Positions 1-64,000 of a DNA stretch of 64,000 nucleotides are shown here, piece after piece. The translations under genes and the position numbers were made by a program. The stretch is from an uncultured Bacteroidales bacterium (GTDB lineage Bacteria; Bacteroidota; Bacteroidia; Bacteroidales; UBA932). The stretch is taken from positions 23,388 to 87,387 of the forward strand of contig CALUSC010000005.1 of NCBI GenBank assembly GCA_944323345.1, in the 5' to 3' direction. How positions within the stretch are numbered: position 1 is the first letter of the stretch; the number at the start of each line of letters is the position of its first letter. The notes under the pieces are model-generated. The model searched no databases. It worked only from the letters and a program-made list of their open reading frames with translations, and was not told the origin of the DNA.

Positions 1-2328
1 ATTCTTGTTCTTGTATTTTACGGCGAGTGTATCTTCCTTGTATCTGCGTCCCCTGCATTCCTTGCACACGACATTAACCGACGGCAGGAAATTCATTTCG
101 ATTACCTTTATGCCTGCGCCCTTGCATTCTTCGCAGCGCCCTCCCGGAACATTGAAAGAGAACCTTCCGGCCTTGAAACCGCGCACTTTTGCGTCAGGCG
201 TGGATTCGAACAGCAGCCTGATGTCGTTGAATACTCCGGTAAATGTGGCTGGGTTGCTCCGAGGGGTCCTTCCTATCGGGCTCTGGTCGATTTCTATCAG
301 CTTGTCTATGTTTTCTATGCCTGTAATGGCATTGCACGGCAGCGCCTGCATCCTGGCATTGTAGAACTTGTTCTTGAGAACAGGCATCAGAGTCTCGTTG
401 ATAAGGGATGACTTGCCGCTGCCGCTGACTCCGCTGATACCTATCAGAATGCCGAGAGGGAAGTCTATGTCGATGTTTTTCAGGTTGTTGCCCCTCGCTC
501 CGCGTATCCCGATGAAACTGCCGTTCCCGATTCTTCTTTTCTGCGGCAGGGGAATGGAGTTCTTCCCGGTCAGATAATCCAGGGTGACGGATTTCCCCAT
601 GACCACGTGCCTGAGAGTCTCTGAATCCGGCTTTTCCCCGTTCACGATGTAATTTACAGGGGCGTTGAGGCAGATCCGCCCTCCGTTTTCGCCTGCTCCC
701 GGCCCGACATCCACCAGCCAGTCGGCAGACATCATGGTTTCAGCATCGTGCTCCACTACCATTACGGAATTCCCCTCGTCCCGCAGTTTTTTCAGCGATT
801 CGATAAGTTTCCTGTTGTCTCTCTGGTGCAGCCCGATGCTCGGCTCGTCGAGGATATACAGCACATTCACCAGTTTTGAGCCTATCTGTGTGGCCAGCCT
901 GATCCTCTGGCTTTCACCTCCGGAGAGGGATGCGGTCGCCCTGTCGAGAGAAAGGTACTCCAGACCGACATCCACGAGAAAGGATATCCTGTCCTTGAGC
1001 TCTTTAAGGATGTCGCGTGCTATGGTGCTTTCCCTCTTTCCGAGTTTTCCGTCGAGCGAAGCGACCCATTGCGCCAGGTCGGAAATCTCCATCGCCGACA
1101 CTTCCGATATGGTCTTGCCGTCTATTCTGAAATATCCTGCATCCTCGTTCAGTCTCGTCCCGTGGCATATGGGGCATACTATTTTCTCGTTTATGTTTTC
1201 TGTGATTCCGGGGAAGGACACCATTTCCGATGATGCGCCTTCACCCACCCTGAAAAGTTCGTCCGAACCGAAAATGATCAGAGAAATGGCCTCTTCCGGA
1301 ATTTCATCGATGGGATCATATAGCGAGAAATTGTATTTTCTCGCAATGGACCTGATAATATCGAATTTTTTCGTTTCCCTTATCTTCCCTAACGGGACAA
1401 TGCCTCCGTCTGCAATGGAAATGCTTCTGTCCGGTATGATGCTGTCGATATTGACATCCACTATCATGCCCAGCCCTTTGCAGTGCGGGCAATATCCCTG
1501 CGGGGAATTGAACGAGAATGAGTGTGGCGCCGGTTCGGCAATGGAAATCCCGGTATCAGGGCAGACCAGGTGCTTCGAAAAGTGCCGTATGGCGGAAGTC
1601 TCCATGTCGAGGACGGCGAGAGAGCCTTTCCCGATGTTGAGGGCCGACATGACCGAGTTCCTGATACGCTTTTCGTCTCCGGTTTCCGGTTTCAGCTTGT
1701 CCACCACGAGTTCTATGAAGTGCGGCTTGTATCTGTCCAGCGCCGTGACCTGGTTCAGTTCCGTCAGTTCGGAGTCTACCCTTGCCTGGGTGTAGCCACG
1801 CCTCTTGAGCTGGTCGAACAGTTCCCGGTAATGTCCTTTCCTACCCTTGACGAGCGGTGCGAGCAGTATGCATTTCCTGCCGGCATAATTGTCCATTATC
1901 AGGGACACGATCTGGTCATCGGTGTACCTGACCATCTCATTGCCCGTGGCAGGGGAGTATGCTTTCGAGGCGCGTGCGTATAGCAGCCTGAGAAAGTCGT
2001 ATATTTCAGTAATCGTCCCTACCGTGGACCGGGGGTTGTTCCCGGTGGTTTTCTGCTCGATGGCGATTATGGGGCTGAGTCCGGAAATGCTTTCCACTTC
2101 CGGTTTGCCGAGGATTCCGATGAACTGTTTGGCGTATGCCGAGAGCGTATCCATGTATCTGCGCTGCCCTTCGGCGTATATCGTATCGAAAGCCAGGGAT
2201 GATTTTCCGCTTCCGCTCAGCCCTGTGATCACGACGAATTCATCACGCGGTATATCTACCGAGATGTTCTTGAGATTATGGGCTTTGGCTCCGCGGATTT
2301 CAATGTATTCCGTCTTGTTTTCCTTCAT
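1..2328 (-). CDS. uvrA: UvrA, excinuclease ABC subunit A (3' end outside window)
   Basis: This is the damage-recognition ATPase of nucleotide excision repair, which loads UvrB on DNA lesions in the cytoplasm. The ATG at 2328 gives [20 protein letters not shown], then an ABC Walker A (GLSGSGKSS) near residue 35. The frame stays open for 776 codons to the window edge. The visible C-terminal part holds the second zinc-finger region, with paired Cys motifs CEEC and CKEC separated by about 20 residues, as in UvrA. UvrA proteins are about 940 residues, so roughly 170 are missing at the left edge. It lies 23 bp downstream of the MBL-fold gene on the same strand and is probably cotranscribed with it. 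The Bacteroidota often carry two uvrA paralogues, and which one this is cannot be told here. Confidence 0.95.
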
Positions 2329-2351
2329 AGTCTGTACTCGGCCTTCCTTTT

Positions 2352-3026
2352 TCAGTCTTCCGTTCCGTCCTCTTCCGGGAGGTTGAACGGCTGGAGGAAC
2401 GGGTTTTTGGTCCTTTCATCAGCGATGGTGGTCTGCGGTCCGTGTCCCGGTATGACATCGATGTCTCCGTCCAGGCACATCAGCCTGCCGAATATGCTTT
2501 CCATCAGCCTGTCGTAGTCGCCGCCAGGATGGTCCGTGCGTCCGATGCTTCCTGCGAAAAGGGTGTCTCCGCTCAGCAGGAGCCTGTCTTTCGCGTCGAG
2601 GAAACATACGCTTCCCGGTGTGTGCCCCGGTGTGCAGATGACTTCGAATTCAGTGTCCCCGAACCTGATGATGTCACCGTCGGCCATGTCGGTGGTGTCC
2701 ACATCGATGACCGGCATCTTGAATCCGTATGTCCTGGTGAAGAAGTCATCGGTTTTCAGGATTTCCTTGTCGGCCGGATGCATGTAGACCGGAATCCCGT
2801 ATTTCACTGCGCAGTCCGTGAGACCCAGTACGTGGTCGAAGTGTCCGTGTGTCAGGAGTATCTTTACAGGTTTGATGCCGTTTTTCCCGATGAAGTCATA
2901 CAGCCGGTCCTTCTCGTCTTCCGAGCCGCATCCCGGATCCACGATGACGCCTTCGCCCGTCTCATCCCATGCTACGGTGCATCTTTCGCGGAAATCGTTG
3001 AAATAAAAGCATTTTAGCTGAATCAT
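2352..3026 (-). CDS. MBL-fold metallo-hydrolase (glyoxalase II-like)
   Basis: A 224-residue single-domain metallo-beta-lactamase-fold hydrolase, cytoplasmic with no signal peptide. The metal-binding motif THGHFDH lies near residue 60, a further His in CTPGHTPGS near 135, an Asp in LSGDTLF near 155 and the late His in IPGHGP near 195, so the dinuclear metal site looks complete. It is similar to the short YcbL/glyoxalase II-like hydrolases. The natural substrate is not predictable from sequence; a thioester such as S-lactoylglutathione or a bacillithiol/CoA analogue is possible. It precedes uvrA and has its own -7 promoter element about 20 bp upstream of the ATG. Confidence 0.88.
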
Positions 3027-3048
3027 GTTTTCTACTGGATTATTTGGA

Positions 3049-3056
3049 CAAACTTA
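3049..3056 (-). promoter_or_regulatory. -7 promoter element for the MBL hydrolase/uvrA operon
   Basis: The plus strand reads CAAACTTA, which is TAAGTTTG on the minus strand and an exact match to the Bacteroidetes -7 consensus TAnnTTTG. It lies about 20 bp upstream of the ATG at 3026. No good -33 TTG was found at the usual distance. Confidence 0.5.
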
Positions 3057-3079
3057 ATGAAAAAATCGGGAAAAAGAAT

Positions 3080-3087
3080 TAAATTTG
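3080..3087 (+). promoter_or_regulatory. -7 promoter element for the deoxynucleoside kinase
   Basis: TAAATTTG matches TAnnTTTG exactly and ends 31 bp upstream of the ATG at 3119. The -33 region has no clear TTTG. It diverges from the MBL/uvrA promoter in the same intergenic gap. Confidence 0.5.
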
Positions 3088-3118
3088 CCGGATACGTGTA
3101 TCGAAAAATTTTTATACC

Positions 3119-3742
3119 ATGCATATAGCTATCGCAGGAAATATCGGAAGCGGAAAGACGACTCTGACGAAGATGCTGGCCGCGCATTACGGATGGACCC
3201 CAAGGTTCGAATCAGTGGACTATAATCCATATCTTGCTGATTTTTATGAAGATATGGAGAGATGGTCGTTCAATCTCCAGATATACTTTCTGAACAAGAG
3301 ATTCAAGGACGTGGTGGAAATTTCCAAATGCGAGGATGTGATCATCCAGGACAGGACGATTTACGAGGATGCCAGGATCTTCGCCCCGAACCTTCATGCC
3401 ATGGGGCTGATGAGCACCCGTGATTTCGAGAATTATTCCGATCTTTTCGACCTGATGATGTCGCTGGTGAATCCGCCGGATCTGCTTATATACCTGCGTT
3501 CCAGCATACCGAATCTCGTGAACCAGATCCAGAAGCGTGGTAGGGAATACGAGAAGAGCATACGTATCGACTACATCACCGGACTCAACGACCGGTACGA
3601 GAAGTGGATAGCGGACTACAAGCACAAGCTTCTGGTACTGGATGTCGATGAAATCAAATTCGAGAACCGGCCTGAAGATTTCCAGAAAGTCACGGACAAG
3701 ATAGATGCCGAACTTTTCGGCCTGTTCAGGGACGTGGAATAG
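3119..3742 (+). CDS. Deoxynucleoside kinase (deoxyadenosine/deoxyguanosine kinase family)
   Basis: Salvage kinase that phosphorylates deoxynucleosides with ATP. At 207 residues it has the family's normal length. Walker A GNIGSGKTT is at residues 8-16. DRTIYED near residue 80 corresponds to the DR(S/T) catalytic and sugar-binding motif, and the Arg-rich lid KRGREYEK lies near residue 140. The family (dNK/dGK/dCK) splits by substrate on details not judged here; deoxyadenosine is the commonest in this phylum. A hairpin follows within 25 bp and probably ends the transcript. Confidence 0.88.
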   Translation: MHIAIAGNIGSGKTTLTKMLAAHYGWTPRFESVDYNPYLADFYEDMERWSFNLQIYFLNKRFKDVVEISKCEDVIIQDRTIYEDARIFAPNLHAMGLMSTRDFENYSDLFDLMMSLVNPPDLLIYLRSSIPNLVNQIQKRGREYEKSIRIDYITGLNDRYEKWIADYKHKLLVLDVDEIKFENRPEDFQKVTDKIDAELFGLFRDVE

Positions 3743-3763
3743 CATCAAGATTTAATGTATGGG

Positions 3764-3801
3764 ATTGTCCGGCAGCCGTGTGTTGCGGTGCCGGACAATT
3801 T
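3764..3801 (+). terminator. Stem-loop after the deoxynucleoside kinase
   Basis: A perfect 11-bp inverted repeat, ATTGTCCGGCA at 3764-3774 and TGCCGGACAAT at 3789-3799, has a 14-base loop and a short T run. It is a probable terminator. It also argues against the upstream start at 3755 for the next gene, because the hairpin would then lie inside that reading frame. Confidence 0.6.
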
Positions 3802-3820
3802 CCTCAAAACAAGTTTGTAT

Positions 3821-5731
3821 ATGGCAGCGGAAAGATTGACTATCATCCAGTTTGTGGAAAAATACACCAGGCAATACGCAGGGAACACTTTCCTGTGGGA
3901 GAAACAGGGAACGGAATGGGTGCCGACTACGTTCGAGCAGACGCGGAAGGAGGCTTACCGTGTGGGAGCCGGGCTGATGGCTCTCGGAGTGCAGAAAGGG
4001 GAGAAGATATCCCTATTGTCCGAAGGACGGAATTATTGGGTCATCGGAGAACTCGGAATCCTGTACGCAGGGGCGGTCAATGTGCCGCTTTCCATAAAAC
4101 TGGAAGAGAGCAATGACTTGATATTCAGAATCAAACACTCAGATTCGAAGTATATCATGGTGTCGGCCGCACAGCTTCCGAAAATCAGGAACATTCTGAA
4201 GGACCTGCCTCTCGTGGAAAAAGTCATAGTCCTCGATGAATTGCCTGAATATCAGGAAAAGGAAATTGCATTTTCGGAAGTATGCAGGATGGGTGACGCT
4301 TTTCTTGCAGAGCATGGCGAGATGTTCGGGCAGAGATACGGATCCATCGGTCCTGATGACTATGCGAACATCAGCTACACTTCCGGGACTACGGCCGATC
4401 CGAAGGGTATTCTTCTGACTCACAGAAATTATACAGCCAATGTGGAGCAGGCCAGGTCTGTGATAGGTGTCACACCTGAAGACAGGATGCTCATCATTCT
4501 GCCTCTTGACCACTGTTTCGCCCATGTCGCAGGCTTTTATACGCTCATGTCGTATGGAGCGTCTATAGGAACAGTGCCGGCGGGCAAGACCCCGATGGAG
4601 GCTCTCAGGAACATCCCTATGAGTATCAAGGAGCTGCAGCCTACAGTGATGCTGAGCGTGCCTGCCCTGGCGAAGAATTTCAAGAAGAATATCGAAGCCG
4701 GGATCAAGGCAAAAGGCCCTGCAGTGGAGAGACTTTACAACTTCGCTTTGAATCTCGCTATTTCGTATAACAAAGAGGGGTATAATAAGGGCGGTTTCTT
4801 CCAGCTGTGGAAAAAACCTCTGATGGCTCTGTTCGACAAGATTATTTTCAGCAATGTCCGTCAGGGACTGGGCGGCAAGATGAAGTTTTTTGTGGGCGGA
4901 GGCGCCTTGCTGGACATCGACCTCCAGAGATATTATTACGCCATAGGCATCCCGATGTATCAGGGCTACGGTCTGTCCGAGGCTACCCCTATCATTTCAG
5001 CCAACGCTCCTGCCAGGCATATTCTCGGTTCTTCAGGATGTGTGGTGAAGCCTATGGAAATCAGGATTTGCGACGAAGACGGCAAGGAACTTCCATACGG
5101 GCAGAAAGGCGAGATCGTCATCAAGGGCGAGAATGTGATGGCCGGCTACTGGAAGAATCCGAAAGCCACAGCGGAGACCATAGTGGACGGCTGGCTTCAT
5201 ACCGGCGACATGGGATATATGAGAGACAAGGATTTCCTCTATGTAGTGGGCCGGTTCAAGTCCCTGCTCATCAGCGCGGACGGCGAGAAATACAGTCCTG
5301 AGGGAATCGAGGAGTCGCTGGTGGAGAATTCGAAGTTCATCGACCAGGTGGTGCTGCACAACAGCCAGGACCCGTATACCATAGCCTTGCTGGTGCCGAA
5401 CAAGGACGCTCTGAAGGCTTGGCTTAAAGAGACTTCGCCTGAGACGGCTCCGGATTCGGAAGACGGAAAGAAGCTGATGCTCGGCAAGATTCAGGATGAG
5501 GTGAATTCGTACAGAAAGGGAGGGAAGAACTGTGGGGCTTTCCCTGAGAGGTGGCTTCCTGCAGCGGTGTGCGTGCTTCCTGAACCTTTCACCGAGAAGA
5601 ACCACATGGTGAACAGCACGATGAAAATCGTCCGCGGAAAGGTGGAGAAGGCTTACGAAGACCGCATGAAATTCGCCTACACCCCTGAGGGAAAGAATAT
5701 CGTCAACCCTCAGAATCTCGCATCCTTGTAA
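3821..5731 (+). CDS. fadD: Long-chain acyl-CoA synthetase (AMP-forming)
   Basis: ANL-superfamily ligase that activates fatty acids to acyl-CoA through an acyl-adenylate; soluble or membrane-associated in the cytoplasm. From the ATG at 3821 (MAAERLTIIQF) the product is 636 residues. Core motif A3 reads YTSGTTADPKG near residue 190 and A5 reads GYGLSEATP near 390. The C-terminal hinge motifs LHTGDMGY and VGRFKSL lie near 475-495. The 22 codons upstream of 3821 are open but cover a terminator-like hairpin and lack family similarity, so this start is preferred. The C-terminal insert (KTSPETAPDSEDGKK) is typical of long-chain ligases. It ends in a strong terminator. Confidence 0.9.
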   Translation: MAAERLTIIQFVEKYTRQYAGNTFLWEKQGTEWVPTTFEQTRKEAYRVGAGLMALGVQKGEKISLLSEGRNYWVIGELGILYAGAVNVPLSIKLEESNDLIFRIKHSDSKYIMVSAAQLPKIRNILKDLPLVEKVIVLDELPEYQEKEIAFSEVCRMGDAFLAEHGEMFGQRYGSIGPDDYANISYTSGTTADPKGILLTHRNYTANVEQARSVIGVTPEDRMLIILPLDHCFAHVAGFYTLMSYGASIGTVPAGKTPMEALRNIPMSIKELQPTVMLSVPALAKNFKKNIEAGIKAKGPAVERLYNFALNLAISYNKEGYNKGGFFQLWKKPLMALFDKIIFSNVRQGLGGKMKFFVGGGALLDIDLQRYYYAIGIPMYQGYGLSEATPIISANAPARHILGSSGCVVKPMEIRICDEDGKELPYGQKGEIVIKGENVMAGYWKNPKATAETIVDGWLHTGDMGYMRDKDFLYVVGRFKSLLISADGEKYSPEGIEESLVENSKFIDQVVLHNSQDPYTIALLVPNKDALKAWLKETSPETAPDSEDGKKLMLGKIQDEVNSYRKGGKNCGAFPERWLPAAVCVLPEPFTEKNHMVNSTMKIVRGKVEKAYEDRMKFAYTPEGKNIVNPQNLASL

Positions 5732-5745
5732 TTGCTTTCGATAAT

Positions 5746-5790
5746 AAAAAGAGGCCGGTCTCAGATTACTTCTGGACCGGTCTCTTTTAG
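5746..5790 (+). terminator. Rho-independent terminator after the acyl-CoA synthetase
   Basis: AAAAGAGGCCGGTC at 5747-5760 pairs with GACCGGTCTCTTTT at 5775-5788 with one G-T wobble. The inner CAGA/TCTG extends the stem and a T run ends it. It lies about 15 bp after the stop codon. The A and T runs make it usable on either strand. Confidence 0.85.
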
Positions 5791-5903
5791 TATTTTCCGG
5801 TGCAGTTGGTCTCTTGGGGTATATTGCTGTGAGGAGATTGATATTTTCCGGTGCAGTTGGTCTGTGGAGGTGTATTGCGGTGAGGAGGCTGATATTTTCC
5901 GGC
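5791..5903. repeat. 51-bp tandem direct repeat (two full units and a partial one)
   Basis: Units begin with TATTTTCCGG at 5791, 5842 and 5893, exactly 51 bp apart. Units 1 and 2 share about 80 percent of bases by eye. The unit carries the sequence that forms the arm of the neighbouring 22-bp-arm hairpin, plus a stretch on the plus strand (GTTGGTCTGTGGAGGTGTAT) that looks like a degraded copy of that hairpin's core. No reading frame of interest is present. Confidence 0.85.
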
Positions 5904-5957
5904 ACAGAATTACAACCTCCTGCCGGAGGTCAACAGTGCCGGAAAATATCAGCCTCC
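5884..5957 (-). repeat. Hairpin element A: 22-bp perfect arms around a conserved core
   Basis: Plus-strand bases 5884-5905 and 5936-5957 are perfect inverted repeats of 22 bp (arm begins GGAGGCTGATATTTT). The 30-base core, read on the minus strand, is TGTTG, then ACCTCC-GGCA-GGAGGT, then TGTAATTCT. The same core, with a 5-bp inner stem and GTCA loop, occurs at 22694-22721 between arms of unrelated sequence but the same 22-bp length. On the minus strand the element begins 1 bp after the stop codon of the UPF0210 gene, so it would form the 3' end of that mRNA. There is no U tract directly after it. Confidence 0.9.
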
Positions 5958-5958
5958 G

Positions 5959-7323
5959 TTAATTCTTAAAACTGTGGATCGGCGCCGGAATCCGTCCCTC
6001 CCTGCGGATGAAGTCTTCGCATCCGAACCTGTTCACGGGCATTACAGGCGCGTGGCCAAGCAGGCCTCCGAATTCCACCGAATCCCCGACCGTCTTCCCT
6101 ATGACAGGTATGATCCTCACGGCTGTGGTCTTCTGGTTCACCATGCCGATGGCCGCCTCATCAGCTATTATGCCGGAAATGGTGCTGGCCGGTGTATCGC
6201 CAGGTATAGCTATCATATCAAGCCCCACTGAGCATACACAGGTCATGGCTTCCAGCTTCTCTATGGTCAGAGCCCCGCACTCGGCAGCCTCTATCATTCC
6301 CTGGTCCTCGCTGACAGGAATGAAAGCGCCGCTGAGTCCGCCTACATACGAAGATGCCATGACTCCGCCTTTCTTCACCTGATCGTTCAGCATGGCCAGG
6401 GCGGCAGTCGTTCCAGGAGCTCCTGCTTTCTCCACCCCTATTTCATGAAGGATGTCTGCTACGCTGTCTCCTATCGCAGGCGTAGGGGCGAGGGAAAGAT
6501 CTATAATGCCGAACGGAATGCCGAGCCTGCGTGAAGCCTCCTGGGCCACGAGCTGTCCCACACGGGTGATCTTGAACGCTGTCTTCTTTATGGTCTCGCA
6601 CAGGACTTCGAAAGAAGCGCCGCGTACGCTTTCCAAAGCATATTTCACCACACCGGGACCGCTTACGCCGACATTGATGATGGCATCTGCTTCAGTCACG
6701 CCGTGAAAAGCCCCGGCCATGAAAGGGTTGTCGTCAGGCGCATTGCACAGCACCACCAGTTTGGCGCAGCCCAGAGAATCTCTGTCGGCAGTGGCTTCGG
6801 CAGTCTTTCTGACGATTTCGCCCATCAGCCGCACGGCATCCATGTTGATTCCGGTTTTTGTGCTGCCTACATTCACCGAACTGCATACCCTTTCGGTCCT
6901 GGCAAGAGCCTCTGGAATGGATTCTATCAGCAGTCTGTCGCTTTCAGTCATTCCTTTCGACACTACAGCCGAATATCCGCCCAGGAAGTTCACCCCGACG
7001 GCCTTTGCGGCATCGTCCAGCGCCATGGCTATCTTCACGTAGTCCTGCGGCGTACGGCAGGCCGAAGCGCCCACCAGGGAAACAGGTGTGATGGAGATTC
7101 TCTTGTTCACTATCGGAATCCCGTATTCCATGGCTATGTTTTCAGCAGTCTCCGCCAGTTTTCCCGCCACTCTTACGATCTTGGCCTTTATGTTCGAGCA
7201 GACTTCGTCCACCGTATCTGCAGCACAGTCCAGAAGGCTGATACCCACCGTAATGGTCCGTACGTCGAGATTTTCTTTCTCGATCATCCGGTTCGTCTCT
7301 ATGACTTCGTTGATGTTGATCAT
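5959..7323 (-). CDS. UPF0210 (DUF711) PFL-family protein
   Basis: A 454-residue protein of the UPF0210/DUF711 family, cytoplasmic; structures exist for relatives but no biochemical function is established. The ATG at 7323 ([20 protein letters not shown]) overlaps the stop of the ACT-domain gene as ATGA, so the two are translationally coupled. This start is preferred to the 13-codon-longer frame, which would run into the neighbour. Conserved Gly-rich and Asn/Thr segments ([41 protein letters not shown]) are visible. UPF0210 and UPF0237 are neighbours in many bacteria and archaea, suggesting a two-part enzyme or an enzyme with an ACT sensor. Hairpin element A follows the stop codon. Confidence 0.9.
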
Positions 7324-7592
7324 ATCCTGTGCATTTTTTCGAAAATGTCCTCGCGCTGGCATTTGATCTGGACGCCGATATTTTTACCCAGGTCTTCCAG
7401 GTCTTCCGATACCTGATGGAAATCCACGGAGATGTTCCCGGTGTCGACTATCATCATCATGTTGAAATACCCCTGGACGATAGTCTGCGTGATATCCAGA
7501 ATATTTATGTTCTTTTCTGCCAGGTATGTGCATACCCTGGCAATGATGCCGACAGTGTCTTTGCCGACTACGGTGATTATGCTCCTGTTCAT
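7320..7592 (-). CDS. UPF0237 ACT-domain protein
   Basis: A single ACT domain of 90 residues ([20 protein letters not shown]), the ligand-sensing fold often used for amino acid binding. The ATG at 7592 is chosen over the longer frame from 7643 because the family starts at the V-x-G-x-D-x-x-G-I motif and because a -7 promoter element lies inside the longer frame. Its stop overlaps the start of the UPF0210 gene. The ligand is unknown; the family's constant pairing with UPF0210 implies it regulates that protein. Confidence 0.88.
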
Positions 7593-7613
7593 CTGATTGT
7601 AAATTATCCGGGA

Positions 7614-7621
7614 CAAAAATA
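7614..7621 (-). promoter_or_regulatory. -7 promoter element for the ACT/UPF0210 operon
   Basis: CAAAAATA on the plus strand is TATTTTTG on the minus strand, an exact TAnnTTTG, 21 bp upstream of the ATG at 7592. No clear -33 partner. Confidence 0.45.
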
Positions 7622-7636
7622 GAAAAATTAAACGAA

Positions 7637-7666
7637 TTGGCATTTCGAAAAGAAATGCTATCTTTG
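7637..7666 (+). promoter_or_regulatory. Promoter of tatAC
   Basis: TTG at 7637-7639 and TATCTTTG at 7659-7666 are separated by 19 bases, the Bacteroidetes housekeeping consensus spacing. The predicted transcript start is about 25 bp upstream of the tatA ATG. Confidence 0.75.
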
Positions 7667-7694
7667 ACCTGATTGACGAAAACTGATAGGTACG

Positions 7695-7976
7695 ATGGAA
7701 AAATTTCTTTTTTTAGGCAATATCGGTGTATGGGAGATTCTCCTGATCGCCCTGGTGGTGCTGCTGTTTTTCGGCGGCAGGAAAATTCCTGAACTGATGA
7801 AAGGGCTCGGAAAGGGCGTGAAGAGTTTCAAGGAAGGGATGAATGAGGTCGAAAAGGAACTGAATGCTCCTGTTTCGGAAATCAAGTCTTCTTCTGCACA
7901 GACCGCCTCTGACGCCAAATCATCGCAGAAAACTGAGCCGGAGTCTGAAAAATCTTCTGAAACAGCAGGGAAATAG
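7695..7976 (+). CDS. tatA: TatA, twin-arginine translocase pore subunit
   Basis: Forms the size-adaptable pore of the Tat export system. The 93 residues contain one N-terminal membrane helix ([24 protein letters not shown]), the FGxxKxPEL hinge and an amphipathic helix ([12 protein letters not shown]), followed by a polar tail. It is 8 bp upstream of tatC and shares the promoter at 7637-7666. No separate tatB is visible; in this phylum a two-component TatAC system is common, which the context supports. Confidence 0.93.
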
Positions 7977-7984
7977 GCTCCCCG

Positions 7985-8812
7985 ATGTCGGAAAAGGGGA
8001 CAGATAATATCAGGAGCGCCGCCGACGAGGATTCCAGGATGTCCTTCTGGGATCATCTTGAAGTACTCAGATGGGCGCTGATCAGGATTGCAGCGGTCCT
8101 GGTCGTTCTCGTTGTGGCCTCATTTCTGGCCATGCCGCATATTTTCGACACTCTGATTCTGGGGCCGGCATCGTCTGACTTTTTCGTATACAAGTGGTTC
8201 GCATCGTTAGGGCGGGCCATACCTTTCCTTCCCGACTTTTCCGATGACGGCTTTCATGTGGATATTATCAATATCAACGTGGCATCGCAGTTCATGACGC
8301 ACATATCCACGTCTTTCTGGCTTTCTCTCGTGCTGCTGTTCCCTTATATCGTCTATGAATTGTGGAAGTTTGTGAGGCCTGCGCTGTATCCGTCGGAAAA
8401 GGCCGCCATGAGCCGGGCTTTCCTGTCAGGTACATTCATGTTCTATCTCGGATGCGCTGTCGGATACTGCCTTATCTTTCCTTTCATGTTCCGGTTTCTC
8501 GCCGAATATCAGGTCAGCCAGGATATAGTGAACCAGATATCGCTGAATTCCTATATGAACAATTTTCTCGGCATGGTCTTCATCATGGGGGTAGTGTTCG
8601 AGCTTCCTCTCCTGGCCTGGCTTCTGTCTCGTCTGGGTATCCTTCACAGAGAGTTTCTCCGGCAATACCGGCGTCACGCCGTGGTGGTCCTGCTCATTCT
8701 CGCGGCGGTCATCACTCCTACCGGCGATCCGTTTTCGCTGATGCTGGTTTTTGTGCCGTTGTATTTGCTTTATGAGCTTTCGATACGTCTGGTCCGTCCC
8801 GAAGAGGGTTGA
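7985..8812 (+). CDS. tatC: TatC, Sec-independent protein translocase
   Basis: Receptor subunit of the Tat translocase that binds the RR signal peptide. It has 275 residues and six predicted membrane helices (first at about residues 32-50, last near 225-265). Conserved features include SFWDHLEVLRW near residue 19 with the key Glu, FPYIVYELWKFVRPALYPSEK near 120, and ITPTGDPFS near 240. The long first periplasmic loop (residues 55-100) is usual for Bacteroidota. It overlaps no neighbour and is followed by inverted repeats shared with the convergent btuD. Confidence 0.94.
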   Translation: MSEKGTDNIRSAADEDSRMSFWDHLEVLRWALIRIAAVLVVLVVASFLAMPHIFDTLILGPASSDFFVYKWFASLGRAIPFLPDFSDDGFHVDIININVASQFMTHISTSFWLSLVLLFPYIVYELWKFVRPALYPSEKAAMSRAFLSGTFMFYLGCAVGYCLIFPFMFRFLAEYQVSQDIVNQISLNSYMNNFLGMVFIMGVVFELPLLAWLLSRLGILHREFLRQYRRHAVVVLLILAAVITPTGDPFSLMLVFVPLYLLYELSIRLVRPEEG

Positions 8813-8822
8813 GGCGTTCCGG

Positions 8823-8891
8823 CAGATTTGAAATCTGGCGGTATTTTGCTGCGACCTGTAACGTTTTTGGGCGATTTTGCGCCAGGTCGCA
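8823..8891. terminator. Inverted repeats between convergent tatC and btuD
   Basis: Two dyads are present: CAGATTT/AAATCTG at 8823-8837, and TGCGACCTG at 8850-8858 with CAGGTCGCA at 8883-8891 and a 24-base loop. The second abuts the btuD stop codon. No U tract follows, so a role as a terminator is only likely from position. Confidence 0.4.
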
Positions 8892-9605
8892 TCAGATTTC
8901 CGGTATGCCGAAAATTTTCAGGATGTCCGGTGCGGCTTCTGCCGCTTTCCGGACAATGAGCCTGTCACCGTCCAGCAGCCATACAGTATCGGCCGCCTTC
9001 AGCCCGATCCCGATGTCGTGCGTAGAGAAAATCACAGTTTTCCCTTGCCCGGAGGCCAGTTTTTTCAGAATGGCAGTAATCTGATACCTCCCTGGCACAT
9101 CCAGAAAAGCCGTCGGCTCATCCATGACCATTAAAGGAGTGTCCTGAGCTAGAGCCTTGGCTATCATTATTTTCTGGCATTCTCCGTCAGACATCCTGTC
9201 CATGCTCCTGTCGGCGTATCCGCTCATTCCGACCATCTCCAGCGCATCGTCCACAGCCTTTTCGTCAGAGTCCGAAAGCCGTCCTGTCCATCCTGTCCAC
9301 GGGGCCCTGCCTAATGCTACGATGTCCCGGCACCTGAACCGCGGTATGCGGACCCTTTCCGTCCCTACGAAAGATATTTTCATGGCAGCCTTGCCCCGCG
9401 GAAGAGAAAGAATGTCTTCCCCGTCTATCATGATTCTCCCGTGAAGCGGCTCCGACAGTCCGGTCAGAGTCCTGATAAGCGTACTTTTCCCGCTTCCGTT
9501 CCGTCCGGCCAGCATCACAAGTTCTCCTGGGGCGGCACCGGCGGAGATGTCGCGCAGCAGGATGTTTTTTCCGTATCCGAGGGTAAGGTTTTCTATGGAG
9601 ATCAT
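8892..9605 (-). CDS. btuD: ABC transporter ATPase of cobalamin/iron-complex uptake (BtuD-like)
   Basis: Cytoplasmic ATPase that powers uptake of cobalamin or an iron complex through the FecCD-type permease encoded just upstream. The ATG at 9605 (MISIENLTLGYGKNILL) is chosen because it opens the ABC fold; longer frames add unrelated residues. Walker A is GRNGSGKST near residue 35, signature MSDGECQK near 135, Walker B LMVMDEPTAFLD near 160 and the H-loop STHD near 195. The 237 residues fit the family. The operon is btuF-btuC-btuD on the minus strand. Cobalamin is favoured by the divergent riboswitch-controlled btuB. Confidence 0.85.
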   Translation of the reverse strand: MISIENLTLGYGKNILLRDISAGAAPGELVMLAGRNGSGKSTLIRTLTGLSEPLHGRIMIDGEDILSLPRGKAAMKISFVGTERVRIPRFRCRDIVALGRAPWTGWTGRLSDSDEKAVDDALEMVGMSGYADRSMDRMSDGECQKIMIAKALAQDTPLMVMDEPTAFLDVPGRYQITAILKKLASGQGKTVIFSTHDIGIGLKAADTVWLLDGDRLIVRKAAEAAPDILKIFGIPEI

Positions 9606-9622
9606 GGCGGGGTTTTCTGTTT

Positions 9623-10636
9623 TTATATCTGTCGGCTGCCGCGCTGTCTGAATATTATCCAGATGACGGCCGGGATACCGGCCAGCGAGGTGACGGCGTT
9701 GATGGGGACGGCGGCTAACCTCGCGATGATGTCGCATGACATCATCAGCGCTCCTCCGCAGAGGAGCGTTGCCGGGATGAGGACCCTGTGGTCCGCATCC
9801 CCGGCCGCGAGGCGCGCCAGATGCGGCACAGCTATGCCGATGAACCCCACAGGGCCGCAGAACGCCGTCACAGTCCCGGCCAGCAGAACGGTCACCAGAA
9901 AGATGAGCAGCCTCGCCTTCCGCACCTCCACACCTCCGGTAGCCGCATAATTTTCACCCAGAAGCATCAGGTTCAGGACCTTGCAGAACACCGCAGTGAT
10001 TCCAAGGCCTATAGCCACCGCCGCAGAAAGAATCCAAAGCTCGCTGCCGGAAACATTCCCTAAAGACCCCATCGTCCACACTATGTAAGATTTCAGAGCC
10101 TGCTCATCGCTGAGGAACTGCAGTATCTGTACGAAGGCATCTATTCCTGCGCCGAGCATCATTCCCAAAATCAGGATGACGGTTATGTCCCCTGTTTTCC
10201 TGCTGGCCCATGCTATGATTCCCAGCACCGCGGCCGCTCCTATCCAGGCGGCGCCTGCCGTTCCTAAGGAAACCAGGACACGGCTGGCAGCCAGCGATGC
10301 AGATGCCGATGTGCCCAGGACGCAGACGGCAGCTCCGAGTGATGCCCCCGAACTTATTCCCAATACATAAGGTCCTGCCAGCGGATTCCGGAAAAGGGTC
10401 TGCATCAGGAGCCCGCTGATGGAAATGGCCATGCCGGCCAGCATGGCGGTAAGGGTCTTCGGCAGCCTGATTTCCGTCACTATGAGCCTGGTCTGGTCGG
10501 GAACATCCCCTCCGGACAGGGCTTTCCATACATCGGAAATGCCGATGCCGGCACTGCCTGTCAGCATCTCGGCCACAAAAAGCCCGGCCAGAGCCACCGC
10601 TCCGGCTGTCCACAGTATTTTCTTCCTTCTTCCCAT
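9623..10636 (-). CDS. btuC: FecCD-family permease (BtuC-like)
   Basis: Inner-membrane permease of the vitamin B12/iron-chelate ABC importer. The ATG at 10636 (MGRRKKILWTAGAVAL) gives 337 residues with about ten hydrophobic helices. Family motifs include RLPKTLTAMLAGMAISISGLLMQTLFRNPLAGPYVLG near 60-95 and the L-loop region FCGPVGFIGIAVPHLAR near 275, which contacts the ATPase. It starts 37 bp after the btuF stop and ends 17 bp before btuD. The longer frame from 10747 would overlap btuF and begins with non-membrane sequence, so it is rejected. Confidence 0.87.
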   Translation of the reverse strand: MGRRKKILWTAGAVALAGLFVAEMLTGSAGIGISDVWKALSGGDVPDQTRLIVTEIRLPKTLTAMLAGMAISISGLLMQTLFRNPLAGPYVLGISSGASLGAAVCVLGTSASASLAASRVLVSLGTAGAAWIGAAAVLGIIAWASRKTGDITVILILGMMLGAGIDAFVQILQFLSDEQALKSYIVWTMGSLGNVSGSELWILSAAVAIGLGITAVFCKVLNLMLLGENYAATGGVEVRKARLLIFLVTVLLAGTVTAFCGPVGFIGIAVPHLARLAAGDADHRVLIPATLLCGGALMMSCDIIARLAAVPINAVTSLAGIPAVIWIIFRQRGSRQI

Positions 10637-10673
10637 ACGTGCCCAAGATATGAAAAATCCCGGAAATCCGCCG

Positions 10674-11888
10674 TCAGAACGGCAGCCGCCGGTAATAATG
10701 CAGGCTGTCATTGTCGGCATCGGCTGCACCCTGCCCGGTTTCCTCATGAATGTGGAGCCCGGGATGCAGAATCCGTATCAGGTCGCTCAGAACCAGGTCC
10801 GGACGTACTGTCCCGGATTCCCAGAAGTCACTTCCTCCGCTTTCCGTACTTCTCCTGTCGCAGCTGTAGACCTGTCTGGCTTTTACGCAGCTTGTTCCGG
10901 AGAACTGGGGATATGCGTCGAGAAGTTGGGACAGCGAGCGGTATTGCCCTACATTCAGCCAGATATCCGCTTCCGACACCAGCAGGAAAGCCTTCTCGAA
11001 ATCTATCGTGGCGGATTTCCATTGTCCTGAGCCGGAATTTCCCCTCCCGTCCCGGTTTGTGTTGCCTTCGAATACGTATACTCCGCCGGCATCCCGTATC
11101 ATGGTGACCATGGCGGATTCAGGCGAGGACATGAACCATGTGTCCCCGTACGGCGTATTCAGCATCACTTTCGGCCTTTCGGCATTCTCCGGAACTGAAG
11201 ATTTCAGGTCTTCATACCTCGAAACTATCTCCCGGTATGCCTTTTCTCCTTTGTCCCTGCAGCCGAGCAGCTCTGCTATGGCCACCACCCATTCCGTCCT
11301 GCCTGCTGGCGAGGTTTCCAGGTATTCTCCTATGTAAAGATAAGGTATGCCGAGGATGCCGAGCCTGTCCTCCATCGCACTTGACGAACTGACCCCGTAC
11401 AGCAGCACAATGTCTGGTCTGGCGGCAGCCAGCGCTTCGTAGTCGGCTCCTGCCTCGTATCCGATGTCGGCTATCGAGTCTCTGTGTTCGCGGATATATG
11501 CGTTCGAAATGTATCTGATACCCGATACTGCCTTGACCCGCCGGACTTCCCCGATCAAATCCAGCAGTGCTATGTGGGAGGATGACATGACAGCTATCCT
11601 TTCGGCATTTCCGTACAGGACCTGGCCCTTGAAGCCTTCAGGCGGTTTTTCACCGTTACGGGCGATAAAAAGCTCTTTTCCTGATGAATTTTTCTGCGCC
11701 GGCACCCTGTCTTGAGGTTCGCTCCCGTCTCCCTGCCATGCGGACTTCACCCTTATCACACTGCTTTCGCAGCCCTCTGCCCCCACTATCTCGAATCCTT
11801 CGGCCTCTGACGGAGAATACAGTACGACATCGAAAAAATCTGCGGCGTCGTTTCTGCCGCAGGCATTGGCCAGAACGGCCAATATCAT
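10674..11888 (-). CDS. btuF: Periplasmic cobalamin/iron-complex binding protein (BtuF-like)
   Basis: Substrate-binding protein that delivers ligand to the BtuCD-type permease. The helical-backbone binding fold of class III is suggested by segments such as YISNAYIREHRDSIADIGYEAGADYEALAAARPDIVLLY, and GIPYLYIGEYLETSPAGRTEW is typical. From the ATG at 11888 there are 404 residues starting MILAVLANACGRND, which looks like the back half of a lipoprotein signal ending in Cys. The codons just upstream in frame encode a basic n-region (GSKRVIWI) with only a CTG at 11915 as a possible start, so the true start is uncertain. The gene heads the btuFCD operon. Confidence 0.8.
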   Translation of the reverse strand: MILAVLANACGRNDAADFFDVVLYSPSEAEGFEIVGAEGCESSVIRVKSAWQGDGSEPQDRVPAQKNSSGKELFIARNGEKPPEGFKGQVLYGNAERIAVMSSSHIALLDLIGEVRRVKAVSGIRYISNAYIREHRDSIADIGYEAGADYEALAAARPDIVLLYGVSSSSAMEDRLGILGIPYLYIGEYLETSPAGRTEWVVAIAELLGCRDKGEKAYREIVSRYEDLKSSVPENAERPKVMLNTPYGDTWFMSSPESAMVTMIRDAGGVYVFEGNTNRDGRGNSGSGQWKSATIDFEKAFLLVSEADIWLNVGQYRSLSQLLDAYPQFSGTSCVKARQVYSCDRRSTESGGSDFWESGTVRPDLVLSDLIRILHPGLHIHEETGQGAADADNDSLHYYRRLPF

Positions 11889-11962
11889 TATCCATATTAC
11901 CCTTTTGCTTCCCAGTTCCGAATCCTTTTTCCGGCCTGTCGCCGGCGTACAGCATGTTCCCG

Positions 11963-11970
11963 CAAAGTTA
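11963..11970 (-). promoter_or_regulatory. -7 promoter element for btuFCD
   Basis: CAAAGTTA on the plus strand is TAACTTTG on the minus strand, an exact TAnnTTTG. It would give a leader of about 70 bases to the ATG at 11888. No -33 motif is evident. No riboswitch is seen on this strand. Confidence 0.5.
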
Positions 11971-11976
11971 GCAAAA

Positions 11977-12009
11977 TTTGGAGATTGTTCCGGAAAATGC
12001 GTATATTCG
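11977..12009 (+). promoter_or_regulatory. Promoter of the riboswitch-btuB-btuG transcript
   Basis: TTTG at 11977-11980 and TATATTCG at 12002-12009 (one mismatch to TAnnTTTG) are 21 bases apart. The predicted transcript start near 12013 coincides with the first paired base of the riboswitch, which supports the call. Confidence 0.55.
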
Positions 12010-12013
12010 CGGC

Positions 12014-12240
12014 GGCCAAGGTTTCCGGACGCAAGAAGTCTGCGCGAGGAACGAAGAGGGAACGCAGTGAGAATCTGCGGCAGTACCCGCTGCTGTATGC
12101 CCGTGATGCGAGCCGGAAAACCGGAGCATCGGACAGCTTCACATTCTCTGCCACTGGTATCTTTCGTAGAAACCCTTTCGGGTCACCCTCGATACCGGGA
12201 AGGCGTGAAGCAGGGACGAGTCAGAAGACCTGCCTTTGCC
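12014..12240 (+). promoter_or_regulatory. Cobalamin riboswitch
   Basis: Adenosylcobalamin-sensing leader RNA. The conserved core GGGAACGCAGTGAGAATC at 12058-12075 is followed by CGGCAGTACCCGCTGCTGT, GCCACTGG at 12150-12157 and GGGAAGGCGTGAAG near 12197. The B12 box AGTCAGAAGACCTGCC is at 12219-12234. GGCCAAGG at 12014-12021 pairs with CCTTTGCC at 12233-12240 to close the P1 stem. About 105 bases separate it from the btuB ATG at 12347 and hold a GC-rich palindrome (CTGCCGGCAG) that could sequester the start region. High cobalamin is expected to switch the downstream uptake genes off. Confidence 0.93.
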
Positions 12241-12346
12241 GTTTATGGAACATCCTCCTGCGGGATTACGGGACGGAGTCACTGCCAAACATGTGCTATA
12301 CCGCTACGGAATCTGGCGCTGCCGGCAGTCTGGGATAAATGCAGTT

Positions 12347-14251
12347 ATGTTTGTACTGGCTCTCATGCTTCTGATGGCACCTCAGGCGCAGGATACCCTG
12401 TCCGCTTCGCAGGTGTCATCCGAACGATACGATTCTCCTGCCGTCCGGACAGTCTCGTCCGGGCAGATTTCCGCCATGCCTTCCGCAACGGTCACAGATG
12501 TCCTGAGGCATACCGCCGGTGTACAGATACGTGACTACGGAGGTCTCGGCGGCCTGAAAACAGTGAATGTCCGTTCTCTCGGTTCGCAGCATACCGGTGT
12601 CTTCATCGACGGAGTGAAGGTCAGCAATGTGCAGAACGGTCAGGTGGACCTCGGCAGATATTCTTCAGAGGATCTGGCGTCCGTGTCTGTTTTCAATGGA
12701 CAGTCGTCATTCCTGCTCCAGTCTGCATCGGAATTGGCGTCTTCATCCGTTGTCTGTCTGCGGACAGCGTTTCCGGATTTCGGCGAACCCTGGTCTCTCG
12801 ATGCGAAAGCGGAGTACGGCTCTTTCACTTCCGGTTCGGGATATCTTTCTTTCCGGAAGCGCATGTCCCGGAAATTTTACATGAAAGTCACCGGCGACTG
12901 CCGACACACGGAAGGCGACTACCCGTTTACATATACTAACCGCTCCGGCGCCGATACCACAGCCCGCAGACAGAACTCCGACCTGACCTCTTTTCATCTC
13001 GAACCGTCTTTGTACATGCTTTCCGGAAACTCCGCCCTCCATTTGAAGGGATACTGGTATCATTCGGACAGAGGGCTGCCCGGACCGGTCATCCGCAGGT
13101 CCGGGCAATACCGGAGCGGCGACCGCCAGCGTGACGGGAATGTTTTTCTTCAGGGGAATTACAGGTATGTTTCCGGAAGGTTTTCCATGAAAGTCCTGGG
13201 GAAATATTCATACGACCGGTGCAATTATCTGCAGGATACCGCTGGAAACGTTGCCGTAAGGTATCTTGACCTGCATTATCGTCAGCATGAGGGGTATATG
13301 TCGGCCGCAGCCGCATACAGGTCAGGCGGATTCGGCCTTTCCCTTGCATGGGACAATACCGTTTCCAGCCTTGATTCCGACGTGCCAGGCCTGTCGGGCA
13401 AGTTCCGCTGGACATCGCTTCTTGCAGTGAAGGCCCGGTACGTGCATGAGGCATTGTCGGCCGATGTTTCACTGGTATATAACCATTCGGAAGATACATA
13501 TATTCATGACAGGCTCAGTCCTTTCCTTTCCCTTCAATATTCTCCGGGGAATTTCCGGTTCCTCATATTCTGGAAAAACTCGTTCAGGCTTCCGACATTC
13601 AACGAACTTTATTATGTGGCCGTCCCGTCGGCCAATGCCGCACATAATCTCCGGCCGGAGACTGTAGACCAGTTCGATTTTACCGCTTCCTATTCAGCTT
13701 CGGCAGGTCCGTGGTCGTGCGGCTGCCGTGCCGATCTGTTTTACAATATTACCAGGGACAAGATAATCTGGCTTCCGGCTGCGAACCAGTTCGTGTGGTC
13801 GGCGTTCAATTACGGCCTGGTTCACGGGTACGGATGTACATTGTCCGTAGACAACGGCCTGTCGCTCAGGGATTTCAGGCTGGATGTCAGGCTGGATTAT
13901 TCCTGTGAGAGATCTGCGGACATGACTGATCCTCAGTCTCCCTGGTATCGCGGGCAGATAGCCTATGTCCCGTTGCATTCCGTTTCTGCGGTTCTGGCTG
14001 CGGAGTATCGCGGATGGGCATTATCGACCTGTTTCCTATACAATTCGGTACGCTACCGGAATTCCGCCAATACGGCAGCGAATCTTATGGACCCGTATTA
14101 CGCACTCGACGTGATGCTGTCCAGAAAACTGCTGGATTTCATGAAAGTGTCGCTCTCTGTCACTAATGTCACCGACTCCCAATACGAAATCATTTCCCGG
14201 TATCCGATGCCGGGAATAAGTTACAGGATAGTTTTACAAGTGGATATTTAA
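12347..14251 (+). CDS. btuB: TonB-dependent outer-membrane cobalamin receptor (BtuB-like)
   Basis: A 22-strand outer-membrane barrel that imports corrinoids using TonB energy. The ATG at 12347 gives 634 residues with a signal sequence (MFVLALMLLMAPQAQ) ending near residue 15. The n-region lacks basic residues, so a GTG at 12293 that adds them is an alternative start. The plug domain follows (VTDVLRHTAGVQIRDYGGLGGLKTVNVRSLG at about 45-75, then TGVFIDGVKVSNVQNG). The C-terminus SYRIVLQVDI is a typical last barrel strand. The riboswitch immediately upstream and the BtuG-like partner downstream make cobalamin the likely substrate. Confidence 0.9.
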   Translation: MFVLALMLLMAPQAQDTLSASQVSSERYDSPAVRTVSSGQISAMPSATVTDVLRHTAGVQIRDYGGLGGLKTVNVRSLGSQHTGVFIDGVKVSNVQNGQVDLGRYSSEDLASVSVFNGQSSFLLQSASELASSSVVCLRTAFPDFGEPWSLDAKAEYGSFTSGSGYLSFRKRMSRKFYMKVTGDCRHTEGDYPFTYTNRSGADTTARRQNSDLTSFHLEPSLYMLSGNSALHLKGYWYHSDRGLPGPVIRRSGQYRSGDRQRDGNVFLQGNYRYVSGRFSMKVLGKYSYDRCNYLQDTAGNVAVRYLDLHYRQHEGYMSAAAAYRSGGFGLSLAWDNTVSSLDSDVPGLSGKFRWTSLLAVKARYVHEALSADVSLVYNHSEDTYIHDRLSPFLSLQYSPGNFRFLIFWKNSFRLPTFNELYYVAVPSANAAHNLRPETVDQFDFTASYSASAGPWSCGCRADLFYNITRDKIIWLPAANQFVWSAFNYGLVHGYGCTLSVDNGLSLRDFRLDVRLDYSCERSADMTDPQSPWYRGQIAYVPLHSVSAVLAAEYRGWALSTCFLYNSVRYRNSANTAANLMDPYYALDVMLSRKLLDFMKVSLSVTNVTDSQYEIISRYPMPGISYRIVLQVDI

Positions 14252-14252
14252 T

Positions 14253-15428
14253 ATGTTATTATTCATGAACAGATTGTTTTTTGACTTTATTTATGCATTG
14301 TCCGGCAGGACAGGGTTTTTCCTGGCGGCAGTTTCATTGGCGGCAGCCGTAATTTCCTGCGATCCTGTCGGGATTGAAGATCAGGATGATGGCATTCCTT
14401 CCTTAAAGTCGGAAGTCGTAGGCTTTTATCTTCTGAATGAAGGAACCATGGGGATGAACAACGCTTCTCTCGATTTTGTGGACCTGCGGTCGGGGGAGTA
14501 TGTGAGCGATTATTTTATGCAGCAGAATCCGGAAATGTCACTGGAACTGGGGGATGTGGGAAATGATCTTCTTATCGCCGGAGATTATCTGGTCATAGCT
14601 CTGAACGGTTCCGGTCTGGTGGAAATAGCGGATGCGTCCACTGCAAGGCATATCGCTGAAGTCCCTGTCCCGGAGTGCCGCTATCTGATGGAGGCTGACG
14701 GGTATCTGTATGTCACTTCGTATGCCGGGGGAGGTACGCTGTACAAGATTTCCATGGAGGATTTCAGCATTGCCGGCAGGCTCGGTGTCGGTCATGACCC
14801 GGAACAGCTGCATTTTCATGACGGGCTGGTCTATGTCCTTAATTCGGGAGGCCTGCAGTATGATCCTGCTACAGGAACTACGGCGTATGAACAGACTGTG
14901 TCGGTAGTGGATGCCGCTTCTTTCGAAGTGGTGAGGACAGTCGATACGGGTTACAGGAACCTTTACAAGGTCATCTGTGCGGGAAATACGGAATACATGA
15001 CCTCGCGAGGGGATTACGGAGCCGATCCGGGAGCTGTCTTTTCGTATGACAGGGCTACTGACCAGACAGTCCTGATAGCCTCCATGCCGGTGTCTAACTG
15101 GTGCAGTTATGATGGGACTGTTTATACGCAATCCACCACATACGATGAAAACTGGAATCCGCAGATGTCGTTCGGTATCCTGAAAGACGGCAGTTATGAG
15201 GAGTCGGAATTCCTCGACCTGTCTGGCACAGGCATATCTTCATGCTACGGGATGGACGTGAATCCGTCGAACGGGGATTTTGTACTTACTGATGCCGGAG
15301 ATTATACGACGCCGGGAACTGTCCATTATTTCAATGCGGACGGATCTCTTTCATGGTCGCATACGGCCGGAGTCTGTCCTTCGAAAGTGGCCTGGCTGAC
15401 TTCTGTAAATGCAGAAGCCGGCAAATGA
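14253..15428 (+). CDS. btuG: Surface lipoprotein beta-propeller, BtuG-like cobalamin-binding partner of BtuB
   Basis: A 391-residue YncE/DUF5074-like lipoprotein. The N-terminus has a membrane segment ending in VISC (Cys near residue 31) followed by DPVGIEDQDD, an acidic stretch like the Bacteroidota surface-export signal. The rest repeats short beta blades (LVIALNGSGLVEIADAST, YLYVTSYAGGGTLYKI, LVYVLNSGG), consistent with a seven-bladed propeller. It starts 1 bp after btuB and shares its riboswitch. BtuG proteins described in Bacteroides bind cobalamin at the cell surface and cap BtuB; this assignment rests on context and fold, not on alignment. A strong terminator follows. Confidence 0.8.
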   Translation: MLLFMNRLFFDFIYALSGRTGFFLAAVSLAAAVISCDPVGIEDQDDGIPSLKSEVVGFYLLNEGTMGMNNASLDFVDLRSGEYVSDYFMQQNPEMSLELGDVGNDLLIAGDYLVIALNGSGLVEIADASTARHIAEVPVPECRYLMEADGYLYVTSYAGGGTLYKISMEDFSIAGRLGVGHDPEQLHFHDGLVYVLNSGGLQYDPATGTTAYEQTVSVVDAASFEVVRTVDTGYRNLYKVICAGNTEYMTSRGDYGADPGAVFSYDRATDQTVLIASMPVSNWCSYDGTVYTQSTTYDENWNPQMSFGILKDGSYEESEFLDLSGTGISSCYGMDVNPSNGDFVLTDAGDYTTPGTVHYFNADGSLSWSHTAGVCPSKVAWLTSVNAEAGK

Positions 15429-15463
15429 AAAGAAGATTGCGGACCGGCCGCAATCTTCTTTTC
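15427..15463. terminator. Bidirectional terminator between btuG and rubredoxin
   Basis: GAAAAGAAGATTGCGG at 15427-15442 pairs perfectly with CCGCAATCTTCTTTTC at 15448-15463 around a 5-base loop. A-rich and T-rich flanks serve the convergent btuG and rubredoxin genes. Confidence 0.9.
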
Positions 15464-15483
15464 ATTAATCTTTTTTCTTTTTT

Positions 15484-15645
15484 TTATTCGACTACCTTGA
15501 AATCTTCCTTGCCGACTCCGCACAGAGGGCATACCCAGTCTGCAGGGAGATCTTCGAAAGCTGTTCCAGGCTCGATTCCGCTGTCAGGATCGCCTACTGC
15601 AGGATCGTACTCGTATCCGCAGACGATGCAAATGTACTTTTTCAT
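15484..15645 (-). CDS. Rubredoxin
   Basis: A 53-residue one-electron carrier with a mononuclear Fe(Cys)4 site, cytoplasmic. It reads [18 protein letters not shown] and later [14 protein letters not shown]; the four ligands are Cys6, Cys9, Cys39 and Cys42. Conserved aromatics Tyr4, Tyr11, Tyr13 and Trp37 are present. It lies 60 bp downstream of the superoxide dismutase on the same strand and may be cotranscribed with it, which fits a part in oxygen or peroxide detoxification by rubredoxin-linked reductases in an anaerobe. The only reductase partners would be outside the window. Confidence 0.95.
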
Positions 15646-15705
15646 ACTCTGTTTCTTTTCAAAAGTTTATAATTGTTGTGATATTTGTGTTTCCGACTAT
15701 ATGTG

Positions 15706-16281
15706 TCAAAGCAGTCTTCCTGCCACTTTCTCCCAGTCGGTCAGATTCCAAATGGCTTCCAGATATGCGGCCCTCCTGTTCCTGTAGTCTATGTAGTAGG
15801 CATGTTCCCAGACATCGACTGTGAGCAGAGGCTTCAGTCCCTGCGTCATGGGGTTGTCCGCATTCTGGGTCTTCACTATCGTCAGGGTTTCTTCCTTGTC
15901 TTCGCACAGCCATGCCCATCCGGAGCCGAATATGGTGGCCGCAGCCTTTATGAATTCTGACTTGAAGTCGGCTACGGAACCGAAGGCCCTGATGATTTTT
16001 TCTTCCAGAATGTCCGGCATCTTTACCGGAGCAGGGGACAGGGTCTGGAAATAGAAATTATGGTTCCATGCCTGGGCGGCATTGTTGAATATCGCTCCGC
16101 CGGCTTTCATGACTATTTCCTCTATTTCCATATCTTCATACGGCGATCCTTCGATCAGTTTGTTCAGATTGTCTATATACGTCTGAAAATGTTTCCCGTA
16201 ATGGAATTCCACTGTTTCCGGACTCAGTACAGGAGCCAGGGCATCCTGACTGTAAGGTAATTCAGGTAAAGAATGTGTCAT
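15706..16281 (-). CDS. sodB: Superoxide dismutase (Fe/Mn type)
   Basis: Converts superoxide to hydrogen peroxide and oxygen; cytoplasmic, with no signal peptide. The 191 residues match the family. Metal ligands are visible: His27 in FHYGKHFQTY, His74 in AQAWNHNFYF, Asp156 and His160 in DVWEHAYYIDY. The Gln70 in NNAAQAWNH and the early position of the outer-sphere Gln follow the iron-type pattern, but cambialistic use of Mn is common in this group. It is expressed from its own promoter at 16332-16366, divergent from a TonB receptor. Confidence 0.95.
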   Translation of the reverse strand: MTHSLPELPYSQDALAPVLSPETVEFHYGKHFQTYIDNLNKLIEGSPYEDMEIEEIVMKAGGAIFNNAAQAWNHNFYFQTLSPAPVKMPDILEEKIIRAFGSVADFKSEFIKAAATIFGSGWAWLCEDKEETLTIVKTQNADNPMTQGLKPLLTVDVWEHAYYIDYRNRRAAYLEAIWNLTDWEKVAGRLL

Positions 16282-16331
16282 ATCTGCGAAATTTTTAGGC
16301 CGCTCCTGTCAGGAGAAACCTGATAGAAAAA

Positions 16332-16366
16332 CAAAGATAAACAAAATTTGATATCCTGACATCAAA
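16332..16366 (-). promoter_or_regulatory. Promoter of sodB
   Basis: CAAAGATA at 16332-16339 is TATCTTTG on the minus strand. CAAA at 16363-16366 gives a -33 TTTG at a rather long spacing of 23 bases. The predicted leader is about 47 bases. Confidence 0.55.
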
Positions 16367-16367
16367 T

Positions 16368-16399
16368 TTTGAGCCTTATCGGAAAAATATCTATCTTTG
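16368..16399 (+). promoter_or_regulatory. Promoter of the second TonB-dependent receptor
   Basis: TTTG at 16368-16371 and TATCTTTG at 16392-16399 are separated by 20 bases, a perfect match. It lies back to back with the sodB promoter (shared CAAATTTTG). The -7 element ends only 6 bases before the receptor's ATG, so the transcript would be almost leaderless. Confidence 0.75.
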
Positions 16400-16405
16400 C
16401 GCGCT

Positions 16406-18664
16406 ATGATTTTTTCATTCTTATATTCGCTGCCCGCAGCGGCTTTGCTGTCGCTCGGTCCGGCTCCGGAGCCTGAGGCTGTCATAACTGATACGCTGTC
16501 AGAATCTGTGCTGGTGACATCGTACAAGCAGGTCCTTCCGATGGAAAGGATAGCTTCTCCCGTTTCTGAAATAGGTATGGCCGAACTTGATTCCAGAGGA
16601 ATCTCCGATATTAAGAAATTGTCGTCCGTAGTTCCGAATCTGCACATTCCGGATTACGGCTCGTCCATGACTTCTTCCATTTATCTCCGCGGGTTCGGAT
16701 CGAGGATAGACAACCCTGTAGTCGGCATGTATGTCGACGATATTCCCGTAATGAACAAGAATGCCTATGACATGGAGCTGGCCGATATCAGCAGTGCAGT
16801 GCTGCTCAGAGGACCGCAGTCTACCCTGTACGGGCGGAATTCCATGTGCGGCGTGCTTTCGCTCGAAACGTTTTCTCCTGAAAACTTCCACGGGAACCGG
16901 CTTGCCGTCGAGTACGGCAATGCCAATACCGTCCTCGCCAGACTTTCTCTGTACGGCAGTTCCGGAATAGGTTTTTCGGCGGCGTACCGCCATACCGACG
17001 GTTTTTATCTCAACACATATAACGGTGAACATGCTGACAAGTCGGATGCCCTCAATCTCCGGATGAGGGTATGGAAGCAGCTGCGGAAGGACCTGGTTTT
17101 CGAGAATATATTGTCAGCGTCGCTGACAGATCAGGGAGGGTATCCTTACAGAGAGTACGATACTGCCACCGGGGAACTGGCTCCTCTGGCGTATGACGAT
17201 CCTTGCGGATACAGACGGCTGAATGTTACGGAAGGCTTGAAATTCAAGTATATGAATGAGAACTGGACTCTGAGTTCGGTGACGAGCCTCCAGTTCCTGG
17301 CCGATGAAATGCAGATGGACCAGGATTTTACCGTCAGATCCATGTTCACCCTGAAGCAGGCTCAGCTGGAAGGGGCGTTGACGCAGGAACTTATATTGAA
17401 GCCGGAGGCCGGCTGGAGAAAATCCTGGTGGAACTGGCAGACAGGCTTCTTCGCGTTTGCCAAATATAATGACATGTCGGCTCCCGTACGTTTCAAGCAT
17501 GACGGCATACAGGATCTCATACTCGCGAATGCGAACAGCGGACTGCAGTCTGTTTTCGGCGATGCTGCGGCTTTCATGCTTCAGGAAGACGAATTCGACA
17601 TATCCAGCGATTTCGGTATCACTACTGCCGGCGCAGCCCTGTATCATGAATCTTATTTCACTTTGGGCAAGTGGACTCTGACGGCAGGCCTGAGACTGGA
17701 CTACGAATGGGCAGGAATGGATTATGACAGCCGCGCGCTGGTCCATTACAATATAAAGCTACCGTTCATGACTACCGGTTTTGTCCCGTGCGAGAGTGTG
17801 TACAAGGGTTGGGAAAACAGCAGCTATCTCGAAGTGATGCCGAAGATTTCAGCCTTGTACGACATGGGGTCCGTGAAGCTCTTCGCTACTTTTTCAGAGG
17901 GGTACAAGTCCGGTGGATTCAATACTCAGATATTTTCGGACATTCTGCAGAACAGGCTGATGTCTGCCATGATGGAAAAATCGCCGGTCAGGCTGCCGGA
18001 AAGCGGGATCGGTGCGGATGATACTGTATATAAACCGGAAAAAAGCATGAATGCGGAAATGGGAACGCGGTTTTCCTTCAGCAGCGGCAGGCACAGTTTC
18101 TCCGGTACGGCTTCCGTCTATGCCATAATGTGTGTCGACCAGCAGATTACCGTTTTCCCTTCAGGGAACAGTACGGGAAGGATGATGGCAAATGCGGGCA
18201 ATTCGCGCAGCTTCGGTGCGGAAGCCGAGTTTGCGTATGCTTTCGAAGGCTTTTCCTTTTCAGCCGCGTACGGATTCTGTGATGCGAGATTTACCAGATA
18301 TGATGACGGGCTGGCGGATTATTCCGGGAACAGGATTCCGTATTCTCCGGAGCATACACTGAATGCGAGAGTCCAGTACAGGTGGGATATGGCCGGAGAC
18401 TATTTCCGCAGTATCACTGCAGGTGCCGAAGTTTCCGCACTGGGAAAGATATGGTGGGATGAGGCAAATACTTTGTCCCAGCCGTTCTATGCCGTGTTGG
18501 GGGCTGACGTGCGAGGCCATTTCAAGTGGTTCGACGTATTCCTCAGGGGCGAAAATCTTACCGATGCCGAATACGGGGTGTTTTATTTCAAGTCTGTCGG
18601 CAAATCCTTTTTCCAGATGGCCCGGCCGCTCAGACTCACTGTCGGACTTTCCGTGAGTCTTTAG
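16406..18664 (+). CDS. TonB-dependent outer-membrane receptor, substrate unknown
   Basis: A 752-residue outer-membrane receptor. The ATG at 16406 gives a signal peptide (MIFSFLYSLPAAALLSLG); an upstream TTG at 16397 overlaps the promoter and is rejected. A TonB-box-like stretch (ESVLVTSYKQ) near residue 33 leads into the plug (SSIYLRGFGSRIDNPVVGMYVDDIPVMNKNAYD; LRGPQSTLYGRNSMCGVL near 135). The last strand is RLTVGLSVSL. There is no carboxypeptidase-regulatory-like extension and no SusD partner, so it is not a SusC-type glycan importer. A siderophore, haem or similar chelate is likelier but unproven. Confidence 0.88.
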   Translation: MIFSFLYSLPAAALLSLGPAPEPEAVITDTLSESVLVTSYKQVLPMERIASPVSEIGMAELDSRGISDIKKLSSVVPNLHIPDYGSSMTSSIYLRGFGSRIDNPVVGMYVDDIPVMNKNAYDMELADISSAVLLRGPQSTLYGRNSMCGVLSLETFSPENFHGNRLAVEYGNANTVLARLSLYGSSGIGFSAAYRHTDGFYLNTYNGEHADKSDALNLRMRVWKQLRKDLVFENILSASLTDQGGYPYREYDTATGELAPLAYDDPCGYRRLNVTEGLKFKYMNENWTLSSVTSLQFLADEMQMDQDFTVRSMFTLKQAQLEGALTQELILKPEAGWRKSWWNWQTGFFAFAKYNDMSAPVRFKHDGIQDLILANANSGLQSVFGDAAAFMLQEDEFDISSDFGITTAGAALYHESYFTLGKWTLTAGLRLDYEWAGMDYDSRALVHYNIKLPFMTTGFVPCESVYKGWENSSYLEVMPKISALYDMGSVKLFATFSEGYKSGGFNTQIFSDILQNRLMSAMMEKSPVRLPESGIGADDTVYKPEKSMNAEMGTRFSFSSGRHSFSGTASVYAIMCVDQQITVFPSGNSTGRMMANAGNSRSFGAEAEFAYAFEGFSFSAAYGFCDARFTRYDDGLADYSGNRIPYSPEHTLNARVQYRWDMAGDYFRSITAGAEVSALGKIWWDEANTLSQPFYAVLGADVRGHFKWFDVFLRGENLTDAEYGVFYFKSVGKSFFQMARPLRLTVGLSVSL

Positions 18665-18762
18665 AAATTGCGGAAATCCCTTATAGTGTGTAACCTGAAA
18701 TCATGAAAGACTTACAGATTTGAAGAATAATTCAAAAAGTTGAAAAAATTTCTTCGAAAAAG

Positions 18763-18793
18763 TTTGCAATATCCTTTTGGATTGTTACCTTTG
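18763..18793 (+). promoter_or_regulatory. Consensus promoter of the candidate small RNA
   Basis: TTTG at 18763-18766 and TACCTTTG at 18786-18793 are exactly 19 bases apart, an ideal Bacteroidetes promoter. No start codon of a credible gene follows before the terminator at 18849. Confidence 0.75.
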
Positions 18794-18798
18794 TACCA

Positions 18799-18884
18799 GA
18801 CATAAGAATTTTTTTCGTGTCTATTTGTTAAGTTCGTTTTATATATGGGCAGGTTCCTTGGGGAGGGAACCTGCTTTTATTTTA
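18799..18884 (+). ncRNA. Candidate small RNA of about 85 nt
   Basis: This is the segment between an ideal promoter (predicted start near 18797-18799) and a 9-bp GC-rich terminator with a T tract. It could fold a weak 5' stem (AGACA/TGTCT) with an A/U-rich loop, then a single-stranded A/U-rich linker, then the terminator stem. No family is recognised. Alternatively it is an attenuator for the transporter operon, although that operon appears to have its own promoter downstream. Confidence 0.5.
18849..18884 (+). terminator. Rho-independent terminator of the candidate small RNA
   Basis: GCAGGTTCC at 18849-18857 pairs with GGAACCTGC at 18866-18874 over an 8-base loop and is followed by TTTTATTTTA. 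Confidence 0.88.
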
Positions 18885-18914
18885 TGCAGCCCAAGTCCCT
18901 GCGGGAAAAATACT

Positions 18915-18945
18915 TTTGCTCTGTGCTGAAATTTTTGTAACTTTC
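18915..18945 (+). promoter_or_regulatory. Promoter of the MFS-ROK-MFS operon
   Basis: TTTG at 18915-18918 and TAACTTTC at 18938-18945 (last base mismatched) are 19 bases apart. The TTTG itself ends another exact -7 match, TACTTTTG at 18911-18918, so two overlapping starts are possible. The leader to the ATG at 19032 would be about 80 bases. Confidence 0.5.
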
Positions 18946-19031
18946 GGAAATTTTGGGATCAAGGCTAAGCGGCCCTCACCCGACAATAAGCTGTAAATTA
19001 TTCATAATTATAATATTAAAACTTTTCTAGC

Positions 19032-20309
19032 ATGAACAAAAAAGGTAATGTCCTCGCGATTGTGATCATGTTCTTTCTGTTCGCAATGATCTCATTCGTG
19101 ACGGGACTTCAGAACCCTATGGGTATCATCGTGAAAGCTCAGTTCGGAGCTTCGAATGCAATGTCTCAGCTCGGTAATCTCGCCAATTTCATCGCCTATG
19201 CGTTTATGGGGCTTCCGGCAGGACTAATATTGAAAAAATACGGATATAAGATAACTTCTCTTCTGGCGGTATCTGTCGGTTTCGTAGGAGTGGGTATATC
19301 TTTCCTTTCAGGTGTGGCCGAGAGTTTCGGCGTGTATCTCACCGGTGCTTTCGTATCCGGATTTTCCATGTGTATGCTGAATACTGTTGTGAACCCGATG
19401 CTCAACACTCTCGGAGGCGGCGGAAACAAGGGTAACCAGCTCATCCAGCTTGGCGGCTCACTCAATTCCCTGGCTGCGACTATCGTACCTATTCTCGTCG
19501 GCTATCTTATCGGAGAAGCTGCCAGCGCTACTATCTCCGATGCGAATCCGGCCCTTTTCATCGCAATGGGTATTTTCGCACTCGCGTTCGTCATAATACT
19601 TTTCTCTCATATTCCTGAACCTGAACTTGAGGCTGCGAAGACGAATCCTCAGCCTGCGGAGGGTACCCTGAAAAGTATCAAGGGCGCACTTTCATACCGT
19701 CATTTCGTGTTCGGTATCATCGCCATATTCGTATATGTGGGCGTGGAAGTCGGTATCCCTAATATCGCCAATCTTTATATGACTTCCCCTGAAGTCGGCA
19801 TTACTGCCGGAGTCGCCGGTACCGTAGTGGGAATGTACTGGCTGCTTATGCTGGTGGGACGTCTTGTGGGCGGTGTCATCGGTGGAAAGGTCTCCAGCCG
19901 CGCCATGATGATAACCGTATCTTCAGTAGCCATCTGCTTCCTCCTTCTGGGCATGTTCCTGCCTGAGGGCAAGATGGTGGCATTCCCGGCCGTAAATTCA
20001 GACCTTACGTTCTCCCTCGTGTACATTCCTGTAGGCGTGGTGTTCTTCGTCCTGTGCGGACTCTGCACATCCGTGATGTGGGGCAGCATTTTCAATCTTG
20101 CTGTAGAGGGGCTCGGCAAATACACTTCCATTGCATCCGGTCTTTTCATGGTGATGGTATGCGGCGGCGGTGTACTTCCATATATACAGGGTGCCGTGGC
20201 TGATGCATGCGGTTATATAAACAGTTACTGGGTGCTCGTGATAGCGGTAGCTTACATGCTGTTCTTCGCTCTCTTCGGATCCAGACCTGCTGCAGGCAAG
20301 ACAAAATAG
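19032..20309 (+). CDS. Sugar MFS transporter (FucP/glucose-galactose type), first copy
   Basis: Inner-membrane proton-coupled sugar importer of the FucP-like MFS group. The 425 residues have about 12 helices. Family landmarks are FVTGLQNPMGIIVKAQFGASNA near 24-45, GLPAGLILKKYGYK near 60 and FVSGFSMCMLNTVVNPMLNTLGGGGNKGNQLIQ near 105-140. It is the first gene of a three-gene set with a ROK sugar kinase and a second, clearly homologous transporter. A ROK kinase next door suggests glucose or another aldohexose, but the substrate is not fixed by sequence. Confidence 0.88.
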   Translation: MNKKGNVLAIVIMFFLFAMISFVTGLQNPMGIIVKAQFGASNAMSQLGNLANFIAYAFMGLPAGLILKKYGYKITSLLAVSVGFVGVGISFLSGVAESFGVYLTGAFVSGFSMCMLNTVVNPMLNTLGGGGNKGNQLIQLGGSLNSLAATIVPILVGYLIGEAASATISDANPALFIAMGIFALAFVIILFSHIPEPELEAAKTNPQPAEGTLKSIKGALSYRHFVFGIIAIFVYVGVEVGIPNIANLYMTSPEVGITAGVAGTVVGMYWLLMLVGRLVGGVIGGKVSSRAMMITVSSVAICFLLLGMFLPEGKMVAFPAVNSDLTFSLVYIPVGVVFFVLCGLCTSVMWGSIFNLAVEGLGKYTSIASGLFMVMVCGGGVLPYIQGAVADACGYINSYWVLVIAVAYMLFFALFGSRPAAGKTK

Positions 20310-20342
20310 AAATACAAGGATTAACGCAAATTTCGGAACAAT

Positions 20343-21317
20343 ATGAATGCAGATATCATCGAAAAACCGTATGTAGTCGGTATCGACATCGGAGGCCAGA
20401 CTACGAAAATGGGGATTGTGGATATGCGCGGACAGGTTCTTTCGCAGACTGTCATACGTACTGATACCCATACTGATGTGGAAGATTACGTAGAGGATGT
20501 GGCGGATGCCCTGGATAAGATTATCAAGGAATCCGGCTCGGAGGACAAGGTCCGCGGCATAGGCATAGGTGCGCCTAATGCGAACTACTATACCGGGAAC
20601 ATCGAAAATGCAGTGAATCTTTCGTGGGGAGGCAGCAAATCCATTCCGTTTGCGGAACTGCTCTCATCCCGGACCGGAGGCACGAAGGTAGCTCTGACCA
20701 ACGATGCCAACGCCGCTGCAGTCGGAGAAATGACTTACGGCGCAGCCAGGGGTATGAAGAACTTCATCATGATTACCCTCGGAACCGGAGTGGGAAGCGG
20801 CATCGTGATAAACGGAGAGGTGGTCTACGGGCATGACGGCTTTGCCGGCGAACTCGGACATACCTGTGCAGTCAGGAACAACGGCCGTCTGTGCAACTGC
20901 GGCAAGACCGGCTGTCTGGAGACATATTGTTCTGCGACAGGTGTTTCCCGTACTGCCCGCGAGTGGCTGACTCTGAGCGACGAGCCGTCTGTCTTGAGAA
21001 GCCTGGACGCTATTTCGTCAAAGGATGTCTATGAGGCGGCCAAGGAAGGTGACAAGCTGGCTCTGAAGATATTCGAATTCACAGGCAAGATTCTGGGACA
21101 GTCATTCGCCGATTTCGTGGCATTCAGCGCCCCTGAGGCAATCGTCCTGTTCGGGGGTCTGGCCAGGGCGAAGGAATACCTTTATCAGCCTATTCTTGAC
21201 TCGATGAACGCAAACCTTCTCCCTCTTTGGAGAGGCAAGATCAAGATCGTCTTCTCTCAGCTGAAAGAGTCTGACGCTGCTATTCTCGGCGCTTCGGCTC
21301 TGGCGTGGGAACTATAA
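20343..21317 (+). CDS. ROK-family sugar kinase (glucokinase-like)
   Basis: Cytoplasmic ATP-dependent hexose kinase. It has 324 residues. The phosphate-binding motif VGIDIGGQTTKMGIVD is at about 12-27, the catalytic Asp in LTNDANAAAVGE near 120, GTGVGSGIVINGE near 147, the sugar-binding GELGH near 170 and the zinc motif CNCGKTGCLE near 185. There is no N-terminal helix-turn-helix, so it is an enzyme and not a ROK repressor. It lies 33 bp after the first transporter and 43 bp before the second; import followed by phosphorylation is the likely pathway. Confidence 0.9.
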   Translation: MNADIIEKPYVVGIDIGGQTTKMGIVDMRGQVLSQTVIRTDTHTDVEDYVEDVADALDKIIKESGSEDKVRGIGIGAPNANYYTGNIENAVNLSWGGSKSIPFAELLSSRTGGTKVALTNDANAAAVGEMTYGAARGMKNFIMITLGTGVGSGIVINGEVVYGHDGFAGELGHTCAVRNNGRLCNCGKTGCLETYCSATGVSRTAREWLTLSDEPSVLRSLDAISSKDVYEAAKEGDKLALKIFEFTGKILGQSFADFVAFSAPEAIVLFGGLARAKEYLYQPILDSMNANLLPLWRGKIKIVFSQLKESDAAILGASALAWEL

Positions 21318-21360
21318 TTTCAGACGGTGGCCTGGAGGCGTTTTTTTTAATCTGACTTTT

Positions 21361-22656
21361 ATGAAAATTCGGAAATATTTGCCTGTCATTATCCTGTCAT
21401 ACGTGCTTTTCTTCATGATAGCATTTGTGACAGGTCTGCAGAATCCGCTCGGTGTTATCGTGAAATCCCAGTACGGGGTATCGATGGGTGTAGCACAGCT
21501 GGGCAATTTCGCCAACTTCATCGCATACGCCTGCATGGGTATTCCTGCCGGTCTGATGCTGAAGAAGTATGGCTATAAATTTTCGCTGCTGGTGGCCGTT
21601 ACTGTAGGTATTATCGGTCTTGGGCTTATGTTTTTCTCAGGCCAGATTTCCAGAGGCCTGTGGCTGTACTTCTGCGGTGCTTTCGTGGCAGGTTTCTCGA
21701 TGTGTATGCTGAATACGGTGGTGAATCCTCTGCTGAATTCACTCGGAGGGGGAGGAAACAAGGGTAACCAGCTTATCCAGTGGGGCGGTGCCATGAACTC
21801 GATAGCCGCTACTATCGTACCTTTTGTAGTCGGCCTTCTAATGGGACATTCCATCAAGGTAAGGGGACTGGTAGACGGTATCCCTCATTTTGAAATCGCA
21901 GATGTGAATCCGATGTTCATCATCATGGTTTCCATTTTCGCGCTTGCCATACTGGCTATTCTGTTTGTCGATATTCCGGAGACGGAGAAGATTTCCGATA
22001 CAAAGGCGGCGATGGACCAGCTGATAGCCCGTGACGGACAATACAGCTGCTTCTCTTTCAGGCATTTTGTGCTCGGTGCCGTGGCTGTCTTCCTTTATAC
22101 GGGTGTGGAGGTCAGTATCGCCAACATGACGAATATTTATCTGATTCATGAAGTGGGTGTGAGACCGGGCGCTGCAGGTGCCATAGTGGCCATATACTGG
22201 TTCTGCATGTTTCTGGGTCGTCTGGTGGGAGGTTCGCTCGGCTCGAAATTCTCCAGCCGCGACATGCTCCAGTTCTCATCCGTGATGGCCATGATATTTA
22301 TCCTGATCACCATTTTCACTCCGGCTAAAATCACTATAGAGATAGGCCGTTACAGTCTGGGCAATATCCCTGTGAATGTGGTGTTCCTGGTGTTGACTGG
22401 TCTTTTCACTTCGGTGATGTGGGGAAATATTTACAACCTTTCAGTCGAGGGGCTTGGAAAATATACCTCCACGGCGACCGGATTTTTCATGATGATGGTT
22501 TGCGGTGGCGGTATAGTGCCTATCATACAAGGACTTCTGGCAGATCTGGTAGGAGGCCGCGCTTCATACTGGATCATTATAGCCTGTCTCTGCTACCTTC
22601 TTTACTATGGTTCTACAGGCTACAAGAATGTGAACAGGAAAATCCCTGTCGACTGA
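21361..22656 (+). CDS. Sugar MFS transporter (FucP type), second copy
   Basis: A 431-residue paralogue of the transporter at 19032. The two share long identical stretches, for example FVTGLQNP, NFIAYA.MG.PAGL.LKKYGYK and SMCMLNTVVNP, with changes around the central loop. About 12 membrane helices are visible. A copy on each side of the kinase suggests either two related substrates or different affinities. On the plus strand the stop codon is followed, 15 bp later, by hairpin element B. Confidence 0.88.
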   Translation: MKIRKYLPVIILSYVLFFMIAFVTGLQNPLGVIVKSQYGVSMGVAQLGNFANFIAYACMGIPAGLMLKKYGYKFSLLVAVTVGIIGLGLMFFSGQISRGLWLYFCGAFVAGFSMCMLNTVVNPLLNSLGGGGNKGNQLIQWGGAMNSIAATIVPFVVGLLMGHSIKVRGLVDGIPHFEIADVNPMFIIMVSIFALAILAILFVDIPETEKISDTKAAMDQLIARDGQYSCFSFRHFVLGAVAVFLYTGVEVSIANMTNIYLIHEVGVRPGAAGAIVAIYWFCMFLGRLVGGSLGSKFSSRDMLQFSSVMAMIFILITIFTPAKITIEIGRYSLGNIPVNVVFLVLTGLFTSVMWGNIYNLSVEGLGKYTSTATGFFMMMVCGGGIVPIIQGLLADLVGGRASYWIIIACLCYLLYYGSTGYKNVNRKIPVD

Positions 22657-22671
22657 ATATTTCCGCTGTAG

Positions 22672-22743
22672 ACAGACTGACATCCGAGAGTACTGTTGAC
22701 TCCGTCAGGAGTTGTAATTCTGTACTCTCGGATGTCAGTCTGT
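22672..22743 (+). repeat. Hairpin element B: 22-bp perfect arms around the conserved core
   Basis: The arm at 22672-22693 (begins ACAGACTGACATCC) and the one at 22722-22743 are perfect inverted repeats of 22 bp. The 28-base core at 22694-22721 reads TGTTG, ACTCC-GTCA-GGAGT, TGTAATTCT. Compared with element A at 5884-5957, the internal-loop bases are identical, the inner stem is one pair shorter, the tetraloop is GTCA instead of GGCA, and the arms share no sequence. It begins 15 bp after the stop codon of the upstream gene on the same strand. Confidence 0.92.
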
Positions 22744-22800
22744 TGTTTACTGTTGACTCCGTCAGGAGTTGTAATTCTGTACTCTCGGATGTCAGTCTGT
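22694..22800 (+). repeat. 57-bp direct repeat of the element B core plus right arm
   Basis: The segment 22694-22743 (core plus right arm) recurs exactly at 22751-22800, with a 7-base linker TGTTTAC. The second copy has no left arm of its own, although it could pair with the first left arm in a longer fold. The region ends 16 bp before the stop codon of the convergent DUF1015 gene. Confidence 0.92.
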
Positions 22801-22816
22801 TGTCAGTCACCCATAG

Positions 22817-24055
22817 TTAGTCGAGTTTGTGAATGGCGAGACCGCTGCGGAGCTTCGGTTCGAACCACGTGGTCTTCGGCGGCATGATATTGCCGGAATC
22901 GGCGATATCCACTATCTGTTTCATCGAAACCGGATAAAGCGCGAACGCCACAGCCATCTCTCCGCTGTCCACCCTTTTGGAAAGTTCTCCCAGACCGCGG
23001 ATTCCGCCTACGAAATCTATCCTTTTGTCAGTCCTCAGATCCTTGATGCCGAGTATCCTGTCCAGAACCAGATCCGACAGGATCGTCACATCCAGTACTC
23101 CGATAGGGTCGGAATCGTCATATCTGCCTTCCTTCGCTTCCAATGAATACCATTCGCCCCCGAGATACATCGAGAAATTATGCAGGTGCTCCGGTTTGTA
23201 TATGCCGCTACCTTTCTTTTCCACGATGAAATCTTTTTCCAGGGCTTTCACGAATTCTTCAGGACTCATGCCGTTGAGGTCCTTGACTACGCGGTTGTAG
23301 TCTATGATGGTGAGCTGGCTTTCAGGAAAAGCCACCGCCATGAAGAAATTATACTCTTCATTACCGGTGTGCCCTGGATTTCCTGTGCGTTTCTCGGTCC
23401 CTACACGTGCCGCTGCCGCTGTCCTGTGGTGCCCGTCTGCCACATAGAATGCGGGAATATCCTTGAAAATCTCGGTAATCCTGTTTATGACAGCATCATC
23501 GTCTATCACCCAGAAATGGTGTCCGAATCCGTCTTCAGCCGTAAAGTCATACTCAGGTTCTCCGGCAGTGTATCTGCGTACTATAGAGTCGATTTCCGCA
23601 TTGTCGGGATATGAGAAGAAAACAGGTTCTATGTTTGCATTTTGGATTCTGACATGTATCATCCTGTCATCCTCCTTGTCTTTGCGCGTGAGCTCGTGTT
23701 TTTTTATCTTGCCGTCGGAGTAGTCGTCAGTGTGGGCGCAGAGCACCAGTCCGTACTGTGTCTTGCCGTTCATGGTCTGGGCATAGATGTAGTAGCACGG
23801 CTTGCTGTCCTGTACCAGCCATCCTTTCTCCTGCCAGTCCTTGAAATTCTTCACAGCCCTGTCATATACTGTCTGGCTGTGTTCATCCGGCATGGGCTCG
23901 AAGTCTATTTCCGGTTTGGTTATGTGCAGAAGGGATTTTTCACATGCTTCCGCCTTCGCCTCGGCCGAATTCAGGACATCGTACGGGCGTGCCGCCACTT
24001 CCTCTACAATCTCTTTTGGCGGTCGTACTGCCGCAAACGGTTTGATTCTTACCAT
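22817..24055 (-). CDS. DUF1015 family protein of the serine operon
   Basis: A cytoplasmic protein of the DUF1015 family, start ATG at 24055 (MVRIKPFAAVRPPKEIVEEV), 412 residues. Hallmarks are the N-terminal RPYDVLN, YYIYAQTMNGKTQYGLVLC near 100, the conserved YVADGHHRTAAAARV near 225 and EEYNFFMAVAFPESQLTIIDYNRVV near 260. It follows serC and serA on the same strand, a gene order repeated in many Bacteroidota and Firmicutes. The family includes SerK-type serine kinases described in archaea (free serine to phosphoserine), which fits the location, but this is inferred from context. A terminator-like hairpin separates it from serA. Confidence 0.85.
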   Translation of the reverse strand: MVRIKPFAAVRPPKEIVEEVAARPYDVLNSAEAKAEACEKSLLHITKPEIDFEPMPDEHSQTVYDRAVKNFKDWQEKGWLVQDSKPCYYIYAQTMNGKTQYGLVLCAHTDDYSDGKIKKHELTRKDKEDDRMIHVRIQNANIEPVFFSYPDNAEIDSIVRRYTAGEPEYDFTAEDGFGHHFWVIDDDAVINRITEIFKDIPAFYVADGHHRTAAAARVGTEKRTGNPGHTGNEEYNFFMAVAFPESQLTIIDYNRVVKDLNGMSPEEFVKALEKDFIVEKKGSGIYKPEHLHNFSMYLGGEWYSLEAKEGRYDDSDPIGVLDVTILSDLVLDRILGIKDLRTDKRIDFVGGIRGLGELSKRVDSGEMAVAFALYPVSMKQIVDIADSGNIMPPKTTWFEPKLRSGLAIHKLD

Positions 24056-24087
24056 ATCGATTATCTGTTTTGTGTTATTGGGCAATT

Positions 24088-24123
24088 AAAAAATTGTGCC
24101 CGGATTCCGGACACAATTTTTTT
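24088..24123 (-). terminator. Hairpin between serA and the DUF1015 gene
   Basis: AAAAAATTGTG at 24088-24098 pairs with CACAATTTTTT at 24112-24122; the 13-base centre can form CCGG/CCGG. On the minus strand it follows the serA stop and has T runs, so it may end or attenuate the serC-serA transcript before DUF1015. Confidence 0.8.
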
Positions 24124-24130
24124 AAAAAGA

Positions 24131-25051
24131 CTATTTGTTTACCTGGAAACGGGTATTGCCTGTGGCAAAATAATCCACTATCTGCGAAGCTGCCGCCAGA
24201 CCTGCATTTATGTTGGCTTCGGCAGTCTCCGCGCCCATTTTCTTAGGGGTGGCGAATACTCTCTTTCCGAATTTTTCGTTCAGTTCGGACTGGCAGTCCG
24301 CTGCGATATCGGTGATGTACTTCAGGTCAGGCCTGTCTGTCAGCGCCTTCTCCAGCTCCGCTTCATTTATTATTTCCTTGCGGGCGGTGTTCAGCAGACA
24401 GCCTCCTGCAGGCATCAGGGTGATAAGTCCGTATCCTATCGATTTTTTCGTTTCGGCAGTGGCCGGAATATGCAGGGAAATGAAGTTGCATTCCCTGTAC
24501 ATCTGTTCTACTGATTCTGCCGGTATTACGCCTTCCGCAGTCATCTTCTCTGCCGGTACATACGGGTCGAAAGCCATCACTTCCATGCCGAGGCATTTCG
24601 CTTTCTGCGCGACAAGCCTGCCGACGTTTCCGTACGCCTGGATGCCGAGCCTTTTACCCTTGATTTCGCTTCCCGTACCGGGTGTGAACTGGTTCCTGGA
24701 CATGTATATCATCATCGAGATGGCGAGTTCGGCTACTGCGTTCGAATTCTGTCCCGGAGTGTTCATGGCTACGATATTTTTCGCCGTACATGCTTCGAGA
24801 TTGATATTGTCGTAACCGGCTCCGGCCCTTACTACGATTTTCAGATTCCTGGCCGCATCTATAACTTCGGCAGTCACCTTGTCGGACCTGACTATGAGCG
24901 CATCAGCGTCTGCTACGGCATTGACGAGCTTTTCAGGCGAGTCATATTTTTCCAGAAGGACGACTTCATGCCCGGCCTTCCGTGCTATTTCCTTCATCCC
25001 GTTCACGGCAGCGGCTGCGAACGGCTTTTCTGTGGCTATAAGTATTTTCAT
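24131..25051 (-). CDS. serA: D-3-phosphoglycerate dehydrogenase, short Lys-type
   Basis: Oxidises 3-phosphoglycerate to 3-phosphohydroxypyruvate with NAD, the first step of serine synthesis. At 306 residues it has only the catalytic and nucleotide-binding domains, without the C-terminal ACT or allosteric domains, so feedback inhibition by serine is not expected. The NAD site reads GIQAYGNVG at 136-144 (first Gly of GxGxxG is Ala). Substrate Arg is Arg224 (NTARKEI). The catalytic His of the usual TPHIGA is replaced: TPKKMGA at 268-274, the pattern of Lys-type (IIIK) enzymes such as that of Entamoeba. It starts 6 bp after serC stops. Confidence 0.9.
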   Translation of the reverse strand: MKILIATEKPFAAAAVNGMKEIARKAGHEVVLLEKYDSPEKLVNAVADADALIVRSDKVTAEVIDAARNLKIVVRAGAGYDNINLEACTAKNIVAMNTPGQNSNAVAELAISMMIYMSRNQFTPGTGSEIKGKRLGIQAYGNVGRLVAQKAKCLGMEVMAFDPYVPAEKMTAEGVIPAESVEQMYRECNFISLHIPATAETKKSIGYGLITLMPAGGCLLNTARKEIINEAELEKALTDRPDLKYITDIAADCQSELNEKFGKRVFATPKKMGAETAEANINAGLAAASQIVDYFATGNTRFQVNK

Positions 25052-25057
25052 GGTTGT

Positions 25058-26131
25058 TTACTTTTTCATTGATTCGAATTCCTGCATGCATTTCACCAGA
25101 GCCTGTACGCTCTCTACCGGGCAGGCATTATATATGGAGGCCCTGAAACCGCCGACAGACCTGTGTCCCTTGATGCCCAGCATGCCCTGTCCCTTTGCGA
25201 ATTCAAGGAACTCGTCCTGCAACGCTTCATATCCCGGAGCCATGACGAAGCATACGTTCATATCGGAACGGTCTTCCTTTGCGGCGGTACCGGTGAAGAG
25301 AGGGTTCCTGTCGATTTCAGCATAAAGCATGTCGGCCTTCTGCCTGTTTATCTTGTGTATGGCCTCTACTCCTCCAATGCCTTTAAGCCAGTTCAGAGTC
25401 TCGTACATGACGTATATCGGGAAGACAGGAGGAGTGTTGAACATGGACCCTCCGTCTATGTGTGTCTGATAATTCAACATGGTCGGGATATACCTGCTTA
25501 CCTTTCCGAGCGCGTCTTTCTTCACGATGGCGAAAGCTACACCGGCAGGACCGACGTTTTTCTGTGCACCTCCATATATGAGTGCGTATTTGCTGATGTC
25601 GCGCGGCCTGCTCATGATGTCTGAAGACATGTCGGCAACAAGTGGCACCGGACTGTCGATATCTTCCTTTATTTCAGTACCGTAAATGGTGTTGTTGGTC
25701 GTGATGTGGAAATAATCCAGATCGGCGGGAATTTCATATCCTTTCGGGATATAACTGTATGTAGTGTCTGCTGAAGAAGCTACGGCATACGCTTCGCCGA
25801 TGCCTTTCGCTTCCTTCAATGCCTTCTTCGCCCATACGCCAGTTTCGAGATACCCGGCCTTTTTCTCCAGGAAATTCATCGCCACACAGAGAAACTGCAG
25901 GCTGGCTCCGCCTCCCATGAACAATACTTCATGAGTATCCGGAATATTCAAAAGTTCTTTCCAAAGGGCTCTGCAGTCATCCATGACCTGTACCCACTCT
26001 TTGGATCTGTGGGAAATGCTGATGACAGGCACGCCTGTTCCCTTGAAATCTTTCAATGCCTCGATGGCTTTATCGACAGCCTGCTGCGGAAGCACGCAGG
26101 GCCCGGCGAAGAAATTGTGAACTTTTTTCAT
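25058..26131 (-). CDS. serC: Phosphoserine aminotransferase
   Basis: PLP enzyme that transfers an amino group from glutamate to 3-phosphohydroxypyruvate, the second step of serine synthesis; it also serves pyridoxal phosphate synthesis in some bacteria. The 357 residues begin [28 protein letters not shown] near 75 is the phosphate-binding region, and [15 protein letters not shown] near 192 carries the PLP-binding Lys. [10 protein letters not shown] and RASIYNA near the end are typical. First gene of the serC-serA-DUF1015 set. Confidence 0.95.
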
Positions 26132-26217
26132 GATGATTTATTTTTTGTAAAAAACTCTCCTCGTATTTCTAAGGGTAAATTTCCATAAAATTAATAAAAA
26201 ATCTTCTCGGACATGTT

Positions 26218-26676
26218 TCAGAACAGACTTTTTATATCCGAACGTTTCTCGCAGTAATGGCAGAGCAGCGATATCTCGCCGTTTTCCTCCATGACGGTGA
26301 ATCTGGTCCTGACAGGCTGGTGGTTCGTGATGCATTTGGGGTTCATGCATTTCGCTATGCCTGTGATTTCATGGGGCATGTCCAGTTTCCGTTTCTCCAC
26401 CACCTGGAAATTCCTGATGATGTTGACTGTGGCATGAGGTGCTATCAGAGCCAGCTTGTTCAGTTCCTCGTCCTGGAAGAACCTGTCCGCTATCTTGATG
26501 ATGCCTTTTTTACCGAACAGCTTGCTGTTCAGGTTTATGCCTATTGTTATCTGGTTTTCTATCCCTTTCAGTCCCAATATGTCGAGAGCCTTGTAGACAT
26601 TTTCGGCAGGTATGTGGTCCAGCACTGTCCCGTTTTCCAGTGCGCTGACTTTCAGTTCCTTGTTTATATTTTCCAT
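26218..26676 (-). CDS. pyrI: Aspartate carbamoyltransferase regulatory subunit
   Basis: Regulatory chain of ATCase that binds CTP/ATP and contacts the catalytic trimer through a zinc domain. The 152 residues fit. Zinc ligands are four Cys in CMNPKC (near 109-114) and CHYC (near 138-141). The N-terminal allosteric domain (VSALENGTVLDHIPAENVYKALDILGL) is intact. It lies 58 bp after pyrB on the same strand and completes a pyrBI operon, so pyrimidine feedback control of the enzyme is expected. Confidence 0.95.
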   Translation of the reverse strand: MENINKELKVSALENGTVLDHIPAENVYKALDILGLKGIENQITIGINLNSKLFGKKGIIKIADRFFQDEELNKLALIAPHATVNIIRNFQVVEKRKLDMPHEITGIAKCMNPKCITNHQPVRTRFTVMEENGEISLLCHYCEKRSDIKSLF

Positions 26677-26734
26677 TTTGATTTCCTGTATATGTTGTCT
26701 TGATGTTTGCTGGGTGCCGACTTTCGAGGAAGCC

Positions 26735-27640
26735 TTACCTGTATCCGAGCAGGCATGAAATTATGGCCATTCTGACATAAAGGCCGTTTTCCGCCTGCTT
26801 GAAATAATATGCGTACGGAGTCTCGTCCACATCCTGGTCGATTTCATTGACCCGCGGGAGCGGGTGCAATATTTTCATGTTGGGTTTTACGCTTCCGAGC
26901 ATCGATGCCTTCAGCCGGTAGATGTCCTTGACCTTTTCGTATTCCATGGGATCCGTAAATCTCTCCTGCTGTACTCTGGTCATGTATAGAATATCGCAGT
27001 CGTCGAGGTGCTCTTCCAGCGAAGTGGTTTCGGTATATTTTATTCCTCTTTCATCCAGAAAATCCTTGTATTCCTTCGGCATTTTCAGCTCTTCCGGTGC
27101 AGTAAATACGAATTCAGGACTGAAGTGCGACATGGCCTGGAGAAGGGAATGGGTGGTCCTTCCGTATTTCAGATCACCTACCATATTGATTTTGAGATTC
27201 TCCAGTCTGCCCTGCGTCTGCATTATCGTATACAGGTCGAGCAAGGTCTGTGACGGATGCTGGTTGGCCCCGTCGCCTGCATTTACCACCGGGACGGAAG
27301 AAACTTCGGAGGCATACCTCGAACTGCCCTCCAGAGGATGCCTCATGATGATCATGTCCACATAGTTCGACACCATTTTGATGGTATCCTTCAGCGTTTC
27401 ACCCTTGCTTACGCTTGTGTTCGTCGCGTCCGAGAATCCTATGACTTTGGCTCCGAGCCTGTTTACGGCTGTCTCGAAACTCAGTCTGGTCCTGGTGGAC
27501 GGTTCGAAGAAGATACATGCTATGACCTTGCCGTCCAGTATGTTCTGGGTGCGGTTCTTTTCGAATTCCTTTGCAGTTTCGAGCACATGCAGAATTTCCT
27601 CCTTGCTGAAATCCTGGATTGAAATAAGACTTTTATTCAT
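26735..27640 (-). CDS. pyrB: Aspartate carbamoyltransferase catalytic subunit
   Basis: Condenses carbamoyl phosphate with aspartate, the committed step of pyrimidine synthesis. The 301 residues carry the carbamoyl-phosphate site [12 protein letters not shown] near 49-60, [11 protein letters not shown] near 76 and the aspartate-loop region [12 protein letters not shown] and [18 protein letters not shown] near 105-140. The 240s loop is seen as TRVQQERF. Its ATG overlaps the yigZ stop as ATGA, so the two genes are translationally coupled; pyrI follows. Confidence 0.96.
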
Positions 27641-28263
27641 GTATTATCGATTAATTCCAGTGTACAACCACCTGTCTTTTCTATCATTTCAGTAAAAAGC
27701 GGAACCGCTGCCAGCCTGACATCGGTTTCCAAAGAGCACGACATGCCGAAGTCCTGCCTGCATGCTGAAAGACCGAGGTCTTTCAATATTTTCATGACTC
27801 CGTTCATGTCCATGTATCCGAAAGTGAGCCTGTATCTTTCGGTTGCAGTCTTTTCTATGATTTCTGCATGGTCCAGAGCATCGGCGGCTGAAGTCCTGTA
27901 AGCCCGTATCAGACCGGGAATGCCGAGCTTGATACCTCCGAAATATCTGACTACGACGATCAGGATGTCACTGAGTTCCAGAGAGTCGATCTGTCCGAGT
28001 ATCGGCCTGCCTGCCGAAGATGACGGTTCTCCGTCGTCATTGGCCCTGAATATATCTCTCCTGTATCCGAGCCGGTAGGCATAGCAATGGTGGCGGGCGT
28101 CATGGTATTCTTTCTTGAGGGAAGCGACTATCGATTTGATTTCATCTTCGGATGAAACCGGATAGGCATGGGCAATGAATCTGCTGCCATTGTCCTTGAA
28201 AAGCCCTTTGGAAGGGCCTGCAATGCTTTTGAAAGTGTCTTTCTCCGGTGTAGTCGCATCCAT
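27637..28263 (-). CDS. yigZ: YigZ/IMPACT family protein
   Basis: A 208-residue cytoplasmic protein of the UPF0029/IMPACT family; human IMPACT acts on Gcn2 but the bacterial role is unknown. The N-terminal domain shows [12 protein letters not shown] near 55, [16 protein letters not shown] near 72 and [20 protein letters not shown] near 98-117, followed by the ferredoxin-like C-terminal domain. The ATG at 28263 (MDATTPEKD) is chosen because the longer frame starts with a TTG inside the -7 promoter element. The predicted leader is only about 6 bases. It heads the yigZ-pyrB-pyrI operon. Confidence 0.88.
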
Positions 28264-28272
28264 AGGCAGATT

Positions 28273-28303
28273 CAAAATTAGTGTTTTTTATATTATTTTG
28301 CAA
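28273..28303 (-). promoter_or_regulatory. Promoter of the yigZ-pyrBI operon
   Basis: CAAAATTA at 28273-28280 is TAATTTTG on the minus strand. CAA at 28301-28303 is the -33 TTG, 20 bases away. It lies against the divergent promoter at 28297-28329. Confidence 0.7.
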
Positions 28304-28329
28304 CCGCAAGGAAATATTTTGTACCTTTG
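28297..28329 (+). promoter_or_regulatory. Promoter of the pRiA4b-Orf3-like gene and miaA
   Basis: TTTG at 28297-28300 and TACCTTTG at 28322-28329 are 21 bases apart. The TTTG adjoins the CAA of the divergent yigZ promoter, so TTTGCAA serves as both -33 elements. Confidence 0.7.
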
Positions 28330-28354
28330 GTCTCCGTTGAAATTTTAAAGATTT

Positions 28355-28900
28355 ATGGTACTCAAATACAGGGTTTCTCTTCCCGGCATCAAAGGCTTCG
28401 CCAGACTCTATGAGGTCAAGGCCAACATGACACTTTATTCATTCCACAAACAGATGAGAGCTGACATGGATTTCCCTCAGGACCAGCTTGTTCTGTTCAA
28501 GGCTCTCGACAAGGACGGGGCAGTGGTGGCCAAATACGGCATATTCGATCTGGGGGCAGGCACCATAGATTCCGTGACCGTGGAACAGACTCTGAAGGCA
28601 GGTGCGGTATCGTTCGTTTATTTTTATGACACGACTAACGTAAAAAGCGTGAACGTGACATTCGAAGGTGAGGCCGAGCCCAGGAAGGATGTTGTATACC
28701 CACTTCTGGTAGAAGCGAAAGGCCCGAATCCGATAGAATTCGAGAACGGATATGTGGCTTATGAAGATCTGCCCGACGACAAGAAAAAGGCGGCTTCACA
28801 GGATGACGATGATGAAGATTTCGATGACGATGATGATACGGAGGAGACTGACGACGAGGACGGAGAGGAAATCTACGATGAGGACGAAGACGACATGTAG
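28355..28900 (+). CDS. pRiA4b Orf3-like domain protein with acidic tail
   Basis: A 181-residue protein whose first 130 residues (VLKYRVSLPGIKGFARLYEVKANMTLYSFHKQM) resemble the plasmid pRiA4b Orf3-like / IS1096 passenger family, PF07929. The name comes from mobile elements, but in Bacteroidota the gene is chromosomal and no transposase is present here. The last 40 residues are almost all Asp and Glu (DDDDEDFDDDDD), a tail like those of nucleic-acid mimics or of proteins that bind basic partners. It is 9 bp upstream of miaA and shares its promoter. Function unknown. Confidence 0.82.
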   Translation: MVLKYRVSLPGIKGFARLYEVKANMTLYSFHKQMRADMDFPQDQLVLFKALDKDGAVVAKYGIFDLGAGTIDSVTVEQTLKAGAVSFVYFYDTTNVKSVNVTFEGEAEPRKDVVYPLLVEAKGPNPIEFENGYVAYEDLPDDKKKAASQDDDDEDFDDDDDTEETDDEDGEEIYDEDEDDM

Positions 28901-28909
28901 ATTTCCGGC

Positions 28910-29776
28910 ATGAGGCACAAGCTCCTTATAATATTAGGTCCGACTGCCGTCGGCAAGACTGATTACAGTATCCGGGAGGCCCTGAAATACGGGTCTCCTG
29001 TCATTTCATGCGATTCCAGACAGATATACAGGGAAATGACCATAGGCACTGCCGTTCCGACACCGGATCAGCTCGGAGCGGTCAGGCATTATTTCATACA
29101 TTCCCATTCTGTCAGTACGCTGTATTCTGCAGGACGCTATGAAACCGAAGCCTTGCCTTTGGTCGAGAGTCTTTTCAGCCAGGGGCACGACACTCTCGTC
29201 ATGGCCGGAGGGTCCGGTTTCTATATCGATGCATTCTGCCGTGGTCTGGATGATTTCCCGCAGGCCGACATGGAACTGAGGGAATCCCTGAACGTTCGGC
29301 TGCGCGAGGAAGGTGTCGAGTCTCTGCGGTTCGAGCTTAAACGGCTTGATCCTAAGTCTTATGCGACTATCGATATTGCGAACGGGCAGAGAGTGCTGAG
29401 GGCTCTGGAAGTATGTTTGTCTACAGGGCGTCCTTTCTCATCCTTCAAGACTTCCCCTGACAGGAAACGGAGTTTCGATATTGAAAAGATCGGTCTTGTG
29501 AGGCCTCGTGAAGAACTGTATGCCAGGATTGACAGAAGAGTACTGGAAATGATCGACGCCGGTCTGGTAGATGAAGTCAGGTCCCTGGAGCAGTACAGGC
29601 ATCTTCCGGCATTGCAGACTGTCGGATACAAGGAAATTTTCCAATATCTGGACGGTGAAATATCACTCGACAGGGCCATCGGACTGATACAGCGAAATAC
29701 GCGCCATTACGCCAAAAGACAGTTGAGCTATTGGGGACGGGACAAGGATATCAGATGGATGGAAGTGACTGGATGA
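28910..29776 (+). CDS. miaA: tRNA dimethylallyltransferase
   Basis: Adds an isopentenyl group to A37 of tRNAs that read UNN codons. The 288 residues include the P-loop GPTAVGKT at 10-17, the catalytic region SCDSRQIYREMTIGTA near 39-53 (Asp at the substrate site) and NGQRVLRALEV near 160. The Arg-rich end TRHYAKRQLSYW is the tRNA-binding motif. It starts 9 bp after the pRiA4b-like gene and ends at a bidirectional terminator. Confidence 0.95.
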   Translation: MRHKLLIILGPTAVGKTDYSIREALKYGSPVISCDSRQIYREMTIGTAVPTPDQLGAVRHYFIHSHSVSTLYSAGRYETEALPLVESLFSQGHDTLVMAGGSGFYIDAFCRGLDDFPQADMELRESLNVRLREEGVESLRFELKRLDPKSYATIDIANGQRVLRALEVCLSTGRPFSSFKTSPDRKRSFDIEKIGLVRPREELYARIDRRVLEMIDAGLVDEVRSLEQYRHLPALQTVGYKEIFQYLDGEISLDRAIGLIQRNTRHYAKRQLSYWGRDKDIRWMEVTG

Positions 29777-29781
29777 GCGAC

Positions 29782-29824
29782 AAAAAAATAGAGGTGACTC
29801 AAAGGGTCGCCTCTATTTTTTTTT
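29782..29824. terminator. Bidirectional terminator between miaA and the DUF3127 gene
   Basis: AAAAAAATAGAGGTGAC at 29782-29798 pairs with GTCGCCTCTATTTTTTT starting at 29806, with one G-T pair and a 7-base loop. It lies between convergent genes and has A and T runs on both sides. Confidence 0.9.
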
Positions 29825-29857
29825 GAATGCTGCACGCGTTATATGCGTGCATTCTGA

Positions 29858-30298
29858 CTAGAACGGTAAATCGTCTTCGACTTGTTCGCTGCCGTTGCTG
29901 CCGTCACCGACGAACCCGTGTCCGGTACTTGCAGCTTCCGCAGGATTCGGCGTATAAGTGTTGCCTGAACCTTCCACGCCGGTAGGTGCGAATCCGGTCG
30001 TGTAGTTTTCCTGGACAGGAGCTTCACTCTCGATTCTCCATGCGCGGAGATCAGTGTACCATCTGTTGTTGTACTCGCGGCTGCTGATGTTGAAGGCTAC
30101 CTTGACTTTGTCTCCGATCTGGTATTTTTCCAGATCTTTTACCTTGTCGGCGCCCCATACGCTCAGGCATACCTGTGAAGGGTAGTTCCCTTCCTGATAT
30201 TCGATGATGAATTCCTGTTTCGACCAGTCGCCCCTCGCGGATGTCCCGCTCTGGACGCCAAGTTTCCTGATGATTTTACCTTCGATTTCTAAAGCCAT
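29858..30298 (-). CDS. DUF3127 OB-fold-like protein with an SSB-type acidic tip
   Basis: A 146-residue protein. The N-terminal 90 residues (MALEIEGKIIRKLGVQSG...QEFIIEYQEG...VCLSVWGADKVKDLEKYQIGDKVKVAFNISSREYNNRWYTDLRAWRI) match the DUF3127 family and read like an OB-fold. The middle is a low-complexity Gly/Ser/Thr/Pro linker. The end is EQVEDDLPF, closely resembling the acidic DDxPF tip by which SSB recruits repair enzymes. This layout, OB-fold, linker and acidic tip, copies SSB. Binding of single-stranded DNA or of SSB partners is inferred, not shown. No promoter was identified with confidence. Confidence 0.85.
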   Translation of the reverse strand: MALEIEGKIIRKLGVQSGTSARGDWSKQEFIIEYQEGNYPSQVCLSVWGADKVKDLEKYQIGDKVKVAFNISSREYNNRWYTDLRAWRIESEAPVQENYTTGFAPTGVEGSGNTYTPNPAEAASTGHGFVGDGSNGSEQVEDDLPF

Positions 30299-30337
30299 AG
30301 TTCAGTTTTTTAAACGGTCTGTCATAAGATTCGGCGA

Positions 30338-31117
30338 CTATTTCTTGTCATCTTCCTTTTCGGCTACCTTGCTTACCTTTACGAGTTCTACGTCGAATAT
30401 AAGAGTAGAGTTAGGCTTGATCATACCGGTTCCGCGCTGGCCGTATCCGAGTTCAGCCGGTACGAAGAGCTTGATGTGTCCGCCTTCGCCGATAAGCTGG
30501 AGACCTTCAGTCCATCCTTTGATCACGCGGTTGAGCTGCATGCGTACAGGATCTTTTTCAGGATCGGAAGCGTCGAATTCAGTGCCGTCGATCAGGGTGC
30601 CGGTGTAGTGTACGTAAACCGTATCCTTGTCGCCTGGCTTGACTTCGTTGCCGGCTTCGATTATCTGATACTGGAGTCCGCTCTCGGTAGTGATGATGCC
30701 GTCTTTCTGTGCATTCTCTTTAAGGAAAGCTTCCCCTGCAGCCTTGTTGCTCTCGGATTCGAAATTCCTTCTTGAAGAGATGAACTTGTTGAACAGCTGG
30801 TTCATTTCATCAGGGTTGATGTCGAACTGGTCGTTGAACTCAGGAGAATTCATCTGGCCCTCTGCCTTGATGAAATCCATCATTCCCTTCTTTATCTTGG
30901 CATAGTTCAGATCTTCTCCGAAATCGTTTGCCTTGATGAAATAACCGAAGTTGATACCTACCAGATAGCTGACTGAGTCGGTCAGGGCTGCGTCAGGAAG
31001 TGAAATGGTAGTGGTTTCCCCGTCTTTTTCCACTGTAATGCTTTTGGGAGAACTTGTGCAGCTTGCTGCCATTGCTGCAACGGCAGCTGCCGCCATAAGA
31101 ATTTTGATCGTTTTCAT
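30338..31117 (-). CDS. FKBP-type peptidyl-prolyl isomerase lipoprotein
   Basis: Isomerase of the Mip/FklB group that helps fold envelope proteins. From the ATG at 31117 (MKTIKILMAAAAVAAMAASC) there are 259 residues; the 31123 start is a TTG and is rejected. A lipobox MAASC places the lipid-modified Cys near residue 20. An N-terminal helical dimerisation region (about 40-140) precedes the FKBP domain (GLQYQIIEAGNEVKPGDKDTVYVHYTGTLIDGTEFDAS near 145-185, VIKGWTEGLQLIGEGGHIKLFVPAELGYG near 195-225). A basic and acidic tail ends the protein. Confidence 0.93.
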   Translation of the reverse strand: MKTIKILMAAAAVAAMAASCTSSPKSITVEKDGETTTISLPDAALTDSVSYLVGINFGYFIKANDFGEDLNYAKIKKGMMDFIKAEGQMNSPEFNDQFDINPDEMNQLFNKFISSRRNFESESNKAAGEAFLKENAQKDGIITTESGLQYQIIEAGNEVKPGDKDTVYVHYTGTLIDGTEFDASDPEKDPVRMQLNRVIKGWTEGLQLIGEGGHIKLFVPAELGYGQRGTGMIKPNSTLIFDVELVKVSKVAEKEDDKK

Positions 31118-31278
31118 ATTCAATCTGAAAATTTGTTATTGTCGCTATCGGTCTGGATAAAATCCATATTCTGCAAATATCGTAAATTTATTTCAGATTA
31201 TGAATTTTTTACTGCCGGCTGTCGTCATATTTTTCTTTTTCCGACAATTCATGCCTGATAAAATAATATGGGAAAGTG

Positions 31279-31309
31279 TTTGTAAAAGCCAAAATATAAT
31301 ATAACTTAG
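31279..31309 (+). promoter_or_regulatory. Promoter of recQ
   Basis: TTTG at 31279-31282 and TAACTTAG at 31302-31309 (one mismatch) are separated by 19 bases. The leader would be about 14 bases. Confidence 0.5.
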
Positions 31310-31326
31310 TAGGGATAAATCCTGTT

Positions 31327-33528
31327 ATGATGGCTATAGACTCTAAGACATTGCATTCCAAGTTAAAGGAATTCTTCGGTTTCGACTCGTTCAAAGGTGA
31401 TCAGGAAAAGATAATATCGCATCTTGTTTCCGGCCGCGATGCCTTTGTCCTGATGCCGACCGGCGGCGGAAAATCGCTCTGCTATCAGCTGCCGGCCCTC
31501 GTGATGGAGGGTACGGCCATCGTGATATCTCCGCTGATAGCCCTGATGAAGAATCAGGTGGACGCCATCAGAGGTTTCGTGTCCGGAAATGACGGTATCG
31601 CACATTTCCTGAATTCATCGCTGTCCAAGGCACAGATAAACGAGGTCAGGGACGATTTGCTTTCCGGCCGGACCAAGCTCCTGTATGTGGCTCCGGAGTC
31701 TCTTACCAAGGCCGAGAACATAGAAATGCTGAAGGAAATCAGGATTTCGTTCTATGCCGTCGACGAAGCACACTGCATTTCCGAGTGGGGACATGATTTC
31801 CGTCCGGAATACCGCAGGATACGGGAGATAATAGAATGTATAGGCGCCGCTCCTGTAATAGCCCTGACAGCTACTGCCACGCCGAAAGTCCAGAGCGACA
31901 TCCTCAGGAATCTCGGCATTCCGGGAGCCGAAGTCTTCAAGTCTTCGTTCAACAGGCCGAATCTTTACTACGAAGTAAGGGACAAGTCCGATCCCAAAAA
32001 GGATATAATCAAGTTCATAAAGCAGAATCCGGGCAAGTCCGGCATCATTTACTGTCTTAGCCGCAAGAAGGTGGAGGAACTGGCCGAGCTGCTGAACATA
32101 AACGGCATAAAGGCGCTTCCGTACCATGCAGGCCTCGATGCCAGGACCAGGGCGGAGAACCAGGACAAGTTCCTGATGGAGGAAATAGACGTCATAGTCG
32201 CCACCATAGCTTTCGGCATGGGGATAGACAAGCCGGATGTACGATTTGTCATACATTATGATATACCGAAAAGCCTTGAGGGATATTATCAGGAGACCGG
32301 CCGTGCAGGGCGGGACGGAGGCGAAGGCAAGTGCATCGCTTTCTACAGCTATAAGGATATCATAAAGCTGGAGAAATTCATGCAGGGAAAGCCGGTATCC
32401 GAGCAGGAAATCGGAAAACAGCTGCTTCTGGAGACGGTAGCCTATGCGGAGTCCAACCAGTGCAGGCGGAAATTGCTGATGAACTATTTCGGCGAAGATT
32501 ATACCCAGGAAAACTGCGGGGCTTGCGATAATTGCCTGTATCCTAAAAAACAGTTCGACGGACAGGAAGAGATGGCTCTCATAATAGAGCTCGTGGAGTC
32601 CATGCCGGAACATTTCAAGCTGGAACACCTGGCGAATATCCTGGCAGGGGAGTCCAACGCGCTTATAAAGTCATACGAGCATGACAAGACGGAATTTTTC
32701 GGAGCCGGCAAGGATCATTCGTTCCGTTTCTGGTGCGATGTCATACACCAGGGCATAGTCCTGCATTTCCTCGAAAAGGATATCGAGTCCTACGGACTTA
32801 TTTATGCCACGGAAAAGGGCCGTGAGTTCAACGCCAGTCCGTATCCTGTGATGCTGACGGAAGAGAGGCATTTCGTGGACGGCGTGGATGACGATGACGA
32901 TGTTCCCGGACCGGTGGCAAAGGGAGGCGGCGGAGACCAGGTGCTGCTGGCCATGCTCAAGGAACTCAGGGCGGATGTTTCCAGAAAACTCAAGCTGCAG
33001 CCGTGGATAATTTTCGGCGATCCTGCTCTCGAAGACATGTCCATCACATACCCTGTCACATACGACGAACTGAAGAACTGTCAGGGAGTGGGAGAAGGAA
33101 AAGCCCGCAAGTTCGGCAAGGAATTCATCGAAATGATAGCCAAGTATGTGGAAGAAAACGAAATAGAGAGACCTGACGATTTTGTAGTAAAATCGGTGGT
33201 CAATTCGTCTACTGCAAACAAGGTGTTCATTATCCAGGGGATAGACAGAAAACTCCCTCTCGAAGACATAGCCGGAGCCAAGAGTATGGAGATGGATGAA
33301 CTGCTGAACGAGATAGAGACCATAGTGGCATCCGGAACGAAACTCGACCTGGATTATTATATCAGCCAGACCATCGACGATGATGTCGTGGATGAAATCT
33401 ACGATTATTTCAGGGAAGAGGCGCAGTCCGATTCTCTGGAAGACGCCATGTCGGACCTCGGACAGGATTACGATGAATTCGAAGTCCGCCTGGTCCGTCT
33501 GAAATTCCTGTGTGAAGTAGCCAACTGA
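31327..33528 (+). CDS. recQ: ATP-dependent DNA helicase RecQ
   Basis: A 3'-5' helicase in recombination repair. The 733 residues show motif I PTGGGKS near 42, DEAH box (AVDEAHCISEWGHDFRP) near 143, motif VI YYQETGRAGRDG near 320, and the zinc Cys set (QCRR, CGACDNC) near 378-403. The winged-helix RQC domain follows, then HRDC (LRADVSRKLKLQPWIIFGDPALEDM near 548) and a C-terminal helix-turn-helix region. Acidic DDDDD near 520 separates domains. Start at 31327 (MMAIDSKTLHS); the second ATG is equally possible. It ends 10 bp before the convergent PHP gene with no obvious terminator. Confidence 0.96.
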   Translation: MMAIDSKTLHSKLKEFFGFDSFKGDQEKIISHLVSGRDAFVLMPTGGGKSLCYQLPALVMEGTAIVISPLIALMKNQVDAIRGFVSGNDGIAHFLNSSLSKAQINEVRDDLLSGRTKLLYVAPESLTKAENIEMLKEIRISFYAVDEAHCISEWGHDFRPEYRRIREIIECIGAAPVIALTATATPKVQSDILRNLGIPGAEVFKSSFNRPNLYYEVRDKSDPKKDIIKFIKQNPGKSGIIYCLSRKKVEELAELLNINGIKALPYHAGLDARTRAENQDKFLMEEIDVIVATIAFGMGIDKPDVRFVIHYDIPKSLEGYYQETGRAGRDGGEGKCIAFYSYKDIIKLEKFMQGKPVSEQEIGKQLLLETVAYAESNQCRRKLLMNYFGEDYTQENCGACDNCLYPKKQFDGQEEMALIIELVESMPEHFKLEHLANILAGESNALIKSYEHDKTEFFGAGKDHSFRFWCDVIHQGIVLHFLEKDIESYGLIYATEKGREFNASPYPVMLTEERHFVDGVDDDDDVPGPVAKGGGGDQVLLAMLKELRADVSRKLKLQPWIIFGDPALEDMSITYPVTYDELKNCQGVGEGKARKFGKEFIEMIAKYVEENEIERPDDFVVKSVVNSSTANKVFIIQGIDRKLPLEDIAGAKSMEMDELLNEIETIVASGTKLDLDYYISQTIDDDVVDEIYDYFREEAQSDSLEDAMSDLGQDYDEFEVRLVRLKFLCEVAN

Positions 33529-33538
33529 TAATTACCCG

Positions 33539-34366
33539 TCAGATTTTTTCGAGACACAGTTTCCTGCGGGAAAAATGTGCGGTGTAGCTGAATCCGCAGT
33601 CGCGTATGAAAGCGGCGTAGTATGCGAATTTGTCCCCGACCCTTTCAGGGTAATGCGAATCCGAACCCAGACTGATGGCCTCTCCTCCGAGTTCCTTGAA
33701 TCTCAGGAGGATATCCCGGTCCAGCACAGGTGTGCGCCCGCTATAATCCTGATATGTCTTTGTATTGATTTCCAGAGCTTTGCCGTTTTCTGCAAGGAAT
33801 TTCAGGATTTCATCGAAAATGTCCGGGAAATCCTTGTAGTTTATACTGCATTCAGGGTACGGGGCATATCTGGCCACGTAGTCGAAATGCCCGACAATGT
33901 CGAAATCACCCATCCATCTGATTTCCTCCAGAATAGTCTCCAGATATCGGCCGTATGCCGTTCGCCAGTCCTTGTCCCGGTAATAGCCGCCCCAGAAAGG
34001 ATCGGTGTCGTCAAGATAATGGACGGAAGCTATTATCTGGTCGAATGAATTGGTGTCCAGGAGATTCCTTATCTGCTCCCTGCATTTTTTCTGCAGTCCG
34101 ATTTCTATGCCCTTGAAAATTTCCAGCTCAGGCAGGAGTCCGCGTACCCTGTCTATTTCTGCCTGCTGGCAGGCGATGTCGAACTGTTCCGGAACCAGAT
34201 GTTCGAATTCCGCTTTCATCGGAGGTACGAAAAAATCGCAATGGTCGGTAAAGCAGATCCCTCCGAGACCGGCTGCGGCTGCAGCCCGTGAAGAAGATTC
34301 CACTGAAGCCTTTTTCCCGTCGAAAGAGAACTGGCTGTGGTTATGATTGTCGTACAAATTATTCAT
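33539..34366 (-). CDS. PHP-domain phosphatase (histidinol-phosphatase HisJ-like)
   Basis: A 275-residue metal-dependent phosphoesterase of the PHP superfamily. Metal ligands are visible: NHNHSQFS near 8, TDHCDF near 40, a Glu in KGIEIGL near 85, ASVHYLDD near 113, GHFDYV near 160 and the late SLGSDSHYPE near 235. The closest named activity is histidinol phosphatase (HisK/HisJ). No other his gene is near, so the substrate is uncertain. Its start is 3 bp from the fhs stop, so the two are probably cotranscribed from fhs. Confidence 0.85.
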   Translation of the reverse strand: MNNLYDNHNHSQFSFDGKKASVESSSRAAAAAGLGGICFTDHCDFFVPPMKAEFEHLVPEQFDIACQQAEIDRVRGLLPELEIFKGIEIGLQKKCREQIRNLLDTNSFDQIIASVHYLDDTDPFWGGYYRDKDWRTAYGRYLETILEEIRWMGDFDIVGHFDYVARYAPYPECSINYKDFPDIFDEILKFLAENGKALEINTKTYQDYSGRTPVLDRDILLRFKELGGEAISLGSDSHYPERVGDKFAYYAAFIRDCGFSYTAHFSRRKLCLEKI

Positions 34367-34369
34367 AAA

Positions 34370-36037
34370 TCAGCTTAATCCGTCTATCTGTCCGTCCTTT
34401 ATGTCGATATGAAGGGCCTGCGGCTCTTTCGGAAGCCCGGGCATCCTGATGATGTCCCCGGCTATCGCCACGATCATTTCCGCCCCGGTATTTATGACCA
34501 GATCCCTGATTTCGAAGCCGAACCCTTCCGGCGCTCCGTAAAGTTTCGGATCCTGAGAGAATGAATACTGGGTCTTGGCTATGCATACGGGATAATGCGA
34601 AATGCCGAGCTGCTCTATCTGGGCCAGTTTCTTCCCGGCCTGGGCGCTGAACGATACGGAGCCTGCTCCATAGATATTCTTCGCCACGGAAGTGATTTTC
34701 TCTGCGGTGCCGGCTTCGTCGTTATAAGTGAACCTGAGCGGACCGGAAGGGTCTTTCTCTATGATCCTTACCACTTCCGCCGCCATTTCGGCCGCACCTT
34801 CCCCGCCTTTGGCATAAGCGTCGTTTATGGCGAAATACACTCCGTTCTCCCGGCAGTGTTCTTCCACCATCCTGATTTCATCATCGGTATCGGAGGCGAA
34901 CCTGTTGAGGCAGACCATTACTGTCTGTCCGAAACTCCTGATGTTCCTTATATGTCTGTCCAGATTCCGGAATCCTTTCCTGATCCCTTCGGCATCAGGC
35001 TCCTTTATCTTGTCCAGAGGTACGTCCCCGTGCATTTTGAGTCCCTGCAGGGTGGCAACGAGCAGGGTGAGTTTCGGGGAAAGACCGCTTTTGCGGCATT
35101 TTATGTTGAAAAACTTCTCGGCACCGAGATCGGCCCCGAAGCCGGCCTCCGTAATCACGTAGTCCCCGAATGTCATGGCGGCTTTCGTGGCTGTAATGGA
35201 GTTGCAGCCGTGGGCTATATTTGCGAAAGGTCCGCCGTGTACGATGGCTGCCGACCCCTCCGTGGTCTGCACGAGATTCGGCTTGATGGCATCCGCCATC
35301 AGGGCAGCCATCGCCCCCGCCACACCCATATCGTTTACAGTGAACGGCGTTCCGTCGAACCGGTACCCCAGAGTGATGTTGCCAATCCTTTTTTTCACAT
35401 CCTCCAGATCCTTCGCCAGACACAGTATGGCCATGATTTCGGAAGCCGGAGTGATATCGAATCCGGACTCCTGGACCAGACCGTTCGTCCTGGGCCCGAG
35501 CCCCGTCACGATACTCCTCAGCGACCTGTCATTCACGTCCAGCACCCTCTTCCATACTATTTCTTTCAGCGCGAACCCTTCTGCCTGATGCTGGTACAGA
35601 TAGTTGTCCAGCAGGGCGGCTATCATATTGTGAGTGGAAGTCACGGCATGGAAATCCCCGGTAAAATGCAGGTTTATCTTTTCCATCGGAAGCACCTGGG
35701 CATATCCGCCTCCGGCTGCCCCGCCTTTCAGTCCGAAACACGGTCCCAGAGACGGCTCTCGCAGGGCCACGACAGCCTTTTTGCCTATCCTGTTCAGCCC
35801 CAGGGCAAGCCCGATGGACGCAGTGGTCTTTCCTATCCCGGCTTTGGTGGCAGTGATGGCAGTCACCAGAATCAGATTGCTGTCCCTTACCTTTCCCTCG
35901 TCTATCAGGTCGACAGGTATTTTGGCCATATAATGCCCGTACTGTTCGATTTTCTCCGTCGGAATACCTGTACCGGCAGCCACTTCCGTGATATCCCTCA
36001 TTCTGATACTTCTGGCTATCTCGATGTCTGATTTCAT
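34370..36037 (-). CDS. fhs: Formate-tetrahydrofolate ligase
   Basis: Makes 10-formyl-tetrahydrofolate from formate, THF and ATP, feeding one-carbon units to purines and formyl-Met. The 555 residues are the full family length. The P-loop [14 protein letters not shown] lies near 65 and [23 protein letters not shown] near 95. [21 protein letters not shown] near 130 and [20 protein letters not shown] near 290 are family signatures. The ATG at 36037 gives [16 protein letters not shown]. It is followed directly by the PHP phosphatase. Confidence 0.96.
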
Positions 36038-36112
36038 AATTACTGCACTTTTTATTCAGAGGGGTTGTGAATGTTCAGTCCCCGAAAGCGGCGAAATTAC
36101 TAAAATTATTTA

Positions 36113-36120
36113 TAATTTTG
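36113..36120 (+). promoter_or_regulatory. -7 promoter element of the DUF308-dnaG-metG-murBA operon
   Basis: TAATTTTG matches TAnnTTTG and ends 23 bp before the ATG at 36144. The -33 region is not recognisable. Confidence 0.5.
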
Positions 36121-36143
36121 TAAGATTATTAAAAACGTATTTT

Positions 36144-36791
36144 ATGATTACTTTCGGATTCAGGAATAAATTCAGCGGCTGGATCAGGGCTGCAATAGCC
36201 ATTCTTATCGGCTGCGTCATGGTCATCAAACCGGAAACATCCCTTATTTTTCTGGTGAAGGTCATTGCCGCCATCATGATAGCTTCCGGTGTCGTATCGC
36301 TTGCATACGGTATTGCGAACAGGCGCAACGGCGGACTGGGACTTCTGATATTCAACACTGTAGTAGATATCGTCATAGGTATACTGCTGTTCTCTTTTCC
36401 GGAGGTCGTGGCCAGTTTCGTCATCATACTCATAGGTGTGGCATTGCTGGTGTTCGGAATATTCCAGATAGCGGCCATGATCAGCGCGGCCGCTTTCGTG
36501 GCGCTGGGCGCATGGTCATTCATATTGCCTGTCATCTGCGCCGGCGGCGGAGTACTCCTGCTTTTCAACCCTTTCGATGCGGCTTCCACCATGACTCTGG
36601 TAGCAGGTATCGCCATACTCGTCTACGGACTGTCGGAGCTTTTCTCTACCTGGAAAATGTCGAGGGCCATTCACGAGTATGAAATCAAGTTCCCTTCATC
36701 ATCATCTGACAGCGGAAAGAAAACGGGCGGCATAGACTACAGTGAAGCCAAGGATGCCGATTTCGAGAAGGTCGGCAAGGAAAATGACTGA
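36144..36791 (+). CDS. DUF308 (HdeD-like) membrane protein
   Basis: An inner-membrane protein of 215 residues with six hydrophobic helices between about residues 8 and 175 in pairs, the DUF308/HdeD arrangement, and a polar C-terminal tail (SSSSDSGKKTGGIDYSEAKDADFEKV). HdeD of E. coli belongs to an acid-stress island, but the family's molecular role is unknown. The ATG at 36144 (MITFGFRNKFSGWIRAAIAI) is preferred; the longer frame would cross the promoter. The stop is 5 bp before dnaG, so it leads the operon. Confidence 0.85.
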   Translation: MITFGFRNKFSGWIRAAIAILIGCVMVIKPETSLIFLVKVIAAIMIASGVVSLAYGIANRRNGGLGLLIFNTVVDIVIGILLFSFPEVVASFVIILIGVALLVFGIFQIAAMISAAAFVALGAWSFILPVICAGGGVLLLFNPFDAASTMTLVAGIAILVYGLSELFSTWKMSRAIHEYEIKFPSSSSDSGKKTGGIDYSEAKDADFEKVGKEND

Positions 36792-36796
36792 CACTG

Positions 36797-38785
36797 ATGA
36801 TTCCGCAGGAGACTGTCGATAAAATACTGGATTCGGCCCAGATAGTGGACGTGGTGGGTGACTTTGTCTCTCTGAAGAGGCAGGGTGCGAATTTCATTGC
36901 CTGCTGTCCCTTCCATAATGAAAAGACTCCGTCTTTCTACGTTTCGCCGGCGAAGGGTATTTTCAAGTGTTTCGGCTGCGGAAAGTCCGGTACTGCCGTG
37001 GGTTTTGTCATGGAGCACGAAGGGCTGACTTATGTCGAAGCCCTGCGGTATCTGGCCCGAAAATACCATATAGAAATAGTCGAAAAGGAGGAAAGTGCCG
37101 AAGAGATTGCCAGGCGCCAGCGTGGCGAAAGTCTTCTTCTGGTATCGGAGTTTGCCGCAGGCTTTTTCAGGAAGAGCCTGCAGACGGAAGAGGGGCGTAT
37201 AGGCTATGCATATTTCAAGACACGCGGACTGGAGGATGCCACGATAGAAAAATTCGGCCTCGGATGGGCTCCGGCGGACAGGACAGCACTGCTGACGGCA
37301 GCGCGCAAGGCAGGATACAAGGAAGAATTTCTGATAGATACCGGACTGTGTTACAGACGGGATGACGGAAAGGTGACGGACAGGTTCCATGAACGGGCCA
37401 TGTTCCCGATACATTCCCCGTCCGGACGGATAATCGCTTTCGGCGGCAGGACTCTCAGGTCTGACAAGACAGTGGCGAAGTATGTGAATTCGCCGGAAAC
37501 CGAGATTTACGTAAAAAGCCGCTCCCTCTACGGGATATGGTTCGCGAGAAACGAAATTGTCCGTCAGGACAGGTGTATACTGGTGGAAGGCTACCTGGAT
37601 GTCATTTCCATGCATCAGCTCGGAATACGCAATGTCGTGGCATCGAGCGGTACTTCCCTGACGGTGGAGCAGATACGCCTGATACGGAAATATTCGCAGA
37701 ATGTGACCATTATTTATGACGGGGATTCTGCAGGCATACATGCGGCTCTGAGGGGGATAAATCTGGTGCTCAAGGAAGGGTTGGATGTGAAAGTGATCCT
37801 TCTCCCTGACGGGGATGACCCTGACTCGTTTGCCAGAAAGCATACTTTGGAGGAAGTCCGGTCTTTCATAGAGAAACACGAGCAGGATTTCATAGGCTTC
37901 AAGACAGATATCCTTCTGGACGAAGCGGGTGACGACCCTCTGAAAAAAGCCAATCTGATCAACGACATAGCAGACACGGTAGCCATGATTCCGGATGCCG
38001 TGAAGCGTTCCGTCTACGTGGAGACCTGCAGCGGAAAATTCAATATTTCCTCCAGGATACTTTTTGACAGGATAAAGCGGACCAGGGAAGACATGCTGCT
38101 GGAAGAAAGACGCCAGGAGGAGATAGCCAGACGCCGTGAGGAACTGTCGCGAGAGCTTGCCGACGGACCTGGAGCAGAGTCTGCCGGAGTTCATGACAGT
38201 CCGTCTGCCAAAGGGGATGTCGTCAGCCTGGAAGACCCGTTTCTGGCCCCGTGCGAAAAGGAACTGCTCGGTTTTATCGTGGAGCACGGACGTACGCCTC
38301 TCGAATTCGACCAGGACTCCGAATTTTTCATTCCCGACGACAGCCCGGACACTGTAGCCGAGTTCATAGACAATGCACTGGCCACCGACGGCGTGAGTTT
38401 CGCGAATGAAGCGTACCGTAAAGTCTACGGGATGTATTTCGACCTGTATGACCAGGGGCTTGCCCAGGAGCAGATACAGTCCAGGCTCATGAACAGCCAG
38501 GATCCCGATATCGCGGCCGTGACGGCGGATCTCCTGGTGGACAAATATATGCTCACGGTCGAGAATTATCGCAGGTCATTGACATCTATTGCCACGCAAT
38601 TGATTATCTTTGTGCCGAAATCCCTGCTGGCTTACCAGAGCAGGCGTCTGGACAAGATGACGAAAGACCTGTCGCTGGAGCTCGTGTCCGCTTCCACTCC
38701 TGAAGAACAGGTCAGGATTCTGGGTAAAATGAATATGCTGAATAAGGCCAGGGCGAAGATCCACAACAAGCTGGGTCGCGTCTGA
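36797..38785 (+). CDS. dnaG: DNA primase
   Basis: Makes RNA primers for replication. It has 662 residues. The zinc ribbon has CPFHNEKTPSF at 37-47 and CFGC at 58-61 (Cys37, His40, Cys58, Cys61). The primase core follows (GWAPADRTALL; GRIIAFGGRTL near 210), then TOPRIM with VEGYLDVISMHQLG near 260 and IIYDGDSAG near 305. The C-terminal DnaB-binding domain is in place. It lies 5 bp after the DUF308 gene and 32 bp before metG. Confidence 0.97.
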   Translation: MIPQETVDKILDSAQIVDVVGDFVSLKRQGANFIACCPFHNEKTPSFYVSPAKGIFKCFGCGKSGTAVGFVMEHEGLTYVEALRYLARKYHIEIVEKEESAEEIARRQRGESLLLVSEFAAGFFRKSLQTEEGRIGYAYFKTRGLEDATIEKFGLGWAPADRTALLTAARKAGYKEEFLIDTGLCYRRDDGKVTDRFHERAMFPIHSPSGRIIAFGGRTLRSDKTVAKYVNSPETEIYVKSRSLYGIWFARNEIVRQDRCILVEGYLDVISMHQLGIRNVVASSGTSLTVEQIRLIRKYSQNVTIIYDGDSAGIHAALRGINLVLKEGLDVKVILLPDGDDPDSFARKHTLEEVRSFIEKHEQDFIGFKTDILLDEAGDDPLKKANLINDIADTVAMIPDAVKRSVYVETCSGKFNISSRILFDRIKRTREDMLLEERRQEEIARRREELSRELADGPGAESAGVHDSPSAKGDVVSLEDPFLAPCEKELLGFIVEHGRTPLEFDQDSEFFIPDDSPDTVAEFIDNALATDGVSFANEAYRKVYGMYFDLYDQGLAQEQIQSRLMNSQDPDIAAVTADLLVDKYMLTVENYRRSLTSIATQLIIFVPKSLLAYQSRRLDKMTKDLSLELVSASTPEEQVRILGKMNMLNKARAKIHNKLGRV

Positions 38786-38817
38786 AAGTCTGAAACTTGA
38801 AATTTATATACTGTAAA

Positions 38818-41004
38818 ATGGATAAGAATTTTAAAAGGACATTGGTTACGTGTGCGCTTCCGTATGCGAACGGACCGGTGCATATCGGACATCTCGCCGG
38901 AGTGTACGTGCCGGCCGATATTTATGTCAGGTATCTGAGAATGAGGGGAGAAGACGTGCTTTTTATCTGCGGTTCGGATGAACACGGCGTACCTATAACC
39001 ATAAAGGCGAAGAAGCAGGGCTGCACCCCGCAAGATGTAGTCGACAGATATCACGGCATCATAAAGAAGTCGTTTGCCGGATTCGGGATAAATTTCGACA
39101 TATATTCCAGGACCACGTCTTCCATACATCACGTGAATGCCGCCGGATTTTTCCGCAAACTCTATGATGAAGGCAAATTCGTGGAGAAAGAAAGCGAGCA
39201 GTATTATGACGAGGAGGCGAAGACTTTCCTGGCCGACCGCTATATCGTCGGCACATGTCCGAAATGCGGAAATGAAGGCGCCTACGGGGACCAGTGCGAG
39301 AAGTGCGGGAGCACGCTCAGTCCCGACGAACTGATAAACCCTAAATCTGCACTGAGCGGAAGCCAGCCGGTGAAGAAAAAGACCAAGCATTGGTATCTTC
39401 CTCTGGACCAGTATGAACCGTGGCTGAAAGAGTGGATTCTCGACGGACACAAGGAGTGGCGTACCAATGTCTACGGACAGTGCAAGTCATGGATAGACGG
39501 AGGCCTGCAGCCGCGTGCAGTGAGCCGTGACCTCGACTGGGGAGTGCCGGTGCCTGTAGAGGGCGCTGAAGGAAAGGTGCTTTATGTCTGGTTCGACGCA
39601 CCTATCGGCTACATTTCGAATACTATGGAGCTCCTGCCCTCCAGCTGGGAAAAATGGTGGAAATCCGAGGATACGAAGCTCGTCCATTTCATAGGAAAGG
39701 ACAATATCGTCTTCCACTGCATCGTTTTCCCGTCCATGCTGAAGGCTTACGGAAGCTATGTCCTTCCGGACAATGTTCCTGCGAACGAGTTCCTGAACCT
39801 CGAAGGTAACAAGATCTCCACTTCGAAAAACTGGGCAGTCTGGCTTAACGAATACCTGGAAGAGTTCCCGGGCCAGGAGGATGTGCTCCGTTACGTGCTC
39901 TGCGCCAATGCCCCTGAAACGAAGGACAACGACTTCACATGGAAGGATTTCCAGGCACGGAACAACAGCGAGCTGGTAGCGATCCTCGGAAATTTCGTGA
40001 ACCGCGCCGTAGTGCTGACGCACAAATATTTCGGTGGCAGGGTCCCTGCCAATGCGAAACCTGAGCCGGTCGATGCCGAGACTCTGGCCCAGATACCTGC
40101 CCTGAAGAAGGCTGTCGAGGAAAATCTGGAGAATTACAAGTTCCGCGAGGCTCTCAAGGAGGCCATGAATATCGCTCGTATTGGCAACAAATATCTGACA
40201 GACACCGAGCCGTGGAAAGTGGCCAAGACAGATATGGACAGGACAGCTTCGATACTGAATGTATCCCTGCAGATATGCGCCGACCTGGCGATAGTCTTCG
40301 AGCCGTTCCTGCCTTTCTCTGCAGAAAAACTCCGCCGTATCCTGAACGTGGATATCGAGGCCGGGACAGATCATCGTGCCGGCGAAGAAGGGACTTGCGG
40401 TGAAAACATATTCAAGGCAGGCGAGTCGGCAGCCCTGCACACCGTGTCATATGCGGAAGCCTGTCCTGCCGGAGAAGGAATACCGGTACTTTCATGGGAT
40501 GACCTCGGTTCCGAGGCCATACTTGCCGAAGGACATCAGCTCGGTGAGGCCGTACTTCTTTTCAGCAAGATAGAGGATTCCGTAGTGGAGGCACAGGTAG
40601 CCAAGCTGGAGGCGGCAAAGGCAGCCAATGAAGCCGCAGCACATGAGGAAGAGGCCTGCAGGACGGCTCCGCAGAAGCCGGAATGCACTTTCGAAGATTT
40701 CGAAAAAATGGATATCAGGACCGCTACCGTGCTGGAGGCAGAGAGAGTGCCGAAGACCGACAAGCTGCTGAAACTGACTATCGACACCGGTATCGACAGG
40801 CGGACCATAGTTTCCGGTATCGCTGAATATTACACTCCTGAGCAGATGCTCGGAAAACAGATATGCATTCTCGCCAATCTCCAGCCGAGGAAAATACGCG
40901 GCATAGAGTCCAAGGGAATGATACTTATGGCACGTCAGGGTGACGGGAAGATGCGTTTCATCACTCCTGAGGAAGTCCTGTCCAACGGAGCCGAAATCGG
41001 ATAG
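38818..41004 (+). CDS. metG: Methionyl-tRNA synthetase
   Basis: Charges tRNA-Met. From the ATG at 38818 ([20 protein letters not shown]) there are 728 residues; the 7 extra upstream codons are not family-like. The HIGH motif is VHIGHLAG near 22, the zinc knuckle is [17 protein letters not shown] near 142-158, and the KMSKS motif reads [10 protein letters not shown] near 336. The C-terminal tRNA-binding domain ([27 protein letters not shown]) begins near 625, so it is the long dimeric form. A charged Ala/Glu-rich linker precedes it. Confidence 0.97.
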
Positions 41005-41051
41005 GTCTCCGGACAAGTGCCTGCCGTTGCGAACTTAATCTGACCTTCATC

Positions 41052-42095
41052 ATGGATCTCAGAAAATCATACAGCCTGAAGAAGCACAATACGTTCGGTA
41101 TGGACGTGTCCTGTGCCGCCTATGTGGAGTATGGCAGTGTGGAAGAACTCGTAAAGTTCTTTTCTGCAGGCAGACAGTATGACCTGCCGCGGCCGTTCCT
41201 GCATATCGGCGGCGGAAGCAATCTGCTGTTTACCGGCGATTTTCCCGGTACAGTACTCCATTCCGGAATCAGGTTCATATCCGTATCGGATCATGGCGTA
41301 GAAGTCGGCGCCGGCACTCTGTGGGATGATTTCTGCCTCTGGTGTGCGGAAAATGGTTTTTGGGGTCCTGAAAACCTGTCGGGGATTCCCGGCGAGACAG
41401 GTGCGGCTGCTGTCCAGAATATCGGAGCTTACGGAGTCGAGTTCAAGGATCTGGTCAGGGAAGTGCGCTGTTTCGATGTCGTGACCTGCTCCGTAAAGAC
41501 CTTCAGACAGGCCGAGTGCAGGTACGGGTATCGTGACTCTATTTTCAAACAGTCGGCAAAGGGCAGATACATAGTTACTTCCGTAGTCTTCAACCTGTCA
41601 TCCGAAGTCAGTCCGCGGCTGGAATACGGGCATGTGAAAGCCGCTGTGGAGAGAGCATTGTCAGAGTCTTCGAAGGAAGCTCTGACACCTGGAATCATCA
41701 GATCAGTGATTCTCGGCATCAGGGATTCGAAATTGCCGGACCCTGCGAAAATCGGCAGCGCCGGGAGCTTTTTCAAGAATCCAGTCGTGCCGAAAGTCTT
41801 TTATGAAAAGGCAGAGCATTATGCCAAATCGAAATACGGACAGGACTATGAAGTGCCGCATTTCGATGCAGGCTCCGGATTCGTCAAGATACCGGCCGCC
41901 TGGCTGATAGAGCAGTGCGGATGGAAGGGGTACAGGGAAGGCAACGCAGGGGTTTATGAGAAGCAGCCTTTGGTACTGGTGAATCTGACAGGAAAGGCTG
42001 TCCCGGACGAGATAGTCGCACTGGAGAAAAAAATCGCCGGCTCTGTCCTGGACCTTTTCGGAATAGAGCTTCAGCCTGAGGTAGAACATATTTGA
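41052..42095 (+). CDS. murB: UDP-N-acetylenolpyruvoylglucosamine reductase
   Basis: FAD- and NADPH-dependent reduction that produces UDP-MurNAc. At 347 residues it is a type I MurB. NTFGMDVSC near 13 opens the FAD domain, GGGSNLLF near 54 binds FAD, and GIPGETGAAAVQNIGAYG near 115-132 is the signature. The catalytic Ser lies in GSAGSFFKNP near 237 and the late Glu region is present at LQPEVEHI. It is 47 bp after metG, and the murA ATG follows 5 bp after its stop. Confidence 0.95.
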   Translation: MDLRKSYSLKKHNTFGMDVSCAAYVEYGSVEELVKFFSAGRQYDLPRPFLHIGGGSNLLFTGDFPGTVLHSGIRFISVSDHGVEVGAGTLWDDFCLWCAENGFWGPENLSGIPGETGAAAVQNIGAYGVEFKDLVREVRCFDVVTCSVKTFRQAECRYGYRDSIFKQSAKGRYIVTSVVFNLSSEVSPRLEYGHVKAAVERALSESSKEALTPGIIRSVILGIRDSKLPDPAKIGSAGSFFKNPVVPKVFYEKAEHYAKSKYGQDYEVPHFDAGSGFVKIPAAWLIEQCGWKGYREGNAGVYEKQPLVLVNLTGKAVPDEIVALEKKIAGSVLDLFGIELQPEVEHI

Positions 42096-42100
42096 ATTTT

Positions 42101-43414
42101 ATGGGTTCATTTGTCATAGAGGGAGGGTACAAACTCTCCGGGACGATACGTCCGCAGGGTGCGAAAAACGAGGCGCTGGAAGTGATATGCGCAGTGCTGC
42201 TCACGCACGAGGAAGTCGTAATATCCAATATACCGGAAATCCTGGATGTCAGGAATCTGATCATGCTTCTCGAAGGCATGGGAGTGAAGGTGAAGCGTCT
42301 GGAAAAGGGAAAGTATTCATTCCAGGCCGATGACGTCGACCCTTCATACGTGGAAAGCGCCGAGTTCGTCCGCAAGTGCGCGGCGCTGAGAGGTTCGGTG
42401 ATGATAACCGGTCCGCTTCTGGCACGTTTCGGACATGCCTATTTCCCGAAACCTGGCGGAGACAAGATAGGCCGCAGAAGAGTGGATACCCATATTACCG
42501 GTATGCAGAATCTCGGTGCCGCCCTTCATTATGACCAGCAGAAAAAAGCTTATTATCTGCATATTCCGGCAGGCACGCGTCTGCACGGTTCCTACATGCT
42601 TCTGGATGAAGCTTCCGTGACAGGTACCGCCAATATCCTCATGGCTGCCGTACTGGCCGAAGGCACTACAGTGATATACAATGCCGCCTGCGAGCCTTAT
42701 ATCCAGCAGCTCAGCCGCATGCTGGTGAGGATGGGGGCGAAGATAGAGGGGATAGGCTCCAATCTCCTGACAGTTACCGGAGTGTCCGGACTTCACGGGA
42801 CGGAACATACGATTCTTCCGGACATGATAGAAATAGGCAGTTTCATCGGAATGGCTGCCATGAACAGAAGTTCCATAACTATCAAGGATGTATCTTACGG
42901 GGACCTCGGCATCATTCCTGAGTCATTCCGCAGGCTCGGCGTGAATCTGGAGCAGAAAGGCGACGATATTTTCGTCCCTGAGCAGGAAAATTATGTTATA
43001 GAGTCTTTTCTGGACGGCTCCATAATGACGATAGCCGATGCCCCGTGGCCCGGACTGACTCCTGACCTGCTGAGTGTCATGCTTGTAGTGGCCACACAGT
43101 GCCGCGGCAGCGTGCTGATTCACCAGAAGATGTTCGAAAGCAGGCTTTTCTTCGTGGACCATCTTATAGACATGGGGGCGCAGATACTGTTGTGTGACCC
43201 GCACCGTGCCGTAGTCATCGGCCACGATCATAAATTCCAGCTCCGTGCGAACAACATGCTTTCGCCTGACATACGTGCGGGAATCGCGCTTCTGATTGCC
43301 GCCATGTCGGCAAAGGGAACGAGCGTCATCGGGAATATCGAGCAGATAGACAGAGGTTACGAGGACATCGATCTCCGTCTCAACGCTCTCGGAGCCCATA
43401 TCGCACGCCAGTGA
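42101..43414 (+). CDS. murA: UDP-N-acetylglucosamine 1-carboxyvinyltransferase with Asp at the catalytic Cys site
   Basis: Transfers enolpyruvate from PEP to UDP-GlcNAc, the first committed step of peptidoglycan synthesis. From the ATG at 42101 (MGSFVIEGGYKLSGTI) there are 437 residues; the frame's 42092 start is a TTG overlapping the murB stop and is rejected. The Lys-Asn pair of the active site is QGAKNEAL near 19-26. The loop normally reading PGGC reads PGGDKIGRRRVDTHI, so the catalytic Cys is Asp121. Asp at this place keeps activity and prevents fosfomycin alkylation in the enzymes where it has been studied. It closes the DUF308-dnaG-metG-murBA operon. Confidence 0.96.
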   Translation: MGSFVIEGGYKLSGTIRPQGAKNEALEVICAVLLTHEEVVISNIPEILDVRNLIMLLEGMGVKVKRLEKGKYSFQADDVDPSYVESAEFVRKCAALRGSVMITGPLLARFGHAYFPKPGGDKIGRRRVDTHITGMQNLGAALHYDQQKKAYYLHIPAGTRLHGSYMLLDEASVTGTANILMAAVLAEGTTVIYNAACEPYIQQLSRMLVRMGAKIEGIGSNLLTVTGVSGLHGTEHTILPDMIEIGSFIGMAAMNRSSITIKDVSYGDLGIIPESFRRLGVNLEQKGDDIFVPEQENYVIESFLDGSIMTIADAPWPGLTPDLLSVMLVVATQCRGSVLIHQKMFESRLFFVDHLIDMGAQILLCDPHRAVVIGHDHKFQLRANNMLSPDIRAGIALLIAAMSAKGTSVIGNIEQIDRGYEDIDLRLNALGAHIARQ

Positions 43415-43439
43415 CCGGTCTCCCGGCCTGGCCATGTCT

Positions 43440-44102
43440 TCAGTCCCGGACTTTCCTTATGAAATTCAACCCGTCGCGCACGGGAATGATGACGGACTCG
43501 ACACGGGAATCTGCCGCTACCATATCGTTGAACCCGGCTATCCCCAAAGTCTGCCTGTCTTGCGGCAGCGGATCCAGACACACCTTGCCGTCCCATAAGA
43601 CATTGTCTGCCAGGATATACCCTCCGGTCTTTACGATGTCGAACACCAGGCGGTAATACTCCGGGTACTCTCTTTTGTTTGCGTCTATGTAGACCAGGTC
43701 GTACATGGGCCTCGTCCTGTCCTCCAGTATCTCTTTTCTGAGGCCGGTCAGACTCTTTCCGGCATCGCCGATCATCAGGCTGACCTTCCCGTATACTCCT
43801 GCACGACGGAATCCTTCGAGTATCAGATCCTCCAGCTCGTCATTTATTTCCAGAGTATCCAAGTGCCCGTCTGCGGGCAATGCCATCGCGAGACATACGG
43901 CTGAATATCCTGTGAAAGTCCCTATTTCCAGGATGTTACGCGGACTTGTCGCTTCGACGAGCATTTTCAGGAAACGACCCTGTACGGCTCCGGTCAGCAT
44001 ACGTGCATGATTGGTCCGTATGTGGGTCTGTTTCTTTATCCATTCCAGGGCCTCTGTCTCCCCGGTCGAATGCCCCGAGATATATTCATCGATACTTTTC
44101 AT
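43440..44102 (-). CDS. SAM-dependent O-methyltransferase (class I, COMT/YrrM-like)
   Basis: A 220-residue soluble methyltransferase. The SAM site motif I is ILEIGTFTGYSAVCLA near 58-73, an acidic residue after strand 2 is in LDTLEINDE near 84, and LVYIDANKREYPEYY near 135 plus LADNVLWDGKV near 165 carry the metal-binding residues typical of caffeoyl-CoA-type OMTs. It is convergent with murA across 25 bp and lies 18 bp after the M16 peptidase. The substrate is not predictable. Confidence 0.88.
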   Translation of the reverse strand: MKSIDEYISGHSTGETEALEWIKKQTHIRTNHARMLTGAVQGRFLKMLVEATSPRNILEIGTFTGYSAVCLAMALPADGHLDTLEINDELEDLILEGFRRAGVYGKVSLMIGDAGKSLTGLRKEILEDRTRPMYDLVYIDANKREYPEYYRLVFDIVKTGGYILADNVLWDGKVCLDPLPQDRQTLGIAGFNDMVAADSRVESVIIPVRDGLNFIRKVRD

Positions 44103-44120
44103 CGTGGATATGTTTCTGTA

Positions 44121-45368
44121 TTACAGGAATACCAGCCTGCAGAGGGAAGCCTCGTCAAAAACGGCCTTCGCCGCATCCCTGATTTCTTCGGCAGTCACAG
44201 ACTCTATCTTTTCACGGGTGTTTTCGTCTGTAAGCACTTTTCCGTAAGCCAGCAGGCTTTTTCCCATGGCCAGGCATTGCGTTTCCCCGTTGTCGGAACT
44301 TATGGCCATCTGCCCCATGAACTGTTTTTTCGCGGCCGTCAGTCTGGACGGACTTATAACACCGTCACGCAGCTTCCCTGTTTCCCTGGAAATCACCTTC
44401 ATGCACTTGTCCAGATTCTCCCTGTCGCAGCCCAGGCTTATCGCCACGATTCCGCTGTCGGAGTATTGGGTATAAGTGCATTCCACTCCATATACCCATC
44501 CGTTCTTTTCTCTCAGCTGGTAATTCAGGACAGAGTTGTTCGCCGGACCTCCGAGTATGTTGCACATCAGTATGGTGGCTATCCTCTCCCTTTCGCGGTA
44601 CAGGGACGGTCCCAGATTCCCTATGATGCAGTTCACCTGATGGTTTTTCTTGTTCACTGTCTTGTCGAACCTTGCTGGAGCCGGTACTGTATTGCCGGGA
44701 AAAGCTGCTCCGCAGCCCTTTTCCGGCAATGCCGGATCTCTGCCTGAAAACCATTTCCCGGCGAGTTTTCCGACGAATCTTTCCATTTTCTTCTCTTCGA
44801 TGTCGGCGACGATACTGAATGCCATCCTCTCTGGAATGAATTTCTCATGGACGAAATCGAGCAGTTCCGTCCGTTTGATTTTCCGCACGGAGGCGGCTGT
44901 TCCGAGTATCGGGAAAGAAAGCGGATGCCCGGCGAACAGCATTTCCTCGAATTTGTCGTAGATGTCTTCGGCCGGGGAATCCTTGTATGAGTTTATTTCA
45001 TCTATCACCACACCTTTTTCGATGCAGATTTCCGTTTCCGGGAAAACTGCCGACGTGGCAAGTTCGAAAAGCAGGTTCGCAGCCTTCGGGAGATCCTCCT
45101 TCAGGACTGTGGCATGGAGCACGATTTCTTCCTTGGTGGTGAACGCGTTGAGTTCGCCTCCCAGTTTGTCGAGATATCCGTTTATCACGGAAGCTTTTTT
45201 CCCGGCGGTGCCTTTGAAAATGGTATGTTCGGTAAAATGTGCCAGCCCGGAACTGTATCCGGTCTCGTCACGTGTGCCGCACTTTATGCTCAGTGCGCAG
45301 TATGCCGCTGCCGAACCTGTCCTTTTTACAGCATATTGCAGTCCGCAGTCTGTCTTTCCGTATATCAT
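44121..45368 (-). CDS. M16-family zinc peptidase
   Basis: A 415-residue insulinase-like peptidase made of two M16 halves. The inverted zinc motif HFTEH (GLAHFTEHTIFKGT) is near 44-48, and the downstream Glu ligand is in EINSYKDSPAEDIYD near 125. The C-terminal half carries NNSVLNYQLREKNGWVYGV, the RY/GWVY substrate-binding segment, near 280. No signal peptide is visible, so it may be cytoplasmic. It lies between an exported protein of unknown function and the methyltransferase, all on the minus strand with small gaps. Confidence 0.92.
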   Translation of the reverse strand: MIYGKTDCGLQYAVKRTGSAAAYCALSIKCGTRDETGYSSGLAHFTEHTIFKGTAGKKASVINGYLDKLGGELNAFTTKEEIVLHATVLKEDLPKAANLLFELATSAVFPETEICIEKGVVIDEINSYKDSPAEDIYDKFEEMLFAGHPLSFPILGTAASVRKIKRTELLDFVHEKFIPERMAFSIVADIEEKKMERFVGKLAGKWFSGRDPALPEKGCGAAFPGNTVPAPARFDKTVNKKNHQVNCIIGNLGPSLYRERERIATILMCNILGGPANNSVLNYQLREKNGWVYGVECTYTQYSDSGIVAISLGCDRENLDKCMKVISRETGKLRDGVISPSRLTAAKKQFMGQMAISSDNGETQCLAMGKSLLAYGKVLTDENTREKIESVTAEEIRDAAKAVFDEASLCRLVFL

Positions 45369-45380
45369 CCGGCAGTGGTT

Positions 45381-46226
45381 TTATTTTCCGATGATTCTGT
45401 CCATGTCTTCGGGCAGGAAGCCTGGACCGGTCCTTTTGGTAATCTTGTGCCTCTTGTAATAATACAGCTGGTGCGTACCGGCATCGATAAGCATCTTGTA
45501 ACAGAACGAGCCCTTTCTCCTGTCGGAAGGATACACCGTGAAGCTCACTACGGAGTTCGTGGTATTTTCCATCATTATCTCGTCCGCCGTGTCCGTATCT
45601 GTGACTATGACCTTGTCATCGGCATATTCATCCATGATTTCAGGCGTAAGTTCTTCCGACAGGTCATCTGCGGCGAAAATGAAGTTTTTCCCCTCGGTAG
45701 CGGTGTCGATTATGGAATTATATGTCGACAGTCCTGCGTATCCCGCCACATCCGTTTCCATCGAACGCAGGATGTGGTTCTGGATAATGTCGAGCAGCGC
45801 CGGAAGGAAAACGAATTCTCTCCCGGAAGGATCTTCGGCGGACATTACCGGTACGGTTATCACATCCAGCATTTTGCTTATGCCTCCGGAAGCTTCTTCA
45901 CCTCCCTTGACGACAGAGAGCATGGTAAGGCCTGGCCTGGTCTCTTTGCGGAACTGTCCCTTGACAGCCATCAGGAAATAATATCCGCTGTCTGTCTTCA
46001 GCTGTTCGAACTCCTGCAGCGTGCAGAATTCGAACGGTGAAATCCTCCACCTGTTCTGGACTTCTTCCCTGAATGTCTGGTCGAAGAACATATTTCCGGT
46101 CAGGACTACTTTCGTGGTCTTTTCCGTGAAATCCTCTATTTTTTCTTTCTTGGTATTTATCTGTGCCTGAGCCGACATGATGACAGGCACCAGAACGGAT
46201 ACTGCAGCAAGAATTATTTTTTTCAT
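45381..46226 (-). CDS. Exported protein of unknown function
   Basis: A 281-residue protein with a clear signal peptide (MKKIILAAVSVLVPVIMSAQA, cleaved near 21). No Cys follows the cleavage site, so it is a soluble periplasmic protein. The mature part has a charged N-terminal segment, alternating beta-like and helical segments, and a C-terminal SFTVYPSDRRKGSFCYKMLIDAGTHQLYYYKRHKI. I do not recognise the family. Its neighbours are the M16 peptidase downstream and dnaX on the other strand. It has its own -7 element at 46250-46257. Confidence 0.8.
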   Translation of the reverse strand: MKKIILAAVSVLVPVIMSAQAQINTKKEKIEDFTEKTTKVVLTGNMFFDQTFREEVQNRWRISPFEFCTLQEFEQLKTDSGYYFLMAVKGQFRKETRPGLTMLSVVKGGEEASGGISKMLDVITVPVMSAEDPSGREFVFLPALLDIIQNHILRSMETDVAGYAGLSTYNSIIDTATEGKNFIFAADDLSEELTPEIMDEYADDKVIVTDTDTADEIMMENTTNSVVSFTVYPSDRRKGSFCYKMLIDAGTHQLYYYKRHKITKRTGPGFLPEDMDRIIGK

Positions 46227-46249
46227 CCCAATTTTAGTTTATACGGCGG

Positions 46250-46257
46250 CAAATTTA
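46250..46257 (-). promoter_or_regulatory. -7 promoter element of the exported protein and M16 peptidase genes
   Basis: CAAATTTA on the plus strand is TAAATTTG on the minus strand, 23 bp upstream of the ATG at 46226. It diverges from the dnaX promoter 20 bp away. Confidence 0.5.
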
Positions 46258-46269
46258 CAAAATTATAAT

Positions 46270-46277
46270 TATTTTTG
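46270..46277 (+). promoter_or_regulatory. -7 promoter element of dnaX
   Basis: TATTTTTG matches TAnnTTTG exactly and ends 6 bases before the dnaX ATG at 46284, so the mRNA would be essentially leaderless. No -33 TTTG is seen at the normal distance. Confidence 0.5.
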
Positions 46278-46283
46278 CCGGAT

Positions 46284-48113
46284 ATGTCACAATATATAGT
46301 TTCAGCCAGAAAATACAGGCCCGACAGTTTCGAAACGCTTGTCGGACAGGAAAATATAGCCAGGACTCTTAAAAATTCCATCAAGCGCGGACAGTTGGCC
46401 CACGCCTATCTGTTCTGCGGACCGAGGGGAGTGGGGAAGACCAGCACTGCCAGGATTTTCGCCAAGACGATAAACTGCGCGGATCCGGGTCCGGACATGG
46501 AGCCTTGCGGAAAATGCGAATCCTGTCTTTCATTTGCCGAAGGCAGGTCATACTGTATTCATGAGCTGGATGCAGCTTCGAACAACGGCGTGGACGATAT
46601 CAAGGCCCTCATAGATCAGGTCAGGATACCTCCGCAGACGGGGAAATACAGCGTCTATATCATCGATGAGGTGCACATGCTCAGCTCGTCGGCTTTCAAT
46701 GCCTTTCTTAAGACTCTGGAGGAACCGCCTGCGTATGCGATTTTCATCCTGGCCACGACGGAAAAGCATAAGATATTGCCTACCATACTTTCGCGCTGCC
46801 AGACATACGATTTCAACAGGATTACCGTCGAAGGCATAGTCGGAAACCTGAAGTCGATAGCGCAGAAAGAAGGCGTGACCATAGATGACGAATCGCTCCA
46901 TGTCATAGCCATGAAGGCAGACGGAGCCATGAGGGATGCCCTGACTATTTTCGACCAGACGGTAGCTTTCTGCGGCAGGGACGTGAAATATGCGGAAGTG
47001 CTTAAGAATCTGAATGTCCTGGATTACGAATACTCCTTTTCCCTGACCGATGCTTTCCTGTCTGGGGATTACAGGACGGCTTTCCTCAAATTCGACGAAA
47101 TTCTGGCGAAAGGGTTCAATGCCCTGCATTTCGTCTCTGCGTTGAGTTCTCATTTCAGGGATCTTCTGGTGAGCAAGACTTCCGGCCTTGAGGCTTTGCT
47201 GGAGCTGCCGGAGTCCCTTAAGAAAAGATACAGGGAACAGGCTGAAAGATGTCCTCTGGCATTTTTGTATGAGGCCATGAATATCACTTCCCAGTGCGAG
47301 TCCTCATATCGTGCCAGCATAAACCCGCGGTTCCTTATCGAACTTACTTTGATGAAACTCAGTACCGTGGCGTCCAAGCTCCAGGGGCATGTCCTTCAGA
47401 CGCCTCCTCCGGCCCGGACAGTTTCCCAGGTTCAGACGGTTTCCCCGGCCCAGGTTCCGTCTCCGTCCCGGACTGCACCGGAGGTCATGACCCAGCCGCA
47501 GATACAGGTGCAGCCGCAGGCTTCGGATGCCGGGCAGGCTGCAGGATCCGATTCCGTCCAGGAAACGCAGCCGGCAGTACAGGAGCGGGCTTCCGCAGCG
47601 GAGCCTGCACACGATGTTCCGGCAGAACCGGCCAGGGCCAGACGCGGGAGACGGTCACCGTCGGCGATCTCTCTTAATTCCATCATGGAACAGGCTCCGG
47701 AAGAGACCATTTCCACGGATATGCCGGCTGCTGCACAGGTCTTTGTTTCCGATAAAGATATCATGGCCAAATGGCATGAACTGGCTGAAATGTATTCGGC
47801 CAAGCCGAGACTCAGCAATACTCTCAGTTCCGCCAGTCTGGCAGTTTCCGAAGAGGAAGGAGTCAGATGGCTTACTTTCAAGGTCCTGAATACGGCGCAG
47901 AAAGAATGGATAGAGAGCAAACTGCTCCATGAGCTGGAAGGAAAGCTCAAGCAGCTTACAGGAGTTCCGGGCCTGCGTCTCAGAGTGGATATAGAACCGG
48001 AAGAAGAAAGGCCGCAGGTGAATTATATGCCCAGCGAAAAGCTGAGCGACCTGATGTCCAGGAATGATGAGGTGCGGAATCTGGTTTCGGATTTCGGACT
48101 GGATCTCAAGTAG
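46284..48113 (+). CDS. dnaX: DNA polymerase III subunit gamma/tau
   Basis: Clamp-loader ATPase of the replicative polymerase. The ATG at 46284 (MSQYIVSARKYRPDSFETLVGQ) gives the exact family N-terminus; the upstream TTG at 46275 lies in the promoter element. There are 609 residues. Walker A GPRGVGKTS is near 46, the zinc-binding set CADPGPDMEPCGKCESC near 64-80, Walker B YIIDEVHML near 127 and the sensor 1 region ATTEKHKIL near 160. Residues 370-480 are a Pro/Gln/Ala/Ser-rich linker, followed by the tau-like end. No slippery A-run for a programmed frameshift was noticed. Confidence 0.96.
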   Translation: MSQYIVSARKYRPDSFETLVGQENIARTLKNSIKRGQLAHAYLFCGPRGVGKTSTARIFAKTINCADPGPDMEPCGKCESCLSFAEGRSYCIHELDAASNNGVDDIKALIDQVRIPPQTGKYSVYIIDEVHMLSSSAFNAFLKTLEEPPAYAIFILATTEKHKILPTILSRCQTYDFNRITVEGIVGNLKSIAQKEGVTIDDESLHVIAMKADGAMRDALTIFDQTVAFCGRDVKYAEVLKNLNVLDYEYSFSLTDAFLSGDYRTAFLKFDEILAKGFNALHFVSALSSHFRDLLVSKTSGLEALLELPESLKKRYREQAERCPLAFLYEAMNITSQCESSYRASINPRFLIELTLMKLSTVASKLQGHVLQTPPPARTVSQVQTVSPAQVPSPSRTAPEVMTQPQIQVQPQASDAGQAAGSDSVQETQPAVQERASAAEPAHDVPAEPARARRGRRSPSAISLNSIMEQAPEETISTDMPAAAQVFVSDKDIMAKWHELAEMYSAKPRLSNTLSSASLAVSEEEGVRWLTFKVLNTAQKEWIESKLLHELEGKLKQLTGVPGLRLRVDIEPEEERPQVNYMPSEKLSDLMSRNDEVRNLVSDFGLDLK

Positions 48114-48158
48114 TCGGCGGCATTCATTATGGTATGACAGATTAAAGCGGAATAATAT

Positions 48159-48899
48159 ATGAAACTTCGTTGCGAGAATCTTGTTAAGAAATACGGTGTA
48201 AGGACGGTCGTCAAAGGTGTGTCCATGGAAGTGGAGCAGGGGGAGATAGTAGGCTTTCTCGGTCCGAACGGGGCAGGCAAGACTACCAGCTTCTATATGA
48301 TCACCGGACTTATCGTGCCGAACGCCGGAAAGATATATCTGGATGACGAAGACATCACCGGGCTGCCCATGTACAAGAGGGCGCAGAAAGGCGTGGGATA
48401 TCTCGCTCAGGAAGCATCGGTGTTCAGGCGCATGACAGTGGAAAACAACATCATGTCCGTGATGGAGATGTCTTCGTTTTCCAAGGCGGAAAGAAAAGAA
48501 CGTCTTGAATCCCTCATAGATGAGTTCAATCTTCACAAAGTCCGTAAAAGTCTGGGTATACAGCTGTCAGGAGGCGAACGGCGCCGCTGTGAAATCGCCA
48601 GGGCTTTGGCGATAGACCCCAAGTTCATCCTTCTGGACGAACCGTTTGCCGGAGTCGACCCTATTGCGGTGGAGGATATCCAGCATATCATCGCCAAACT
48701 GAAGTACAAGAATATCGGCGTTATCATCACCGACCATAACGTAGGAGAGACTCTCGCCATTATCGACAGGGCTTATCTTCTGTATGAAGGAAATATCCTC
48801 CAGAGCGGCACGCCGGAAGAACTGGCCGCGGATGAGGAGGTCAGAACCAAATACCTGGGTTCTACGTTTGTCCTGAAACGTTCGGCTGCAGTAAAATAA
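48159..48899 (+). CDS. lptB: Lipopolysaccharide export ATPase LptB
   Basis: ATPase of the LptBFG transporter that moves lipopolysaccharide from the inner membrane. The 246 residues begin [20 protein letters not shown]. Walker [10 protein letters not shown] is near 38, the Q-loop [18 protein letters not shown] near 88, the signature [16 protein letters not shown] near 140 and Walker [15 protein letters not shown] near 162; [11 protein letters not shown] at the end is the LptB C-terminal signature. It is 45 bp after dnaX; the LptFG and LptC genes are not in the window. Confidence 0.94.
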
Positions 48900-48901
48900 A
48901 A

Positions 48902-48943
48902 AAATTGCGGTGCCTTTTGAAAAGGAACCGCAATTTCTTTTTT
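48902..48943. terminator. Bidirectional terminator between lptB and efp
   Basis: AAATTGCGGT at 48902-48911 pairs with ACCGCAATTT at 48927-48936. An inner CCTTTT/AAAAGG stem with a one-base loop completes the hairpin, and TTTTTT follows. The genes converge here. Confidence 0.92.
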
Positions 48944-48956
48944 ATTCCGGGCCTGC

Positions 48957-49523
48957 TTATTTCACCCTTTCGCCGTATGACCTGTCAGTCGTGTTGACCC
49001 TGATTTTTTCACCCTGGTTGATGAAAAGAGGTACCATGATCATGGCTCCGGTCTCAAGCGTAGCTTCTTTCAGTGCACTTGTGGATGCAGTATCGCCTTT
49101 GACGGCAGGCTCCGTATAAGTGACTTCAAGCTCGACATAAGTAGGAAGCTCGCAGGTCAGGCATCTTTCCTCATCGGCGAGAAACATCATTTCCACGTGC
49201 TGTCCTTCCTTCATGAGGTCAGCGTTGTCTACCAGGTTCGAATCGAGGTGAATCTGCTCGAAAGTCTCTTCGTGCATGAAGTTATATCCGTCCTCATCCT
49301 TGTAAAGGAACTGGTATGGACGCCTTTCCACGTTTATGGTCTCGATTTTGGCACCTGCTGTAAAAGTATTTTCGAGGATTCGTCCGTTTTCGAGATTGCG
49401 GAGTTTGGTCTTCACGAAAGCCGGACCTTTTCCCGGTTTCACATGCTGGAACCATACTATGGAGCAAGGCTTCCCGTTGTAGTTGATGTAAAGGCCGTTT
49501 TTGAAATCAGCTGTTGTTGCCAT
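48957..49523 (-). CDS. efp: Elongation factor P
   Basis: Relieves ribosome stalling at polyproline. At 188 residues it shows the three-domain EF-P layout. The tip loop is HVKPGKGPAFVKTK; Lys32 is the site of modification in EF-P proteins that are modified. No epm or other modification gene is present in the window. The promoter at 49565-49596 gives a leader of about 38 bases. The gene is monocistronic by position. Confidence 0.96.
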   Translation of the reverse strand: MATTADFKNGLYINYNGKPCSIVWFQHVKPGKGPAFVKTKLRNLENGRILENTFTAGAKIETINVERRPYQFLYKDEDGYNFMHEETFEQIHLDSNLVDNADLMKEGQHVEMMFLADEERCLTCELPTYVELEVTYTEPAVKGDTASTSALKEATLETGAMIMVPLFINQGEKIRVNTTDRSYGERVK

Positions 49524-49564
49524 ATATTTACTTTTAAATAATGATTATTCCGGATTTGCGGCTG

Positions 49565-49596
49565 CAAAAATATAAAAATGAAACGTTTCCGCCAAA
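49565..49596 (-). promoter_or_regulatory. Promoter of efp
   Basis: CAAAAATA at 49565-49572 is TATTTTTG on the minus strand. CAAA at 49593-49596 supplies the -33 TTTG at a 20-base spacing, a full consensus. Confidence 0.72.
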
Positions 49597-49630
49597 TTTT
49601 TGTATTGGCCGCAGGTACCTGCGGCACCGG

Positions 49631-50575
49631 TTATTCCTCGTCATTGAAAGCCAGTATGCTGTTCGCGATGTCTTCAAGCAGCCACTTCGGAGTGGAGGCT
49701 GCGCCGCATACACCGACCTTGTCGTCCTCCCTGAACCATTCTTTCCTGATTTCGGCAGGAGTTTCTATATGATAAGTGCGGATATTCAGCGATTTGCATC
49801 TGTCGCACAGCACTTTCCCGTTCGAACTGGCCTTGCCGGACACGAATATTAGGATGTCGTGTTCTATGGCGAATTTCGACAGCCTGGCATGCCTTGTAGC
49901 GACCTGCGAGCATATTGTATCATGTACAGTCAGAAGACCCCTTCCGGCGAATCTCTGCATCGGGAGTTCGTTCTCCCTGGCCATCATCACTTCCAGCCGG
50001 GAACAGATGGACGCATATTCGGCAGGGTTCTTCGTCGTCTGTGAAAATATTTCTATGTGCTTTTTCAGGTCTATCTTCTTTTCGGCGATGGCATCTTCGA
50101 GCATTTTCATGTTCTCTACCACCAGCGCATGCCCTTCGGCCTGACCGACCAGGCCCAATACTTCGGCATGTCCTATCTTTCCGAAAATGATGATCTGTCC
50201 GTCTGTTTTTCCGTCCCTGACGGCGGAATATGCCTCCCTGATGCTTTCCTGCAGCTTCAGCACCACTGGACACGTGCAGTCTATGATATTGAAATGCACC
50301 TGCCTGGCTTTCGCATAAGTGGCGGGAGGTTCTCCGTGCGCCCTGATAAGCAGAGTTTCCCCGTGGGCATCCTGCATTTCATCCAGGTCTTCCTTGTCTA
50401 TGGTCACCAGTCCTTTGGCTTCGAGTCTGGACAGTTCGGCATCGTTATGTACGATGGAACCGAGGGAATAGAGCCTTCCCAACGGTCCGTCCAGCTGCTC
50501 TTCGGCTTTTTTTATGGCTCTTGTGACCCCGGCGCAGAATCCTGAATTAGCATCAATGTCAACAGTCAGTTTCAT
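49631..50575 (-). CDS. ispH: 4-hydroxy-3-methylbut-2-enyl diphosphate reductase
   Basis: Last enzyme of the MEP isoprenoid pathway, a [4Fe-4S] protein that makes IPP and DMAPP. The 314 residues begin MKLTVDIDANSGFCAGVTRA. Cluster Cys are Cys14, Cys102 (CTCP) and Cys222 (TICSQ). Substrate-binding His and Glu are visible as IVHND near 42, RAHGEP near 79 and GHAEV with His136 and Glu138. It follows cmk by 12 bp, a pairing seen in other Bacteroidota. Confidence 0.95.
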   Translation of the reverse strand: MKLTVDIDANSGFCAGVTRAIKKAEEQLDGPLGRLYSLGSIVHNDAELSRLEAKGLVTIDKEDLDEMQDAHGETLLIRAHGEPPATYAKARQVHFNIIDCTCPVVLKLQESIREAYSAVRDGKTDGQIIIFGKIGHAEVLGLVGQAEGHALVVENMKMLEDAIAEKKIDLKKHIEIFSQTTKNPAEYASICSRLEVMMARENELPMQRFAGRGLLTVHDTICSQVATRHARLSKFAIEHDILIFVSGKASSNGKVLCDRCKSLNIRTYHIETPAEIRKEWFREDDKVGVCGAASTPKWLLEDIANSILAFNDEE

Positions 50576-50587
50576 AGTATCCGCATA

Positions 50588-51283
50588 TCATTCCGTGCCG
50601 AACTTTTCCGCTATCACCTGTCTTATCCAGACCATCTGGTCATCGAGAGTCATTCCGGAATTGTCGAGCACTATCGCATCATCGGCTTTGGCCAGCGGCG
50701 AAGCCTCCCTGTGCGAGTCTATGTAATCCCGCTCCCTGACATTGTCCAGCACATCTTCAAACTTCACGTCTTCTCCCTTTGCCTGCATCTCCTTCATACG
50801 TCTCATGGCACGCACTTCCGGGGCGGCCGTCATGAATATTTTCAGTTCGGCGTCCGGAAATACAGTCGAGCCTATATCCCGTCCGTCGATTACCACCCTC
50901 TTCCTTCTGCCGAGTTCGCGGAGCTTGGCGTCCACGTATTCCCTTACGGAAGGCAGAGTCGCTATCGGACTGACTTTCCTGGAGATGGCGAGAGACCTGA
51001 TTTCCTTTTCTATACAGCGTGCACCCATATATGTCAGGCTGCCTCCCGGACCGTTCTCGAAATGCAGGTCCAGACCCGGGAGGCCTCCGGCCAATGCCTT
51101 TACATCCACTTCGTTCCTGTCGTCTATCATCGAATTTTCTACGGCGTACAGGGTCACGCCCCTGTACAATGCGCCCGAATCCAGATAAAGAAAACCCAGT
51201 TCCTTCGCTATCAGTTTGGCAAAAGAACTCTTACCGGTCGAAGAATAACCGTCTATGGCTATGATGATATCAGGTATGGGCAT
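50588..51283 (-). CDS. cmk: Cytidylate kinase
   Basis: Phosphorylates CMP and dCMP. The ATG at 51283 (MPIPDIIIAIDGYSSTGKSS) gives 231 residues; the longer frame would run into its own promoter. The P-loop is GYSSTGKSS near 12, YLDSGALYRGVTLY near 33, and VIDGRDIGSTVFPDAELK near 130, then the lid Arg residues RAMRR. It is followed by ispH in a two-gene operon with a -7 element at 51311-51318. Confidence 0.95.
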   Translation of the reverse strand: MPIPDIIIAIDGYSSTGKSSFAKLIAKELGFLYLDSGALYRGVTLYAVENSMIDDRNEVDVKALAGGLPGLDLHFENGPGGSLTYMGARCIEKEIRSLAISRKVSPIATLPSVREYVDAKLRELGRRKRVVIDGRDIGSTVFPDAELKIFMTAAPEVRAMRRMKEMQAKGEDVKFEDVLDNVRERDYIDSHREASPLAKADDAIVLDNSGMTLDDQMVWIRQVIAEKFGTE

Positions 51284-51310
51284 CGGTACACGTCGTATCG
51301 CAATATTCAG

Positions 51311-51318
51311 CAAAATTA
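51311..51318 (-). promoter_or_regulatory. -7 promoter element of cmk-ispH
   Basis: CAAAATTA on the plus strand is TAATTTTG on the minus strand, 27 bp upstream of the cmk ATG at 51283. No -33 partner was seen. Confidence 0.5.
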
Positions 51319-51402
51319 CAAAAAAAATCGAAAGTGACGGAAAAAGTCCGATATTTGTACAAAGGGGGCGGAACCTATTTGTTTATATTATTTTTCAGGA
51401 AT

Positions 51403-52554
51403 ATGAAAATACTTGTAATAGACGATGAAAGGTCCATCAGAAATTCCCTGAAGGAGATACTGATGGATGAAGGTTATGAAGTGGATGTGGCCGAAGACGG
51501 GGCCCAGGGCTGCGAGATGGCCGAAAAAGAAAAATACAGCGTCATTTTCTGCGACATAAAGATGCCTGCCATGGACGGCCTGGAAGTGCTCGACAAGCTC
51601 AACGAAGCCGGGGTGGACTCTGCCGTTATCATGATTTCGGGCCACGGAGACATAGACACTGCTGTGGAATGCATAAAGAAAGGTGCATTCGATTTCATCC
51701 AGAAGCCTCTGGATCTGAACAGAATATTCATTACCATAAAGAACGCCACGGATAAAGTGTCCCTGGTGAAGGAGACGAAGATTCTTAAAAAGAAAGTCTA
51801 CGGCCAGCAGATGATAGGCGAGTCGGAACCGATAAGGCATATCCGGGCCATTATCGACAAGGTGGCCCCTACCGATGCCAGGGTCCTCATTACCGGGGCC
51901 AACGGTACCGGAAAAGAGCTTGTGGCCAGAAGCCTTCATCAGAAAAGCAACCGTTCCGCTATGCCGTATATAGAAGTGAACTGTGCGGCAATTCCGGCAG
52001 AACTCATTGAAAGCGAACTTTTCGGACACGAGAAAGGAGCTTTCACCTCGGCCATAAAACAGCATAAGGGCAAATTCGAGCAGGCTGACGGAGGTACGCT
52101 TTTTCTGGACGAAATCGGGGACATGAGCCTCGCGGCACAGGCCAAGGTCCTGCGCGTCCTGCAGGAAAAGAAACTTTCCAGGGTGGGAAGCGACAAGGAT
52201 CTTACCGTGGATGTGAGAGTCCTGGCCGCTACGAACAAGAATCTCAAGGCGGAAATCGAGAAAGGGAATTTCCGGGAAGACCTGTATCACCGTCTGAGCG
52301 TGATCGTCATCAGCGTACCGTCGCTGGACGAGAGAAAATCGGATATCCCGCTTCTGGTGGATTATTTCATAGACCAGATATGCTCTGAGACAGGCATGTC
52401 CAGAAGGACGGTAGAGCCTGACGCGCTGCAGATGCTGGTGGACAAATCCTGGTCCGGGAATATCCGTGAACTGCGGAATGTCGTGGAGCGCCTGCTTATC
52501 CTTTCAGGAGACAGCATTACTGCGCAGGATGTGAAAGACTATGTCCTGTATTAG
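51403..52554 (+). CDS. NtrC-like response regulator lacking a DNA-binding domain
   Basis: A two-component regulator of 383 residues with a receiver domain (acidic Asp7/Asp8, phospho-Asp51 in FCDIKMP, Lys near 101) and a sigma-54-type AAA+ domain. Walker A is GANGTGKE at 165-172, the sigma-54 loop reads GAFTSA at 212-217 instead of GAFTGA, and Walker B is TLFLDEIGD near 235. The protein ends at ITAQDVKDYVLY, right after the AAA+ C-terminal helices; the Fis-type helix-turn-helix is absent. Start at 51403 (MKILVIDDERS); the frame from 51334 adds 23 unrelated residues. It converges on the NtrY-like kinase with overlapping stop codons. Confidence 0.92.
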   Translation: MKILVIDDERSIRNSLKEILMDEGYEVDVAEDGAQGCEMAEKEKYSVIFCDIKMPAMDGLEVLDKLNEAGVDSAVIMISGHGDIDTAVECIKKGAFDFIQKPLDLNRIFITIKNATDKVSLVKETKILKKKVYGQQMIGESEPIRHIRAIIDKVAPTDARVLITGANGTGKELVARSLHQKSNRSAMPYIEVNCAAIPAELIESELFGHEKGAFTSAIKQHKGKFEQADGGTLFLDEIGDMSLAAQAKVLRVLQEKKLSRVGSDKDLTVDVRVLAATNKNLKAEIEKGNFREDLYHRLSVIVISVPSLDERKSDIPLLVDYFIDQICSETGMSRRTVEPDALQMLVDKSWSGNIRELRNVVERLLILSGDSITAQDVKDYVLY

Positions 52555-55500
52555 TCCCTGTATTTCGGCAGTCTTACCGTGAAGCATGCCCCGGACAGGG
52601 TGTATGATTTCCTGTACAGAATCTCGCCGTTGCATTTTTCCACAATGTTCCGGCTTATGGCCAGCCCCAACCCCGTGCCTCCGCTCTTGGTAGTGAAGTT
52701 CGGGGTAAAGAGCTTGTCCTGGTTTTCTTCCTTGACTCCAGGTCCGCTGTCTTCGAACACTATGTCGTAATATCCGTCTTTGGTACTGTTCCTCAGACAG
52801 ATCAGTATCTCTCCCTTTTCCGCCGGACAGCCGTTCTCTTCGCTCTGCCTCTGCTGGATTTCTATGGCCTGGATGGCGTTTGTCAGCAGGTTCACGAATA
52901 CGCGTATCAGCTGAGGCTTCGGAGCCAGGACATAGGCTTCCGGCATGCCGAGATACGAGAGGTTGATATTGTCCTTGTTGTCGAATATCATCAGCTGGTC
53001 CCTGAGTGTTGCATCCAGGTCTATGATGACAGGCTCTTCGCTGTACAGTTTCGCGAATGTCGAGAATTCGTTTGCCGTTTCTGTCAGGATGTCGATATGT
53101 TCCAGTACCACGGCAGATACCTTTTCGAATTTTTCGTCCCAGTCCGGGGCGTTCTTCTGCTTGAGCCTGATGAGCCTCTGTATTTCCAGCTTGATAGGAG
53201 TGAGCGGATTCTTGATTTCGTGGGCTACCTGCCTGGCCATTTCGCTCCATGCCTTGTCCCTTTCCGCCTGGGCCAGTTTCTTCGTACTCTCGGACAGGTC
53301 CGTCACCATGCGGTTGTATGCATTCACAAGTGTGGAAATCTCGTCGTCCCTTTCGTATCTGATATGTTCGAGAGAATGCAGGTCCGTCGACGACATCTTT
53401 TTACCCATTTCCGTGATAGGCTTGAAAATGGCGTTGACTATCGTGGTGCTGAGCAATATCGTGGCTGTCAGCAGCAGTATGAACAGGTTGATGATAATGG
53501 CGCTGTAGAAGAATGCGTCGTGGCGGAAGACATAGTTCTGGTCAGTGTACGGCGTATTCAGGATGGCCACCATCGTACCCTGCTCGTTGAACAGGGGGGC
53601 ATACAGGGAGTAGAACCTGTAGCCGGCTATTTTTTCGCGGCAGATGCAGAACCTCTGGTTCCTGAATTTTATGTTGTAATAAGCCTCCTCATTCATCCTG
53701 GTGCCGAAAATCATCTTTTCGAACACTTCCGGTGAAGTGGACCTGAATACCCTTCCTCCCGGCGTGAACAGGGTGATATCCGACTTGGTGGTATTGCCTA
53801 TGCTTTCCATTGCGGCAGCTATGTCCGGAGAATTCAGGTCGTGCCAGCTCTGCGCGGACTTGACCCTTGCTTCCATCAGTTTCTGTATGGTGTTTATCTG
53901 GCCGGACATTATGTTGTACATGTTCGTCGAGTCCCTTTTATAGACGAAGGCTACGCTGACTGACGCCATCGCTATAAGGGTAAGGCACAGAGCCATGGAC
54001 ATCACGAAGTTTATCCGTGACCGGTAATAGTTCTTCCTGTCGCCGTCCTTTTTCCGTTTTCTTGCGAGAGAAACCAGATAGAGGCATCCGTATGCCAGGA
54101 TTGCGAGATAAGAGAAATTGATGATATAAGTCATCACCCCTCTCCTGGCTCTGGACGTAAATATCACTTCGTTGTCTGAAATCCTGTTTATGAAGTGGAT
54201 ATATCCGTTCTCCCTGAAATGCATGGCATCGCTGTGGACTTCATCCAGTACTCTCCTGTCCAGAACTGCAGGATACGGATATATGCCCCTGTAGCTGGTG
54301 AGTTTGCCGGAAAGGAACTTGGCGTATGAATAGAACGGAGGCAGATTCACGTGGTCCGGTCCCGACCTTCCCTGGAAAATGTTCATGTATCCGTTTTCTT
54401 CCAGCTGCATCTTTTCCTCCACCTCCAGGAACATGTGTATCACTCCAGTGGCATCGGAGTAATAGATGAAAGAGCCGAGATATGCGGAATTTCCGAATTC
54501 GTCCGTTATGAACCTGAATCTCGATCCCGGCGCGACAGGCGTACCTGCCATGAATTTTCTTCCGAAATAATCCAGACAGGGCCTTTCATGCCCCCTCGAC
54601 CCGAACTGGCGGGAAATATTGTCCCGGCACAGAGTGACGGTGACGGAATAATCCTGTGAAATCCTGTACAGGTAATTTTCGTTGAGGCGGTTGAGAATGA
54701 TCATGTCGCTCCTGTCCAGATCCGCGAGGGTGGTTACCATCGGATCGGATGCGATGGCATCTTCTATGGAGCGGAGCTGTATTTCCAGGCTCAGGTCCCT
54801 GTCCACGGCCAGTCTGGTAGTGAGCACCAGCAGCCTGTCCTGTTCTTTCCTGAATCCGAGAACGCTGATGGTCACGGTCAGGTAGAGCGCACAGAACAGG
54901 GAGAATCCCAGGAACCATTTGCGGGAGAAAACCGAGTATCTGCATCCTGTCCAGTCCCTGATCACCGGTTTTAGCATGTGGATCATGAGCAGGAGGCTGA
55001 ACAGCAGTGCGATATATGAGAAATACACCACTGCGGTGTATATGGACAGGTTGAACCACTGGTACAGCTCCAGCGTGATGCCGGAGTTCATTATCACGCT
55101 TACCAGTGTCGTGTGTATGTATATCGCGGCAGCAATGAAAGTCAGGATGATCAGGGTGGCGTATATGATCTTGCTGCGGAGCTTGCCCGTCCTGCGCATC
55201 TGCCTCAGGAACGGTCTCCTGCACAGGAAGACGCAGACCATATAGCAGAATACGAAACAGTTTATGATGATCAGTGCCCCGAACGAGAAGAAAAGCGAAC
55301 CGCCGGCGTATATTCCCGGAGAAAACAGGGAGGAGACATTCCTCATCTGCAGTCCCCAGCTGTAGGCTATCGCCGTGGCTGCCGCCAATATCAGTATCAC
55401 TGCCGGAAAACCTTTCATGGAAGGGTGCCGCCAGAAATAAGCCAGGACAGCCAGTCCGAACAGGATAAGCGCCATCCACCTCAGCAGGGCATTCGTCGGA

Positions 55501-56183
55501 AACGGGATGTCCCTTACGGTTTCCGAAATCACCTTGAACATCGGTTTCCCGTCCACGAATACAGGGACTCCTCCGGTGTGGCTGAGCGATGTGACCACAT
55601 ATTTTTTAGGCAGTTTCAGATTCGGATTCACTCCGGATTCGGAATTCTGCCTGTTTGCCAGCAGCGTGTTCTGCACTTCCAGCCCATATATGATCTGACA
55701 GCCGGTATCATCAGATCTGGAGCGCATCAGATACCATTTCGGCCCCAGGTTCATGTATTTTATCCCGCCGCCTACCTCCGCCAGAGGAGAAACTATGTCC
55801 GAACTCCTGCTCGACAGCCTTTCGAACACGACCCTCGTGCTTATGTCGTCATTGCTTATGGGAAACTGGTGATTCCAGGACTGCAGCGAGTCGAATATGT
55901 ATCTGTACACGACCATGTCCTGTGGCAGGTTCTTCAGGTCCAGCCATTCGCTATGGTCCGAGGCCATGGCCTCGTCTGCATATCTTTCCAGAATCCTGAG
56001 GCGCTTTTCTATTTTCTTGCCCATGTCCGCAGCCGTGTTTTCCGCGCTTTCCGTCGTTATCCTGAGTGTGACGGAGAGCAGGAACAGGACTATGGCCGCT
56101 CCCAGAAGCATGATCCAGCACTTGTCCTTGGCCGGTTTCGAGTATGATGGTCCGATTCCTTTCATTTCCCGGATATCATTCAT
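52551..56183 (-). CDS. Very large NtrY-like sensor histidine kinase
   Basis: A 1210-residue membrane kinase. An N-terminal helix (about 26-45) and a first sensor region precede a block of about six helices near 235-450, then another extracytoplasmic region (about 450-690), two helices near 690-760, a third sensor loop and a last helix near 880-905. HAMP follows, then HisKA with His988 in QVAHEIKNPLTPIKL, and HATPase_c boxes NLLTNAIQAI, EDSGPG and GGTGLGLAI. The H-box is NtrY-like. Its stop overlaps that of the NtrC-like regulator by 4 bp in tail-to-tail orientation, and its start overlaps the rlmH stop by 8 bp. The stimulus is unknown. Confidence 0.9.
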   Translation of the reverse strand: MNDIREMKGIGPSYSKPAKDKCWIMLLGAAIVLFLLSVTLRITTESAENTAADMGKKIEKRLRILERYADEAMASDHSEWLDLKNLPQDMVVYRYIFDSLQSWNHQFPISNDDISTRVVFERLSSRSSDIVSPLAEVGGGIKYMNLGPKWYLMRSRSDDTGCQIIYGLEVQNTLLANRQNSESGVNPNLKLPKKYVVTSLSHTGGVPVFVDGKPMFKVISETVRDIPFPTNALLRWMALILFGLAVLAYFWRHPSMKGFPAVILILAAATAIAYSWGLQMRNVSSLFSPGIYAGGSLFFSFGALIIINCFVFCYMVCVFLCRRPFLRQMRRTGKLRSKIIYATLIILTFIAAAIYIHTTLVSVIMNSGITLELYQWFNLSIYTAVVYFSYIALLFSLLLMIHMLKPVIRDWTGCRYSVFSRKWFLGFSLFCALYLTVTISVLGFRKEQDRLLVLTTRLAVDRDLSLEIQLRSIEDAIASDPMVTTLADLDRSDMIILNRLNENYLYRISQDYSVTVTLCRDNISRQFGSRGHERPCLDYFGRKFMAGTPVAPGSRFRFITDEFGNSAYLGSFIYYSDATGVIHMFLEVEEKMQLEENGYMNIFQGRSGPDHVNLPPFYSYAKFLSGKLTSYRGIYPYPAVLDRRVLDEVHSDAMHFRENGYIHFINRISDNEVIFTSRARRGVMTYIINFSYLAILAYGCLYLVSLARKRKKDGDRKNYYRSRINFVMSMALCLTLIAMASVSVAFVYKRDSTNMYNIMSGQINTIQKLMEARVKSAQSWHDLNSPDIAAAMESIGNTTKSDITLFTPGGRVFRSTSPEVFEKMIFGTRMNEEAYYNIKFRNQRFCICREKIAGYRFYSLYAPLFNEQGTMVAILNTPYTDQNYVFRHDAFFYSAIIINLFILLLTATILLSTTIVNAIFKPITEMGKKMSSTDLHSLEHIRYERDDEISTLVNAYNRMVTDLSESTKKLAQAERDKAWSEMARQVAHEIKNPLTPIKLEIQRLIRLKQKNAPDWDEKFEKVSAVVLEHIDILTETANEFSTFAKLYSEEPVIIDLDATLRDQLMIFDNKDNINLSYLGMPEAYVLAPKPQLIRVFVNLLTNAIQAIEIQQRQSEENGCPAEKGEILICLRNSTKDGYYDIVFEDSGPGVKEENQDKLFTPNFTTKSGGTGLGLAISRNIVEKCNGEILYRKSYTLSGACFTVRLPKYRD

Positions 56184-56649
56184 GATGGTACGGCTCGCCT
56201 TTCATGATAGTGAATGCCCTGTACAGCTGTTCGGCGAAGATGACGCGTACCATCTGATGGGAAAATGTCATTCTGGACAGGGATACTTTTTCATTGCAGC
56301 GCGCATACACTGCATCCGAGAAGCCGTAGGCGCCTCCTATGACGAACACGATGTCGCCCGACATGTGGGCCATCCTGTCTTCGAGCCGTGCGGACCATTC
56401 CATGGAAGAATACTCCTTCCCCTTTTCATCCAGCAGCACGACATGGTCGGCCGGGCTGAAAGTCCTGAGCAGCAGTTCTCCTTCTTTCGTTTTTAGCTGC
56501 TCACGGCTGAGAGATGCGGCGTTTTTGACGTCCGGAAGTTCCGTCATCGAGAAATTTATGTAGCGGGCAAGTCTGTCCGCATACACTCCGATACCGGTCC
56601 TTATCCATCCGGTATCGGTTTTCCCTATCATTATCAATTTGATTTTCAT
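56176..56649 (-). CDS. rlmH: 23S rRNA pseudouridine1915 N3-methyltransferase RlmH
   Basis: SPOUT-class methyltransferase that modifies pseudouridine 1915 of 23S rRNA. The ATG at 56649 (MKIKLIMIGKTDTGWI) gives 157 residues, the family length. The knotted SAM site reads FVIGGAYGFSDAVYARC near 101-117, and the invariant end is KGEPYHHE. It is the first gene of an operon that continues into the large histidine kinase. The promoter lies at 56676-56706. Confidence 0.96.
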   Translation of the reverse strand: MKIKLIMIGKTDTGWIRTGIGVYADRLARYINFSMTELPDVKNAASLSREQLKTKEGELLLRTFSPADHVVLLDEKGKEYSSMEWSARLEDRMAHMSGDIVFVIGGAYGFSDAVYARCNEKVSLSRMTFSHQMVRVIFAEQLYRAFTIMKGEPYHHE

Positions 56650-56675
56650 CGTACTTTCCGGTTTGCGCACATGCA

Positions 56676-56706
56676 CAAATATACTTACGTGGCTCGGAAT
56701 TTGCAA
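56676..56706 (-). promoter_or_regulatory. Promoter of rlmH and the histidine kinase
   Basis: CAAATATA at 56676-56683 is TATATTTG on the minus strand, and CAA at 56704-56706 is the -33 TTG at 20 bases. The -33 is part of TTTGCAA, the same shared motif as at 28297-28303. Confidence 0.7.
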
Positions 56707-56733
56707 TAATTGCCTGCCGATATTTTTCCCGAC

Positions 56734-57141
56734 ATGAATAATTTGCTTAAAATAGTGGCCATAGCGCCTGCGCTGTTCATGGGACTGTGTTCCGGTGCTG
56801 CTGCGCAGGATTTCGATGTATTCACGCCCATATCGAAATATATCAGGGTAGGGGATGCCGAGAAGCTTTCCGCCTGGTTTGCGGATAATCTCGAAGTAAC
56901 CGTTATTTCCAAGGTGAATGATTCAAGCAGGAATCAGGCCCGGCAGATAATGAAATCCTTCTTCAGCGCATACAGTCCGAGTGCGTTCGACATTACGCAT
57001 CAGGCGGACAAATGCAATATGAAATATGCAGTAGGTATCCTTAATGCCGGAGGCGAAAGGTTCGTGGTGACGATATTCGTGAACAATCGCAGCAATGAAG
57101 CTTTCCAGATACAGCAGTTGAAGATAGAACGGGTGGAATAG
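56734..57141 (+). CDS. DUF4783 exported protein
   Basis: A 135-residue protein with a signal peptide (MNNLLKIVAIAPALFMGLCSGAAAQ, cleaved near 25). The mature part (FTPISKYIRVGDAEKLSAWFADNLEVTVISKVNDSSRNQARQIMKSFF) matches the Bacteroidota family DUF4783, which has an NTF2-like fold and unknown function. The ATG at 56734 is preferred to the 56710 start, which adds residues before the basic n-region. A near -7 element (TATTTTTC at 56721) ends 5 bases before this ATG. The gene is followed by a sigma-54 promoter motif and a terminator. Confidence 0.85.
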   Translation: MNNLLKIVAIAPALFMGLCSGAAAQDFDVFTPISKYIRVGDAEKLSAWFADNLEVTVISKVNDSSRNQARQIMKSFFSAYSPSAFDITHQADKCNMKYAVGILNAGGERFVVTIFVNNRSNEAFQIQQLKIERVE

Positions 57142-57156
57142 ACGGGGAATTCAGTT

Positions 57157-57173
57157 TTGGCACAGCTTTTGCA
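57157..57173 (+). promoter_or_regulatory. Sigma-54 (-24/-12) promoter motif
   Basis: TTGGCACAGCTTTTGCA matches the sigma-54 consensus YTGGCACGRNNNTTGCW at all but one fixed position. The -24 GG (57159-57160) and -12 GC (57171-57172) are separated by the required 10 bases. Transcription would start near 57183 and meet the terminator at 57223-57257. Housekeeping -7 or -33 motifs are absent at this place. Confidence 0.65.
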
Positions 57174-57182
57174 AATTTACAG

Positions 57183-57257
57183 GTCAAGGTTAGTTTAGTT
57201 GTTAATAATAGGGTTATAGTTCAAAAAGAGGCGGCCATCTGACGGTCGCCTCTTTTT
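57183..57257 (+). ncRNA. Candidate sigma-54-dependent small RNA of about 75 nt
   Basis: The segment runs from the predicted sigma-54 start to the end of the terminator. It begins A/U-rich (GTTAGTTTAGTTGTTAATAA) and ends in a 14-bp hairpin. No start codon with a plausible frame is seen. It could instead be the 3' untranslated end of the DUF4783 mRNA with a chance motif. Confidence 0.35.
57223..57257. terminator. Bidirectional terminator between DUF4783 and der
   Basis: AAAAAGAGGCGGCC at 57223-57236 pairs with GGTCGCCTCTTTTT at 57244-57257 with a single G-T pair. It serves the convergent der gene from the other side. Confidence 0.92.
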
Positions 57258-57258
57258 G

Positions 57259-58569
57259 TTATTTCTGTCTGAAGAAAATCTGCATCGGACATCCTGTAAA
57301 ATCGAATTTTTCCCTGAGCTTGTTCTCGATGAACCGCTTGTAAGGAGCTTTCACGTACTGCGGAAGATTGCAGAAAAAGGCAAACTTCGGATTTCTCGTA
57401 GGAAGCTGTGTGGCATACTTGATTTTCACGTATTTGCCTTTCCATGCAGGAGGCGGATAATCTTCTACCACAGGGAGCATCTCCTCATTCAGTTTCGATG
57501 TCGGTATTTTCTTGGTATAATTTGCGTACACCTTCGCTGCGGCATCCAGTACATCCATGATTCTCTGCTTCTTCAGTACGGACGTGAAGATTATGGGAAC
57601 ATCGTTGAACGGGGCCAGCCTGGCTTTGAAAGCCTCGGTGTACTGTTTCATCGTATTGCTGTCCTTTTCTACCAGGTCCCACTTGTTCACGACGATGACG
57701 CATCCTTTAAGATTCCTGACTATCAGGTTGAAGATATTCATGTCCTGCGCCTCAAGCCCGTTCTGGGCATCTACCATCAGTATGCAGATGTCCGAGTGCT
57801 CGATAGCCCTGATGGACCTCATCACGGAATAAAATTCCAGGTCTTCATGGACCTTCGTCTTCCTTCTCATCCCGGCGGTATCCACCAGCATGAATTCGTG
57901 CCCGAATTTATTGTAATAAGTGGCTATCGAATCTCTGGTCGTACCTGCCACCGGAGTGACTATGTTCCTTTCCGTGCCGAGCAATGCGTTGGTCAGCGAT
58001 GACTTGCCTACGTTTGGCCTGCCTACGATGGCGATATGGGGGAGTTCCGGATGTTCGTCTGTCACGGAATTGCCCTCCTGGGGCAATTTCCGTACAATCT
58101 CGTCGAGAAGGTCTCCGGTACCGCCGCCGTTGGCTGCGGAAATGCTCCATATTTCGCCCAGTCCCAGAGAATAGAACTGGTAGGAGTCATACATTTTCGC
58201 CCCGCTGTCCACTTTGTTCACGGCCAGTACCACTGGTTTCCCGGATCTTCTGAGAAGGTCCGCGATTTCCTCGTCGTAATCCGTAATGCCAGTGGCGGCT
58301 TCCGTCATGAACAGAATCAGGTCGGCCTCTTCTATGGCCAGCACTACCTGTTTGCGGATTTCCTCCTCGAAAACATCGTCGGAATGCGATGTGTAGCCTC
58401 CGGTATCCACTACGGAGAATACGGTCCCGCACCATTCGCACTTTCCGTAATGCCTGTCGCGGGTCACGCCGGCGGTCTCGTCCACGATGGCCTGCCGCAT
58501 TCCCACAAGCCTGTTGAAAAGCGTCGATTTACCTACATTCGGTCTTCCTACTATGGCTACTAAGCTCAT
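57259..58569 (-). CDS. der: GTPase Der (EngA), ribosome assembly
   Basis: Double GTPase that helps mature the 50S subunit. The 436 residues hold two G domains: G1 GRPNVGKST at 8-16 and GRPNVGKSS near 182; G3 DTGG near 56 and DTAGMRR near 229; G4 NKVD near 117 and NKWD near 293. A C-terminal KH-like domain ([25 protein letters not shown]) follows. It is the last gene of the prs-Cys-rich-der run and ends at a shared terminator. Confidence 0.97.
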
Positions 58570-58597
58570 AAATTACTGGGTTAATGGTTTCGTCGGA

Positions 58598-58876
58598 TCA
58601 GGATTGTTCTTTTTCCTCCCTGTCCTGCGGCGTCAAATCGCAGCCGGCACAGTCGGAACATCCCAGATCGCTGCACGTCGGGTATTTCTTGCCGTTTTTC
58701 CTGCCCCAAAGTCTCAGTTCATCCTCTTTAGCGCATCTTATGCCGAACTTGCGCATCTCCTTGTTCCGGCTGATTTCAGTTTCGGGGAATTTCCCGTTTT
58801 TCCTGAAAATGATGTTGAAGCACAGCCCGAAAACACTGAGACCTACGAATATGAGCGCTGCGATGAATATTTCCAT
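58598..58876 (-). CDS. Small Cys-rich membrane protein of unknown function
   Basis: A 92-residue protein with one N-terminal membrane helix (IFIAALIFVGLSVFGLCFNIIF, about 3-24), a basic segment, and a soluble end holding CSDLGCSDCAGC (spacing C-x4-C-x2-C-x2-C) near 69-80, with a further Cys in GIRCAKEDE near 48. The Cys pattern suggests a metal or Fe-S site or a disulfide relay. The gene fits exactly between prs (9 bp away) and der (28 bp away) on the same strand. I do not recognise a named family. Confidence 0.75.
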   Translation of the reverse strand: MEIFIAALIFVGLSVFGLCFNIIFRKNGKFPETEISRNKEMRKFGIRCAKEDELRLWGRKNGKKYPTCSDLGCSDCAGCDLTPQDREEKEQS

Positions 58877-58885
58877 ATCTCAGGA

Positions 58886-59836
58886 TCAGAAAATGAAGTC
58901 AGGGCTGATAGGCTCGTCGTTGTATACCTTATATATAATGCTGGCGAATATGTCCGCTACTGAAAGTACGGTAATCTTGCTCTTGTCCTTGTCGGGATTT
59001 GAAGAAAGAGGGATGGTATCCGTCACGATGACTTCTTCCAGGGCGGAATTCGCGATTCTTTCATAAGCATTGCCGGAGAATACGGCATGGGTGGCACATG
59101 CGCGGACGCTCAATGCACCCATTTCCTTGAGGACATTCGCAGCCTTGGTCAGGGTGCCTGCGGTGTCTATCATGTCGTCCACGATGATGACATTCTTGCC
59201 TGCCACGTCCCCTATGGCTGTTATCGAGCCTACTACGTTGGCTCTTTCACGCGATTTGTGGCAGATGATTACCGGGCACTGCAGATATCTGGCGTATGCG
59301 TTCGCCCTCTTGGCGCCTCCCATGTCAGGGGCGGCAATGGCCAGGTTCTCGATGTTCATCTCTCTCAGGTACGGGAGGAAGATGGAGCTGGCGTAGATAT
59401 GGTCTACTGGGAAATCGAAGAATCCCTGAATCTGGTCTGCGTGGAGGTCGCACGTCATGACACGGTCGCAGCCGGCTGCATGAAGCACGTTGGCTACAAG
59501 TTTGGCCCCGATCGAGACACGCGGCTTGTCTTTCCTGTCCTGCCGCGCCCATCCGAAATATGGCATGACCGCTATTACGCAGTGGGCAGATGCCCTTTTT
59601 GCCGCATCGATCATGAGCAGCAGTTCGAAAAGATTTTCCACAGGCGGGAAGGTCGATTGCACGATGAAGACGGTAGCGCCCCTGACGCTTTCGTTGAAAG
59701 ACGGCTGGAATTCTCCGTCGCTGAAAGTAAGTACGTCAGACTGCCCTAACTCGATGTTGAGAGATTTGGCAATCTTTTCTGCGAGGGGCTTTGAACTCCT
59801 GCACGCAAATAATTTCATTTTGTGTTCGTTGTGCAT
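58886..59836 (-). CDS. prs: Ribose-phosphate pyrophosphokinase
   Basis: Makes PRPP from ribose 5-phosphate and ATP for nucleotide, His and Trp synthesis. There are 316 residues from 59836, or 310 from an in-frame ATG at 59818 (MKLFACRSSKPLAEKIAKSL), which matches the family start better. The metal-binding CDLHADQIQGFF near 130, the flexible loop PYFGWARQDRKDKPRVS near 96-112 and the PRPP loop VDDMIDTAGTLTKAA near 222 are intact. It lies 13 bp after engB. Confidence 0.96.
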   Translation of the reverse strand: MHNEHKMKLFACRSSKPLAEKIAKSLNIELGQSDVLTFSDGEFQPSFNESVRGATVFIVQSTFPPVENLFELLLMIDAAKRASAHCVIAVMPYFGWARQDRKDKPRVSIGAKLVANVLHAAGCDRVMTCDLHADQIQGFFDFPVDHIYASSIFLPYLREMNIENLAIAAPDMGGAKRANAYARYLQCPVIICHKSRERANVVGSITAIGDVAGKNVIIVDDMIDTAGTLTKAANVLKEMGALSVRACATHAVFSGNAYERIANSALEEVIVTDTIPLSSNPDKDKSKITVLSVADIFASIIYKVYNDEPISPDFIF

Positions 59837-59849
59837 CTCGGTACGGAAT

Positions 59850-60461
59850 TTAGTTTTGTTCGTTGTTAATCTGATTCAGGACTGATTCTATATATCCGAG
59901 TATTTCGTCCCTGCCCATTCCGGTCACTGATGAACTTACGAATACAGGAGGGAGCTCTTCCCAATACTGGAGTATCTGATTCTTGTCTTTTTCTATCTGT
60001 TCGTTCCGGACATTGGTGCCGGACTTGTCGCCTTTTGTGAATATTATCGAGAACGGAATACGGTTCTCTCCCAGCTCCATAAGGAAATCCATGTCGATCT
60101 TGCCGATGTCGTGCCGGGAGTCTATGAGCACGAAAAGCGTTGCCAGATCCGGAGAGAGATTTATATAATTCCTTATGATCTTTGCCAGCTTCTGGCGTCC
60201 TGTCTTGGACATCTTCGCATAGCCGTATCCCGGAAGATCCACGAGATACCAGGATCTGTTTATCAGGAAGTGATTCACAACCTGTGTCTTGCCTGGCGTG
60301 GACGAAGTCATGGCGAGCTTCCTGTTACCGCAGAGCATATTTATCAGGGAAGATTTTCCTACGTTTGATCTCCCGATAAAGGCAAATTCCGGAAAAGCCT
60401 GTTTGGGTTTCTCCGAAATCCGGGTACTGCTTCCGGCAAATAAAGCTTCCGTTATCTTCAT
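59850..60461 (-). CDS. engB: Ribosome biogenesis GTPase EngB (YihA/YsxC)
   Basis: GTPase needed for 50S assembly. The ATG at 60461 (MKITEALFAGSSTRISEKPK) gives 203 residues; the 24 upstream codons lie across the promoter. G1 GRSNVGKSS is near 31, G3 DLPGYGYAK near 74 and G4 TKGDK near 144, with the G2 Thr in the TPGKTQ segment near 57. It is the first gene of the engB-prs-Cys-rich-der run. The promoter is at 60491-60523. Confidence 0.95.
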   Translation of the reverse strand: MKITEALFAGSSTRISEKPKQAFPEFAFIGRSNVGKSSLINMLCGNRKLAMTSSTPGKTQVVNHFLINRSWYLVDLPGYGYAKMSKTGRQKLAKIIRNYINLSPDLATLFVLIDSRHDIGKIDMDFLMELGENRIPFSIIFTKGDKSGTNVRNEQIEKDKNQILQYWEELPPVFVSSSVTGMGRDEILGYIESVLNQINNEQN

Positions 60462-60490
60462 AGAGGTCGCGAATCTTAAATAAACGGGCG

Positions 60491-60523
60491 CAAAGATAGC
60501 ATTTATCTGCGTAATATAACAAA
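60491..60523 (-). promoter_or_regulatory. Promoter of the engB-prs-der run
   Basis: CAAAGATA at 60491-60498 is TATCTTTG on the minus strand, with CAAA at 60520-60523 as -33 TTTG at a 21-base spacing. Confidence 0.68.
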
Positions 60524-60643
60524 AATTTGTCACTTCGGTAAATGAAAAAAGAAAAATTTTTATAAAAAATGTAAAATTCTAAATCAAAAGTTATAAAAAG
60601 TAAAAAATCAATACATGGATGAACGATGAAAGGTAAAATTTGT

Positions 60644-60651
60644 TATTTTTG
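60644..60651 (+). promoter_or_regulatory. -7 promoter element of xseAB-glgB
   Basis: TATTTTTG matches TAnnTTTG and lies 42 bp upstream of the xseA ATG. The A/T-rich stretch 60525-60640 before it holds no gene and no further motif I can support. Confidence 0.5.
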
Positions 60652-60693
60652 TAAGGATGTAAACGTGTGTCCGGAAACTAAATTCGCATCATA

Positions 60694-61836
60694 ATGGGAG
60701 AGAAATACATCGATCTGTACGAACTTCAGACCATGCTTAAGAAGGGGATTGAAAACATCTTCCCCGGAAAACTGTGGGTGAAGGCCGAGATCAGTGCATT
60801 GAAGGCCAGGCCGGCCGGACATTGTTATATGGAACTTTCCCAAAGTTCGGATGAAGGTCTCGTCGCCAAGGTACAGGCCGTGATATGGAGCTCGAAATTC
60901 AGGTTTTTGGCTCCATTTTTCAAGTCTGTCACCGGCTCGGACCTGGCCGAGGGCATGAATGTGCTGGTCTGCGTGTCCGTGAATTTCAGCCAGCTTTACG
61001 GACTTTCCTTAGTGATCGATGACATAGATCCGTCCTTTACGGTCGGCGAGAAAGAGCTGCTCAGGCGCATGACCATTGAGCGGCTGGAGAAGGAAGGGCT
61101 GACTGACAGGCAGAAAGAACTTGCGCTTCCGGTGCTTCCATACAGTCTGGCAGTCATATCGGCTCCCGATGCTGCCGGTTACCGTGATTTTACGAAACAT
61201 TTGTGCGGAAACGGATACGGTTTCGTGTTCCGTACGGAACTTTTCCCTGCCGTCATGCAGGGAAGTGCGGCGCCGGCATCCATAGCGGAAGCGCTGGAAC
61301 GCATCGCAGGGTCCGGGTGCGGCTACGATCTGGTGCTGATAATGAGGGGCGGAGGTGCAAAGCTGGACCTGGCATGCTATGATGATTACGGGCTTGCAGC
61401 GGCGATAGCCATGTGTCCGGTACCTGTCTTCACGGCAGTCGGCCATGATCAGGATTATCATGTCTGCGATATGGTCGCATACCATCATCTCAAGACGCCT
61501 ACGGCCCTGGCGGACGAACTTATAGGATATTATGCGGATGAAGATGCGAGGCTGCTTTCATTCGGCTCCAGGCTGAAGCTGGCATTCCTGAACAAGATAA
61601 ATGCGATGGAAAGCAGGATACAGCTTCTGGAGACCAGAATCAGGACGGCAGATCCGAGAAACATATTGCAGAGAGGATATGTGCTTGCGCTCGACTCTGC
61701 CGGAGTGCCGTTCAAGAGGGCTGCAGGCAGGAGTCCCGGAGAGCGTGTTTCGCTGATGCTGGCAGACGGCAGGATAGACTGTACGGTCGACAGGGTCGTG
61801 CCTGGAGACGGCAGGATGGCTGCGGACGGGCAGTGA
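60694..61836 (+). CDS. xseA: Exodeoxyribonuclease VII large subunit
   Basis: Catalytic subunit of the single-strand nuclease ExoVII. The 380 residues are shorter than the E. coli enzyme (456) because the coiled-coil part is short. An N-terminal OB-fold (LWVKAEISALKARPAGHCYMEL near 27-48) leads to the nuclease core: ISAPDAAGYRDF near 153, VLIMRGGGAKLDLACYDD near 216 and VFTAVGHDQDYHVCDMVAYHHLKTPTALAD near 245-275. The final ILQRGYVL is the family end motif. xseB follows in the next frame, then glgB. Confidence 0.95.
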   Translation: MGEKYIDLYELQTMLKKGIENIFPGKLWVKAEISALKARPAGHCYMELSQSSDEGLVAKVQAVIWSSKFRFLAPFFKSVTGSDLAEGMNVLVCVSVNFSQLYGLSLVIDDIDPSFTVGEKELLRRMTIERLEKEGLTDRQKELALPVLPYSLAVISAPDAAGYRDFTKHLCGNGYGFVFRTELFPAVMQGSAAPASIAEALERIAGSGCGYDLVLIMRGGGAKLDLACYDDYGLAAAIAMCPVPVFTAVGHDQDYHVCDMVAYHHLKTPTALADELIGYYADEDARLLSFGSRLKLAFLNKINAMESRIQLLETRIRTADPRNILQRGYVLALDSAGVPFKRAAGRSPGERVSLMLADGRIDCTVDRVVPGDGRMAADGQ

Positions 61837-61874
61837 AGTTTTTATTGACCGTAAGGTCGCGGAATTGTTTGAAA

Positions 61875-62099
61875 ATGGCAGGAAAACGTAAAAAAGACAT
61901 TGCCGGGGCAGCCGGCGGGGCTTTCGATTATTCGGAAGCGGTGACACGACTGGAAAAGATTGCCGCGCAGGTAGAGGACCCTGCGACAGGCATAGACGAT
62001 ATAGACAGGTACATAAAGGAAGCGGACAGCCTCATAACGGGGTGCAGGAAGTATCTGCGGACGGCCAGGGAGAAGGCCGGATCGATAGAAACATATTGA
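61875..62099 (+). CDS. xseB: Exodeoxyribonuclease VII small subunit
   Basis: A 74-residue helical partner of XseA. The ATG at 61875 (MAGKRKKDIAGAAGGAFDYSE) is chosen; a GTG at 61833 that overlaps the xseA stop is also in frame but gives residues unlike the family. The core FDYSEAVTRLEKIAAQVEDPATGIDDIDRYIKEADSLITGCRKYLR is the canonical XseB helix pair. Confidence 0.92.
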   Translation: MAGKRKKDIAGAAGGAFDYSEAVTRLEKIAAQVEDPATGIDDIDRYIKEADSLITGCRKYLRTAREKAGSIETY

Positions 62100-62147
62100 T
62101 GACACTATAATAATAACTTGTCGCACCGACATAAAAACTGCAGACAG

Positions 62148-64000
62148 ATGAAGAAAAACGAAACAAAACCTGGAAAGAAGCCGATGATTTACGAGACGGA
62201 TCCGTGGCTTGCGCCGTATAAAGATGCCATAGATGCGCGTCACCGGCGGATACTCGATGCCTGGGCGGATATCGCAGTGGACGGCTCGCTGTCGAGAGGG
62301 CTGAACAACCATCTGTATTACGGCATGCACCGTACTGCTGAGGGAGACTGGGTATTCAGAGAGTGGGCGCCGAATGCTACAAAAGTATATCTCATAGGGG
62401 AATTCAATAACTGGAAAAGGACCGAGGCGTATGCCCTCAAGCCGGTGGGCGGAGGAAACTGGGAGATTACGGTCAGTTCCATGTTCATTTCGGACAAGAC
62501 CCTGTACAAACTCTATATAGAGTGGCCGGGAGGCGGAGGCGAAAGACTGCCTGCATATACGGTCAGGGCGGTCCAGGATCCTGAGACCAAACTGTTCGTG
62601 GCCCAGGTATGGGAGCCTGACAGGCCTTACAGGTGGAAACACAAGGGACCTGGGAAACGCGAGCATCCGTTCATATACGAGTGCCATATCGGCATGAGTT
62701 CCGAAGAAGAGAAGGTCTCTACATTTACCGAGTTCAGGGAGAACGTACTGCCCAGGATCATAAAGGACGGGTACGATACCATCCAGATAATGGCCCTGCA
62801 GGAGCATCCTTATTACGGTTCTTTCGGCTATCAGGTTTCGAATTTCTATGCCTTGAGCTCGCGTTTCGGTACTCCTGAGGAGTTCAAGGCTCTGGTGGAC
62901 GAAGCGCATGGGGCAGGAATTGCCGTGGTGATGGACATAGTGCATTCTCACTCGGTGGACAATGAACTGGAGGGGCTCGGCGACTTCGACGGCAAGGACG
63001 GAGACATGTACTTTTATTCCGGTCCGAGAGGCCGTCATCCGGCGTGGGGCTCGAGATGTTTCGACTACGGCAGGCATGAAACCCAGCATTTCCTGCTGTC
63101 GAACTGCAAGTACTGGATGGAAGAATACCATATCGACGGCTTCCGTTTCGACGGAGTCACCAGCATGATTTACTGGGATCACGGACTCGGAAAGGATTTC
63201 GTCGGATATGACAATTATTTCAATGACGGAGTGGATGAATCGGCCGTGACATATCTGGCTCTGGCCAACATGCTGGTAAAGGAACTCAATCCCGATGCCT
63301 TCACCATAGCCGAGGATGTCAGCGGCATGGCAGGTCTGGCGGCTCCGTTCGAGGCCGGGGGAGTGGGATTCGATTTCCGCATGAGCATGGGAGTGGCTGA
63401 CCACTGGATCAAATGGATAAAGGAACTGTCCGATGACCAGTGGAGCATGGGTGAAATATGGTGGCAGCTTACGAACAAGCGTGCCGACGAGAAGACCATC
63501 AGCTATGCCGAATGCCACGATCAGGCGATGGTGGGGGACAAGACCATTATTTTCCGCCTGATGGACAAGGAAATGTATTTTTCGATGAATACTGAGTCGA
63601 AGTCCGATATCATAGACAGGGGCATAGCCCTGCACAAGATGATCAGGCTCGTGACCATGGCTACCGCAGGGGACGGCTACCTGAATTTCATGGGCAATGA
63701 ATTCGGCCATCCGGAATGGATCGACTTCCCGCGCGAGGGTAACGGCTGGTCGTACAAATACGCCCGCCGCCAATGGTCTCTTGCCGAGCCGGACTATCTC
63801 CGTTACAAGTATCTTCTGAATTTCGACAATGCGATGATAAATCTCGGAAAGTCAGAAGGTATCCTTGCCGAGCGGCCCGAACTGCTGGTACAGGATGAAG
63901 AGAAAAAAATATTAGTATTCAAAAGAATAAATTGTATCTTTGCGTTCAATTTCAATCCTTGCCTATCCTTTTCAGACTATGGGTTTTCAGCCCCGTCAGG
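62148..64000 (+). CDS. glgB: 1,4-alpha-glucan branching enzyme (3' end outside window)
   Basis: Forms alpha-1,6 branches in glycogen. The ATG at 62148 (MKKNETKPGKKPMIYETDP) opens a frame that runs to the window edge (617 codons). An N-terminal carbohydrate-binding module (FREWAPNATKVYLIGEFNNWKR near 65-86) precedes the GH13 barrel: DIVHSHSVDN near 265, the catalytic Asp in DGFRFDGVTSM near 330 and the catalytic Glu in IAEDVSGM near 387. The transition-state His-Asp is in ECHDQAM near 453. The sequence is of the eukaryotic/Bacteroidota GH13_8 type. No dedicated promoter was identified. Confidence 0.94.
   Translation, partial: MKKNETKPGKKPMIYETDPWLAPYKDAIDARHRRILDAWADIAVDGSLSRGLNNHLYYGMHRTAEGDWVFREWAPNATKVYLIGEFNNWKRTEAYALKPVGGGNWEITVSSMFISDKTLYKLYIEWPGGGGERLPAYTVRAVQDPETKLFVAQVWEPDRPYRWKHKGPGKREHPFIYECHIGMSSEEEKVSTFTEFRENVLPRIIKDGYDTIQIMALQEHPYYGSFGYQVSNFYALSSRFGTPEEFKALVDEAHGAGIAVVMDIVHSHSVDNELEGLGDFDGKDGDMYFYSGPRGRHPAWGSRCFDYGRHETQHFLLSNCKYWMEEYHIDGFRFDGVTSMIYWDHGLGKDFVGYDNYFNDGVDESAVTYLALANMLVKELNPDAFTIAEDVSGMAGLAAPFEAGGVGFDFRMSMGVADHWIKWIKELSDDQWSMGEIWWQLTNKRADEKTISYAECHDQAMVGDKTIIFRLMDKEMYFSMNTESKSDIIDRGIALHKMIRLVTMATAGDGYLNFMGNEFGHPEWIDFPREGNGWSYKYARRQWSLAEPDYLRYKYLLNFDNAMINLGKSEGILAERPELLVQDEEKKILVFKRINCIFAFNFNPCLSFSDYGFSAPS

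Follow-up and report, generated by a model that had tools for sequence, protein, structure and literature searches.

A lineage-restricted, REP-like hairpin family in gut Bacteroidales with arms probably derived from the host gene at several sites

Two hairpins in a 64,000-nucleotide stretch of DNA from an uncultured Bacteroidales bacterium (the window, meaning the whole stretch that was analyzed) belong to a real, lineage-restricted family of REP-like elements, the arms of which appear to be derived at several sites from the gene that they abut. The members share a covarying core that is placed with a strong polarity relative to stop codons, the near arm holds native codons at five sites, and between orthologous copies, the two arms change together and the core inverts. 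It is usually assumed that dispersed palindromes bring stems of their own. In this family, the conserved loop is repeated, but at some sites, the stems consist of the ends of host genes. Orthologous copies with arm rewriting, flips, and losses would amount to a natural bacterial record of template switching with dozens of comparable sites, and the cause of the polarity of the core relative to stop codons is a testable question. A literature search by title and start of abstract, covering papers available without subscription, found no description of this hairpin family.

The hairpin family and its conserved core

Elements A and B (Table 1) were originally described as perfect 22-bp inverted arms around related cores, and both the arms and the core sequences were confirmed. 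The A core reads TGTTG-ACCTCC-GGCA-GGAGGT-TGTAATTCT on the minus strand, and the B core reads TGTTG-ACTCC-GTCA-GGAGT-TGTAATTCT on the plus strand. Each element lies between convergent genes, which by Pfam encode an AMP-binding enzyme and a DUF711 protein on the two sides of A and an MFS protein and a DUF1015 protein on those of B. The sequence AGAATTACA occurs four times in the window against 0.47 expected, a number that was never reached in shuffles, and the copy at 40130 has no hairpin of the A or B type when read by eye. Further family copies in the same genome (G000) are found at C1:2719, C39:6217, and C5:21057.

Table 1. Positions of the two hairpins, adjoining genes, and other features in the window
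Feature	Position	Strand	Details
Element A	5884..5957	minus	Perfect 22-bp arms 5884-5905 and 5936-5957 around core 5906-5935
51-bp tandem array before element A	5791..5902		2.2 copies; A arm and degenerate core-like sequence (by eye)
DUF711 gene	5959..7362	minus	PF05167 (Pfam); stop codon adjoins element A
Element B	22672..22743	plus	Perfect 22-bp arms 22672-22693 and 22722-22743, core 22694-22721
57-bp tandem of B core and right arm	22691..22803	plus	Perfect; second core 22751-22778, second right arm 22779-22800
DUF1015 gene	22817..24085	minus	PF06245 (Pfam); 3' end next to the tandem copy of B
Cobalamin riboswitch	12002-12251	plus	Rfam search
Long inverted repeat, short loop	15424-15466		19 bp perfect; perhaps an ordinary terminator
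Long inverted repeat, short loop	48895-48943		24 nt, 88%; perhaps an ordinary terminator

Loose two-part patterns (60 of 200 genomes of the genus) returned mostly stemless matches, with only those in G181 and G000 real by eye, and a covariance model was therefore used instead. This model, built from A, B, and the orthologue in G181 and applied at a threshold of E 0.01 or better to 400 congeneric genomes with 12 candidates scored per genome, matched in 16 of the 400. A pattern search of these 16 genomes gave matches in 14, some of them by chance, and a filter on the fetched flanks left a catalogue of 77 copies in 13 genomes at 56 independent sites. Up to 16 copies were catalogued per genome (the model search having scored 12 candidates in each), with 16 each in G564 and G547, 8 each in G178 and G103, 7 in G530, 6 in G181, 5 in G000, 4 in G507, 3 in G314, and 1 in each of four more genomes. 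As the filter required a TGTT head, the model-positive genomes G068, G430, and G512 fall outside the 77 copies; G512 has a hairpin without the core. Copies with divergent heads or tails (e.g., G314:C5, G314:C20, and G103:C100) and core-only copies were also left out, some of which were used as orthologues, and heads in model matches outside the filter include CGTTG and GGTCG.

In a wider search of genome contigs, 28 of the 34 matching stretches were from Bacteroidales or Cryptobacteroides by title (uncultured Bacteroidales and one Candidatus Cryptobacteroides). The hosts appear to be a single lineage of uncultured gut bacteria made up of Cryptobacteroides and its kin, and the genus as a whole is probably Cryptobacteroides. 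The remaining six stretches and a single viral contig had no arms by eye and were taken as chance matches, and the B region was matched weakly by two phage records (E 0.2). A separate arrangement is seen at locus L158 (G178:C65, 1999-2249), where a 66-bp tandem contains the core four times, in three cases with no matched arms.

The element spans about 38-44 nt and consists of GGCAC or GCGAGCAC, TGTTG, an inner stem of 5-6 bp with a GNNA loop, TGTA..CT, and GTGCC or GTGCGAGC. The head is TGTTG in 74 of the 77 copies and TGTTT in 3, TGTT being demanded by the filter, and the tail starts with TGTA in most copies, followed by A, T, or G. Loops are mostly of the GNNA type (GTCA 19, GGAA 9, GCCA 9, and GGCA 8), and inner stems range from ACCCC/GGGGT (30) to ATTTCC/GGAAAT (9), plus others. 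For the covariation test, near-duplicates were removed and 19 of the 23 distinct copies that have a 28-nt core were used; both sides had changed at 23 of the 27 pairs. The pair score of 0.428, compared with 0.141 for shuffled pairs, was equalled in none of 500 shuffles and also exceeded all slid controls. In the same 19 copies, the inner stem covaries at four of five pairs and is 100% paired, a percentage that arises partly by construction, as copies were pre-filtered for a paired stem and arms, so that the informative part is the variety of pair types.

Conserved loops and shape with stems that are often replaced had been predicted for a multi-copy family, and the further copies in this genome and its relatives bear this out. 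Constancy and full replacement of the arms were also predicted, and in these respects, the family departs from the expectation. Mean ungapped arm pairing is 0.30 or less from 22 nt outward, and the 16 of 77 copies with at least 12 perfect pairs from the core have perfect arms of 15-24 bp, so arm length is not always 22 bp. Of the two grounds for refutation that had been named in advance, a lack of further copies is not borne out, and inconstant arm length is borne out in part. Nor are arm sequences always unrelated, since many copies have partly common arms; among pairs of copies from one genome with non-identical cores, 47% of the outer-arm letters are in common compared with 28% by chance. 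The arms come in two styles, GGCAC/GTGCC (straight) and GCGAGCAC/GTGCGAGC (with an inner asymmetry), and both occur at one site, the former in G530 and the latter in G000. Partial tandem copies lie beside several elements.

Placement at stop codons and the origin of the near arm

A stop codon lies by the TGTA side of 49 of the 77 copies and by the TGTTG side of 13, compared with about 9% per side for a random position; stops were scored in the interval from -40 to +30 nt around the outer arm end and taken directly from open frames of at least 120 aa, some of which may be spurious. The stop is on the TGTA side only in 39 copies and on the TGTTG side only in 3 (p 6e-9). Counted by site, 27 of the 56 are TGTA-only, 1 is TGTTG-only, 8 have both, 2 have both and TGTA-only copies, 2 are mixed, and 16 have neither. 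The stop codon falls within the arm at 19 of the 49 copies. These counts support a location at gene 3' ends, as predicted from the position of A and B; the accompanying claim that the elements are on the strand of the gene does not extend to the family, as the core and the abutting gene are mostly on different strands across the 77-copy catalogue. A, which is co-oriented with its gene, is an exception, the copy in G000 being flipped.

Ten sites were compared with relatives. Six of 19 prepared gene ends were queried in the search of the relatives, with further orthologues fetched later; where the rows of the element-bearing genomes ran beyond their own stop, they were disregarded, and the orthologous comparisons at prfA, DUF711, G181:C44:22405, C46, and the B orthologue were read by eye. 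Five of the ten sites have native last codons in the near arm and their inverted repeat in the far arm, three have last codons that are not common to relatives, and two are ambiguous. The original suggestion that arms are copied from local sequence therefore fits five of the ten sites.

At prfA, the last codons (AAE-stop) are conserved in element-free relatives, and the inverted repeat is present in the far arm at both G530 loci. G000 has kept both arms of this site and lost the core, and in G314 and G507, the core is kept and the far arm is absent, apparently through a deletion between two copies of the core. At the DUF711 site of G314 and G507, the near arm holds the stop and the last codon, and the far arm is an inexact inverted copy; the site is empty in G041 and G448, which are near-identical to each other. 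G181:C44:21916, with one mismatch, and G103:C123 follow this pattern, the far arm again being an inverted copy of native codons that lie in the near arm. At G530:C49, a perfect 19-bp arm includes 16 nt of coding sequence; its codons for TGIL (in MTGIL) correspond to those for TDIL (in MTDIL) in G181, although the stop lies two codons earlier than in G181, and three other relatives end differently. The last codons within the near arm of G564:C124, G564:C91, and G178:C66 differ from those of all relatives read; a native near arm is thus not demonstrated at these three sites, where it may have come with the element. Neither arm of G181:C44:22405 is present at the empty site in G507. At C46, the element-free G000 allele retains the far-side sequence, and this allele is read as a deletion between TTTAT repeats, although the far arm could instead be the native one.

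Arm co-change, core inversion, and known systems

Changes in the arms were inferred from assembled genomes. The orthologue of B in G507 lies at the end of the same DUF1015 gene, and all six arm pairs that differ between it and the G000 copy are compensated (6/6), with flanks that are 83-86% identical. Between G314:C5 and G507:C7, for which the longer flank matches are 87-92% identical, 9 of 10 differing pairs are compensated, the 10 being possibly an overcount, as the comparison is ungapped and the arms are one nucleotide apart in length. One of two changed arm pairs is compensated among the site A orthologues, the three changes between G530:C23 and C41 and the one between G221 and G530 are all uncompensated, and one orthologous arm comparison shows no changes. 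The core also changes orientation: that of A in G000 runs opposite to the core of the orthologous copies in G181, G314, and G507, and the core is inverted between the orthologues G314:C20 and G507:C48.

Small inversions in plastid genomes arise by a hairpin mechanism in which the loop between inverted repeats flips, as it does in this family; we know of no dispersed conserved core among the plastid hairpins. Template switching between inverted repeats reportedly homogenizes arms and inverts spacers (PMC8604942), and the compensated arm changes and inverted spacers reported here are similar, but the repeats described there are at unrelated single yeast loci, whereas here, one conserved spacer occurs at 56 sites. 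Polymerase template switching would account for the arm copying and the core flips without a new enzyme.

Also among the closest systems are REP and BIME elements with their RAYT transposases, as described in PMC2817692, PMC6006769, and PMC3733652. By those descriptions, the family resembles REP and BIME elements as a set of short, dispersed, lineage-specific stem-loops with complementary changes and with tandem or grouped copies, and RAYT-like genes are present in the genus. Unlike the elements so described, it has long outer arms, at some sites with the end of the abutting gene itself, and a polar placement at stop codons, and it lacks a conserved GTAG, GTGG, or CGTC tag at the foot of the stem as found in REPs of the GTAG/CGTC type. 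It also differs from REPs in that RAYT genes do not consistently flank it, the core being near a RAYT gene in one of five genomes. REPs of E. coli that lie near stop codons reportedly affect translation.

Possible origins of the arms and of the dispersed core

The explanation that we lean towards, and consider somewhat probable, is a REP-like dispersed core with arms that are written and homogenized by template switching. Within a single clade of Cryptobacteroides-type Bacteroidales, a REP-like stem-loop would have reached the ends of genes, and where the element lies just past a stop codon, its short base (GCAC/GTGC) would let a nascent DNA strand fold back. The polymerase would then take about 10-20 nt of the flank on the side of the gene, sometimes with the stop and last codons, as the template for a far arm in inverted orientation, and through repeated template switching, the arms would stay matched while diverging, the core would invert, partial tandems would arise, and whole hairpins would be lost. 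Template switching explains the copying, the co-change, and the flips but neither the polarity nor the spread of the core. We infer that the arms are made by template switching with the GCAC/GTGC base as primer and that the core may have been spread by an HUH (Y1) transposase of the RAYT kind.

The enzyme might also do more than move the core. It is possible, though doubtful, that a RAYT-like HUH transposase both disperses the core and builds the inverted arm from the target through its own reaction, with no part played by later replication errors. One RAYT subfamily (at least 515 bits, the next best match having 247) is found in 5 of the 400 genomes, and all five are element-bearing. Its members give REP_Tyr_transpos matches below the curated cut-off and have H-x-H and YVLRNP motifs, interpreted in part after PMC6006769. 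In G221 (L293:2937-3001), a clear core with a weak model match (E 0.03) is found beside 52-bp arrays, with about 290 nt between it and the RAYT gene. Against this involvement, the subfamily is absent from 8 of the 13 catalogued genomes, including the copy-rich G564, several of these genomes being incomplete MAGs. Moreover, in a prfA tree of 21 genomes, which leaves most of the 400 outside and has weak support at 11 of 18 inner branches, all 13 bearers belong to a single clade that also includes 3 non-bearers. Within that clade, five out of five would occur by chance with a probability of about 0.29, so that a link that looks very strong over the 400 genomes is not significant there. The arrays beside the RAYT genes are, in addition, other palindromes and not this core. 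Given the missing subfamily in 8 of 13 genomes, the single clade of bearers, and the different flanking repeats, we rate a RAYT-type HUH transposase as a plausible, rather than demonstrated, mover of the core. A further account, to which we give a similarly low probability, is a self-tailoring mobile hairpin in which a bare core of about 40 nt lands in a polar manner by the stop and the insertion reaction writes the inverted gene end; if true, each copy would be a long perfect hairpin made of host sequence.

The strong polarity to stop codons, the paired and covarying inner stem, and the conserved loops would also be expected of a functional 3' UTR RNA. In this reading, a hairpin that starts at the stop would protect the mRNA of the upstream gene, regulate it, or slow ribosomes as they terminate; the core would be recognized by a protein, and the arms would change freely since pairing alone matters. 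The strand that faces the core, at most sites the sense strand of the gene, has a mean predicted energy of about -44 kcal/mol, which fits this reading. We nevertheless regard such an RNA as unlikely, as orthologues at two loci have their cores in opposite orientations, the element is missing from several orthologous sites, and model matches are confined to 16 of 400 congeners. In an Rfam search of the whole window at gathering score, the cobalamin riboswitch was the only match, with none at A or B, and element A gave sub-threshold matches only. On the strand of the gene, no run of T follows the far arm in the 49 copies with a stop by the TGTA side (mean of 1.65 T in 8 nt). The same lack of a T-tract disfavors intrinsic terminators or pre-existing palindromes with an inserted core, as do G041 and G448, in which the prfA and DUF711 sites are empty and show no palindrome by eye; we consider such an origin very improbable despite the location after stops and between convergent genes.

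The RAYT loci have repeats of their own. The five genes of the subfamily (L290-L294, in G314, G507, G547, G221, and G181) have 52-bp tandem arrays of 1.9-8.6 copies on both sides, one array in G547 being about 870 nt from the RAYT gene. The 52-bp unit differs among genomes, G507 having its own array and one like that of G314, and the units contain an inverted pair when read by eye. Another RAYT locus (L305) has 51-bp arrays.
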